NCBI GenBank assembly: GCA_011389655.1
Contig: JAABTX010000015.1
Span: 1-43,535 of the forward strand
Origin: Thioalkalivibrio sp.
GTDB taxonomy: Bacteria; Pseudomonadota; Gammaproteobacteria; Ectothiorhodospirales; Ectothiorhodospiraceae
Direction of reading: 5' to 3'
Length of the DNA stretch: 43,535 bases
The notes below the pieces were generated by a model. That model was given only the letters and a program-made list of their open reading frames with translations. It was not told the origin of the DNA and searched no databases. The translations under genes and the position numbers were made by a program. Positions 1 to 43,535 of this stretch are shown here, one piece after another (position 1 is the first letter of the stretch; each line of letters starts with the position of its first letter).

Positions 1-170
1 CACCGGTGGGCGTCACCGGTCTCGCCAGCGCCGACGGCCGGGTAACGGTGATGATGCCGCACCCGGAACGCGTGTTCCGGACCGTGCAGAATTCCTGGCA
101 CCCACCCGACTGGGGCGAAGACGGTCCCTGGCTGCGGCTCTTCCGTAATGCCCGGGTCTGGACGGGGTGA
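1..170 (+). CDS. purL: Phosphoribosylformylglycinamidine synthase, C-terminal fragment
   Basis: Only the last 56 codons are in the window; the first whole codon begins at base 3 and the stop is TGA at 168-170. The fragment reads as the end of the glutamine amidotransferase domain of the large gammaproteobacterial PurL: it contains [18 protein letters not shown] followed by WGEDGPW and a RNARVW-type end. The His and Glu of the HPE triplet are the second and third members of the Cys-His-Glu triad that releases ammonia from glutamine in this family. The enzyme makes FGAM from FGAR, ATP and glutamine in the fourth step of cytosolic purine synthesis. The gene enters from the left edge, so nothing can be said of its start or regulation. 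Confidence 0.93.
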
Positions 171-228
171 CTGCAGTAGCCGCATCCTGGCTCGCGTGCC
201 GTTGCACTGTCCAGTCTGAAGACTCTCG

Positions 229-234
229 TATAAA
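229..234 (+). promoter_or_regulatory. Possible -10 box before the tyrosine phosphatase gene
   Basis: TATAAA lies 23 bases before the ATG at 258 in an A/T-richer patch of the 87-base purL-phosphatase gap. TTGCAC at 202-207 resembles a -35 box but is 21 bases away, too far for a standard sigma70 promoter. The call rests on the -10 match alone. Confidence 0.28.
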
Positions 235-257
235 CAGATGGAAAATGGTCACTTTTC

Positions 258-740
258 ATGCAAAAGATGCGCATCTTGATGGTCTGCATGGGCAACATCT
301 GCCGATCGCCAATGGCCCAGGGGGTGTTTGCGAAGCGGGTGCGTGATGCGGGTCTCGAACACGTGATCCAGGTGGATTCCGCAGGCACCCACGGCTACCA
401 CGTGGATGAACCCCCCGACCGCAGGGCCCAGCTCACGTCACGCTCCCGCGGCTACGAGCTGGGTGACCTGCGGGCCCGGCGCCTGGAGGAACAGGACTTT
501 CGCGAGTTCGACTACATACTGGTGATGGACGAGGACAATCTCAGCCATGCGCGGGCGCTGGAGCCGGAAGACGGCAGGGCACGCCTGCATCGGTTCCTCG
601 AGTTCGCCGGGGCCCGGCGCGAGCGTGAGGTGCCCGATCCCTATTACGGGGGCGCTCAGGGCTTTGAAAAGGTGCTGGACCTGATCGAGGACGCGGCGGA
701 CGGTTTCCTGTCACACCTGAGGGCGCGGCACCGGTTCTGA
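258..740 (+). CDS. Low-molecular-weight protein-tyrosine phosphatase
   Basis: A 160-residue protein, the usual size for this family of cytosolic cysteine phosphatases that hydrolyse phosphotyrosine through a phosphocysteine intermediate. The P-loop CX5R is CMGNICR, with the nucleophile at Cys10 and Arg16 binding phosphate, followed by Ser17. The general acid is Asp127 in the VPDPYYGG motif. An SAGTHGYH segment near residue 41 is also typical. The gene stands alone: purL ends 87 bases upstream, and rne converges on it from the other side. No tyrosine kinase or capsule export gene is adjacent, so its substrate is unknown. It may act on exopolysaccharide kinases or on small phosphate esters. The family call is firm. 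Confidence 0.92.
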   Translation: MQKMRILMVCMGNICRSPMAQGVFAKRVRDAGLEHVIQVDSAGTHGYHVDEPPDRRAQLTSRSRGYELGDLRARRLEEQDFREFDYILVMDEDNLSHARALEPEDGRARLHRFLEFAGARREREVPDPYYGGAQGFEKVLDLIEDAADGFLSHLRARHRF

Positions 741-752
741 ATCGTTCGGGGT

Positions 753-774
753 CCGGCCGGGGCGCCCCGGCCGG
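753..774. terminator. GC-rich palindrome downstream of the phosphatase gene
   Basis: A perfect 22-base palindrome, CCGGCCGGGGCGCCCCGGCCGG, folds as a 9-bp stem with a GCGC loop 12 bases after the stop at 740. There is no T-tract on either side, so it is at best a non-canonical, possibly bidirectional terminator, or an RNA-stabilising 3' end, for the converging phosphatase and rne transcripts. Confidence 0.4.
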
Positions 775-838
775 GCGGTGCGGAGCCATGCTGCAAGGCC
801 GGTACCCGATTGCATCCGCAAGCACGCCCGCCCCCGCG

Positions 839-882
839 GTGGGCAGGTCCGGAATCGGGTGGCCATTCCGGTACCTGCCCAC
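839..882. repeat. Long imperfect stem-loop in the phosphatase/rne convergent gap
   Basis: The arms at 839-855 and 865-882 pair over 17 bp, with one bulged base (A at 873) and a 9-base loop. In the rne transcript this hairpin lies about 70-110 bases past the stop codon. It has no T-run. It could be a 3' end stabiliser or part of a bidirectional terminator with the palindrome at 753-774. Confidence 0.5.
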
Positions 883-949
883 TGTGCTCCGGCGTGTCGG
901 CAGTCCTCCGCGGGCATCCAACGTCCCGCGCGGCGCATCGGGGGAGGAC

Positions 950-3913
950 CTACTTTTCCTCGTTCATTTCGACGACCGATTCGGTCGTCGCGTCCGAGCC
1001 CTTCTCCTGTTTCGAACTGCGGCTGCGGCGCGCGGGTCTCTTGCGCGTCGGCTTGTCGGCCTCGGCGGCCTCCTCTCCGGCGGGTTGGGTCGCGCCCGCA
1101 GCAGGTTCGGTGCGTGCGTCCGGCGCTGTCCCCGGCTCGGTGCCGGCGTCATCGGCCGCCGGTGTTGTCTTGTTCGCCGTGGAACGGGGCTTGCGGGCCC
1201 GGCGTGGACGTCGGGATTTTGCCTGTGCCGCCTCGTCTTCGTCGGCCGCCTTTGCCGTCACGGACTTCGCGCCTTCCTCGGTCTTCCCTTTCGGCACGTC
1301 CTCGGCCGGGGCCGGCTGCTTCGGCGATCCAGCGGACTTCCCCTCTTCCGCAGCGGATGGTTCCGCCGGAGGCGGCGCCTGCCTGGCGGCGGTCGGAGGC
1401 GGGGCGGGTACCGCGGCATCGCCGGGCGCAACCGGGGTCACGGGCTCTGAGCCGGTCCCTTGATCGCCGGATTCCGCGGCAGCCGAGGCGGCCATACGGG
1501 CCAGGGCCGCACGGGCCTCCCGCTGGCGCCTTTCGGCGGCGTCTTCGGCATCAGCGTCAACCGTGCTCCCTGCATCCTGTGCGGAAGGGGCGGTTTTCTG
1601 CGTCGGTGCCTCCGTCGGTGGAGCGGATTCGGCATCCTGACTCACGGGCGCATCCGCGTCCCCCCCGGGCGCGGGCGGCGCAGTATCGTCCTTCCGCGCG
1701 GTGGCAGGTGGCGCAGTAGATTCGGATCCGCCCGGGGTGGATGCCGGACGCGGGTCCCGCTCGGCGCCCGCGTCCTGCTCTTCGGTCCTGCGCTCGGATT
1801 CCGCCCCCGCGGGACGGTTGCGGTTGCGTCGGCGTCCGCCACGGCGGGAACGCCGGCTGCGGGTACGCGCGCCCTCGTCCCGTGCCTCCTCGTCCGCTTC
1901 GGGGTGGGATTTCCCGGCGGCGGCCTTGCCCGCTTCTGCGGGCTTTCCGGTGTCTGGCTTCTCCGTGCTCGGGCGCTCGTCCCGGGCCTTGCCGGTGCCG
2001 GCGGCCTTGCGGGTCTTCGTGTCGCCGGACGGCTTCGCCTCCGCCGAGTCCTTGCGCGTACGCTCGCCGCGCCGGCCTCCGCGGCGTCGATCGCCGGATG
2101 CCGGTTCGTCGTCGTTGCGCCTGCGTTCACCGCGTGCGGGCCGTCCGACCGGTTTCTTTTTCGAATCGTCCTCGGGCGCTGCAGTCTCCGGCTCCTCCGT
2201 TGGCATGCTGCTGGCCGGGAAGAGCGCCGCCCAGATCCGTGCGAAGAACCCCGGCTGTGTCACGGGTTGCGGTATCGGGACCGCGGCACGCGCGGGTGTC
2301 GGGCTCGGGGGTGGTGCCGATGCCGGGATGTTCTGCACCAGCGGACGATCAGGGCGCGCCCGCCGCTCCAGTTCCGCGATTTCCTCAGCCGTGTCGGTCT
2401 CTTCAACGAACTGATAGGAGCTCTTGCCGGCCAGTTCGTCCTCCTGCCCGTCATCGCGGATCCGCCGCACCGTGTAGTGGGGCGTCAGGAGCTGGTTGCT
2501 GGGGAGGATGCTGATGTCCACGTCGTGACGCTCCTCGATGTCGGCCAGGGAATCCCGCTTCTCGTTCAGCAGGAAGGTGCCGACGTCCACCGGTACCTGG
2601 GCGAGCACGATGCTGGTTCGCTCCTTCATCGCCTCCTCTTCCACGAGGCGCAGGATGGACAGCGCCAGCGATTCCACGCTGCGGATCTGGCCCTGGCCCT
2701 GACAGCGGGGGCAGGTGATGTGGCTGGATTCTCCCAGCGAGGAACGCAGGCGCTGCCGGGACATCTCCAGCAATCCGAAGCGGCTGATCCGGCCCACCTG
2801 GACCCGTGCCCGGTCCATCTCAAGGGCCTTGCGCAGCCGCGTCTCCACCTCGCGCTGGTGGCGGTTGGAGCTCATGTCGATGAAGTCGATCACGATCAGA
2901 CCGCCGAGATCGCGGATGCGCAGCTGGCGGGCGACCTCCTCTGCGGCCTCGAGGTTGGTGTGAAACGCCGTCTCCTCGATGTCGCCCCCCTTGGTCGAGC
3001 GCGCCGAGTTCACGTCGATCGAGATCAGCGCCTCGGTGTGATCGATGACCAGCGCGCCACCCGCGGCGAGCCCCACGTTCCGGTCGAACGCGCTCTCGAT
3101 CTGGCCCTCGATCTGGAAGCGGTTGAACAGCGGCACCGGGTCCGCATAGTGGCGGAGCTTGCGCAGGCTGTTCGGCATCACGCGCTCGACGAACTCCTGT
3201 GCCTGGCGATAGACGGTCTCGTCGTCGATCACGACCTCGCCGACGTCGTTGCGCATGTGATCGCGCAGGGCCCGGATGATGACGTTGCTTTCCTGGTGGA
3301 TCAGCGCCGGGGCCTGCGCCTCGGAGGAGGCCTCGAGGATGGCGGCCCAGAGGGACGTCATGTAGTCGAGGTCCCACTGCAGTTCCTCGGTCGTCCGGCC
3401 GACGCCTGCGGTGCGGGCGATCACCCCCATGCCCTCGGGGATCTTCAGGTCCGCCAGTGCCTCGCGCAGTTCGGCGCGGTCCTCCCCCTCGATGCGCCGC
3501 GAGACTCCGCCGGCACGGGGATTGTTCGGCATCAGCACAAGGTAGCGTCCGGCGAGGCTGATGTAGGTGGTCAGCGCCGCGCCCTTGTTGCCGCGTTCTT
3601 CCTTTTCCACCTGCACCAGCAACTGCTGGCCTTCCTTCAGGAAGTCGCGTATCGGCTTGTCGGTCTCCTCGGGAGCACCGATTGCCGAACGGGCGATCTC
3701 CTTGAACGGCAGGAAGCCGTGGCGTTCGGCCCCGAAGTTGACGAAGACCGCCTCGAGGCTTGGTTCTACCCGGGTGATCCGGGCCTTGTAGATGTTGGCC
3801 TTCTTGCGTTCGCGAGAGGGAAGTTCGATATCAAGATCGTAGAGGCGCTGGCCATCGACCATCGCCACACGCAGCTCTTCCGGCTGCGTGGCATTGATGA
3901 GAATCCGTTTCAT
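950..3913 (-). CDS. rne: Ribonuclease E, degradosome endonuclease
   Basis: 987 residues. The catalytic half (about 1-505) has the S1 RNA-binding domain (about 38-120), a 5' sensor/RNase H region, and the DNase I-like domain with metal ligands Asp300 ([12 protein letters not shown]) and Asp343 (VIDFIDM). These match E. coli Asp303 and Asp346 with a shift of three. The zinc-link is Cys401/Cys404 in CPRCQGQG, which supports the tetramer. The start [10 protein letters not shown] is the family start. The C-terminal half (about 510-987) is low complexity, rich in Ala, Pro, Glu and Arg, with separate Arg-rich patches (for example [40 protein letters not shown]) resembling the RNA-binding tail of degradosome scaffolds. 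The enzyme makes the initial cuts in mRNA decay and processes rRNA and tRNA. A predicted promoter at 4221-4249 gives a ~300-nt leader, in line with leader-mediated autoregulation known in E. coli. Confidence 0.97.
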
Positions 3914-4191
3914 GCATTGAACTCGTCTGGGCGTCTCTGCCTTCCGCGAGCGATTGCGCGCGCAGGGCGCTCCGGGATGCGGATGTGGGCGCCAGCGGGG
4001 GGCGGGACATGTCCACTGAAGACAGTCGCCCGCCCAGCAGCCAGGCTGGCAACAGGAACAGCGCCAGCAGGTGCTTGCAGGCGCGCTCAGGGAAAAGACA
4101 GGACTGGGTTAGAAGAATAGGTATCACGATCGCTTGCAGCGAGGACCGGACGGCCGGTGCGGCCATGCCGGTGTGTGTACGAGGGAAGGCC

Positions 4192-4223
4192 ATTGTCGAT
4201 AAAGCGCCGTTCCGGCCGACAAT
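4192..4223. repeat. Inverted repeat at the predicted rne transcription start
   Basis: ATTGTCG at 4192-4198 is repeated in inverted orientation as CGACAAT at 4217-4223, with 18 bases between. The right arm overlaps the predicted rne -10 box and the spacer covers the predicted start site. It could be an operator, or a hairpin at the very 5' end of the mRNA, where structure would affect 5'-end sensing by RNase E. Confidence 0.4.
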
Positions 4224-4249
4224 CTAGGGCAAAAACGTCTGACTGGCAA
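4221..4249 (-). promoter_or_regulatory. Predicted sigma70 promoter of rne
   Basis: Read on the minus strand, TTGCCA (-35, 4249-4244; 5 of 6 to consensus) is followed by a 17-base spacer and TAGATT (-10, 4226-4221; 4 of 6). A T-rich stretch just upstream of the -35 could act as an UP element. The predicted start is near 4214, about 300 bases before the rne ATG. Confidence 0.55.
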
Positions 4250-4366
4250 GCAAAAAGATTGTTGGTCGAGGGACAGCGGGAGCTTGCCGGTGCCAGTGGT
4301 TCCCGGCGGGGGCGGCCCGGATGCGGCTATGCGGGCATGTGCGCAGACGACGCCCGCACGTCCCAC

Positions 4367-5908
4367 TTAGTGGGCGGCACCTGCACCGACGCGGCGCAGC
4401 CAGTCGGCCAGCGGTTCCTCCGTGGAGCCGCGCTTGCGCAGCATGTCGACGATCTGCTGCTGCGGGCCAAAGCGGTTCACGTCGATGGAATGCGCCCTGG
4501 TTGGACGGGCGTACTCCCTGCGCGGCGCAGACGGCAGCGGCAACGGGCTCTCCCACATCCGGTCGAGTTCATCCGTCTCCATTGCCCAGACGCGCTGGAT
4601 CTCCGCCATCTCCTCGGAGCTGAGCACCTCGCGGGCGGGTGATGGCACACCGGTCGCGGCGGGCGTTGCGCGAGAAAGGGCCGACTGGCTCGACGGGCCG
4701 CCCGGCGCGGGCGCTGGCTCGGGTTGCTGCGGATCCGGGGCAGAGGGAGGGGCGGGAGCCATGCCGGATGTGTCGATCAGCTCGCGCAATCGGGAGAGCA
4801 TTGCCTCGTTTCCGGGTTCGCTGGCAAGCCGCTCCAGTGATCGTGAGAGGTCGATCGCAGGCTCGCCGCGCCGGTTCCAGTAGGCCTCGGCGATGGAGTC
4901 GATCCAGGCCGCGATCGTGGCCGCCTCGGCATCGTTGTCCAGTGCGTCCGCAATCCGTGTGCGCAACCGGTCGAGGACCGTGGCCAGGTCGGCCTCCGGC
5001 CCGATCCCGGCGTTTGCCGGGGCGTCGGCCGGTGTCCCTGCCTGCGTCCGGGCCGGATGCGGGCGCCCCGGAAGCGAGCGCAGGCGCCGCATCCAGGACT
5101 CGATCGACCCGTCACGGTCGGGCAGGCGGGCGAATGCGCGATCGAGCGCATCAGACAGCCGGAGGAAGGTGCGGGCCGACGGATCGCTGTCGGGTAGCAA
5201 CGCAACGGGACGCTGCAGCATCGCCGCCGCGCTGAGACTCTCGTCGCGAGGGACGAAGCCGAGCAGCCGCATGCTCGCACCGCTGTGTTCCTGCACGAGG
5301 CTGCTGAAGCGGTTGAAGACCTCCCAGGCCTCGTTCTGGTTCGCGACACGGTTGACCAGCACCTGGTAGCTGCCGGGGCGCTCGTTCTCCAGTTGCTGCA
5401 CCAGTTCGCTTGTGTCGGCGAGACAGGCGGAGTCGGGCGTCAGGACGAGAAGGATCAGGTCCGCGGAGGCGATGAAGGCGGGGGACGCCCCGCCACCGGC
5501 GGCCGTGTCCACTAGGAAGCAGTCGCACTGTTCCACCAGGATGGTGAACTCGTCGGTGAGGTGGCGCTCCTGCGCCGGTGTGAACGGGCCGTGGCGTCCG
5601 AGTGTTCCGGCCGAGGGGAGAAGCCTGAGGCCATGCTGGCTTTCGAGCATGACCCGGGAGAGCGGGTACTGCTCGAACAGCATCCGCTCCAGCTTGTGCC
5701 GCGGCTGCAACCCGAGCAGAAACAGCACGTTTCCGGGGCCGGAATCGAAATCCCAGACGCAGACGCGGCGGTCGGCCTTGGCGAGGGCCAGGCCAAGGTT
5801 AACCACGACGCTCGACTTGCCGACACCATCCCTGCCGCTGACGACAGCGACCACGCGCGGGGAGCCGTGTCCCGCGGGAGCCTGCAGTCCTGTATCTGTC
5901 GTGGCCAT
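4367..5908 (-). CDS. FleN/FlhG-like MinD/ParA-family ATPase with long C-terminal extension
   Basis: 513 residues from the ATG at 5908, which has AGGGCGG upstream and begins just before the family fold; the frame stays open upstream but the added residues look non-coding. The P-loop is SGRDGVGKSS (residues 24-33): Lys31 is kept, but the signature lysine of the deviant Walker A motif (normally GKGGVGKT) is Arg26. CVWDFDSGPGNVLFLLGLQP (50-69) resembles the DADxGxANVDVLLGL segment of FleN/FlhG, and FLVDTAAGGG matches the switch II region. The fold ends near residue 270. The rest has a helical stretch and a Pro/Ala linker and is unlike standard FleN. FleN proteins regulate flagellar number and the c-di-GMP-responsive FleQ. 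No flagellar gene is nearby, but a c-di-GMP enzyme is encoded divergently. The role is inferred, not shown. Confidence 0.78.
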   Translation of the reverse strand: MATTDTGLQAPAGHGSPRVVAVVSGRDGVGKSSVVVNLGLALAKADRRVCVWDFDSGPGNVLFLLGLQPRHKLERMLFEQYPLSRVMLESQHGLRLLPSAGTLGRHGPFTPAQERHLTDEFTILVEQCDCFLVDTAAGGGASPAFIASADLILLVLTPDSACLADTSELVQQLENERPGSYQVLVNRVANQNEAWEVFNRFSSLVQEHSGASMRLLGFVPRDESLSAAAMLQRPVALLPDSDPSARTFLRLSDALDRAFARLPDRDGSIESWMRRLRSLPGRPHPARTQAGTPADAPANAGIGPEADLATVLDRLRTRIADALDNDAEAATIAAWIDSIAEAYWNRRGEPAIDLSRSLERLASEPGNEAMLSRLRELIDTSGMAPAPPSAPDPQQPEPAPAPGGPSSQSALSRATPAATGVPSPAREVLSSEEMAEIQRVWAMETDELDRMWESPLPLPSAPRREYARPTRAHSIDVNRFGPQQQIVDMLRKRGSTEEPLADWLRRVGAGAAH

Positions 5909-6231
5909 TGCGCCGCCCTGGGCCTGATGATGAAAATCGTCCGGGTGCAGGGCATCCGGGGATCGCGAAAGCTCTATCTCCTCCCCATGAACGCTAGCAG
6001 ATCGGCCCGCGTTTCGCCACGCGGATCGGACAGACGGTTCCCGGGGCGGGTGCGGGCGGAGCCCATGGCGCGGGCGCGCGGGTGAGGCGGCGTGCGGACC
6101 ACGCGCGGGGACCGAACTGGGGCGCTTGCGTATATACTTTCCGCGAAATCCATGCGGGCGGGCGGCTCGCGGTGCGCCCGGGGCCGGATGCCGGGGAAGT
6201 CCGGACGTGCCCTTCAAGGTCGGGGAGCGTG
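5909..6231. promoter_or_regulatory. Divergent regulatory gap (323 bases) between the ATPase and HDOD genes
   Basis: No gene is evident. The minus-strand side holds the weak AGGGCGG ribosome site of the ATPase gene. The plus-strand side holds a TATACT -10-like box at 6133-6138 and the GGGAG site of the HDOD gene. Divergent starts from one gap allow shared control of the ATPase and the HDOD/GGDEF-EAL pair. I see no obvious operator palindrome or FleQ-type site. Confidence 0.4.
6133..6138 (+). promoter_or_regulatory. Possible -10 box for the HDOD/GGDEF-EAL operon
   Basis: TATACT (5 of 6 to TATAAT) in the A/T-rich patch GCGTATATACTTTCC, 93 bases before the ATG at 6232. The hexamer at the 17-base spacing (GACCGA) is not a good -35, so activator help or a false match are both possible. 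Confidence 0.3.
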
Positions 6232-8301
6232 ATGGTTGCGCAACGAAGCTACACCGGTGTTGTTCCGGGTCTGCCCCAGGTACTCCTCGCGATCCTGGAA
6301 GGCCTGCAGGGCGCCGGGCCGGAGGAGACGGAGGTGGCGGGCTGGATCCAGCGGGATCCGGGGCTCGCGCTCGAGCTGCTCTGCGCAGCGCATGCGGAAC
6401 CCGGCGCGCCTTCGGCCGGCTGCCACAGCCTCGAGAGCGCCGTTGCCGCGCTGGGGGAGGATGCGGCGCGCGCGCTGGTCCTTTCCCGTATCTCGCAGCA
6501 GTTCTTCGCTCCGCTGCCGCCGGCGGTATTCGACGCGCTGCAGAGGGCCTGGCGATACGCCATGATCGCCGCCGACCTTGCGCAGGTGCTCGCGACCCTG
6601 ACGCGTTACCGGGATCCCGAACAGGCGCGAATCTGTGGGCTTCTGCTCGGCGTGGGGCCCACCGAGCTTATCGCGCGGCAGCAGCCCGGTTACCTGGCGG
6701 CCCTTGACTCGCATCCAGTCACGGAAGAGCTGCTTGAGGCGCAGCGCGACCACTTCGGGACCGACCAGATCGAGCTCGGGATCCGGGCGGCGGAGCGCTG
6801 GTGTCCCGGCGGCTTCGCGGTCGATGCGCTGCGCTATCAGCTCGCGTCGACGGAAGAGGTGGGCGATGCCCATCACCTGGTGAAGATCGTGAATCTCGCC
6901 GGCGGACTCGCGGCGGGTGCGGCGACCGGCGACGCCGGCGTCGATGCGGCCGGAACGCTGTTCGGCCTGGAGCCGGAACTGACGCGGGCGCTGCGTCAGC
7001 GGGTATTCGCCGACGTCGATCGGCTCGCTGGTGCGCTTGGGCTCCCGACCGCCGATGTCGAACCGGATGTGGCGATGTCCGGCGCCTATCGTGCGCTGGG
7101 CCAGCGTCTGGATCTTGCCGGGCGATTGACACAGTGCCGGTCGCAATTGCTGGAAGCCCGGGGTCCGGCGGAGATACGGGCCGCGGTGCGGGCGGGGGCC
7201 AGGAGCCTGCTGGGTGTCGAACGAAGCCTGCTGTTCACCGCCGACAGCGGCGCCAGCCAGTTGAGCGCCTGGCTCGACGACGACGACCAGCCGACCTTTG
7301 TGCTCAGGGTCGCGCCGGGGCGAAGCCTGGTGGCAGACTCGCTGATCGGGGGTGATGCGCGCCGGGGTGAAGGGACGTCCGTGATCGACCGGCAGCTGGC
7401 CGGCGTGATGGGGGCCGAGCAACTCTGGTGTCTCCCGCTGGTGCACGGCGCGGCGATGCTCGGTGTCCTGGTCCTGGGACTGGCCCCGGGGTCTGTCGAT
7501 GCCGGGGGTGACCAGGAAGGTGTGGCCGGGGCGCTTGCTGCGGAGATCGCCGCCGCCTTGTCTGCCCGTGCCACACCTGAAGCAGGGGGCAGGGCCGGCG
7601 TTGCGGTGGGCGATCCCGGGGAAAGGGAACGTCTGCGTTTCCGGATATCTACGCCACTGACCGTGATCCACAATCACCTGGAGATGCTGCGGGCCCGGAT
7701 CGGCAACGAGGCGTCGGCCGGCGACAGCCTGGACCGGATTCGGGCCGAGACGCTGCGCATCCAGGAGGTCCTCGCGGACTCCGGGAACGACATGCCGGCC
7801 GCTCCCGCTGGCGTGCCGCTGAACGAGCCGGTGCGGGAGGTGGTGTCCGCACTCGAGTCCAGCCTGCTGGCCCCCGCCGGCATCAGCCTGAGGCTCGATC
7901 TCGATCGCCTCGAGCCTCGGGTGACAGTGGCGGCGGGCGACCTGCAGGCGCTGCTGCGCCACGTGCTCCGTCACGCCGGCGAGACGCTGGAACGGGGATC
8001 CGAGGTCCTCGTCGCGACCCGGGGCGGGGTGAGCATGAACGGACAGGAGAATGTACAGTTGGAGGTCAGGGACGACGGACCCGGGCTGCCGGACGCGGTC
8101 CGCGCCCGGCAGCCCGGGTCCGGACCGGCGGAGTCGGAGTCAGCGTGGGGGGAGCCGGCGCTGGCGCGGGTCCGAGAGCTGACAGAGGCGATGGGGGGCA
8201 CGATGATCTGTACCAGTGACCGCTCGGGCACCCGGTTTCAATTCCTCTTGCCCGGGAGACCGTCCGAAGCCGAGGCCGACAAGCGGCGGGGGCATGCATG
8301 A
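6232..8301 (+). CDS. HDOD-GAF protein with degenerate histidine-kinase module (predicted pseudokinase)
   Basis: 689 residues from the ATG at 6232, chosen for its GGGAG ribosome site and because the HDOD fold starts at once (VVPGLPQVLLAIL, residues 10-22). HDOD spans about 10-200 (IQRDPGLALELL, LESAVAALGEDAARALVL) and a GAF-like region about 305-445. A kinase-like module follows: a dimerisation helix (FRISTPLTVIHNHLEML, 470-486) and an ATPase domain (about 535-675) with a good G1 box DDGPGLP (614-620). In family members of this layout the helix reads HEx(N/T)NPL; here the phospho-acceptor His is Phe470. Both N-box Asn positions are His (LLRHVLRHAGE, His577 and His581). It therefore probably neither autophosphorylates nor binds Mg-ATP normally. 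It overlaps the next gene by ATGA, pointing to a joint role with that c-di-GMP enzyme. Confidence 0.82.
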   Translation: MVAQRSYTGVVPGLPQVLLAILEGLQGAGPEETEVAGWIQRDPGLALELLCAAHAEPGAPSAGCHSLESAVAALGEDAARALVLSRISQQFFAPLPPAVFDALQRAWRYAMIAADLAQVLATLTRYRDPEQARICGLLLGVGPTELIARQQPGYLAALDSHPVTEELLEAQRDHFGTDQIELGIRAAERWCPGGFAVDALRYQLASTEEVGDAHHLVKIVNLAGGLAAGAATGDAGVDAAGTLFGLEPELTRALRQRVFADVDRLAGALGLPTADVEPDVAMSGAYRALGQRLDLAGRLTQCRSQLLEARGPAEIRAAVRAGARSLLGVERSLLFTADSGASQLSAWLDDDDQPTFVLRVAPGRSLVADSLIGGDARRGEGTSVIDRQLAGVMGAEQLWCLPLVHGAAMLGVLVLGLAPGSVDAGGDQEGVAGALAAEIAAALSARATPEAGGRAGVAVGDPGERERLRFRISTPLTVIHNHLEMLRARIGNEASAGDSLDRIRAETLRIQEVLADSGNDMPAAPAGVPLNEPVREVVSALESSLLAPAGISLRLDLDRLEPRVTVAAGDLQALLRHVLRHAGETLERGSEVLVATRGGVSMNGQENVQLEVRDDGPGLPDAVRARQPGSGPAESESAWGEPALARVRELTEAMGGTMICTSDRSGTRFQFLLPGRPSEAEADKRRGHA

Positions 8302-10448
8302 TCGGTTTGGACGACGAAGCCGAACCGCGCTCCGAGGTCCGCATTCTGCTGTCGGATGACGACCCCCGCATGCTCGAGAGCCTGCGCGGGCTTCTGAGCA
8401 TGCACAAATACCAGGTAGACACCGCACCGGGCGGACGCCAGGCCCTGGAAATGCTCGAGCGGAAGCAGTATGACGTGCTGCTCCTCGACCTGGCGATGCC
8501 GGATGTCGATGGTCACGAGGTGATGCGCGGGATGAAGGAGCGCAGGATCACGACCCTGACCATCGTGGTCAGCGGCAATCCCTCGCTCGATGGCATCGCC
8601 ACCGCGCTGCGGGCGGGTGCCTACGATTACCTGAAGAAGCCCTACATTCCCGAGGAACTGCTGGCGACGGTGAACAACGCGGTGCGCAAGAAGCGGCTGG
8701 AGGAGAGCCACAAGGTGATCCAGGTGCGCCTCAACCGCTCGGAACGCCTGCATCGTCTGATCGTGAACCACTCGCCGGATATCGTGTACATCCTCGACGA
8801 CCAGGGACGCTTCAGTTTCCTGAACGCCACCGTGAGCAAGCTCCTCGGCTACACCCCGGACGAACTCCTGGGCGTGTCCCTGCTCGATGTCATGGAGGAG
8901 GACCAGCAGGAAAAGGGACGGTATTTTCTCGAGCAGGCGAAGCATCCCTACGATGAGGTCCGTTCCCTCGAAGTGGCCCTGCGGCCGAAGTTCCGGGGAC
9001 GCTCGCGCAGGCATTTCGAGCTCGTGATCTGGCCGATGCTGGACGACGAGAACCCCTACCACGATGGCGGCCGCTACCACACCTACGGCACCGCGCGCGA
9101 TATCACGGAGCGCATGGAGGCCGAGGAGTTCATCAGCTTCCAGGCCTATCATGACCTGCTGACCCGCCTCCCGAACCGCGCGCTGTTCAAGGACCGCTTG
9201 AACATCGCGCTGACCCAGGCGGCGCGCGAGGGCCATCAGCTCGCGGTGATGTTCATCGACCTTGACCGATTCAAGGTGATCAACGACTCCCTCGGGCACA
9301 CGGTCGGTGACCGCCTGCTGCAGGCCGTCAGCGAACGCCTGCTCAACTGCGTGCGCAAGGGCGATACCCTGTCCCGCTTCGGCGGCGACGAGTTCACGCT
9401 GCTGCTCCCGGAAGTCCGGGACTGGGAATCCGCGGCACAGGTCGCGGAGAAGATCCTGGCCAGCATCCGTGCACCGTTCAAGCTGGATGGCCACGAGATC
9501 TTCGTTGGCGCGAGCATCGGCATCGCAATGTTTCCCTCCGGCGGCGCCAGCATGGACGCGCTGATCAAGAATGCCGACATTGCCATGTACCGCGTGAAGA
9601 ACACCGGCCGTGACGGATTTCAGCTCTACACCCCCGAAATGGCGGGCGCCACCCAGCGCCTGCAGCTCGAGCAGGAGATGCACCGCGGGTTGGCCCGCGA
9701 CGAGTTCTTCGTCGTGTACCAGGCCCAGATGCACGCTGAACGCGGTGAGCTGATCGGTGTCGAGGCGCTGGTGCGCTGGCGACATCCCAAGCTCGGCTGC
9801 CTCGAGCCAGCCGAATTCATCTCCATCGCGGAGGAGAGCCGCCTGATCATGGAGCTGGACCGCAACACGCTGCAGCGGGCCGCCCGGGAGCTCACTCAGC
9901 ACCGCCGGCGCTTCGGCAAGGAGCTGCGGCTCTCGGTGAACGTCTCCCCCGTGATGGTCTCGCGCGAGGACTTTGTCGAGGGCGTGCTGGACATACTGCG
10001 GCAGGAGGACTTCCCGCCGGGGCTGCTGGAGATCGAGATCACCGAGAACCTGCTGCTCAACGACCGCAAGGACGTGATCGACAAGCTGCACCAGCTGAGC
10101 GAAGCCGGCGTCCAGATCGCGATCGACGACTTCGGCACCGGCTACTCCTCACTGAGCTATCTGCAGAAGCTTCCGATCCATACCCTGAAGATCGATCGCA
10201 GCTTCACGCAGCACATCAGGAACTGCGAGGAGGGGGCCTGCCTGGTGAACGCCATCGTGGCGATGGCCCAGGGGTTGCACATGGAGATCGTGGTCGAGGG
10301 TGTGGAGACCGAGATGCAGCTGGAGTACCTGAGGTCCCTCGGATGCCCGGTGGTCCAGGGCTTTCTCTACGGCCCGCCCGACACGCTGGAGAAGGTCTGG
10401 ACTCAGGCGACGGGCCGGAGCCGGGAAGCCAGCGCCGCCGGGTTGTGA
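8298..10448 (+). CDS. Response regulator with PAS, GGDEF and EAL domains (c-di-GMP turnover)
   Basis: 716 residues. REC (about 14-128) has the acid pocket Asp20/Asp21, phospho-acceptor Asp64 (LLLDLAMPD), Ser92 and Lys114, all that phosphorylation needs. PAS spans about 145-275 (HSPDIVYILDDQGRFSFLNATV). GGDEF follows at about 282-445, with an intact FGGDEF active site (362-366) and an inhibitory I-site RKGD (353-356). EAL covers about 455-700, with EALVRW (489-494), ENLLLN, IDDFGTGYSS (609-618), VVEGVETE and QGFLYGPP. Both the cyclase and phosphodiesterase signatures look active, so net output is probably set by REC and PAS. The start overlaps the stop of the HDOD gene (ATGA at 8298-8301), indicating translational coupling. 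The partner kinase is not evident, because the coupled protein lacks the phospho-accepting His. Layout and motifs are firm; the physiological output is not. Confidence 0.93.
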   Translation: MIGLDDEAEPRSEVRILLSDDDPRMLESLRGLLSMHKYQVDTAPGGRQALEMLERKQYDVLLLDLAMPDVDGHEVMRGMKERRITTLTIVVSGNPSLDGIATALRAGAYDYLKKPYIPEELLATVNNAVRKKRLEESHKVIQVRLNRSERLHRLIVNHSPDIVYILDDQGRFSFLNATVSKLLGYTPDELLGVSLLDVMEEDQQEKGRYFLEQAKHPYDEVRSLEVALRPKFRGRSRRHFELVIWPMLDDENPYHDGGRYHTYGTARDITERMEAEEFISFQAYHDLLTRLPNRALFKDRLNIALTQAAREGHQLAVMFIDLDRFKVINDSLGHTVGDRLLQAVSERLLNCVRKGDTLSRFGGDEFTLLLPEVRDWESAAQVAEKILASIRAPFKLDGHEIFVGASIGIAMFPSGGASMDALIKNADIAMYRVKNTGRDGFQLYTPEMAGATQRLQLEQEMHRGLARDEFFVVYQAQMHAERGELIGVEALVRWRHPKLGCLEPAEFISIAEESRLIMELDRNTLQRAARELTQHRRRFGKELRLSVNVSPVMVSREDFVEGVLDILRQEDFPPGLLEIEITENLLLNDRKDVIDKLHQLSEAGVQIAIDDFGTGYSSLSYLQKLPIHTLKIDRSFTQHIRNCEEGACLVNAIVAMAQGLHMEIVVEGVETEMQLEYLRSLGCPVVQGFLYGPPDTLEKVWTQATGRSREASAAGL

Positions 10449-10505
10449 AGACTCCGCATCAACGATCGATGGCGTGCCGCCGCGTCGGCCGTGCACCGTC
10501 GCGGG

Positions 10506-10534
10506 TTCTTCCCGCGCGGTGAATCCGCTAGCAT
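10506..10534 (+). promoter_or_regulatory. Weak promoter candidate before rluC
   Basis: TTCTTC (10506-10511), a 17-base spacer and TAGCAT (10529-10534) end 6 bases before the rluC ATG at 10541. The same stretch holds a CGCGGG-TTCTT-CCCGCG hairpin (10500-10516) that could instead end the upstream transcript. Both readings are weak. Confidence 0.22.
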
Positions 10535-10540
10535 CTTGCG

Positions 10541-11509
10541 ATGGCCAAGCCTTCCGGTCCCATCCTCCTGAGTGTTCCCGCCGTGGCAGAGGGTCAGCGT
10601 CTGGACAACTTCCTGCTGCGGCAGCTGAAGGGCGTTCCCCGCAGCCTGGTCTACCGACTGGTGCGCAAGGGGGCCATCCGGGTGAACGGGCGCCGGGTCC
10701 GGGTCGAGCGCCGGGTGTCTGGCGGGGACGAGATCCGGGTGCCTCCCCTGGATCGTCCCGCCGATGCCGGTGCCGAGACGCCGGTGCACGTCCCGGATGG
10801 GGTGCTGCGCCTTCTGCGAGCCGGGATCATCCACGAGGACGACGACTACCTGGTGCTGGACAAACCCGCCGGCCTGGCGGTACACGGCGGTAGCGGGTTG
10901 TCGTTTGGCATCATCGAGGCCGCACGCCTCCTGCGCCCGGGGGAACCGCTGGAACTGGGCCACCGGCTGGATCGCGAGACCAGCGGGTGCCTCGTGCTCA
11001 CCAAGAGCCGGCGCGGACTGCAGGCCTTTCACGAGGCCCTGCGCGCCGGGCACGTGGCCAAGCGCTACCTCGCGCTGGTGGCCGGACGCTGGCAGGGTCC
11101 GCCGCGACGCTGCGATCTGCCGATCGCTAAGGAACGGGACGGCACCGGCCGCAGACGCATGCGGGCGGTGGCACAGTCCGATGCCGCCACCGCGCGATCC
11201 GCCATCAGCCTGTTCACGCCGGTGGAGCCGTACGGACAGTTCACGCTGGTGGCGGTCGATATCGGCACCGGGAGAACCCATCAGATACGGGTCCACGGAG
11301 GGGCACTGGGGCACCCGGTCGCAGGCGATCACGACTACGGAAACCCGGAGGCCAACCGGACGGCGCGGGCCGCGGGACTGCAGCGCATGTTCCTGCACGC
11401 CCAGTCGATCCGCTTTCCCGACTGGCAGGGAGAGGAGCGGCTCTACTCCGCGCCCCTGCCGGACGACCTGCAGGATGTGCTGCAGACCCTCGCGGAGGGC
11501 GGCCGATGA
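10541..11509 (+). CDS. rluC: 23S rRNA pseudouridine synthase RluC
   Basis: 322 residues, close to the family length. An N-terminal S4 RNA-binding domain (about 17-75; RLDNFLLRQLKGVPRSLVYRL, then GAIRVNGRRV) is followed by the RluA-type catalytic domain with the signature HRLDRETSG (141-149), where Asp144 is the catalytic residue. In E. coli RluC modifies three uridines (955, 2504, 2580) of 23S rRNA; the same role is inferred. In E. coli and Pseudomonas rluC sits beside and divergent from rne. Here about 6.6 kb with three signalling genes separates them. The stop overlaps the next start (ATGA at 11506-11509), so the HAD phosphatase gene is co-translated. Confidence 0.93.
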   Translation: MAKPSGPILLSVPAVAEGQRLDNFLLRQLKGVPRSLVYRLVRKGAIRVNGRRVRVERRVSGGDEIRVPPLDRPADAGAETPVHVPDGVLRLLRAGIIHEDDDYLVLDKPAGLAVHGGSGLSFGIIEAARLLRPGEPLELGHRLDRETSGCLVLTKSRRGLQAFHEALRAGHVAKRYLALVAGRWQGPPRRCDLPIAKERDGTGRRRMRAVAQSDAATARSAISLFTPVEPYGQFTLVAVDIGTGRTHQIRVHGGALGHPVAGDHDYGNPEANRTARAAGLQRMFLHAQSIRFPDWQGEERLYSAPLPDDLQDVLQTLAEGGR

Positions 11510-12189
11510 TCCCGCGCACGCGATCGGATGCGCTGGCGCTGGTCGCCTTCGACTGGGACGGGACGCTGATCGACTCGATCGCGCGCATCGTGCGCTGCCT
11601 CCACCTCGCGATCGAGGAGATCGGTGCCGAGTCCCGGAGCGATGCGCAGCTCAGGGACATCATCGGGCTCGGCGTGCAGCAGGCCACGGAGGACCTCTAC
11701 CCGGGGGCGGATGACGTCTTCATGAGAGAACTCACGCGCGCCTATCGCGCACATTATCTGGAACGGGACACCACACCGACGCCGCTGTATCCCGATGCCG
11801 AGGCCACTCTGCGGATCCTCGCCGAGCGCGGGTTTCTGCTGGCAGTGGCTACCGGGAAGTCGCGCCGCGGCCTGGACGAGGCGCTGGCGGTCAGCGGACT
11901 GGGCGGCTACTTCGACGCGACGGTCACCGCCGACGAGCACCCGTCCAAGCCGCATCCGGGCATGCTGGCGCACCTGCTCGATCGTCTGGGGGTTGATCGC
12001 CGGGATGCGGTGATGATCGGTGACAGCGCCTACGATCTCCTGATGGCCCGGAGCCTCAGGGTACTGGGGGTGGGAATCACCCACGGGGCACACGACAGAT
12101 ATCGTCTGCGGCGCAGCGGAGCCGCAGCGCTGATTGACGAGCTCTCCGAGATCCCGCCCCTGCTGGAGCCGGGGCGACGCCCCACCTGA
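11506..12189 (+). CDS. HAD-superfamily hydrolase, phosphoglycolate-phosphatase-like
   Basis: 227 residues. All four HAD motifs are visible: motif I FDWDGTLIDS with nucleophile Asp16 and Asp18, motif II in VATGKSRRG, motif III Lys in SKPHPGML, and motif IV MIGDSAYDLLMA. The helical cap between motifs I and II places it in subfamily IA, with phosphoglycolate phosphatases and phosphonatases. The same kind of gene follows rluC in Pseudomonas, where its substrate is not settled, so I give no symbol. ATGA overlap with rluC and the following sppA suggest one transcript. The reaction is phosphomonoester hydrolysis in the cytosol; the natural substrate is unknown. Confidence 0.85.
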   Translation: MIPRTRSDALALVAFDWDGTLIDSIARIVRCLHLAIEEIGAESRSDAQLRDIIGLGVQQATEDLYPGADDVFMRELTRAYRAHYLERDTTPTPLYPDAEATLRILAERGFLLAVATGKSRRGLDEALAVSGLGGYFDATVTADEHPSKPHPGMLAHLLDRLGVDRRDAVMIGDSAYDLLMARSLRVLGVGITHGAHDRYRLRRSGAAALIDELSEIPPLLEPGRRPT

Positions 12190-12294
12190 ATTTCCGGGGC
12201 GCTCCAGGGTCCCTTGCGATGTCCGGCGCGAGCCGGGCCCGCACCCGTCACGCCGGCATGTCCGGCTGTTCAGCAACGCAATCAGGAAGGATTC

Positions 12295-13266
12295 ATGGCC
12301 AATTCAAATCCGGAAGAACAATCGAACTGGGAACGGGAGACGCTGGAAAAGCTGCTGCTTGCGCAGGTGACGGAGCAGCGGCGGGCGCGGCGCTGGGGCA
12401 TATTCCTCAAGCTGCTGCTGCTCGCCTACCTGTTTGCCCTGCTGTTTCTCGTATGGGGCGGGGATCTGGGACTTTCCGAGCTGTTCGGCGGGGACAAGGA
12501 GCCGCAGGAGCACGTAGCCGTCATTGACATCGAGGGGCTGATCGCCAGTGCGTCAACGGCGAATGCCGAGGACATCAACAAGACGCTGCGCGAGGCCTTC
12601 GAGCAGGACGAGACCTCCGCGGTGATGCTGCGGATCAACAGCGGGGGTGGCAGCCCGGTGCAGGCCGGTCTGATCCACGACGAGATCCGGCGCCTGCGCG
12701 AGTCGCACGAGGAGATTCCCGTTTACGCGGTGATCGCCGACGCGGGCGCATCCGGCGCCTACTACATCGCGGTGGCCGCCGACGAGATCTACGCCGACAA
12801 GGGCAGCATCGTCGGCTCGATCGGCGTTCGCCTGGACAGCTTCGGGCTGGTTGACCTGATGGATAGCTGGGGGGTCGAACGACGCCTGTTCACTGCCGGC
12901 GAGAACAAGGGCCTGCTGGATCCCTTCCTGCCGCTGCAGGACGAGGAGGTGGCGCACGTGGAGAACCTCATCGGGCAGATCCACGAGCAGTTCATCAGTG
13001 TCGTGCGCGAGGGCCGCGGCGATCGCCTGGATGAGCAGCAGGAGGACATCTTCAGCGGCCTGGTCTGGACCGGGGTCGAGGCGCTGGACCTGGGGCTCAT
13101 CGACGGTCTGGGCGATGACCGCTTCGTGGCCCACGAGGTGATCGGCATCGAGCGGATGGTCCTGTTCGAACCCAAGCGCACCGCGCTGGAGCTGTTGCTG
13201 GAAGACTTCGGGGTCGCGATCGGAAATCGCATCCTGGACTGGCAGAACACCCCGCAGTGGCGTTGA
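12295..13266 (+). CDS. sppA: Signal peptide peptidase SppA, short single-domain type
   Basis: 323 residues from ATG 12295, which has a strong AGGAAGG site 4 bases upstream. One N-terminal membrane anchor (about 35-56, FLKLLLLAYLFALLFLVW) is followed by an S49 protease domain facing the periplasm. The catalytic serine is Ser153 in DAGASGAYY. Lys205 in AGENKG lies 52 residues further on, the spacing of the Ser-Lys dyad of Bacillus subtilis SppA. It is half the length of the E. coli two-domain enzyme and probably works as a larger oligomer. It degrades remnant signal peptides in the inner membrane. A 105-base gap separates it from the HAD gene. It is convergent with csiV. Confidence 0.92.
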   Translation: MANSNPEEQSNWERETLEKLLLAQVTEQRRARRWGIFLKLLLLAYLFALLFLVWGGDLGLSELFGGDKEPQEHVAVIDIEGLIASASTANAEDINKTLREAFEQDETSAVMLRINSGGGSPVQAGLIHDEIRRLRESHEEIPVYAVIADAGASGAYYIAVAADEIYADKGSIVGSIGVRLDSFGLVDLMDSWGVERRLFTAGENKGLLDPFLPLQDEEVAHVENLIGQIHEQFISVVREGRGDRLDEQQEDIFSGLVWTGVEALDLGLIDGLGDDRFVAHEVIGIERMVLFEPKRTALELLLEDFGVAIGNRILDWQNTPQWR

Positions 13267-13352
13267 GCGCTGCGAGGTGCACCAGGCGCACCGGGCCCAC
13301 CGGCGCGGGGACGCATTCGGCCCGGCCGGCCAGCACCGGGAACCGTGGGACG

Positions 13353-14042
13353 TCAGTCGTCGATGCGCGTAACTCGGGCGATGATGCCGACCGCCGGGTG
13401 GTCCAGATAGAAGAGCTCTTCGCCGGAGTTCATGCGCTGGCTGCCGCGTACTGGCACCGCCGGGTATGCGTCGGGATCGATGGCGACCGCCTGGGTCGCG
13501 TGGAAGATCAGATCGGTCTCGAGATGCAGGAACCGGCCGACCCAGACCCGTAGCCGGCCCTCGAGTTCGTAGCGCTCGGTCCCGGCGGCGAGGGCGCGGA
13601 GACCGGCTGCCACCGCCGTTCCCCCGTCATCCTGCCGTTCCTGCCCCTCGGGAGCCCTGAGTCCGAGGTACCGACCCTCCTGCACCTGGATCCAGGGGGT
13701 GGCCTGGTAGCCCCGACCGACCTGATCCCAGGCGAGGCGGGCCAGCACGCGCCCCTGTCCCGAGCGCTCGATGCGCGAGGCGACGTTCTCGAGTTCGAAT
13801 CCGTCCATCGACGGTCGAATCGGCCCCTCGCCAATGGCGAACCCGGACAGGTCGGGAGCCATTGACCGGGCGACGGCATCCATGAAGGCCCGGCTCTCCG
13901 GACCCAGGTGCTCGAAGATCACCAGCTCGATCCGGTAGCGGCGGCCCACCTGGGTCGCGCCTGGGCCGGGCAACAGCGCGAGCAGCGGAAGGGCGGCGAC
14001 GCGGGACAGGAATCGTCTTCGGGGGCTCGGGTTCATGGGCAT
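13353..14042 (-). CDS. csiV: CsiV-like periplasmic protein
   Basis: 229 residues from ATG 14042. The frame is also open from an ATG at 14057 that overlaps the mfd stop as ATGA, but the strong ribosome site AGGAAGG (14054-14048) lies after that codon and 5 bases before ATG 14042, so 14042 (or 14036) is preferred. A signal peptide (SPRRRFLSRVAALPLLALLPG) precedes a mature part starting RYRIELVIFEH and ending with the GRLRVWVGRFLHLETDL segment typical of CsiV. In Vibrio cholerae CsiV binds peptidoglycan and activates PBP1a through LpoA. It commonly lies next to mfd. No lipobox Cys is present, so it should be soluble. The family call rests on these segments and the neighbourhood. Confidence 0.72.
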   Translation of the reverse strand: MPMNPSPRRRFLSRVAALPLLALLPGPGATQVGRRYRIELVIFEHLGPESRAFMDAVARSMAPDLSGFAIGEGPIRPSMDGFELENVASRIERSGQGRVLARLAWDQVGRGYQATPWIQVQEGRYLGLRAPEGQERQDDGGTAVAAGLRALAAGTERYELEGRLRVWVGRFLHLETDLIFHATQAVAIDPDAYPAVPVRGSQRMNSGEELFYLDHPAVGIIARVTRIDD

Positions 14043-14053
14043 CTTTTCCTTCC

Positions 14054-17000
14054 TCATGCGGCCTGGCGCTCGGGCGCGATCTGGTTCAGCAGCTGTTCCA
14101 CCGCGGAGACGCGGGCCTCCAGGGTCTCGATGTCGGCGTGAAAGCGGAAGGCCTTCTCCCCGTCGAGCCGGTAATGCCCGGGGTCCGACTGTACCAGCCG
14201 CACCATCGCTCCGACATCGACACGGGGTTGCCGGCCGAAGAGGAGGCGTCCGCCGCCGGGTCCGAGTTCCAGCTTGCGGATGCCGAGCGGCAGCAGCCGC
14301 AGTCGCAGCCGGGTCGCGGCCATGAGGGCCCGGGCGGGATCGGGCAGCAGACCGAAGCGATCGATCAGCTCCACCTCCAGGTCGCGCAGGGCGGTGGTGT
14401 CAGGCGCACTCGCGAGGCGCTTGTACAGGATCAGGCGGGTGTGTACGTCGGGGACATAGTCCTCGGGAAGCAGCGCCGGCAACCCCGGTTCCACCTCTGT
14501 GGTGGTTGTCGCGGTCTCCGCGTCCGGCATATGTCCTGAGCGCAGGGCATTCACCGCCCGGTTCAGCAGGTCGTTGTACAGGGTGAAACCGACCTCCTGG
14601 ATCTGGCCGCTCTGTTCCGCGCCCAGCAGTTCGCCGGCCCCCCGGATCTCGAGGTCATGGCTCGCCAGTGTGAAACCGACACCGAGATCCTCAAGCTCGG
14701 AGATGGCCTCGAGCCGTTTGCGGGCATCGGCGGTCATCGCCTTCGGCGGTGGTGTCAGCAGGTAGGCGTAGGCCCGATGGTGGGATCGGCCGACGCGGCC
14801 GCGCAGCTGGTGCATCTGCGCCAGTCCCAGCCGGTCCGCTCGGTTCATGATGATGGTGTTCGCGGTCGGCACGTCGATGCCTGTCTCGATGATGGTGGTG
14901 CAGACCAGGATGTTGAAGCGACGGTGGTAGAAGTCGAGCATCACCTGCTCGAGCTCGCGCTCCCGCATCTGGCCGTGCGCAATGCCGACGCGGGCGCCAG
15001 GCAGCAGTTCCTGCACCCGGCTCGCGGTGCGGGCGATGGTCTCGACCTCGTTGTGCAGGAAGTAGACCTGGCCGCCGCGGCGCATCTCGCGCAGGCAGGC
15101 CTCCTGGATCACCGCGTCGTTCCATTCGCTGACGAAGGTCTTGATCGCGAGCCGCTCGCGCGGGGGCGTGGCGATGATCGACAGATCGCGCAGACCGGCC
15201 AGCGCCATGTTCAGCGTGCGCGGGATCGGTGTCGCGGTGAGGGTGAGCATGTCCACCTCGGCGCGCAGCCGCTTCAGCGCCTCCTTGTGGCGAACGCCGA
15301 AACGCTGTTCCTCGTCCACGATCACCAGTCCCAGATTGCTGAACTCCAGTCCACCCTGGAGCAGCTTGTGCGTGCCGATCACGATATCGATCCTGCCCTC
15401 GGCCAGGCCCTGGAGCACGGCGGCCTGGTCGCGGGCGCTGCGGAAGCGCGAAAGGGACTCGATCCGTACCGGCCAGTCCGCGAAGCGGTCACTGAAGTTC
15501 TGGTGGTGCTGCTGGGCGAGCAGGGTGGTCGGAACCAGCACCACCACCTGCCGGTGGTTCTGCACCGCGACGAAGGCCGCACGCATCGCGACTTCGGTCT
15601 TGCCGAAGCCGACGTCGCCGCAGACCACGCGGTCCATCGGCTGGGTAGCCGCCATGTCCGCGAGCACGGCCGTGATCGCCTGTGCCTGGTCCGCCGTCTC
15701 CTCGAACGGAAAGGCGGCCGCGAAGGCATGGTAGTCGGGCGTCTCGATCTCGAAGGACGTTCCCTCGCGGGCCGCACGGCGTGCGTGGATCTCCAGCAGC
15801 TCAGCCGCCACGTCGCGCGCCTTCTCCGCGGCCTTGCGCCGTGCCCGTGCCCACTGTTCGCTGCCCAGCCGATGCAGGGGAGCGTGGTCACTGTCGGCCC
15901 CGGTGTAGCGGCTGATCAGGTGCAGCGAGGAGACGGGTACGTAGAGCCTGGCCTGATCGGCGTATTCCAGCGCCAGAAATTCTCCCGGCTGACCACCGAT
16001 GGTCAGGGTCTGCAGCCCGAGATAGCGCCCGACGCCGTTTTCCTCGTGCACCACCGGCGCGCCGACATGGAGGTCGCCGAGGTTCTGGATCACCGCATCC
16101 GCATCCCGGGTCGGACGGGACCGGCGCCGCGACTGCATCGCGCGAAGCCCGAACAGCGCGGCCTCCGGCACCACCGCGATCTCCCCCGGCAGCTGGAAGC
16201 CTTCGGACAGCGCGGCGACCGTGAGCATTGTCGGTGCATCCCCGGACAGGAATGCCGTCCAGTCCGTCACCGGCTGGGCGTCGATGTCCTGCTCGCGCAG
16301 GAGCGTCGCCAGGGCCTCGCGCCTTCCGGCGGACTCCGCGGTCAGAAGCACGCGCTGGGGTCCGCGCAGGAAGCCGTGCAGACGTTCCGTGGATTCAGGC
16401 CGGCCGTGCTGGATGCCGAGCTCGGGCAGCGGGTCCCGCCGGAATGCTACCCGCTTGCCGCGATCAGCCGGCAGCGGCGCGGCGTTCGGACCCAGGGCGA
16501 TCCCGGACCGGCCGCCGAGGGCCTCGACGAGATGGCCGGCGTCCAGGTAGAGCTCCTCCGGCGGCAGCAGCGGACGGTCGACCTGGTGCCGCAGCTGCTC
16601 ATGGCGGGACGCGACCTCCGCGGCAAAGCGGGAAGCGGCCCCCTCGATGTCACCGAACTGGACCAGCCGGGCATCGATGCAGTAGTCGAAGAGGTCGTCG
16701 AGCCGTTCGAAAAAGAGTGGCAGGTAGGACTCGACCCCGGCCGGGGCGAGTCCCTCGCTGACATCACGGTACACCGCGTGCCGGGAGGGATCGCCCGCGA
16801 AGCGGGCCCGGTAGCGCCCGCGAAAGGCCTTCACCGACTCGGGATTCAGCGGAAACTCGTGGCCCGGCAGGATCTCCAGCGCCTCCACGCGTCCGGTCGA
16901 GCGCTGCGACTCGGGGTCGAAGTGGCGCAGGGAATCGACCTCGTCGTCAAGGAATTCGACCCTGACGGGATTCTCCGCACCCATCGGGAAGACGTCCAGG

Positions 17001-17536
17001 ATCTCGCCGCGCATCGCGAACTCGCCATGGGTGAGCACCTGCTGCACCGGCGCATATCCGGCGTCGGCAAGGGCTTCGCGCAGCTGCATCCGGTCGAGCC
17101 GCTGGCCAACCTTCAGTACCAGGCAATTGCCCATCAGCCACTGGCGGGGCGGCAGGCGCTGCATCAGCGTGGCTACCGGCACGATGACCAGTCCGCGCTG
17201 CAGGGACGGCAGACGGTAGAGGGTACGCAGGCGCTCGGAGACGATGTCTTCGTGCGGCGAAAACACGTCGAAGGGCAGGGTCTCCCAGTCGGGCAGACGC
17301 AACACGGGCAACTCGCTGTCCGCGGCGAAGAACGACCATTCCAGGGCCAGCTGGTCTGCCGCCTCATTGCTCTCCGTCACCACCAGCAGCGGGTGGTCGA
17401 AGCGCCGGGCGGCCCGCGACAGGGCGAGCACCGCGGCGGTAAAGCCGAGGTCGGTCCAGGTCTCGAATCCGGAAGAGGGGAGACGCCCCGGGTTCAGCGG
17501 GTCTCGGGCGGCGTCAGGCATGTTGGGATCGCGCAT
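14054..17536 (-). CDS. mfd: Transcription-repair coupling factor Mfd
   Basis: 1160 residues from ATG 17536 (1155 from ATG 17521), against 1148 in E. coli. The frame remains open to 17599, but a good -10 box (17557-17552) lies inside that extension, so the longer start is unlikely. The N-terminal UvrB-like part is followed by the RNA polymerase interaction domain (APVVHEENGVGRYLGL) and the RecG-like motor with Walker A GDVGFGKTEV (about residue 640), DEEQ (about 740) and TATPIPRTL. Next comes a helicase C domain (QVYFLHNEVE) and the autoinhibitory C-terminal domain. Mfd pushes stalled RNA polymerase off lesions and recruits UvrA. Its stop touches the csiV region (ATGA), so both genes share a transcript. 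Confidence 0.96.
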   Translation of the reverse strand: MRDPNMPDAARDPLNPGRLPSSGFETWTDLGFTAAVLALSRAARRFDHPLLVVTESNEAADQLALEWSFFAADSELPVLRLPDWETLPFDVFSPHEDIVSERLRTLYRLPSLQRGLVIVPVATLMQRLPPRQWLMGNCLVLKVGQRLDRMQLREALADAGYAPVQQVLTHGEFAMRGEILDVFPMGAENPVRVEFLDDEVDSLRHFDPESQRSTGRVEALEILPGHEFPLNPESVKAFRGRYRARFAGDPSRHAVYRDVSEGLAPAGVESYLPLFFERLDDLFDYCIDARLVQFGDIEGAASRFAAEVASRHEQLRHQVDRPLLPPEELYLDAGHLVEALGGRSGIALGPNAAPLPADRGKRVAFRRDPLPELGIQHGRPESTERLHGFLRGPQRVLLTAESAGRREALATLLREQDIDAQPVTDWTAFLSGDAPTMLTVAALSEGFQLPGEIAVVPEAALFGLRAMQSRRRSRPTRDADAVIQNLGDLHVGAPVVHEENGVGRYLGLQTLTIGGQPGEFLALEYADQARLYVPVSSLHLISRYTGADSDHAPLHRLGSEQWARARRKAAEKARDVAAELLEIHARRAAREGTSFEIETPDYHAFAAAFPFEETADQAQAITAVLADMAATQPMDRVVCGDVGFGKTEVAMRAAFVAVQNHRQVVVLVPTTLLAQQHHQNFSDRFADWPVRIESLSRFRSARDQAAVLQGLAEGRIDIVIGTHKLLQGGLEFSNLGLVIVDEEQRFGVRHKEALKRLRAEVDMLTLTATPIPRTLNMALAGLRDLSIIATPPRERLAIKTFVSEWNDAVIQEACLREMRRGGQVYFLHNEVETIARTASRVQELLPGARVGIAHGQMRERELEQVMLDFYHRRFNILVCTTIIETGIDVPTANTIIMNRADRLGLAQMHQLRGRVGRSHHRAYAYLLTPPPKAMTADARKRLEAISELEDLGVGFTLASHDLEIRGAGELLGAEQSGQIQEVGFTLYNDLLNRAVNALRSGHMPDAETATTTTEVEPGLPALLPEDYVPDVHTRLILYKRLASAPDTTALRDLEVELIDRFGLLPDPARALMAATRLRLRLLPLGIRKLELGPGGGRLLFGRQPRVDVGAMVRLVQSDPGHYRLDGEKAFRFHADIETLEARVSAVEQLLNQIAPERQAA

Positions 17537-17551
17537 GGGTGGTGGCGCGCC

Positions 17552-17557
17552 AGTATA
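17552..17557 (-). promoter_or_regulatory. -10 box of a predicted mfd promoter
   Basis: On the minus strand TATACT (5 of 6) ends 15 bases before ATG 17536, with TTCGGT 18 bases upstream as a partial -35. Transcription would begin about 7-8 bases before the ATG, giving a near-leaderless mRNA; no Shine-Dalgarno sequence precedes this ATG. Confidence 0.42.
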
Positions 17558-17630
17558 CCGGCCGCGCGCCGAAAGACCGAACATCCCGCCGCCCGGCATC
17601 CCTGCCGGATGGCGGAACCTGACCTCGGTT

Positions 17631-17840
17631 TCAGGTCCTGGGGGCAGTGCTGCAGGAATTCATCCCCAGCAGGCTGTAGACGGGGCACCAGCGGAAGAGG
17701 CCGGTCACGAGCGGGACGAGGCCGATCAGGCCCCACAGGGTCTGGGGTCCGATGAAGACCAGTGACAGCAGGACAAGTCCGACGACGATACGCAGCACGC
17801 GGTCGATGTTGCCGACGTTGGTGGTGGGGCTCAGGTCCAT
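17631..17840 (-). CDS. Small DUF2892 inner-membrane protein
   Basis: 69 residues, with a strong AAGGAGG ribosome site 8 bases before the ATG. The sequence NVGNIDRVLRIVVGLVLL, a second hydrophobic stretch (TLWGLIGLVPLVTGLF) and the ending RWCPVYSLLGMNSC are the hallmarks of the DUF2892 (YgaP-like) family: two membrane helices with two conserved Cys near the C-terminus. In some proteins this module is fused to rhodanese domains, hinting at sulfur or thiol chemistry. Here it stands alone between aguB (57 bases upstream) and mfd. Function unknown. Confidence 0.85.
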   Translation of the reverse strand: MDLSPTTNVGNIDRVLRIVVGLVLLSLVFIGPQTLWGLIGLVPLVTGLFRWCPVYSLLGMNSCSTAPRT

Positions 17841-17897
17841 GGCGGGTGCCTCCTTGGAGTGGTTGGGGTGCTTTGGATCCTCGTGCCCCCGCCGGGT

Positions 17898-18773
17898 TCA
17901 GTCGATGTAACGGCGCAGCAGGCCCTCGTAGGCATCGATGCGCCGGTCGCGCAGGAAGGGCCACTGGCGGCGTACCCGCTCGGTGCGCGAGGGATCGATC
18001 TCGGCCCGCAGGATCTCGGCGGTCTCGCTGCCGGCCCGGGCCAGCAGCTCCCCCTGCGGACCCGCGACGAAGCTCGAGCCCCAGAACTCGGCGCCCGCCG
18101 ACGCGCCGGAGGGGTCCGGCTCGAAGCCGGTGCGGTTGCAGGCGAGCACCGGCAGGTTGTTTGCTACCGCGTGGCCGCGCTGGACGGTGATCCAGGCGTC
18201 CCGCTGGCGCTCCTGCTCGGCCTGGGTGTCAGCCGGATCCCAGCCGATCGCCGTCGGATAGATCAGCACCTCCGCGCCGGCCAGGGCCATCAGGCGGGCC
18301 GCCTCCGGATACCACTGGTCCCAGCAGACCAGCACGCCGAGCCGCCCGAGCGAGGTGTCGACCGGGTTGAAGCCGGTGTCGCCCGGTGTGAAGTAGTACT
18401 TCTCGTAGTAGCCCGGGTCGTCCGGAATGTGCATCTTGCGGTAGCGGCCGACGATCCCGCCATCGCGTTCCAGGACAACGGCGGTATTGTGATAGAGGCC
18501 CGGCGCGCGATATTCGAACAGCGAGCCGACCAGCACCACGCGGTGCTCCCGGGCCATCGCCCCGAGCGCCGCGGTAGAGGGCCCCGGGATCGGCTCGGCG
18601 CGGTCGAATTCGGCGGGTGCCTCCACCTGGCAGAAGTAGGGGCCGGTGTGGAGTTCGGCCAGCACCACAAGCTGTGCCCCGCCCCGGGCGGCCTCCGCCA
18701 CCGCGGCAGCGGTCTCCGCAAGGCTGGTTGCGCGATCGATGGCGTTGCGATGCTGGATCAGTGCGACTTGCAT
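17898..18773 (-). CDS. aguB: N-carbamoylputrescine amidase
   Basis: 291 residues, the normal length. The nitrilase-fold catalytic triad is Glu40 (LAELHTGPYF), Lys113 (YRKMHIPDDPGYYEKYYF) and Cys150 (VLVCWDQWYPEAAR). Segments such as YPTAIGWDP and ACNRTGFEPDP are typical of AguB rather than other nitrilases. The enzyme converts N-carbamoylputrescine to putrescine, CO2 and ammonia in the cytosol. aguA lies 61 bases upstream on the same strand, so the two complete the agmatine-to-putrescine route. No speA or transporter is in the window. Confidence 0.95.
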   Translation of the reverse strand: MQVALIQHRNAIDRATSLAETAAAVAEAARGGAQLVVLAELHTGPYFCQVEAPAEFDRAEPIPGPSTAALGAMAREHRVVLVGSLFEYRAPGLYHNTAVVLERDGGIVGRYRKMHIPDDPGYYEKYYFTPGDTGFNPVDTSLGRLGVLVCWDQWYPEAARLMALAGAEVLIYPTAIGWDPADTQAEQERQRDAWITVQRGHAVANNLPVLACNRTGFEPDPSGASAGAEFWGSSFVAGPQGELLARAGSETAEILRAEIDPSRTERVRRQWPFLRDRRIDAYEGLLRRYID

Positions 18774-18834
18774 GGGGGATGGGCCGCCGGAACCTCGTCA
18801 GGTGAAGACCGCGTGCGATGTCTTGCGATGATCG

Positions 18835-19887
18835 TCATTGCGGGAGCACGCCGAACGGGAACTGCATGGTCAGGCAATGGAGACTGCCACCCTGCCGGAT
18901 CAGTTCACGGCAGTCGATGCCGGTTACGCTGCGGTCGGCGAATGCGGCACCGAGCCGCTCCAGCGCGACCGTGTCGGCCGGGTCCCCGTAGATGGGTACC
19001 AGCACCGCCTCGTTGAGCACCAGAAAGTTGGCGTAGGTTGCGGGCAGCCGCTGACCGTCCGCGTGAATCCCGGCCGGAAGCGGCAGCGGAACCAGCGCAT
19101 AGGGTGTGCCCTGGGCCGTGCGCAGTCTTCCGAGTTCGTCCGCCATCAGTGCCAGTTCCGCGTGCTGGGGATCGTCCGCATCTCCGCAGTGGGCATGGGC
19201 GATCGTCGCCGGGTCGCAGAAGCGGGCCAGGGTGTCGATGTGGCCGTCGGTATCGTCGCCCTCGAGGTGGCCGTGTTCCAGCCAGAGTATCCGTTCGGCC
19301 CCGAGTTCTGCGCGCAGCTGCCGTTCGATCGCCTCGCGGGACCGACCCGGGTTGCGCGTGGGTGTCAGCAGGCATCGGCTGGTGGTGAGGATCGTGCCGG
19401 TGCCATCGGACTCGATGCTGCCGCCCTCGAGCACCAGGTCGACCGGCTCCACGGGCGTGCCGCCGAAGCAGCCCTGCTCGGCCAGGTTCCGCGTCAGGAG
19501 ATTGTCACGATCGGAGGGGAACTTGCGGCCCCAGCCATTGAACTCGAAGTCGAGCAGCCTCGGCTGGCCGTGCTCGATCACCGTGATCGGGCCGTGGTCC
19601 CGGGCCCAGGTGTCGTCAGCAGGCGCGATGCCGGTCTGCACCCGCGCGAGATCCGCGCCGCAGCGGGCCAGGTGAGCGTGGACATGGCGTTGATGATCGG
19701 CGCCCTGACAGACGACCAGGAGGGATTCGCGCCGGGTGATCGCGGCAGCGATCGCGGCGAACACGGGCTCGACCGTCTCGAGGCGCGGACCCCAGTCGGT
19801 TCCGGCGTGGGGCCAGGTGATCTGAACCCCGCTCTGCGGCTCCCACTCGGCGGGCAGGCGGCGTGTTGCGCCGGGTGCCGGATTCAC
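18835..19887 (-). CDS. aguA: Agmatine deiminase
   Basis: 350 residues. The guanidine-modifying fold is recognised by DDTWARDHGP, LEGGSIESDG, GDDTDGHID and the catalytic Cys338 in QGGSLHCLTMQFP close to the C-terminus. It hydrolyses agmatine to N-carbamoylputrescine and ammonia. Its ATG overlaps the stop of the small secreted protein gene upstream (ATGA at 19887-19884), so the three genes (small protein, aguA, aguB) form one operon, probably read from the promoter at 20241-20246. Confidence 0.95.
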   Translation of the reverse strand: MNPAPGATRRLPAEWEPQSGVQITWPHAGTDWGPRLETVEPVFAAIAAAITRRESLLVVCQGADHQRHVHAHLARCGADLARVQTGIAPADDTWARDHGPITVIEHGQPRLLDFEFNGWGRKFPSDRDNLLTRNLAEQGCFGGTPVEPVDLVLEGGSIESDGTGTILTTSRCLLTPTRNPGRSREAIERQLRAELGAERILWLEHGHLEGDDTDGHIDTLARFCDPATIAHAHCGDADDPQHAELALMADELGRLRTAQGTPYALVPLPLPAGIHADGQRLPATYANFLVLNEAVLVPIYGDPADTVALERLGAAFADRSVTGIDCRELIRQGGSLHCLTMQFPFGVLPQ

Positions 19888-20210
19888 CGCGGCGGCGGTG
19901 TGTGCGGACCATGTATCACACTGTGGAGCACCAGGGGACCCTCGAACACGACCGAGAAGCCGTCGTAGTCCCAGCGCGTGATCGGCGGGTGCAGCGGTCG
20001 GTTGCCTCCGACGGTGGCGTGGCGCTCCAGGGGCTGCCCGTAGCGCGCCACCACGTGACTCTGGTGCTGGCCGCGTACCGGCAGACTGGGCTCCTGAATC
20101 ACGGAGTACACGCCAGGTTCAATCCGCAGGATTTCGGCGTGGGCAGGGGCCGCCACCAGCAGGGCCAGCAGAGCGGTCAGCATCCAACGTGCCATCGTTC
20201 TCCGGTGCAT
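19884..20210 (-). CDS. Small secreted protein, BamE/SmpA-like, function unknown
   Basis: 108 residues from ATG 20210, which has AGGAG 7 bases upstream. An in-frame GTG at 20216 is too close to that site. A clear signal peptide (MARWMLTALLALLVAAPAHA, cut after AHA) is followed by about 80 residues. The pattern RGQHQSHVVARYGQPLERH...PPITRWDYDGFSVVFE resembles the GMTxxxVxxxFGxPxxR...TRWxYxxFxVxFE pattern of small periplasmic proteins related in fold to BamE/SmpA. No lipobox is seen. Its stop overlaps aguA, so it is translated with polyamine enzymes although it is exported; the reason is not known. Confidence 0.72.
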   Translation of the reverse strand: MHRRTMARWMLTALLALLVAAPAHAEILRIEPGVYSVIQEPSLPVRGQHQSHVVARYGQPLERHATVGGNRPLHPPITRWDYDGFSVVFEGPLVLHSVIHGPHTPPPR

Positions 20211-20240
20211 GCGCACTCTCCTAATCGACGATCTCGTGGA

Positions 20241-20246
20241 ATCATA
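20241..20246 (-). promoter_or_regulatory. Extended -10 promoter of the small protein-aguA-aguB operon
   Basis: On the minus strand TGCTATGAT combines an extended -10 TG motif with TATGAT (5 of 6). No good -35 is present, as expected for extended -10 promoters. The predicted start is about 20 bases before the ATG at 20210. Confidence 0.48.
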
Positions 20247-20349
20247 GCATTGGCCGCGGCGCGAGAGGATAGCTGCAGGTCACGGGGCGTTGCCGGCGAG
20301 GGCGGGGGGAGTCCGTGCGCCCCGGCGGCCTCTCTGGCATGATTCCCGC

Positions 20350-21600
20350 ATGTTCAAGCCCCTGCCGGTCGCCATTGGCCTGCGTTACACGCGGGCGAAG
20401 CGGCGCAACCACTTCATTTCCTTCATCTCGGTCGTGTCGATGATCGGGCTTGTGCTGGGCGTGACCGCGCTGATCACCGTGCTCTCCGTGATGAACGGGT
20501 TCGAGCGCGAGCTGCGCGAACGCATCCTGGGCATGGCCTCGCATGCGACCATTCAGGCCTACGACGGCGCGCTGCGCGACTGGACGACGCTCTCCCGCCA
20601 GGTGGAAGCGGCCGATCCGCGGGTGGAGGCGGTCGCGCCCTATGTCGCCGGCGAGGCGATGTTCAGTGCCTTGGGCAACATCTCCGGAGCGCTGGTGCGC
20701 GGCATCGATCCGGAGGCGGAGCGGCAGGTCGGCCGGATCGGTGAGCACATGGTGCGTGGAGACCTCGACGCGCTCGAGGAAGGGACGTTCCGGGTGGTGC
20801 TGGGCAGCGAGCTCGCCCTCGAGCTGGGCGTCCGGGTCGGCGATACGGTGGTGCTGATGGCGCCGCAGGCCGTGGTGACGCCCGCCGGGGTATTGCCGCG
20901 CATGCGGCGTTTTACGGTTGCGGGTGTCTTCGAGGTCGGCATGTACGAGTTCGACCGGGGCACCGCCTTCATCCAGCTGGACGACGCCCGGGCGATCTTT
21001 CAGACGGGGGAGGGGGTGACCGGGCTCCGGTTGCGGCTGACGGACATGATGCAGGCCGGAGCGGTCAGCCGCGACGTGGCGCAGTCCCTCGATGGCCTGT
21101 TCCGGGTTTCGGACTGGACCCGGCAGCACGCCAACCTCTTCCGCGCAATCCAGATGGAGAAGGTGGTGATGTTCATCATCCTGTCGCTGATCGTGGCGGT
21201 CGCGGCCTTCAATATCGTCTCGACGCTGGTGATGCTCGTCACCGACAAGCAGCCGGACATTGCGATCCTGCGGACCCTGGGGCTCAGGCCCTCCGCGGTG
21301 ATGCTGGTCTTCATCGTCCAGGGCGTGGTGATCGGGGCCGTCGGGGTATTGCTGGGGGTGATCGGGGGCGTCAGTCTGGCGCTGAACATCGACGTGGTCG
21401 TGCCCTTCGTCGAGCGCCTGACAGGCACGGAATTCCTGGCTGCGGATGTTTATTACATCAGCGACTTGCCAAGTGAACTTCGCGTTCAGGATGTAATCCG
21501 GATCAGCGGGCTCGCCTTCGGGCTGACGCTGCTGGCAACCCTGTTCCCGGCCTGGCGCGCGGCGCGGACCCGCCCGGCCGAGGCCCTGCGCTATGAGTGA
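20350..21600 (+). CDS. Lipoprotein-releasing ABC permease, LolC/LolE family
   Basis: 416 residues from ATG 20350, where the family start ([27 protein letters not shown]) begins. One N-terminal membrane helix (about 27-47), a periplasmic MacB-like domain (about 48-265) and three C-terminal helices with the FtsX core ([21 protein letters not shown]) give the usual LolC/E topology. It ends [13 protein letters not shown]. With LolD it pulls mature lipoproteins from the inner membrane and hands them to LolA. lolD overlaps by 8 bases. Only one permease gene is present here, unlike the lolC-lolD-lolE order of enterobacteria, so it may form a homodimer (LolF-type) or have a partner elsewhere. No symbol is given because LolC, LolE and LolF cannot be told apart by eye. 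Confidence 0.9.
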
Positions 21601-22282
21601 ACGCGAAACGGTACTCGACGCGCGCGGCCTGGAACGGCGTTTCCGGGAAGGCAGCCTGGACGTCAGCGTCCTCAGGGGCGTGGATCTGCAGATCCATCGC
21701 GGTGATCAGCTCGCGATCGTCGGTGCGTCGGGCTCCGGAAAGAGTACGCTGCTGCAGCTGCTCGGCGGCCTCGATCTGCCGACCGCCGGACAGGTGTCGA
21801 TCCTGGGACAGGATTGGGCCCGCATGAGCGACGCGCGGCGCGGGATCCTGAGAAACCTGCACATCGGCTTCGTGTACCAGTTCCATCACCTGCTGCCGGA
21901 GTTCACCGCACTGGAGAATGTCGCGATCCCGCTGATGATACGTGGGGAGACCTCGCGCAAGGCCCGACTGGAGGCGGCTGAATGGCTGCATCGGGTGGAT
22001 CTGGCGGACCGGGGCGACCACAAGCCGTCGGAGCTGTCGGGTGGTGAGCGCCAGCGGGTGGCGATCGCCCGGGCGATGGTGACCGAGCCCGCGGTGATCC
22101 TGGCCGACGAGCCGACCGGCAATCTGGACCGGGAACGGGCGCAGCGGGTATTCAGTCTGCTGCAGGCGATGAATCGCGCCAACGGCAGCGCGCTGGCGCT
22201 GGTGACCCACGACCGCGAGCTGGCGCAGCGGATGGAGCGGACGGTGCGCCTCGTCGACGGCGTGCTGGCGGAGGCCGACTGA
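21593..22282 (+). CDS. lolD: Lipoprotein-releasing ABC transporter ATPase LolD
   Basis: 229 residues. The Walker A is GASGSGKST (44-52), the signature [14 protein letters not shown], the Walker [13 protein letters not shown] and the switch His is in LVTHD. The LolD-type Q-loop region [19 protein letters not shown] is present. It powers lipoprotein release by the adjacent permease on the cytoplasmic face of the inner membrane. The start overlaps the permease stop by 8 bases with GAGG just upstream, so the two are co-translated. It converges on the DUF2062 gene. Confidence 0.96.
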
Positions 22283-22305
22283 GCGTTGCGGGCCTTTGCC
22301 CCGCG

Positions 22306-22324
22306 CCATCGCGCAGGACGATGG
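22306..22324. terminator. Weak stem-loop between lolD and the DUF2062 gene
   Basis: CCATCG/CGATGG (22306-22311 and 22319-22324) with a 7-base loop lies 24 bases past the lolD stop in a 72-base convergent gap. There is no T-tract. It is the only hairpin I can see there. Confidence 0.25.
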
Positions 22325-22354
22325 TCCGGGAGGCGGCTGCCCCTGCTCCTCGGG

Positions 22355-22930
22355 TCACCGTTGATCGGAGTCGGGTTTCGACCGGTAGGGGTTGTGCTGG
22401 CTCTTCAACAGTCGCCGGCGCAGTCGGGCACGCCTGAGCTTCACGCGCTGGATCACGCTGAGCCACCAGAGGACGCGAATCGTCACATACCCGCTGGCCG
22501 AGGCCACGACGGCAAGCACCAGACTGCCGATCATCAGCGGCATCCAGATCGTCAGCAGTTCCCCGGTGACCCACTCCAGGGTCAGCTCCACGCGCAGGCT
22601 GCGCCTGGGCTCGCCTAGAATCCAGCGACCGATCGTGTAGGCTGTATACAGGATCGGGGGGATGGTCAGGGGATTGGATACCCAGACCAGCAGGACCGAT
22701 ACCGGCAGGTTGACGCGCACCCAGATCGCGATCACCGCGGCCAGCAGCATCTGCATCGGTATCGGCAGGAAGGCGACGAACAGTCCCACGGCAAAGGCAC
22801 CAGCGACGGAGCGCCGGTTCAGATGCCACAGATCAGGCGCGCGCAGGCGCGGACCCAGAATCTCCAGGGCGCGATGCCCCCGGACCGACTCGTAGGCCGG
22901 GAACCATTTCTTGACGAGATTCTTCGACAT
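22355..22930 (-). CDS. DUF2062 inner-membrane protein
   Basis: 191 residues from ATG 22930 (MSKNLVKKWFPAYESV). The upstream open frame is Pro/Arg-rich and looks non-coding. Typical DUF2062 features are present: a basic N-terminus, SVAGAFAVGLFVAFLPIPMQ near residue 40, then RVNLPVSVLLVWVSNPLTIPPILYTAY, and a later membrane stretch (MPLMIGSLVLAVVASASGYV), giving three to four helices. The C-terminal tail is very basic. Function is unknown in general; members often lie beside comEC in gammaproteobacteria, as here, on the opposite strand. Confidence 0.85.
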   Translation of the reverse strand: MSKNLVKKWFPAYESVRGHRALEILGPRLRAPDLWHLNRRSVAGAFAVGLFVAFLPIPMQMLLAAVIAIWVRVNLPVSVLLVWVSNPLTIPPILYTAYTIGRWILGEPRRSLRVELTLEWVTGELLTIWMPLMIGSLVLAVVASASGYVTIRVLWWLSVIQRVKLRRARLRRRLLKSQHNPYRSKPDSDQR

Positions 22931-23018
22931 GGGCGGGCGGGTGCGTCTCTGCGCGCGGCGGATCGCCGGCTGTGCAGGCGACGGCGTTACCGCTCCGCCG
23001 CGTGGAGTGCCTCCCGGC

Positions 23019-23047
23019 ATGATATTTCCGATCGCGCGGGCAGGGAA
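23019..23047 (-). promoter_or_regulatory. Possible promoter for the DUF2062 gene
   Basis: Read on the minus strand: TTCCCT (23047-23042; 3 of 6), 17 bases, TATCAT (23024-23019; 5 of 6). It would give a leader of about 80 bases and nearly abuts the comEC start codon at 23050. Confidence 0.3.
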
Positions 23048-23049
23048 CC

Positions 23050-25419
23050 GTGATTCCGTTCGCCGCCGCCCTGACCGGCGGGTCGCTGACCCTTCACCTG
23101 CTTCCGGCCTTGCCCGATTGGCCGTGGATGGCCCTCGCGGCGCTGGGGGTCCTCCTTGCACTGCCGGTCCGGGTGCTGCGCATTCCGGCAGGATTCCTGC
23201 TCGGAGTGTCGCTCGCCGGGGGGCAGGCGCAGGCCTGGCTCGAACGGGCGGTCCCGCTGGAGATGACCGGCACCGAGGTCACGGTCCGCGGCGTCGTGAC
23301 CGACCTTCCGGACCATTCCGAGCGGCGCACACGGGTCCTGCTCCGCGTCACCGGGATCATCGACGCGCCGCCGGAGTTCCTGGCCGAACGGCTGCGGGTG
23401 ACGGTCTTTCCGGCCGAGCCCCGGCTGCAGGCGGGCGATCGGGTGCGGCTCCGGCTGCGACTCCGGCCGCCGCGGGGAAGTCACAACCCCGCAGGCTTCG
23501 ATTTCGCCGCGTGGCTGTACCGCGAGCGCATCCACGGGACGGCCAGCCTGCGCGGCGAGCCGGAATGGGTGGAGCGGGGCGGGGAACAGTACGTACCCAA
23601 GGCTTCGCTGCACCGGCTGCGGGCGGACATACGGGACGCGATCCGGGCCGCTTACCCCGACGCCCGGCATCCCGGCGTGATGGAGGCGCTGGTGATCGGC
23701 GAACGCAGCGGCATGCAGGCGGAGGAGTGGCGGCTGTTCCTGCATTCGGGGACCAATCACCTGATCGCCATCTCGGGCCTGCACGTGGGCCTGGTGGCGG
23801 GATTCGCGTTGCTGCTGGCGCAGCTGGCGTGGCGCCGCCAGCGCCGTGTACGCCGCTGGTTGTCGCTGCGCTGGTTCGGCGCCCTCGCAGCGATTGGCGC
23901 GGCGGGTGCCTATGCGGCCCTGGCCGGCTTCAGCATCCCGACCCAGCGGGCGCTGGTCATGCTGATCCTGTTCAGCGCGAGCCTTCTGGCGCGGCGGGAT
24001 CCGCTCTCGTGGCGAGTCTATGCAGCCGCTGTGGTGGCGGTGGTGGCCCTGTGGCCTGCGAGCGTGCTGGCCCCGGGTTTCTGGTTCTCCTTTGGGGCCG
24101 TGGCGGTGATCCTGCTGTTGCTCCAGGGTCGGGTGACACAACCCGGCCTCTACGGATGGTTGCGTATCCAGGTGATCCTCGCGGTGGCGCTGCTGCCTCT
24201 GAGCCTGACGTGGTTCCAGCTCGGGTCGTGGATCGCTCCGATCGCGAACCTGGTGGCGGTGCCCCTGGTGAGCTTTTTGGTGCTGCCGTTCCTTCTGGCC
24301 GGCGCGGCGCTGGCCGTTGTCTGGAGTCCGCTCGGGGCGCCGCTGCTCTGGTGGGCCGACGCCTGGCTCGCCCTGCTGCTGCGTGTCCTCGCGCTGCTGG
24401 TGGAGTGGCCTGCCGCGGTGAGCGAGATGGCGGTTGCCTGGCCCGCCGCCGTGCTCGCGGGCATCGGGGCGCTGCTGACGCTGCTGCCAAGAGGGCGGCG
24501 GATCGCGCCCTGGATGCTGGTCGCGTGTCTGCCGTTGCTGCTGCCGGCGGCACCGCGGCTGGCGCCCGGCGACTTCCGGGCCGAGATGCTGGACGTTGGC
24601 CAGGGGCTTGCCGTGGTGGTGCAGACCCGCCGTCACATACTCGTCTACGACGCCGGCCCCGCCTGGGAAGACGGCTTCGATTCCGGAGCGGCCGTCGTGC
24701 TTCCCGCCCTGCGCCGGTTGGGCGTCCGCAGCGTCGACCGGGTCATCGTCAGCCACGAGCACGGGGATCACCGCGGCGGCGTGGAGGCGGTGCTCGCCGG
24801 TCTGCCGGTGGCGGAGGTGCTGAGCCGGCACGAGACCGCACATCGCGCCGAGACAGCCTGCGAGGGCGGCCTGTCGTGGGAATGGGACGGTGTGTTCTTC
24901 GAGACCCTCCACCCGCCCCCGCACTGGGGCGATGGCAACACCGCCTCCTGCGTGCTCGCGGTGCGCGGAGCGCACGGACGTCTGCTCCTGACAGGGGACC
25001 TCGAGGGGCTGGGGGAGAGCGTGCTGGTGCGCTCGGCGGGAGACCGTCTTCGCACTGACGTGCTGCTGGTCCCGCATCACGGGGCCGCCGGCGTCCTGGA
25101 ACGCGGCCTGCTGGAGGCCGCGAGGCCGGCGGTTGCCTGGGTCAGCAGCGGCTTCGACAACCGCTTCAGGCACCCTGCGCCCGAGGTCCGGGACCGCCTC
25201 GACGATGCGTGCGTGCCGCTGTTCGACACCCGCGAGCGCGGAATGGTGTGGCTGGAGACCATGCCGGAGGGCATCCGGCTCGGACGGGGGAGCCGGGTGG
25301 AGCACCGCCGTTTCTGGCACCCGCCGGTGGCTGCGGAGCCGCTGCTGCCAGCGGCCTGCCGACCCTTCGAAGGCGGGCCCGTGCCATCGCTATCCGGTCG
25401 GATGTCCGGTGTAGAATGA
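23050..25419 (+). CDS. comEC: ComEC/Rec2 DNA-uptake channel protein
   Basis: 789 residues from a GTG start at 23050. N-terminal hydrophobic segments and an OB-like DUF4131 domain (about 70-180) lead into the competence domain with the signature GTNHLIAISGLHVGLVAG (about 236-253) and some eight further membrane helices. A C-terminal metallo-beta-lactamase-like domain follows (about 515-760), with the metal motif HEHGDH (from about residue 569) and PHHG near 676. ComEC forms the inner-membrane pore that takes in single-stranded DNA, and the C-terminal domain is the presumed nuclease. The ComEA-like gene at 40968 could supply its DNA receptor. mtnA begins 4 bases after the stop. Confidence 0.94.
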   Translation: MIPFAAALTGGSLTLHLLPALPDWPWMALAALGVLLALPVRVLRIPAGFLLGVSLAGGQAQAWLERAVPLEMTGTEVTVRGVVTDLPDHSERRTRVLLRVTGIIDAPPEFLAERLRVTVFPAEPRLQAGDRVRLRLRLRPPRGSHNPAGFDFAAWLYRERIHGTASLRGEPEWVERGGEQYVPKASLHRLRADIRDAIRAAYPDARHPGVMEALVIGERSGMQAEEWRLFLHSGTNHLIAISGLHVGLVAGFALLLAQLAWRRQRRVRRWLSLRWFGALAAIGAAGAYAALAGFSIPTQRALVMLILFSASLLARRDPLSWRVYAAAVVAVVALWPASVLAPGFWFSFGAVAVILLLLQGRVTQPGLYGWLRIQVILAVALLPLSLTWFQLGSWIAPIANLVAVPLVSFLVLPFLLAGAALAVVWSPLGAPLLWWADAWLALLLRVLALLVEWPAAVSEMAVAWPAAVLAGIGALLTLLPRGRRIAPWMLVACLPLLLPAAPRLAPGDFRAEMLDVGQGLAVVVQTRRHILVYDAGPAWEDGFDSGAAVVLPALRRLGVRSVDRVIVSHEHGDHRGGVEAVLAGLPVAEVLSRHETAHRAETACEGGLSWEWDGVFFETLHPPPHWGDGNTASCVLAVRGAHGRLLLTGDLEGLGESVLVRSAGDRLRTDVLLVPHHGAAGVLERGLLEAARPAVAWVSSGFDNRFRHPAPEVRDRLDDACVPLFDTRERGMVWLETMPEGIRLGRGSRVEHRRFWHPPVAAEPLLPAACRPFEGGPVPSLSGRMSGVE

Positions 25420-25423
25420 GCGC

Positions 25424-26485
25424 ATGAGCAGCCCCGCTCCGGACACCATTCGCCCGATCCGTTTCGACGACGGAAGGCTTTACCTGCTGGATCAGCGGCT
25501 CCTGCCGGCGGAATCCCGCGAGAACGCCTATGAGGATCCGGCATCCGTCGCGGACGCCATCCGGGACATGGTCGTGCGCGGTGCCCCGGCGATCGGCATC
25601 ACCGCGGCCTTTGGTGTCGTGCTGGCCTGCGACCGGGCGCGGGACCGCAATGCCGCGCCCTGGCGGCCGCCGGTGGAGGCGGCCGTCGAACGGCTCGCGG
25701 CGGCGCGCCCCACCGCGGTGAACCTGTTCTGGGCGCTCGACCGCATGCGGGCGGTGCTTGCAGGCTGCGGCTCCGTCGCCGAGGCCTGTTCGGCGACGCT
25801 CGCCGAGGCGCAGGCGATGCTGGCGGCGGACATCGCCGCGAACCGGCGCATGGGGGCGATCGGTGCGGCCCTGGTCGATCCCGGGCGGGCGGTGCTCACC
25901 CATTGCAATACCGGTTCGCTGGCGACGGGGGGCTTCGGGACCGCACTCGGTGTCATCCGCGCGAGCTGGGCCGAGGGCCGGATCACCGAGGTCTTCGCCG
26001 ACGAGACCCGTCCGTGGCTGCAGGGGTCGCGCCTGACCGCCTGGGAACTGCTGCGCGACGGGATCCCGGTGCAGCTGCTGTGCGAGGGCGCCGCGGCGAG
26101 CCTGCTCCGGTCCGGGCGGGTCGGCTGGGTGGTTGTCGGGGCGGACCGCATCGCGGCCAACGGCGATACCGCGAACAAGATCGGCACCTACGGGCTTGCG
26201 TTGCTGGCCCGGGCGCACGGTGCGGGTTTCATGGTGGTGGCACCGCTCAGCACCATCGATTTCGGGATCGCGGACGGTTCGGCGATACCCATCGAGATGC
26301 GTGCCGAATCCGAGGTGCTCGGGCTGGGGGGGCAGACCGTCGCGGCGGCGGGAGCGCGCGCCTGGAACCCCGCCTTCGACGTGACCCCCGCCGAACTGAT
26401 CGACGTGATCGTCACCGAGCAGGGCGCGGTGCGCCGGCCCGACCGCGGGGGGCTCGCCGCCCTGCGGGAGCCTGTGGAGGGGTGA
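25424..26485 (+). CDS. mtnA: S-methyl-5-thioribose-1-phosphate isomerase
   Basis: 353 residues. Family motifs are VRGAPAIGITAAFG, LTHCNTGSLATGGFGTALG with catalytic Cys161, DETRPWLQGSRLTAWEL, and VVGADRIAANGDTANKIGTY with catalytic Asp241. It isomerises methylthioribose-1-phosphate to methylthioribulose-1-phosphate in methionine salvage, recycling methylthioadenosine left by polyamine synthesis. Other salvage genes are not in the window. It starts 4 bases after comEC, so it is likely read through from comEC. An mtnA-gyrA adjacency is common in gammaproteobacteria. Confidence 0.95.
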   Translation: MSSPAPDTIRPIRFDDGRLYLLDQRLLPAESRENAYEDPASVADAIRDMVVRGAPAIGITAAFGVVLACDRARDRNAAPWRPPVEAAVERLAAARPTAVNLFWALDRMRAVLAGCGSVAEACSATLAEAQAMLAADIAANRRMGAIGAALVDPGRAVLTHCNTGSLATGGFGTALGVIRASWAEGRITEVFADETRPWLQGSRLTAWELLRDGIPVQLLCEGAAASLLRSGRVGWVVVGADRIAANGDTANKIGTYGLALLARAHGAGFMVVAPLSTIDFGIADGSAIPIEMRAESEVLGLGGQTVAAAGARAWNPAFDVTPAELIDVIVTEQGAVRRPDRGGLAALREPVEG

Positions 26486-26521
26486 ACCCGGACGCGTTCG
26501 CGCGCCGCACCGGCCGCGGTA

Positions 26522-26530
26522 TGGTAGAAT
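26522..26530 (+). promoter_or_regulatory. Extended -10 promoter of gyrA
   Basis: TGGTAGAAT joins an extended -10 TG motif to TAGAAT (5 of 6), 36 bases before the gyrA ATG. The -35 region is GC-rich with no clear match (TTCGCG at 26497 is 22 bases away). A supercoiling-sensitive gyrA promoter would fit, but this is inference. Confidence 0.48.
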
Positions 26531-26566
26531 TGCGCGTTTACCACCGCTGGAAGTCCACGCTCGCCG

Positions 26567-29221
26567 ATGGCTGAATTCGCCAAGGAAATATTCCCGGTCA
26601 ATCTCGAGGACGAGATGCGGCAGTCCTACCTCGATTACGCGATGAGCGTGATCGTGGGACGGGCGCTTCCGGATGTGCGCGACGGTCTGAAGCCGGTGCA
26701 TCGGCGCGTCCTCTACGCGATGCGCGAGCTCGGCAACGACTACAACAAGCCCTACAAGAAGTCTGCGCGCGTGGTGGGCGACGTGATCGGCAAGTACCAT
26801 CCGCACGGCGACTCCGCGGTGTACGACGCGATCGTGCGCATGGCGCAGCCCTTCTCGATGCGTTACATGCTGGTGGACGGGCAGGGCAACTTCGGCTCGG
26901 TGGACGGCGACGCGCCCGCGGCGATGCGCTACACCGAGGTGCGCATGGCGCGCATCGCGCAGGAACTGCTGGCCGACATCGACAAGGAGACGGTCGACTT
27001 TGCCGACAACTACGACGGCTCGGAGCGCGAGCCGTCCGTGCTGCCGGCGCGGTTCCCGCACCTGCTGGTGAACGGGTCCGCCGGCATCGCGGTGGGCATG
27101 GCCACGAACGTCCCGCCCCACAACCTGGGCGAGGTGGTGGATGCCTGTGTCGCCCTGATCGACGATCCGGACATCAGCATCGACGGCCTGATGGACCATC
27201 TGCCGGGGCCGGATTTTCCGACCGCTGCGATCATCAACGGCGCCGACGGCATCCGGGACGCCTACCGCACCGGGCGCGGGCGGGTGTACATCCGCTCGCG
27301 CACCCACACGGAGCCGCTGGAGGGCGGGCAGCGCGAGGCGATCGTGGTCACCGAGCTGCCCTACCAGGTCAACAAGGCACGGCTGATCGAGAAGATCGCC
27401 GAGATGGTGAAGGAGAAGAGGCTCGACGGGATCAGCGAACTGCGCGACGAATCCGACAAGGAGGGGATGCGCATCGTGATCGAGCTCCGGCGCGGCGAGA
27501 TGCCGGAAGTGGTGCTCAACCACCTGTTCATGCACACGCAGATGCAGAACGTGTTCGGCATCAACATGGTCGCGCTGGTGGAGGGGCAGCCGAAGCTGCT
27601 CGACCTGCGGCAGATCCTCGAGGCCTTTCTGCGTCATCGCCGGGAGGTGGTCACCCGACGCACCATCTTCGACCTGCACAAGGCGCGGGAACGAGCCCAT
27701 GTGCTGGAGGGCCTGACGGTCGCGCTGGCAAACATCGACGAGATGATCGCGCTGATCCGGGCGGCCGCCAACCCCGCCGAGGCGAAGGCCGGTCTGCTCG
27801 CGCGCACCTGGGAGCCGGGAGCGGTCACGGGGATGCTGGACCGGGCCGGGGCGGATGCCTCCCGCCCGGAGGACCTGTCCCCGGAGTTCGGCCTGACCGG
27901 CGACGGTTACCGGCTGTCGGAGGCCCAGGCCCAGGCCATTCTCGATCTCCGTCTCCACCGCCTGACCGGTCTCGAGCAGGACAAGATCCTGGAGGAATAC
28001 GGGGGGCTGCTGGACCTCATCGAGGATCTGCTGGATATCCTGGGTTCGGGGGAACGCCTGCAGGAGGAGATCCGCAACGAATTGCTGGCGGTGCGCAAGC
28101 AGTACAGCGATGCGCGCCGGACGGAGATACGCGCCGCCCACGCGAACCTGACGCTGGAAGATCTGATTGGCGAGGAGGACGTGGTGGTCACGCTGTCCCA
28201 CGCGGGATACGTGAAGTACCAGCCCGTCACCGCCTACCGCGCCCAGCGCCGGGGCGGCAGGGGCAAGGCCGCAACCAGCTTCCGCGAGGAAGACTTCATC
28301 GACCGCCTGATGGTGGCCAATACGCACGACACCGTCCTGTGCTTCTCCAGTCGCGGCCGCGTCTACTGGATCAAGGTCTACGAGCTCCCGCAGGGCAGCC
28401 GGGCGTCACGGGGCAAGCCGATCGTCAACCTGTTGCCGCTCGAGTCGGAAGAGCGGATCAACGCGATCCTGCCGGTGCGCGGCTATGCGCAGGATCAGTT
28501 CGTGTTCATGGTGACTGCGGCGGGCACCGTGAAGAAGACGCCGCTCACGGACTTCTCGCGACCGCGCAGCACCGGCATCATCGCGGTCGATCTGCGTGAG
28601 GGAGACCAGCTCGTGGATGTCGCCCTGACCGACGGCCACCAGGACGTGATGCTGGTGACCTCGGCCGGCAAGGCGGTCCGGTTCCCGGAGACGGACGTGC
28701 GGGCCATGGGACGCACCGCCTGCGGCGTGCGCGGCGTGCGCATGGAGGATCCGCACCGGGTGATCGCGCTGTTGATCGTGGATCAGGGCGCCGCCCTGTT
28801 CGCGAGCGAGTTCGGTTACGGGAAACGCACCCGCTTCGACGAATTCCCGCTGCACCGGCGCGGCGGGCAGGGCGTGATCGCGATCCAGTGTGGAGACCGC
28901 AACGGGATGCTTGTCGGCGCGGCCCGGGTCCTCGACGACCAGGAGGTGATGCTGATTACCGATGGGGGGACCCTCGTCCGGACACCGGTCGAACAGATCC
29001 CGCTGATCGGGCGCAACACCCAGGGCGTGCGGCTGATCCGGCTGTCTGAGGGCGAACGGCTGGTGGAACTCGCCCGGGTCGAGCGGCTGCAGGGCGAGGA
29101 CGAACCCGAGGACGAGGCCGAAGACGGCGGCGGGACCGGAGACGGTCCGGAGACCGGTGCATCGAAACCCACGGGAGACGCCGGGGCGGACTCGCCCCGG
29201 GCCAATGGAGACCAGGAATGA
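26567..29221 (+). CDS. gyrA: DNA gyrase subunit A
   Basis: 884 residues. The N-terminal breakage-reunion domain has the catalytic Tyr122 ([10 protein letters not shown]), with residue numbers identical to E. coli. The quinolone-resistance region [12 protein letters not shown] keeps Ser83 and Asp87, the sensitive form. The C-terminal beta-pinwheel begins about residue 530 and carries the GyrA box QRRGGRG, which marks gyrase rather than topoisomerase IV. The end is very acidic ([12 protein letters not shown]). With GyrB it introduces negative supercoils using ATP. serC overlaps the stop by ATGA, so gyrA heads the following superoperon, at least at the translation level. Confidence 0.98.
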
Positions 29222-30300
29222 ATCGAGTTTTCAACTTCAGCGCGGGTCCCGCCGCGCTCCCCGAACCGGTGCTGGAGCGTGCCCGGTCCGAGTGGATGGA
29301 TTTCCGCGGTGCCGGCATGTCGGTGATGGAGATGAGCCATCGCGGAAAGATCTTCATGGAGATTGCGGAAAAAGCGGAGAGCGATGTCCGCAGGCTGCTG
29401 GAAGTGCCGGACGACTACGCGGTGCTGTTCCTGCAGGGCGGCGCGACGGGTCAGTTTGCAGCGGTGCCGCTGAACCTCCAGCCCGGTGGGCAGGGCATGG
29501 ACTACCTGGACACCGGAGCGTGGTCGGTGAAGGCGATCAAGGAAGCGCAGAAATTCGGGACCGTGAACGTGGTCGCGAGCAGCAAGGACAGCGGTTACGC
29601 CTCGATTCCCGACCGGTCCGAATGGCGCCTGGACCCGGATGCGGCCTACCTGCACTACACGCCGAACGAGACCATCGGCGGCGTCGAGTTTCACTTCGTG
29701 CCGGATGCCGGCGCGGTACCGCTGGTGGCCGACATGTCGTCGACCATCCTTTCGCGGCCCCTGGACGTATCGCGTTATGGCGTGATCTATGCTGGTGCCC
29801 AGAAGAACATCGGTCCCGCCGGGGTGACGCTGGTGATCGTGCGCAGGGATCTGCTGGAACGCAGCTCCGGCCCCGTGCCTGCGGTGGTGGACTACGCGCT
29901 GCAGGCCAGCAACGACTCGATGTACAACACACCACCGACGCTCACGTGGTACCTCTCGGGTCTGGTCTTCGAATGGCTCCTGGAGCAGGGCGGTCTGCCG
30001 GCGATGGCCGAGGTCAACCAGCGCAAGGCGGCAAAGCTCTATCACTTCGTCGACAACTCGGAGTTCTACCGCAATCCCGTCGATGTCGCCGCGCGCTCAT
30101 GGATGAACGTGCCCTTCATCCTGGCCGACGCGGCCCTCGACGGCAGCTTCCTGAAGCAGGCGGCAGAGGCCGGGTTGTCGGGGCTGAAGGGACACCGCTC
30201 CGTGGGCGGCATGCGGGCGAGTCTCTACAATGCGGTGCCGGAGGCCGCGGTGGACGCGCTGATCGAGTTCATGGCCGACTTTGAACAACGCCATGCCTGA
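29218..30300 (+). CDS. serC: Phosphoserine aminotransferase
   Basis: 360 residues. The N-terminus [18 protein letters not shown], the PLP-binding QGGATGQFA and the Schiff-base Lys196 in [12 protein letters not shown] identify SerC. It converts 3-phosphohydroxypyruvate and glutamate to phosphoserine, and in many gammaproteobacteria also acts in pyridoxine synthesis. It is coupled to gyrA by an ATGA overlap (29218-29221) and followed after 13 bases by serA, which supplies its substrate. Confidence 0.97.
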
Positions 30301-30313
30301 ACAGAGGGCACCC

Positions 30314-31477
30314 ATGTTTCGGATCCAGACCTTCAACAACATCGCGGTGCGCGGTCTCAACCGTTTTCCGCGGGAGACCTATGAGGTGGCGTCGGGGCTC
30401 GCCGACCCGCACGCGATCATGCTGCGCTCGCACAACCTGCACGCGACCCCCGTCGCGGATTCGGTGCAGGCCGTCGGGCGCGCCGGCAGCGGCGTGAACA
30501 ACATCCCGGTGGATGCGCTGTCTGCCCGTGGCGTCGCCGTGTTCAATGCCCCCGGGGCGAACGCGAACGCGGTCAAGGAGCTGGTGGTCGCGGGAATGCT
30601 CCTGGCCTCGCGGAACCTGATCCCGGCGGCCGAGTATCTCCGGGGGCTGGACGGCAGTGACCCGGAGTTCACGAAGCGGGTGGAGGACGGCAAGAAGCGC
30701 TTCGTCGGCTTCGAGCTCCCGGGGCGCACGCTCGGGGTGATTGGGCTCGGGGCGATCGGAGTCAGGATCGCCAATGCCGCCCGGGCACTGGGCATGCACG
30801 TGGTCGGCTACGATCCGAAGATCACCGTGGAGAGCGCCTGGCGCCTGGAGGCCGACGTCGACCGTGCCCGCACGGTGGACGCGGTGGCGGCCAGCGCCGA
30901 CGTGATCACCTTCCACGTGCCCCTGAACGAACATACCCGCAACATCCTGGACGCGACGCGCGTGCGCTCGCTGAAGCGCGGGGCGGTCGTGATCAACCTC
31001 GCCCGCGAGGGCGTGGTCGACGATGCGGCCATCTGCGCGGCGCTGGACGAGGGGCGGATCCATGCCTTCGTCACCGACTTCCCGACGCCGGAACTGATCG
31101 GGCATCCGCGGGTGATCGCGCTGCCGCACCTGGGGGCTTCGACGGTGGAGTCCGAGGAAAACTGCGCGGTGATGGTCGCGGACCAGCTGCGCGACTACCT
31201 CGAGAACGGAAACGTCCGCAATGCGGTGAACCTGCCGACCCTGGCACTGGAGCGCAAGGGCGATACCCGGCTCGCCATCGTGAACCGGAATCTCCCGGAC
31301 CGGGTCGGCCAGATCTCGCGTACACTTGGCCAGAAGAACGTGAACATCGTGCACATGGTCAACGAGTCCCGCGGCGACCTCGCCTACACCCTGCTGGATG
31401 TCGAAGGAGAGGTCGATGCCGCGACGGCAGAGGCCATCAGCTCAATCGACGGGGTCCTGCGCGCACGGGTCCTGTAG
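30314..31477 (+). CDS. serA: D-3-phosphoglycerate dehydrogenase, short type with ACT domain
   Basis: 387 residues from ATG 30314, which has AGAGGG 5 bases upstream; earlier in-frame starts (TTG 30281, ATG 30293) overlap serC and lack such a site. NAD-binding motif: GVIGLGAIGVRIANAARALG. Catalytic Arg in NLAREGVVDD, His in LPHLGAST. Where many SerA proteins have a DVFxxEP motif, this one has TDFPTPELIGHP, followed by GASTVESEENCA, marks of a shorter SerA subtype. A C-terminal ACT domain (RVGQISRTLGQKNVNIVHM) suggests serine feedback. It oxidises 3-phosphoglycerate to 3-phosphohydroxypyruvate. In Pseudomonas pheA directly follows serC, so this serA is an addition. Its stop shares a base with the pheA start. 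Confidence 0.92.
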   Translation: MFRIQTFNNIAVRGLNRFPRETYEVASGLADPHAIMLRSHNLHATPVADSVQAVGRAGSGVNNIPVDALSARGVAVFNAPGANANAVKELVVAGMLLASRNLIPAAEYLRGLDGSDPEFTKRVEDGKKRFVGFELPGRTLGVIGLGAIGVRIANAARALGMHVVGYDPKITVESAWRLEADVDRARTVDAVAASADVITFHVPLNEHTRNILDATRVRSLKRGAVVINLAREGVVDDAAICAALDEGRIHAFVTDFPTPELIGHPRVIALPHLGASTVESEENCAVMVADQLRDYLENGNVRNAVNLPTLALERKGDTRLAIVNRNLPDRVGQISRTLGQKNVNIVHMVNESRGDLAYTLLDVEGEVDAATAEAISSIDGVLRARVL

Positions 31478-32559
31478 TGGTGGATTCGGCGGAACTGGAG
31501 CAGCTGCGCGAGCGCATCGACGCGCTCGACGCCGAGCTCCTGCGTCTGCTGAACGAGCGGGCGCGCTGTGCGGTCGAGGTTGCGACGGTGAAGCGGCGCC
31601 AGGGCGGGGAGGCGTTCTACCGCCCGGAACGCGAGGCGGGGATCCTGCGCCAGGTCCGTGAGCAGAACACCGGGCCGCTCCCGGGCGACGCGGTGGTGCG
31701 GCTCTTCCGCGAGATCATGTCGGAGTGCCTGGCGCTGGAGGAACCGCTGGTCGTGGCCTTTCTCGGCCCCGAGGGGACCTTCACCGACCTTGCCACGCGC
31801 AAGCATTTCGGCCAGGCGGCGACGCTCCAGCCGCTGGTCTCCATTGACAGCGTCTTTCGCGAGGTGGAATCCGGGCGCGCCCATTTCGGGGTCGTGCCGA
31901 TTGAAAACAGCACGGAGGGCGTGGTCACGCACACCGTGGACTGCTTCCTGGAATCCCCGCTGCTGATCTGCGGCGAGGTGATCCTTCCGGTGCAGCACCA
32001 TCTGCTGTCCCGCTGCGAGCGACTGGAGGATGTGCGCCTGGTGATGGCGCATCCCCAGGCGCTCGCGCAGTGCCGACAGTGGCTCGACCGCGAACTGCCG
32101 GGGGCGGAACGGCGCCACGCCTCGAGCAATGGACTGGCGGCGCAGAACGCGGCCGGGACGGCCGGGGCAGCCGCGATCGCCAGCGACGCGGCCGCCGAGC
32201 GTTACGGTCTGCAGGTACTGGCGCAGAACATCGAGGACCGCGGCGACAACACCACCCGGTTCCTGGTCATCGGCCGGGTCGAGGCGGGCAGGACCGGCCG
32301 TGACCGGACTTCGATCATGCTCAGCACCGCAAACCGGCCCGGGTCCCTGTTCGGTCTGCTGAAGCCGATCGCCGAGGCCGGGATCAGTCTGACCCGGATC
32401 GAATCGCGGCCCTCCCGGTGTGTGAACTGGGACTACGTGTTCTTCCTGGATTTCATCGGGCACCGCGATGACACGGCGGTGGCCGCCTGCCTGGAGGCAC
32501 TGCGCGAGTCGGCGGACATGCTGAAGATCCTTGGCAGCTACCCCCAGGCGGCGACCTAG
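31477..32559 (+). CDS. pheA: Bifunctional chorismate mutase/prephenate dehydratase (P-protein)
   Basis: 360 residues from a GTG at 31477 whose first base is the last of the serA TAG. The AroQ-type chorismate mutase domain (about 1-90) starts LEQLRERIDALDAELLRLLN. Prephenate dehydratase (about 93-270) starts VAFLGPEGTFTDLA and includes VPIENSTEGVV and the TRF motif (NTTRFLVIG). The C-terminal ACT domain has the phenylalanine-sensing ESRPSR. It makes phenylpyruvate from chorismate. The ESRP motif indicates allosteric feedback by phenylalanine. No leader-peptide attenuator is visible, and the tight junction leaves no room for one. Confidence 0.97.
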   Translation: MVDSAELEQLRERIDALDAELLRLLNERARCAVEVATVKRRQGGEAFYRPEREAGILRQVREQNTGPLPGDAVVRLFREIMSECLALEEPLVVAFLGPEGTFTDLATRKHFGQAATLQPLVSIDSVFREVESGRAHFGVVPIENSTEGVVTHTVDCFLESPLLICGEVILPVQHHLLSRCERLEDVRLVMAHPQALAQCRQWLDRELPGAERRHASSNGLAAQNAAGTAGAAAIASDAAAERYGLQVLAQNIEDRGDNTTRFLVIGRVEAGRTGRDRTSIMLSTANRPGSLFGLLKPIAEAGISLTRIESRPSRCVNWDYVFFLDFIGHRDDTAVAACLEALRESADMLKILGSYPQAAT

Positions 32560-32634
32560 TGCACACCGGTCCGCTCCAATCCCGACGCCCGGGCGCCGTG
32601 CCGCCACGGCCGCGGACTACACAAGGGCTGGAAC

Positions 32635-33753
32635 ATGGTTGATTTTGCTGCACTCGCGGTGCCCGGCGTCCAGGCGCTGCGCCCCTACGAGCCGGGCAAG
32701 CCGGTCGAGACCCTCGAACGCGAGCTGGGAATCCTCGAGGCGGTAAAGCTTGCCTCCAACGAGAATGCGCTGGGCCCGAGCCCGCGGGCGGTCGAGGCCG
32801 CCGGCCGGGCCCTGGGCAACCTGCACATCTACCCGGACGGCAATGGCCTCGCGCTGAAGGAGGCGCTCGCCGAACGGCACGGCGTGGTCCCGGAACAGGT
32901 CACGCTTGGCAACGGGTCCAACGAGGTGCTCGAACTCGTCGCCCGAACCTGGCTCGCGCCCGGGCGCAACGCGGTCTATTCGCGGCATGCCTTTGCGGTC
33001 TATCCGCTGGTGGTGCAGGCCGTCGCCGCCGAGGGACGCGCGGCGGCGGCGCGGCCGGCGGATTCCGGACAGCCCTACGGTCACGACCTGGACGCGATGG
33101 CGGCCGAGGTGGATGCCGACACGCGGGTGGTGTTCGTGGCCAACCCGAACAACCCCACCGGAACGTGGCTAACCGCGACGGCGCTGGAGCGGTTCATCAC
33201 GCAGATGCCGGCCGAGACGCTGGTGGTGGTCGACGAGGCCTACGCCGAGTACGTGGAGCACCCCGACTACCCGGACACCACGCGTTGGCTGCAGCGCTTC
33301 CCGAACTTGCTGGTGACGCGGTCCTTCTCGAAGATCCACGGCCTGGCCGGCCTGAGGCTGGGGTATGCGGTATCCTCGGTGGCGGTCGCGGAGCTGATGA
33401 ACAGGGTGCGCCAGCCGTTCAACGTGAACACCCTCGCGCAGGCGGCGGGTCTGGCGGCCATCAGCGATACCGGTCATGTCGCGGAGAGCGTCCGGATGAA
33501 CCGGGACGGTCTGCAGCAGCTCGGCGCGGGTCTGCGGCAGCGGGGCATCGGCTTCATTCCGTCGGTGGGCAACTTTCTCACCTTCGACATTGCCGAGGCG
33601 CCCGGCCCGGTCTACGAGCGCCTGCTGCGGGAGGGCGTGATCGTCCGCCCGGTGGCGAACTACGGACTTCCGACTCACCTGCGGGTCACGGTCGGCACTC
33701 CCAAGGAAAACGAGCGCTTCCTCCGGGCGCTGGACGTGGTGCTGAAGGCGTGA
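32635..33753 (+). CDS. hisC: Histidinol-phosphate/aromatic aminotransferase (HisC2 type)
   Basis: 372 residues. Fold-type I motifs: LASNENALGPSP, NPNNPTGTW, VVDEAYAEYV and the PLP Lys233 in RSFSKIHGLAGLRLGYA. Length and motifs are those of HisC. Its place between pheA and tyrA suggests the HisC2 branch that serves aromatic amino acids (transamination of phenylpyruvate or hydroxyphenylpyruvate) as well as or instead of histidinol phosphate; sequence alone does not settle this. A 75-base gap precedes it, and tyrA overlaps its stop by GTGA. Confidence 0.93.
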   Translation: MVDFAALAVPGVQALRPYEPGKPVETLERELGILEAVKLASNENALGPSPRAVEAAGRALGNLHIYPDGNGLALKEALAERHGVVPEQVTLGNGSNEVLELVARTWLAPGRNAVYSRHAFAVYPLVVQAVAAEGRAAAARPADSGQPYGHDLDAMAAEVDADTRVVFVANPNNPTGTWLTATALERFITQMPAETLVVVDEAYAEYVEHPDYPDTTRWLQRFPNLLVTRSFSKIHGLAGLRLGYAVSSVAVAELMNRVRQPFNVNTLAQAAGLAAISDTGHVAESVRMNRDGLQQLGAGLRQRGIGFIPSVGNFLTFDIAEAPGPVYERLLREGVIVRPVANYGLPTHLRVTVGTPKENERFLRALDVVLKA

Positions 33754-34631
33754 TCGGGCGGCTGGTGATCTTCGGGGTCGGCCTGATCGGCGGTTCCATG
33801 GCGCTCGCGCTGCGCGCCGCCGGGGCGGTCTCCGAGGTGGTGGGCTGCTCGCGTTCGGAGGCCAACCTGGCAGAGGCGCAGCGGCTGGGCGTCATCGACC
33901 GCTGGACCACCGATCCCGCGCAGGCCTGCGCCGCGGCGGACGTCGGCGTGCTCGCGGTGCCGCTCGGATCGATGCAGGACCTGTCCGCGGCGATCGCGGA
34001 GCACTGGCCGTCCGAGGCCGTGCTCACCGATGTGGGCAGCAGCAAGCAGGCGGTGCTCGACGCGGTTCGGGCCGGATTCGGGAGGCTGCCGCGCAACTTC
34101 GTCGCCGGTCATCCGATCGCGGGCACCGAGCGCAGCGGTGTCGGGGCCGCCTTTCCGGGCCTGTTCCGGGACCGCCTGGTGATCCTGACCCCGGCTGACG
34201 AGACCAGCCCGCTGGCCGCGGAGCGGGTGGCCGACATGTGGCGGGCCACCGGCGCGCGGATCGAGTTCATGACCCCGGCCCACCACGACCACGTGCTGGC
34301 GGCGACCAGCCACCTGCCTCATGTGCTCGCATTCGCGCTGGTGGAATCGCTGGCGCGGATGAGCGAGAGCGACGAGATCTTCCATTACGCGGCGGGCGGG
34401 TTCCACGACTTCACCCGGATTGCGTCCAGCGACCCGGTGGTATGGCGGGACATCTGCCTCGCCAACCGGGACGCGATCCTGGAGATGCTGGAGCGCTTTC
34501 AGGGCGATCTGGAGAGCCTTCGGCAGGTGATCGCCCGCGGCGACGGCGCGGAGCTCGAGGCGCGCTTCGGTTTCGCCAAGGACGCACGGGACCGCTTCAG
34601 CGAGAAGATGCAGGCACAACTGGATCAGTGA
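33750..34631 (+). CDS. tyrA: Prephenate dehydrogenase
   Basis: 293 residues from a GTG at 33750 that overlaps the hisC stop (GTGA, 33750-33753). The frame is open further upstream, but the Rossmann motif LVIFGVGLIGGSMALALR begins at residue 5 of this start. Other family marks are DVGSSKQAVLDAV, GHPIAGTERSG with the conserved His, and HHDHVLAATSHLPH. It is the monofunctional NAD(P)-dependent type without mutase or ACT domain, oxidising prephenate to 4-hydroxyphenylpyruvate for tyrosine. aroA starts 4 bases after its stop. Confidence 0.95.
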   Translation: MIGRLVIFGVGLIGGSMALALRAAGAVSEVVGCSRSEANLAEAQRLGVIDRWTTDPAQACAAADVGVLAVPLGSMQDLSAAIAEHWPSEAVLTDVGSSKQAVLDAVRAGFGRLPRNFVAGHPIAGTERSGVGAAFPGLFRDRLVILTPADETSPLAAERVADMWRATGARIEFMTPAHHDHVLAATSHLPHVLAFALVESLARMSESDEIFHYAAGGFHDFTRIASSDPVVWRDICLANRDAILEMLERFQGDLESLRQVIARGDGAELEARFGFAKDARDRFSEKMQAQLDQ

Positions 34632-34635
34632 GAAG

Positions 34636-35943
34636 ATGACCACGACCTTCAGTGTGGAGCCGGGCGGTTCCCTGCGCGGTGACCTCCGGGTGCCGGGCGA
34701 CAAGTCGATTTCGCACCGGTCGATCATGTTCGGCGCGCTGGCCGAGGGTCGCACCCGGGTCAGTGGCTTCCTCGATGGCGAGGACTGCCTCGCGACGCTC
34801 GTCGCCTTCCAGGCGATGGGCGTACCGATCGAGCGACGGGAACGTCATACCCTGATCATCGACGGCGTTGGCCTGCACGGTCTGCGGGAACCGCAGACAC
34901 CTCTGGACATGGGTAACTCCGGTACTGCGATGCGGCTGATGTGCGGGGTGCTGGCCGGGCAACCCTTCGACAGCGTCCTGGTCGGCGACGCCTCGCTGGG
35001 CCGTCGCCCGATGCGCCGGGTCACCGACCCACTGGCGGAGATGGGCGCCCGGATCGACACCGGGGAGAACGGGACGCCCCCGCTGCACGTGCACGGCGGC
35101 CAGCGCCTGCGCGGACGTCGGCACACGCTGTCCGTGGCCAGCGCCCAGGTGAAGTCGGCGCTGTTGCTGGCAGGTCTCTGGAGCGACGGCGAGACCTGCG
35201 TCACCGAGCCGGCGCCCACGCGGGATCACACCGAGCGGATGCTGCTGGGCTTTGGCTACGATCTGCACCGGGACGGTCGCCGAACCTGCCTGCAGGGCGG
35301 CGGTCGGCTCACGGGACGCGCGGTGGAGGTGCCGGCCGACATGTCCTCGGCGGCCTTCTTTCTGGTCGGCGGCAGCATCGCGGAGGGATCGGACCTGCTG
35401 CTTCGCCACGTCGGCGTGAATCCGACCCGCACCGGCGCGATCGATATCCTGCGCCTGATGGGCGCCTCGATCGAGATCCGCGAGCCACGCGAGATCGGGG
35501 GCGAGCCGGTCGCGGACCTGCACGTGCGCTCGGCGCCGTTGCGCGGCGTCCGGATACCGCCGGAGCTGGTGCCGTTGGCGATTGACGAGTTTCCCGCCCT
35601 GTTCGTTGCCGCGGCGTGCGCCGAGGGGGAGACGGTGTTGGCCGGCGCAGAGGAACTGCGGGTGAAGGAGAGCGACCGGATCCAGGTGATGGCCGACGGG
35701 CTCTCCGCTCTCGGGGTCCGCTGCGAGGTCCTGCCGGACGGGATCCGGATCCAGGGTCGGGGTATCCTCGACGCCGGGACGGTCTCGAGTCACGGTGATC
35801 ACCGGGTCGCGATGTCATTCGCGATGGCCGCACTGCGCGCGCGAGGATCGATCGTCATCCGCGACTGCGACAACGTCGCGACCTCGTTTCCCGACTTCGC
35901 CGGACTCGCTGCGAGGGCCGGGCTGGAGATCCGGAGCACATGA
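34636..35943 (+). CDS. aroA: EPSP synthase, class II-like motifs
   Basis: 435 residues. It transfers enolpyruvate from PEP to shikimate-3-phosphate. Substrate-binding segments are VPGDKSISHRSIMFGALAEG (Lys23), GNSGTAMRLM, SLGRRPMRRVTDPL, SAQVKSALLLAG, TRDHTERML and EELRVKESDR. The combination GDKS, NxxTxxR, SAQVK and RDHTE is that described for class II (CP4-like) enzymes rather than E. coli class I. However, the loop has Gly where the glyphosate-tolerant CP4 enzyme has Ala100. The gene lies between tyrA (4-base gap) and cmk (ATGA overlap). The synthase call is certain; the class is by motif reading. Confidence 0.97.
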   Translation: MTTTFSVEPGGSLRGDLRVPGDKSISHRSIMFGALAEGRTRVSGFLDGEDCLATLVAFQAMGVPIERRERHTLIIDGVGLHGLREPQTPLDMGNSGTAMRLMCGVLAGQPFDSVLVGDASLGRRPMRRVTDPLAEMGARIDTGENGTPPLHVHGGQRLRGRRHTLSVASAQVKSALLLAGLWSDGETCVTEPAPTRDHTERMLLGFGYDLHRDGRRTCLQGGGRLTGRAVEVPADMSSAAFFLVGGSIAEGSDLLLRHVGVNPTRTGAIDILRLMGASIEIREPREIGGEPVADLHVRSAPLRGVRIPPELVPLAIDEFPALFVAAACAEGETVLAGAEELRVKESDRIQVMADGLSALGVRCEVLPDGIRIQGRGILDAGTVSSHGDHRVAMSFAMAALRARGSIVIRDCDNVATSFPDFAGLAARAGLEIRST

Positions 35944-36629
35944 CCGCGGTCCTTGCGATCGACGGGCCGGGCGGCGCCGGGAAGGGGACGGTCAGCAAGC
36001 GGCTGGCGGAATCCCTCGGCTGGCACCTGCTCGACAGCGGTGCGCTGTACCGGCTGGTCGGCGTTGCGGCGCGAAAGCGCGGTGTCGACCTCTCAAATAT
36101 TGCGCAACTTTCGGATATTGCAAGAGATCTGGACGTTGAATTCCGCGTCGCGGGGGCGGGAGAACTGGTGCAGACGTGGCTTGAAGGTGAACAGATCGAC
36201 CATCTTCTGCGCACCGAGACCGCGGGAAGCGATGCCTCGGTCGTGGCCGCGATTCCCGAGGTGAGAGCGGCGCTGCTGCAGCGGCAGCGTGATTTTGCGG
36301 TCCCGCCAGGGCTGGTCGCCGACGGCCGCGACATGGGGACGGTGGTGTTTCCCGACGCCGATCTGAAGGTGTTCCTGACCGCCTCCGTGGAAGAACGCGC
36401 ACACAGGCGTTACAAGCAGTTGAAGGAACAAGGACTTAGTGCTAACCTTCGCGCCCTTCGGGAAGAGTTGGAGGCCCGTGACCGTCGGGATTCCGAGCGT
36501 GCGGCGGCGCCGCTGAAGCCGGCACCGGACGCCTGGATCCTCGATACCACCGGAGTCGGCGTAGACAAGGTGGTGACGATGGTCCGGGAACGCCTGACCG
36601 GCATTCTCTCCTCCCGTGAATCGAGATGA
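35940..36629 (+). CDS. cmk: Cytidylate kinase
   Basis: 229 residues, starting in an ATGA overlap with aroA (35940-35943). The P-loop is AIDGPGGAGKGTVSKRLA, the CMP-binding segment LLDSGALYRLVG, and the Arg-rich lid DGRDMGTVVFPDADLKVFL with ERAHRRYKQL. It phosphorylates CMP and dCMP with ATP. It leads into rpsA as in most gammaproteobacteria, where rpsA promoters often lie in or just after cmk. A locally A/T-richer stretch at about 36090-36140 inside this gene stands out from the GC-rich surroundings, but I find no clean promoter in it. Confidence 0.96.
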   Translation: MTAVLAIDGPGGAGKGTVSKRLAESLGWHLLDSGALYRLVGVAARKRGVDLSNIAQLSDIARDLDVEFRVAGAGELVQTWLEGEQIDHLLRTETAGSDASVVAAIPEVRAALLQRQRDFAVPPGLVADGRDMGTVVFPDADLKVFLTASVEERAHRRYKQLKEQGLSANLRALREELEARDRRDSERAAAPLKPAPDAWILDTTGVGVDKVVTMVRERLTGILSSRESR

Positions 36630-36679
36630 AGGCAACCGACGTTTTTTGCGAAGTACGTACTGAATCCGTTCTCCGTCAT

Positions 36680-36706
36680 CCCCGTTGCAACGGGGGTTGT
36701 TCAACC
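36680..36706 (+). promoter_or_regulatory. Tandem hairpins in the rpsA leader
   Basis: CCCCGTTGCAACGGGG (36680-36695, perfect palindrome; 6-bp stem, 4-base loop) is followed at once by GGTTGTTCAACC (36695-36706; 4-bp stem, GTTC loop), in the 133-base cmk-rpsA gap, 57 bases before the rpsA ATG. E. coli rpsA lacks a strong Shine-Dalgarno sequence and uses a folded leader for autoregulation by S1. A similar use here is inferred from position and the equally poor ribosome site. Confidence 0.42.
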
Positions 36707-36762
36707 AAAACCCGGGTGCGGCATCCCGCCGCAGACCGTCCAAGCACAGGTTCAACAAATCC

Positions 36763-38439
36763 ATGAGTGAAAGTTTTGCGCAACTGCTCGAAGAGAGCAT
36801 GGCCTACACCCAGATGCAGCCGGGTGCCATTCTCAGTGCCACCGTCATCGACGTGGGGCCCGACGTGGTCCTGGTCAACGCCGGACTGAAGTCCGAGGGG
36901 GTGATCCCCACCGAACAGTTCATGAACGAGCGGGGGGAACTGGAGGTCCAGGTCGGCGACGTGGTCGAGGTCGCCCTGGAGACCCCGGAGGATGGCTTCG
37001 GGGAGACCCGCATGTCGCGGGAAAAGGCCAAGCGCGCCAAGGCCTGGGACCGCCTCGAGGGGGCGATGGAGGACGAGAAGTACGTCGTTGGCCAGATCTC
37101 CGGCAAGGTGAAGGGCGGCTACACCGTTGAACTCGGCGACATCCGCGCGTTCCTGCCCGGTTCGCTCGTGGACGTGCGCCCGGTGCGCGACACCGCATAC
37201 CTCGAAGGCAAGGAACTGGAGTTCAAGCTGATCAAGCTCGACCGCCGCCGCAACAACGTGGTGGTCTCGCGCCGCGCGGTGGTCGAACAGGAGTACAGCG
37301 CCGAACGCGAGGAGCTGCTGAAGAACCTGCAGGAAGGCGTGGTGGTGAAGGGGATCGTGAAGAACCTCACCGACTACGGCGCGTTCCTGGATCTCGGCGG
37401 CATCGACGGCCTGCTGCACATCACCGACATGGCCTGGAAGCGGGTCAAGCACCCCTCCGACGTGGTCAACATCGGTGACGAGGTGGACGTGAAGGTCCTC
37501 AAGTTCGACCGCGAGCGCATGCGCGTCTCGCTCGGCCTGAAGCAGCTGGGCGAGGATCCGTGGGAGAACATCACCCGGCGCTACCCGACCGGCACCCGGA
37601 TCTTCGGCCGCGTGACCAACATCACCGACTATGGCTGCTTCGTGGAGATCGAGGACGGAGTCGAGGGTCTGGTGCACGTCTCCGAGATGGACTGGACCAA
37701 CAAGAATGTGAACCCCGGCAAGGCCGTTGCGATCGGTGACGAGGTCGAGGTGATGATCCTTGATCTCGACGAGGAGCGGCGCCGCATCTCGCTGGGCATG
37801 AAGCAGTGCCAGCCGAACCCCTGGGAGGACTTCGCCGCGAACCACAATCGTGGGGAGAAGGTCCGCGGCGTGATCAAGTCGATCACCGACTTCGGGGTCT
37901 TCGTCGGTCTCGAAGGCGGTATCGATGGACTGATCCATCTGTCCGACCTGTCATGGCAGGTTCCGGGCGAGGACGCCATCCGGAACTTCAAGAAGGGCGA
38001 CGAAGTGGAGGCGGTCGTGCTGTCGGTGGATCCCGAGCGCGAGCGCATCTCGCTCGGCCTGAAGCAGCTGGATCGCGACCCCTTCTCCAGCTTCGTCGCG
38101 GAGCATGCCAAGGGCAGCGTCGTCTCCGGCGTCGTGAAGGAAGTGGATGCGAAGGCCGCCGTGGTGGAACTGGCCGATGGCATCGACGGCATTCTGCGGG
38201 CGGCCGACATCTCGCGGGATCGCGTGGAGGATGCCCGGAGCGTGCTGAAGGTCGGTGATCAGGTCGAGGCCAAGTTCATGGGCGTCGACAAGAAGACCCG
38301 TGCGATCAGCCTTTCGATCAAGGCGAAGGACTTCCAGGAAGAGGCGGAGATGGTGCAGGACTACAGCAGCACGGGCACCACTGCGACCACCTCGCTCGGC
38401 GAACTGCTGAAGGAAAAGATGCGGGGCAAGTCCGACTGA
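36763..38439 (+). CDS. rpsA: 30S ribosomal protein S1
   Basis: 558 residues from ATG 36763 ([12 protein letters not shown]), one more than E. coli S1. Upstream in-frame codons exist but do not match the family. Six S1 repeats are visible, the best being [42 protein letters not shown] and [21 protein letters not shown], each ending in a RISLGLKQL-type strand. The first two bind the ribosome and the rest bind mRNA. No Shine-Dalgarno sequence precedes the ATG (AACAAATCC), typical of rpsA, whose translation is controlled by S1 itself in E. coli. Confidence 0.98.
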
Positions 38440-38454
38440 GTTGCGTCAGGGGGG

Positions 38455-38494
38455 GCTGCCTGGGTCGGGCATCGGGGATGTCCGCCCCGGCAGC
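38455..38494 (+). terminator. Possible hairpin terminator after rpsA
   Basis: GCTGCC (38455-38460) pairs with GGCAGC (38489-38494) around a G-rich, partly self-pairing loop, 15 bases past the rpsA stop. No T-tract follows. The rest of the 195-base gap to ihfB ends in an A-rich patch (38611-38624) that may hold the ihfB promoter, but no hexamer pair is convincing. Confidence 0.25.
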
Positions 38495-38637
38495 ACCGCG
38501 TCCCGGGAACTGGCGGCACGGTAGCTCCATTCCTTCCAGGTCGGCCAGTCCGGGACTGCCGGGGCGATCAGCCGACGCGGCAACGCCGGTCGCGTCCGTC
38601 CGTCGGCGAACAACAATAGAAAAACCCGGGGGTTATG

Positions 38638-38937
38638 ATGACGAAATCGGAACTCATTGACAGGCTTGCTGAGAAGACCCCCCATCTTCCGGGCAAGGAC
38701 GTGGAGCTTTGCGTGAAGGCGGTTCTGGAGCGGATGAGCCAGGCGCTTGCTCACGGCGACCGTGTCGAGATCCGGGGCTTTGGCAGCTTCGCCCTGCATT
38801 TCCGACCGCCGCGCATCGGCCGCAACCCGAAGACGGGCAAGGGGGTCGCCCTCCCGGGGAAGCACGTGCCCCATTTCAAGCCCGGCAAGGAACTGCGCGA
38901 ACGAGTCAACCAGGCCTTCGCGGAATCGGATCATTGA
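38638..38937 (+). CDS. ihfB: Integration host factor beta subunit
   Basis: 99 residues from ATG 38638; the ATG at 38635 is only 2 bases from GGGGG, whereas 38638 is 5 bases away and gives the family start [13 protein letters not shown]. Typical marks are [20 protein letters not shown] and the beta-arm [30 protein letters not shown] with the intercalating Pro in RNPKTG. With IHF alpha it sharply bends DNA in promoters, recombination sites and origins. It follows rpsA as in Pseudomonas and enterobacteria. lapB starts 7 bases after its stop, with no lapA in between. Confidence 0.96.
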
Positions 38938-38944
38938 TTCCGTC

Positions 38945-40150
38945 ATGACCGGTCAATGGCTCCTGCTGCTGCTGCCGGTGGCGGCAGCCAGCGGCTGGTA
39001 TGCCGCACGCTATGCAGAGGCCCGGCGGCCGCCGGTGCGCGAGCCTCCACTGGACCGCTACCTCGAGGGCGTCCGCTATCTGCTGGACGACCAGACCGAC
39101 CGCGCGCTGCAGGCATTCATCGAAGTGGTCGAGATCGATCACGAGACCTTCGAGACCCACCTGATCCTCGGCCGTCTGTTCCGTCGGCGCGGCGAGGTCG
39201 ACCGGGCGATCCGGATCCACCAGAACCTGGCGGCGCGGCCGTCGCTGACCGATGCCCAGCGGGCACAGGCGATGTACGAGGCCGGGCGCGACTTCATGCT
39301 GGCCGGTGTCTTCGACCGGGCCGAGGGCGTGTTCCGGGAGCTGATGGATTCGCCCTCGGTCGGTCTGCGAGCGCTGGAGGGTTTGCAGAACGTCTACGAG
39401 ACGCAGCGCGACTGGCCCCAGGCCATCGAGATCGGAATGCGGCTGATGGACCAGGGGGGTGCGTCCGCGGCACTGCGCATTGCGCACTACGAATGCGAGC
39501 TGGCGCAGGAGGAACTGGCGCGGGAGCGGATCGGCGAGGCGCTGGAACACGTGGACCGGGCGATGACGCTCTGTCCCGGGCTGTCCCGGGCACTGCTGCT
39601 ACGGGCCCAGGTGGCCGAGCGCAGCGGCGACATCCCGCTGTCCATCCAGCTCGAACGGGAGGCGGTGGAGCGGACCCCGGCGCTGGCAACGCTGGTGGTG
39701 CCCAAGCTCGAGCGATTGCACCTCAGCGCCTCGTTGCCCCGTGGCTCGGTGAACCTCGAGGACACCCTGCGGACCCTGGCCAACGAGCAGAAGATCACCG
39801 TCGCCAGCATCGCGCTGATGCGGCTCTATCGTCGCACCAACCGCCTGGACGAGGCGTTGACGCAGCTGCACCGCATCCTCGCGCAGCGCCCGGTTCCGAC
39901 CTCGGGGCTGCTGGAGGCGGTCCGCTGGATGAAGATCCTGCCGGCCGTGCACACCTACAGCAGCGAGTTTGCCGCCTTCGAAAAGGCGCTGATGGACCAG
40001 CTGCGCAGTCAGCCGCTCTACCAGTGCAGCAACTGTGGCTATCAGGGACGCGCGCACGTCTGGCAATGTCCGAGCTGCAGGCGGTGGGACACCCTGCGGG
40101 GAATGGATCTCGATCTCGATCAACCCCCCAATCAGACCTTTCAGGTGTGA
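38945..40150 (+). CDS. lapB: LPS assembly regulator LapB (YciM)
   Basis: 401 residues, against 389 in E. coli. An N-terminal membrane helix ([20 protein letters not shown]) is followed by TPR repeats over about 40-350 (for example [40 protein letters not shown]). A C-terminal rubredoxin-like knuckle closes the protein, CSNCGYQ...[12 protein letters not shown], with four metal-binding Cys. In E. coli LapB presents LpxC to FtsH and so limits LPS synthesis. It normally lies in an rpsA-ihfB-lapA-lapB-pyrF order; here lapA is absent and lapB is 7 bases from ihfB. pyrF follows 5 bases after the stop. Confidence 0.95.
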
Positions 40151-40155
40151 CGAGA

Positions 40156-40863
<708 letters not shown>

Positions 40864-40872
40864 GGGGGAACG

Positions 40873-40890
40873 CGGGCAGGGGTTTGCCCG
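40873..40890 (+). terminator. Short stem-loop after pyrF
   Basis: CGGGCA (40873-40878) and TGCCCG (40885-40890) form a 6-bp stem with a 6-base loop, 10 bases after the pyrF stop. No T-run follows, and the right arm overlaps the -35 box of the next predicted promoter, so the termination role is uncertain. Confidence 0.3.
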
Positions 40891-40912
40891 GGCCGGCACG
40901 GCGCGTTAGGAT
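40884..40912 (+). promoter_or_regulatory. Predicted promoter of the ComEA-like gene
   Basis: TTGCCC (40884-40889), a 17-base spacer and TAGGAT (40907-40912) give 4 of 6 matches in each box. The leader would be about 50 bases, ending in the strong GGAGG site at 40956-40960. Confidence 0.45.
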
Positions 40913-40967
40913 ACCGTTGGCGCCGGGAATGGCGCCGCCCTATCGACACAGACATGGAGGTTTTCAG

Positions 40968-41228
40968 ATGAAAAAGCTGACTCTTGCCGTTCTGATCCTG
41001 TTCCTGGTCGCCGCTCCCGCGGCCTGGGCCGCGGGTCCCGTGAACGTGAACACCGCGACCGCCGAGCAGTTGTCGGAGCTCAGTAACGTCGGTCCCGCGA
41101 AGGCGGCGGCGATCGTGTCCTACCGGGAGGAGAACGGGCCCTTCCGTTCGCTGCAGGAGCTGACCCGGGTTTCCGGGATCGGTGAGCGTACCGTCGAGAT
41201 GAACCTCGAGCTCATCGAGCTCGACTGA
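40968..41228 (+). CDS. ComEA-like secreted helix-hairpin-helix protein
   Basis: 86 residues from ATG 40968, with GGAGG 7 bases upstream. A clear signal peptide (KKLTLAVLILFLVAAPAAWA, cut after AWA) is followed by one ComEA-type domain: VNVNTATAEQLSELSNVGPAKAAAIVSYREENGPF, then LTRVSGIGERTVEMN, with the two glycine hairpins NVGPAKA and GIGERT that contact the DNA backbone. The small gammaproteobacterial ComEA proteins bind incoming DNA in the periplasm and act as a ratchet for uptake. comEC is about 15 kb away in this window. It has its own predicted promoter and is followed by a strong stem-loop, so it is probably monocistronic. Confidence 0.88.
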   Translation: MKKLTLAVLILFLVAAPAAWAAGPVNVNTATAEQLSELSNVGPAKAAAIVSYREENGPFRSLQELTRVSGIGERTVEMNLELIELD

Positions 41229-41236
41229 CGGGCAAC

Positions 41237-41268
41237 CGGGGCGGCGCATCCCCGGATGCGCCGCCCCG
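41237..41268 (+). terminator. Strong 15-bp stem-loop after the ComEA-like gene
   Basis: The arms 41237-41251 and 41254-41268 are perfectly complementary (inner loop effectively four bases), rich in G+C and only 9 bases past the stop. Followed by TCAGCC, not a T-tract. It is likely a 3'-end structure or terminator, and separates this gene from galU. Confidence 0.5.
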
Positions 41269-41295
41269 TCAGCCACGACAAGAACCAGAGGCAAC

Positions 41296-42183
41296 ATGAC
41301 GAAGAAACCGCAGAGTATCCGCATGGCCGTGTTTCCGGTCGCCGGGATGGGCACCCGTTTCCTGCCGGCCACCAAGGCCAACCCGAAGGAGATGCTGCCG
41401 ATCGTCGACAAGCCCCTCATCCAGTACGCGGCGGAAGAGGCCGTCGCCGCGGGTATCGAGACCCTGGTCTTCGTCACGGGGCGCAACAAGCGCTCCATTC
41501 CCGACCACTTCGACAAGGCCTACGAACTCGAGACGGAACTCGCGGAGCGGGGCAAGGACAAGATGCTCGAACTGGTGCGCAATATCGTTCCGCCGGAAGT
41601 CACCTGCGTCTACGTCCGCCAGACCGATGCACTGGGCCTCGGACACGCGGTGGCATGCGCCCATCCGATCGTGCAGAACGAGCCCTTTGCGGTGATCCTT
41701 GCCGACGACCTGATCGTGAACGACGGCAAGGGCGCCACCGCCCAGATGGTCGAGCGCTTCGAGGAGAACCAGTGCAGCGTCCTCGGCGTGGAGGAGGTCC
41801 CGCCCGAGGATACCCACATGTACGGTGTGATCGACCCGGCCATGACGGACAAGGCCGGTTTCTGGGACGTGCGCGGCATCGTCGAAAAGCCCAGTCCGGC
41901 GGATGCGCCCTCGAACGTGGCCGTGGTCGGCCGCTATATCCTGACCCCCCGCATCTTTGAGTTGCTGGACAAGCAGGAGCCCGGTGCGGGCGGCGAAATC
42001 CAGCTCACCGACGCCATCGGGGAGCTGCTGAAGGAAGAACGCGTGACCGCCTACGAATTCGAGGGCAAACGCTTCGATTGCGGCAACAAGCTGGGCTATC
42101 TGCAGGCCAACGTTGAGCTTGCGCTGCAGCACCCGGAGCTCAAGGACGACTTCCAGGCCTATCTCGACGCCCGCGGGCTCTAG
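41296..42183 (+). CDS. galU: UTP-glucose-1-phosphate uridylyltransferase
   Basis: 295 residues. The nucleotide-binding start FPVAGMGTRFLPATKANPKE, followed by MLPIVDKPLIQYAAEEA, is diagnostic, with QTDALGLGHAVACA, ILADDLIVN, VEKPSP and GGEIQLTDAI further on. It makes UDP-glucose from UTP and glucose-1-phosphate, feeding surface polysaccharides, osmoregulated glucans and galactose metabolism. AGAGGC is the ribosome site. A perfect 20-bp inverted repeat starts 2 bases after its stop codon. The next gene is a methyltransferase that may modify a glycan, but no full polysaccharide cluster is present. Confidence 0.97.
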   Translation: MTKKPQSIRMAVFPVAGMGTRFLPATKANPKEMLPIVDKPLIQYAAEEAVAAGIETLVFVTGRNKRSIPDHFDKAYELETELAERGKDKMLELVRNIVPPEVTCVYVRQTDALGLGHAVACAHPIVQNEPFAVILADDLIVNDGKGATAQMVERFEENQCSVLGVEEVPPEDTHMYGVIDPAMTDKAGFWDVRGIVEKPSPADAPSNVAVVGRYILTPRIFELLDKQEPGAGGEIQLTDAIGELLKEERVTAYEFEGKRFDCGNKLGYLQANVELALQHPELKDDFQAYLDARGL

Positions 42184-42184
42184 T

Positions 42185-42247
42185 GGCCATGCGGAGAGTT
42201 CGGGGGCGGCGGCCGTACGCCACGGATCCCGAACTCTCCGCATGGCC
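42185..42247. repeat. Perfect 20-bp inverted repeat just after galU
   Basis: Arms 42185-42204 and 42228-42247 are exact reverse complements, with a 23-base loop that itself contains a GGC/GCC pairing. It begins 2 bases after the galU stop. No T-tract and no clear target duplication flank it. It could be a very stable terminator or 3' stabiliser, a protein-binding palindrome, or a small mobile-element relic. The same arm sequence is not repeated at the other gaps I inspected in this window. Confidence 0.7.
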
Positions 42248-42297
42248 CACCAGCCAGCAGCCAGTCCCCTGAACGCGGTCGGCAAGGCGCGCATCGG

Positions 42298-43086
42298 ATG
42301 CACTGGCAGAGCCATCTCGGTGTCCTGCGTTCGCTGGTGATCTACTGGCGGCCGGGGCGGCAGCCGGGTCTGCGACGTCTGTACCGGCCCTTCGTGCCCG
42401 CGGGGGCGCTCGTCTTCGACGTCGGGGCTCATCTCGGAGACCGGACCCGTGCCTTCTCCGGTCTCGGCGCCCGCGTGGTTGCCCTGGAGCCACAACCCCA
42501 GCTCTTCCGATGGCTGCGCCGCCTGGTGGGGTCGCGGAAGGGTGTGGTCCTGCGTCAGGAGGCGGTCGGCCGGCAATCGGGGGAGGCCACTCTGGCGATC
42601 AGCCGGCGGACCCCAACCGTCTCCACGCTCTCGCGCGCGTGGCAGGATGAGCTGCACGGGCGCAACGCATCGTTCCGGGAGGTCTCCTGGGAGGAATCGG
42701 TGCGCGTGCCCCTGACGACCCTCGATCGGCTGATCGCCGAGTACGGACTGCCCGACTTCTGCAAGATCGACGTCGAGGGCTTCGAGGCCGAGGTGCTCGC
42801 CGGTCTGAGCCGGCCCGTGCCAGCACTGTCCTTCGAGTTCGTGGCCGGAGCGCTGGAGGTCGCACTGGAGTCGGTGGCGCAGCTCGAGGCGCTGGGACAC
42901 TACGAATTCAACGCGATCGCCGGAGAGGGCCGCCGTTTCCTGTTCCACCGATGGCAGGACGTCGAAGGGATCAGGGCATGGCTGGAGGCAGGCGCCGGCG
43001 GACTGCGTTCAGGTGACGTCTACGCCCGGCTGGGCAGGCCGCTGCCGAGCGAGGCGCCGGCCCACGGCACCGCGCGGTCCCCTTGA
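42298..43086 (+). CDS. FkbM-family methyltransferase
   Basis: 262 residues. The SAM-binding motif is VFDVGAHLGDRTRAFSGLGA (39-58), followed by VVALEPQPQLFRWL. The FkbM signature FCKIDVEGFEAEVLAGL lies near residue 160. Such enzymes O-methylate sugars or other hydroxyl groups of natural products and surface glycans, so with galU next door a glycan substrate is plausible, but neither substrate nor pathway is shown. No strong ribosome site precedes ATG 42298. The next gene starts 31 bases after the stop. Confidence 0.85.
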   Translation: MHWQSHLGVLRSLVIYWRPGRQPGLRRLYRPFVPAGALVFDVGAHLGDRTRAFSGLGARVVALEPQPQLFRWLRRLVGSRKGVVLRQEAVGRQSGEATLAISRRTPTVSTLSRAWQDELHGRNASFREVSWEESVRVPLTTLDRLIAEYGLPDFCKIDVEGFEAEVLAGLSRPVPALSFEFVAGALEVALESVAQLEALGHYEFNAIAGEGRRFLFHRWQDVEGIRAWLEAGAGGLRSGDVYARLGRPLPSEAPAHGTARSP

Positions 43087-43117
43087 CACCTCGGCTGCCA
43101 GGGGGAAGGCTGCGTCC

Positions 43118-43535
43118 ATGAGCACCGATGGCTTCGTACACTGGCAGGACCTGACCTCGCCGGAGCTCCGGGCGCTCGCCGCGCGCGATCCCGTGGTCGT
43201 GCTGCCCTTGGCCGCGATCGAGCAGCACGGTCCGCACCTTCCCCTGTCGACCGATCTCGACATCGGTCTGGGTCTGCTCGATGCGGCGGCCCAACACCTG
43301 GCCGAAGGGGTCCTGGCGGTCGTGCTGCCACCGGTGGCGATCGGTACCAGCATGGAGCACGAGGCCTTCGCCGGAACCCTGAGCCTGGACCCGGAGACCG
43401 CGAGTGCACAGATCCGCCAGATCGGCAGGGCCGTGGCCACGGCCGGGTTCAGGAGGCTCCTGTTCTGCAACAGTCCCGGCGGCAACACGCAGCTGATGGA
43501 TCTCGCGGGCCTGCGCCTGCGCCGCGATCACGGGC
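43118..43535 (+). CDS. Creatininase-family hydrolase, N-terminal part
   Basis: 139 complete codons before the window ends; the ATG at 43118 has a GGGGGAAGG stretch upstream. The family start is clear: VVVLPLAAIEQHGPHLPLSTDLDIG holds the metal ligands Glu and His (IEQHGPHLP) and Asp (STDLDI). Further on, GTSMEHEAFAGTLSLDPET matches the usual GxSxEH..FPGTLSL segment. The next metal site, normally NGHGGN, reads CNSPGGN, so the ligand His is Pro. Members hydrolyse cyclic amides or act in cofactor pathways (creatinine, formamidopyrimidine, mycofactocin). Which applies here is unknown, and the substitution makes normal two-metal catalysis doubtful. Confidence 0.82.
   Translation, partial: MSTDGFVHWQDLTSPELRALAARDPVVVLPLAAIEQHGPHLPLSTDLDIGLGLLDAAAQHLAEGVLAVVLPPVAIGTSMEHEAFAGTLSLDPETASAQIRQIGRAVATAGFRRLLFCNSPGGNTQLMDLAGLRLRRDHG

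Follow-up and report, generated by a model that had tools for sequence, protein, structure and literature searches.

The locus lies within a window of 43,535 nucleotides, the whole stretch of DNA that was analysed, from Thioalkalivibrio sp. (contig JAABTX010000015.1, assembly GCA_011389655.1). A gene for a FleN/FlhG-like ATPase of the MinD class (positions 4367-5908, minus strand), assigned from its open reading frame, Pfam, and fold and profile comparison, is separated by a divergent intergenic region (5909-6231) from two plus-strand genes, one for a sensor protein of 689 amino acids with the domain order HDOD-GAF-DHp-CA (6232-8301; open reading frame, Pfam and motif reading) and the other for a REC-PAS-GGDEF-EAL response regulator (RR) of 716 amino acids (8298-10448; open reading frame and Pfam). 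By their coordinates, the kinase and RR genes overlap by 4 bases. The flanking genes, both identified by Pfam, are rne (RNase E; 950-3913, minus strand) and an rluC-type pseudouridine synthase gene (10541-11509, plus strand). A simple scan detected no sigma-70-like site in 5909-6231 and, over 3800-10700, two promoter-like sites (8179 and 4249); altogether, nothing of use came from scanning for promoters and terminators, and no riboswitch or other Rfam family reached the gathering score in the window. A defence system was also considered and rejected, PADLOC giving no match for the ATPase or the kinase and only weak REC matches for RR.

The kinase and RR genes adjoin in 21 of the 22 same-genus genomes holding RR, and in all 19 genomes outside the genus that carry a full-length HDOD kinase. 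Of the 19 genus genomes in which its presence could be decided (G003 and G018, in which the loci stop at contig edges, being set aside), 18 have the ATPase gene next to the pair, as do 12 of the 19 genomes outside the genus, the remaining seven having none there. The cassette was found also at places other than rne/rluC, including in other families, and within the genus RR is carried away from rne/rluC in 14 of the 22 RR-bearing genomes; the two flanking genes are therefore outside the unit. Its recurrence across many genomes, also at other positions on the chromosome, makes the set more than a chance gathering. That the genes are mere chance neighbours at rne/rluC would be in keeping with this position not being common to those 14 genomes, but is refuted by the order retained elsewhere and in other families, and we give it next to no credence. 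The independent scatter of homologues, set beforehand as the refutation of a single signalling unit, is not what the genomes show. The three-gene unit is thus real and recurrent, with a core of kinase and RR and an ATPase that is dispensable, as in those seven genomes and in the sister genome G012. In agreement with the claim that no such system has been described, a full-text search of open-licence PMC papers found none describing the combination of HDOD kinase, RR and ATPase.

The product of 6232-8301 gave Pfam matches to HDOD (1e-20), GAF (1.8e-05) and HATPase_c (3.8e-07), and to HisKA at 0.00047, below the curated cut-off; the HDOD domain belongs to its family with 74.5 bits against a curated cut-off of 22.9. 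Within the kinase part, the phospho-accepting His of the DHp domain, expected of an active kinase, is replaced by Phe, the Asn of the N-box by His, and the G2 box (GLGLS) is lost, with D.GPG of the G1 box kept. In the kinase motif table of 48 rows, one of which has no readable kinase part, the phospho-His was present in 41 of the 47 readable rows, and the six rows without it (the window, L026, L028, L031, L032 and L066) also lack the first Asn of the N-box and the GLGLS box. The duplicates L023 and L024 (of L026 and L028) were dropped from the tree and the motif table, and three cut-off loci (L010, L011, L021) and four extra GGDEF-EAL genes near cassettes (L036, L037, L040, L042) were left out of the alignments. 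By motif, the window sensor is kinase-dead. The earlier wording, HDOD-GAF-kinase-like, holds for the domains but not for the catalytic boxes, and the intact paralogues are unlinked.

In the window genome, one intact kinase gene lies behind a PilZ gene on contig C300, together with a canonical ATPase gene of its own, and a second is on contig C19. Such an unlinked intact ATPase-kinase pair is present in all six genomes with a dead linked kinase, most of which are fragmented assemblies, and is absent from all 14 genus genomes whose linked kinase is intact (Fisher p 2.6e-5, amounting to about one event on the tree). The dead kinases form one clade in the tree and the C300-type kinases another, so that the co-occurrence does not stand for many independent events. 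The sister group of the C300-type kinases is formed by those from the yaiI/pgm-locus cassettes and not by the G012 kinase, and their partner may accordingly be a different one; warnings about long branches and composition apply to the HDOD tree. In seven genomes a PilZ gene is close to the C300-type pair, which is not accompanied by an RR. At the rne/rluC position, G012 has the order rne-kinase (intact)-RR-rluC without the ATPase, and G014 has rne-RR-rluC, the linked kinase and ATPase genes being gone and an intact kinase lying on contig C234.

The dead kinases share with the G012 kinase 39.9% identity in DHp and 40.3% in CA, against 60.9% and 56.4% for the C300-type kinases, whereas the corresponding values for dead and C300-type proteins are 36.0 and 37.2% in the HDOD part and 41.4 and 35.2% in GAF. 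Judged from these identities, decay is concentrated in the kinase module, and the HDOD part and GAF do not lag. The dN/dS ratio was 0.275-0.329 for the dead kinases over dS 0.26-0.73 (0.30-0.35 for the kinase part in window pairs), compared with 0.098-0.172 for the intact kinases and 0.046-0.093 for RR. As estimated from these ratios, selection on the dead kinases is relaxed, yet clearly purifying (dN/dS below 1).

The response regulator encoded at 8298-10448 matched Response_reg (1.6e-25), PAS, GGDEF (2.7e-52) and EAL (4.6e-70) in Pfam. The phospho-Asp, the RxxD I-site, and the catalytic residues of GGDEF and EAL are intact in the alignment of 21 rows, in which REC is missing from the frame-split row L037. 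RR is present in one copy per genome in the set of relatives, for which a quick tree was made. Special conservation of the docking helix was considered and rejected, because rne-type RRs share only 60.6% identity with the others in the alpha-1 helix, against 56.9% over the whole REC. Two irregular copies were also observed: RR is split over two frames in G005 (L037), and the match in G383 (L078) begins only at profile position 63.

The ATPase, of about 513 amino acids, belongs to the CbiA/ParA/MinD class by Pfam and carries a C-terminal extension of about 240 amino acids that ends in a conserved short motif, RFG.Q...LR. Its MinD-like fold is closest to FleN/FlhG, and FleN is its closest solved relative both by fold and by profile (5j1j, 4.4e-84). 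The Walker A sequence is GRDGVGKS in the window and mostly GKGGVGKS or GKGGVGKT in relatives outside the lineage. The N-terminal DQAxxLR, which we take to be the FleN/FlhG motif, is absent from the window ATPase and, among 43 matching open reading frames, present only in L086 (fleN); it is an imperfect marker, since L062, outside any cassette seen, also lacks it. The place next to flhF is taken by L086 (contig C169), the genome's own FleN, and the cassette ATPase is thereby ruled out as that protein, so that the earlier label FleN-like stands for fold and profile and not for identity. An assignment as MinD was likewise rejected (NCBIfam minD_bact, 68.3 bits against an equivalog score of 212.9). 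The dN/dS of the rne-lineage ATPases was 0.21-0.27, against 0.30-0.37 for other cassette ATPases, and by this measure the former are no more relaxed than the latter. The ATPase tree contains fragments with absurd branch lengths, and no conclusion was drawn from its deep branches.

A dead linked kinase together with an intact copy elsewhere means that signalling may be rewired. The locus is proposed to be a two-component c-di-GMP module, in which the phosphodonor of RR is now an unlinked paralogue and the linked pseudokinase is retained under selection, a proposal to which we give an even chance. In the ordinary version of the module, the histidine kinase, a soluble protein with HDOD and GAF domains, would phosphorylate the adjacent REC-PAS-GGDEF-EAL protein, this protein would make or break c-di-GMP, a change in either direction being conceivable, and the FleN/FlhG-type ATPase would place the pair at, or couple it to, a target that may be the flagellated pole. 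In the window lineage, the linked kinase would have lost catalysis and persisted as a pseudokinase, and the phosphate of the single RR would most likely come in trans from an unlinked intact paralogue (C300, with the second intact kinase on C19). The pseudokinase may bind RR or phosphorylated RR, or else pair up with the intact kinase, thereby tuning the output as DivL does on DivK. Against this proposal, a protein in the course of being lost, as has happened to the linked kinase of G014, could likewise have a dN/dS near 0.3, and the ATPase is missing beside the seven units outside the genus. A more elaborate reading, which we consider somewhat unlikely, is that the pathway is splitting in stages: the catalytic kinase half would have become unlinked with an ATPase copy, the half left beside RR would be a DivL-like reverse sensor reading or gating RR phosphorylation, and G012 (intact), the six kinase-dead genomes and G014 (deleted) would represent the stages.

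That the window kinase is merely decaying, made redundant after the unlinked kinase took over and having no pseudokinase function, would accord with the RR kept alone between rne and rluC in G014 and with the faster evolution of the dead proteins; we hold it to be unlikely, given the full-length reading frame kept in six genomes, the purifying dN/dS of whole protein and kinase part, the retained gene order and, in the window, the retained 4-base overlap. Still less probable is an RR that has become phosphorylation-independent in this lineage, gated by PAS or by the HDOD protein alone, with the C300-type pair as a separate system for another partner. The PAS domain of RR, the PilZ neighbourhood of the C300-type pair with no RR adjacent, and the tree position of its kinases away from that of G012 all point in this direction, but all phosphorylation residues of REC are retained, RR is the sole one of its kind per genome, and the DHp and CA of the C300-type kinases resemble those of G012, of which the RR is of the rne type. 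The first reading, in which the ATPase would serve the c-di-GMP pair as its output or to localise it, is a tentative one, rather short of an even chance. Besides the kinship with FleN/FlhG, it is favoured by the presence of FliM, within the genus, in 21 of 22 ATPase-bearing genomes against 3 of 8 ATPase-less ones (p 0.002), and by the non-flagellate genomes G012, without the ATPase, and G070, with an interrupted one. Outside the genus, however, FliM is present in four genomes that have no intact cassette ATPase (G189, G283, G284 and G383), and G084 (88% complete) has the ATPase without FliM; the ATPase-flagella link is valid in the genus and fails outside it. Neither the FleQ N-terminal domain (PF06490) in the window genome nor DQAxxLR in the ATPase was found. 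The remark that flagellar genes are absent nearby agrees with the 11 window reading frames put to Pfam, but does not extend to the L078 unit, which lies beside fliL-fliM-fliP-type genes.

To our knowledge, no biochemical role has been settled for HDOD domains, and we know of no partner for many MinD-class ATPases; the conserved set of HDOD kinase, c-di-GMP regulator and ATPase offers a defined and testable context for both. If the linked kinase was lost in stages, one could ask how a pathway relocates its kinase and what a pseudokinase does after catalysis is lost. The set resembles two-component c-di-GMP systems of a histidine kinase and a REC-GGDEF-EAL protein in its adjacent, overlapping sensor and RR genes and in an RR with intact REC, GGDEF and EAL, but differs in the HDOD input on the kinase, in the ATPase gene as a frequent third member, and in the linked kinase being dead by motif in this lineage with intact paralogues unlinked. 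Compared with FleN/FlhG, which it resembles by profile and fold, the cassette ATPase lies outside the flagellar cluster in a genome with a separate FleN, lacks the N-terminal DQAxxLR motif of that family, and has the long C-terminal extension and, in the window lineage, the altered Walker A. Other HDOD proteins tied to motility in PMC11004494 and PMC4114195, GsmR and SadB, are there an HDOD response regulator and SadB itself, and not HDOD-GAF kinases beside a GGDEF-EAL regulator. According to PMC4211667, the Caulobacter pseudo-histidine kinase DivL binds phosphorylated DivK and has neither kinase nor phosphatase activity. The likeness to DivL lies in a histidine-kinase fold persisting after the loss of catalysis; homology is not claimed, the input of the window protein is HDOD-GAF and not PAS, and its RR is a predicted c-di-GMP enzyme. 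For the window pseudokinase, residue loss and continued selection are what is seen, and they would be consistent with a DivL-type role through putative binding.

The three genes of the cassette and both of its flanks were confirmed by ORF and Pfam calls at their stated positions: a FleN/MinD-like ATPase gene (4367-5908, minus strand), the genes for an HDOD-GAF-kinase protein (6232-8301, plus strand) and a REC-PAS-GGDEF-EAL response regulator (RR; 8298-10448, plus strand), which overlap by 4 bases, and the flanking rne (950-3913, minus strand) and rluC (10541-11509, plus strand). C35, the contig that makes up the window, belongs to a genome of 3,455,818 bases in 367 contigs. In 30 genomes of the same genus (G000-G029), one strong RR copy per genome was identified by profile search in 22; among all 58 genomes searched, 23 matched, G050 being the single one outside the genus. 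An HDOD-kinase gene adjoins the RR gene in 21 of these 22 (the exception is G014), and the ATPase gene adjoins the kinase gene in 18 of the 19 genus genomes open to judgement, G012 being without it; G003 and G018 were excluded from this count because their loci stop at contig edges. Both rne and rluC flank the unit in G000, G012, G014, G016, G017, G023, and G027, rne alone was seen in G028, and the remaining 14 genus units sit at other places.

The kinase profile was also run over 369 genomes of the class, giving a full-length kinase in 14 non-genus genomes and partial matches in two (G134 and G112), and over a sample of 398 genomes of the phylum, which added five full-length kinases, all from the same class. 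The RR gene lies directly downstream in all of these 19 genomes. The ATPase gene is beside the pair in 12: seven have it in divergent orientation, three have it past the 3' end of the RR gene, G070 has a divergent copy that is interrupted, and in G253 one predicted ORF separates the divergent copy from the pair; an intact ATPase was not found in the units of G189, G283, G284 (fragment only), G299, G383, G676, and G742. The core is therefore kinase plus RR, with the ATPase as a frequent third member, and the proposal that the three genes form one unit was upheld by co-occurrence and gene order. The set is a genuine c-di-GMP cassette of the two-component type, conserved and accompanied by a FleN-like ATPase.

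Various genes accompany the unit. A second GGDEF-EAL gene lies just past and convergent with the RR gene at L036, L037, L040, L042, and L076, about 34-38% identical to RR where measured (the first four); that of L040 gave PAS, GGDEF, and EAL matches and no REC match. At L038:5700-8259 (G013), the cassette ATPase has as neighbors a chain-length gene of the Wzz type and a ParA-like gene akin to those of tyrosine autokinases, as in exopolysaccharide loci. At L056:518-4536 (G084), the ATPase is followed 3', on the same strand, by a gene whose 190-aa product gave no convincing Pfam match and by genes for an OmpA-domain protein, a Ras-family small GTPase, and an HD-domain (HD_5) protein. At L099, L100, and L102 (G460, G558, and G523), the ATPase-containing cassette adjoins a gene resembling fatty acyl-CoA reductase genes (by Pfam on L099 only), a neighbor from which these genomes may be Marinobacter.

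Of 47 readable HDOD-kinase rows, 41 have the phospho-His together with the ATP-binding-domain boxes. The six rows without them are the window, L026, L028, L031, L032, and L066 (G000, G016, G023, G017, G027, and G003), in which F, V, or L stands in place of the phospho-His, the N-box lacks its first N, and the GLGLS box is missing; the phospho-Asp, I-site, GGDEF, and EAL of RR are kept. Judged by its residues, the linked kinase of the window lineage is catalytically dead. Its model in the window (mean pLDDT 77.5) displays the HDOD, GAF, DHp, and CA parts, and a disordered stretch lies where the G2 box would have been. Dead kinases gave dN/dS values of 0.275-0.329, compared with 0.098-0.172 in intact kinases and 0.046-0.093 in the RRs; relative to RR, dN was 4.3-7.4 times as fast in dead and 1.2-2.7 times as fast in intact kinases. 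Since, in addition, the drop in identity to the G012 kinase is confined to DHp and CA, sparing HDOD and GAF, the dead kinase is read as having lost catalysis with some function probably remaining, slow decay being a tenable alternative. A lone HDOD kinase at L069 (G026, where RR and ATPase are absent) keeps the His with altered surrounding residues, on a long branch (0.42 vs 0.028 in G022); its neighbors, a DUF188-like gene and a gene resembling one beyond RR in L043, place it, from N-terminal sequence, at the position of cassettes in related genomes.

Two more full-length HDOD kinases with intact boxes are encoded in the window genome, on C300 and C19. The C300 kinase is encoded behind its own ATPase (Walker A GKGGVGKS), with no RR adjacent; in seven genomes the C300-type ATPase is preceded, at a distance of 0.2-2.4 kb, by a PilZ gene, the contigs of G017 and G014 beginning too close to judge. 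The C19 kinase (L055; G000:C19:990-3032) and one at G023:C263 (L072), likewise with intact boxes, are third HDOD kinases of their genomes, each on a short contig that gave no RR or ATPase match. An unlinked intact kinase is present in 6/6 genomes with a dead linked kinase and 0/14 with an intact one (Fisher 2.6e-5), a co-occurrence that amounts to about one history on the tree because the dead kinases form one clade (support 100/99), sister to the G012 kinase (100/100), and the C300-type kinases another, sister to those of the yaiI/pgm locus. The gene order is rne-kinase(intact)-RR-rluC in G012 and rne-RR-rluC in G014, where kinase and ATPase are gone and an intact kinase is on another contig. 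In the window lineage, the most probable source of phosphate for RR is an intact paralogue at an unlinked locus, by putative phosphorylation in trans.

The ATPase domain is closest to FleN/FlhG (profile 4.4e-84 to 5j1j; fold 1.1e-19), with a C-terminal extension modelled at low confidence (whole-model mean pLDDT 66.8). Walker A is GKDGVGKS in the rne lineage and GRDGVGKS in the window; dN/dS of the rne-lineage ATPases (0.21-0.27) is not above that of other cassette ATPases (0.30-0.37). The cassette ATPase is not the fleN of the genome itself, which sits on C169 beside flhF (Pfam SRP54) with FliM on the same contig; further flagellar names there are from N-terminal sequence only. FleQ was not found in the window genome by PF06490 search. 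FliM is present in 21/22 ATPase bearers vs 3/8 non-bearers of the genus (p 0.002; several genomes incomplete). Outside the genus, 11 of 16 unit-bearing genomes tested have FliM, and ATPase presence does not track it, so that a flagellar role like that of FleN is a lead only. The unit adjoins FliL, FliM, and FliP genes at L078. At L061:6780-8493 (G070), the ATPase frame is interrupted, kinase and RR are retained, and the genome gave no FliM match.

No paper describing the kinase/RR/ATPase set was found by a literature search of open-licence PMC papers. In published work, HDOD proteins are tied to motility (PMC11004494, PMC4114195), EAL-HDOD proteins are described in Acidithiobacillus (PMC6416229), and orphan ParA/MinD ATPases (PMC10241942), DivL as a repurposed kinase (PMC4211667), and the FleQ-FleN pairing (PMC10723142) are dealt with. 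The parts of the cassette are ordinary; their combination is, as far as searched, new.
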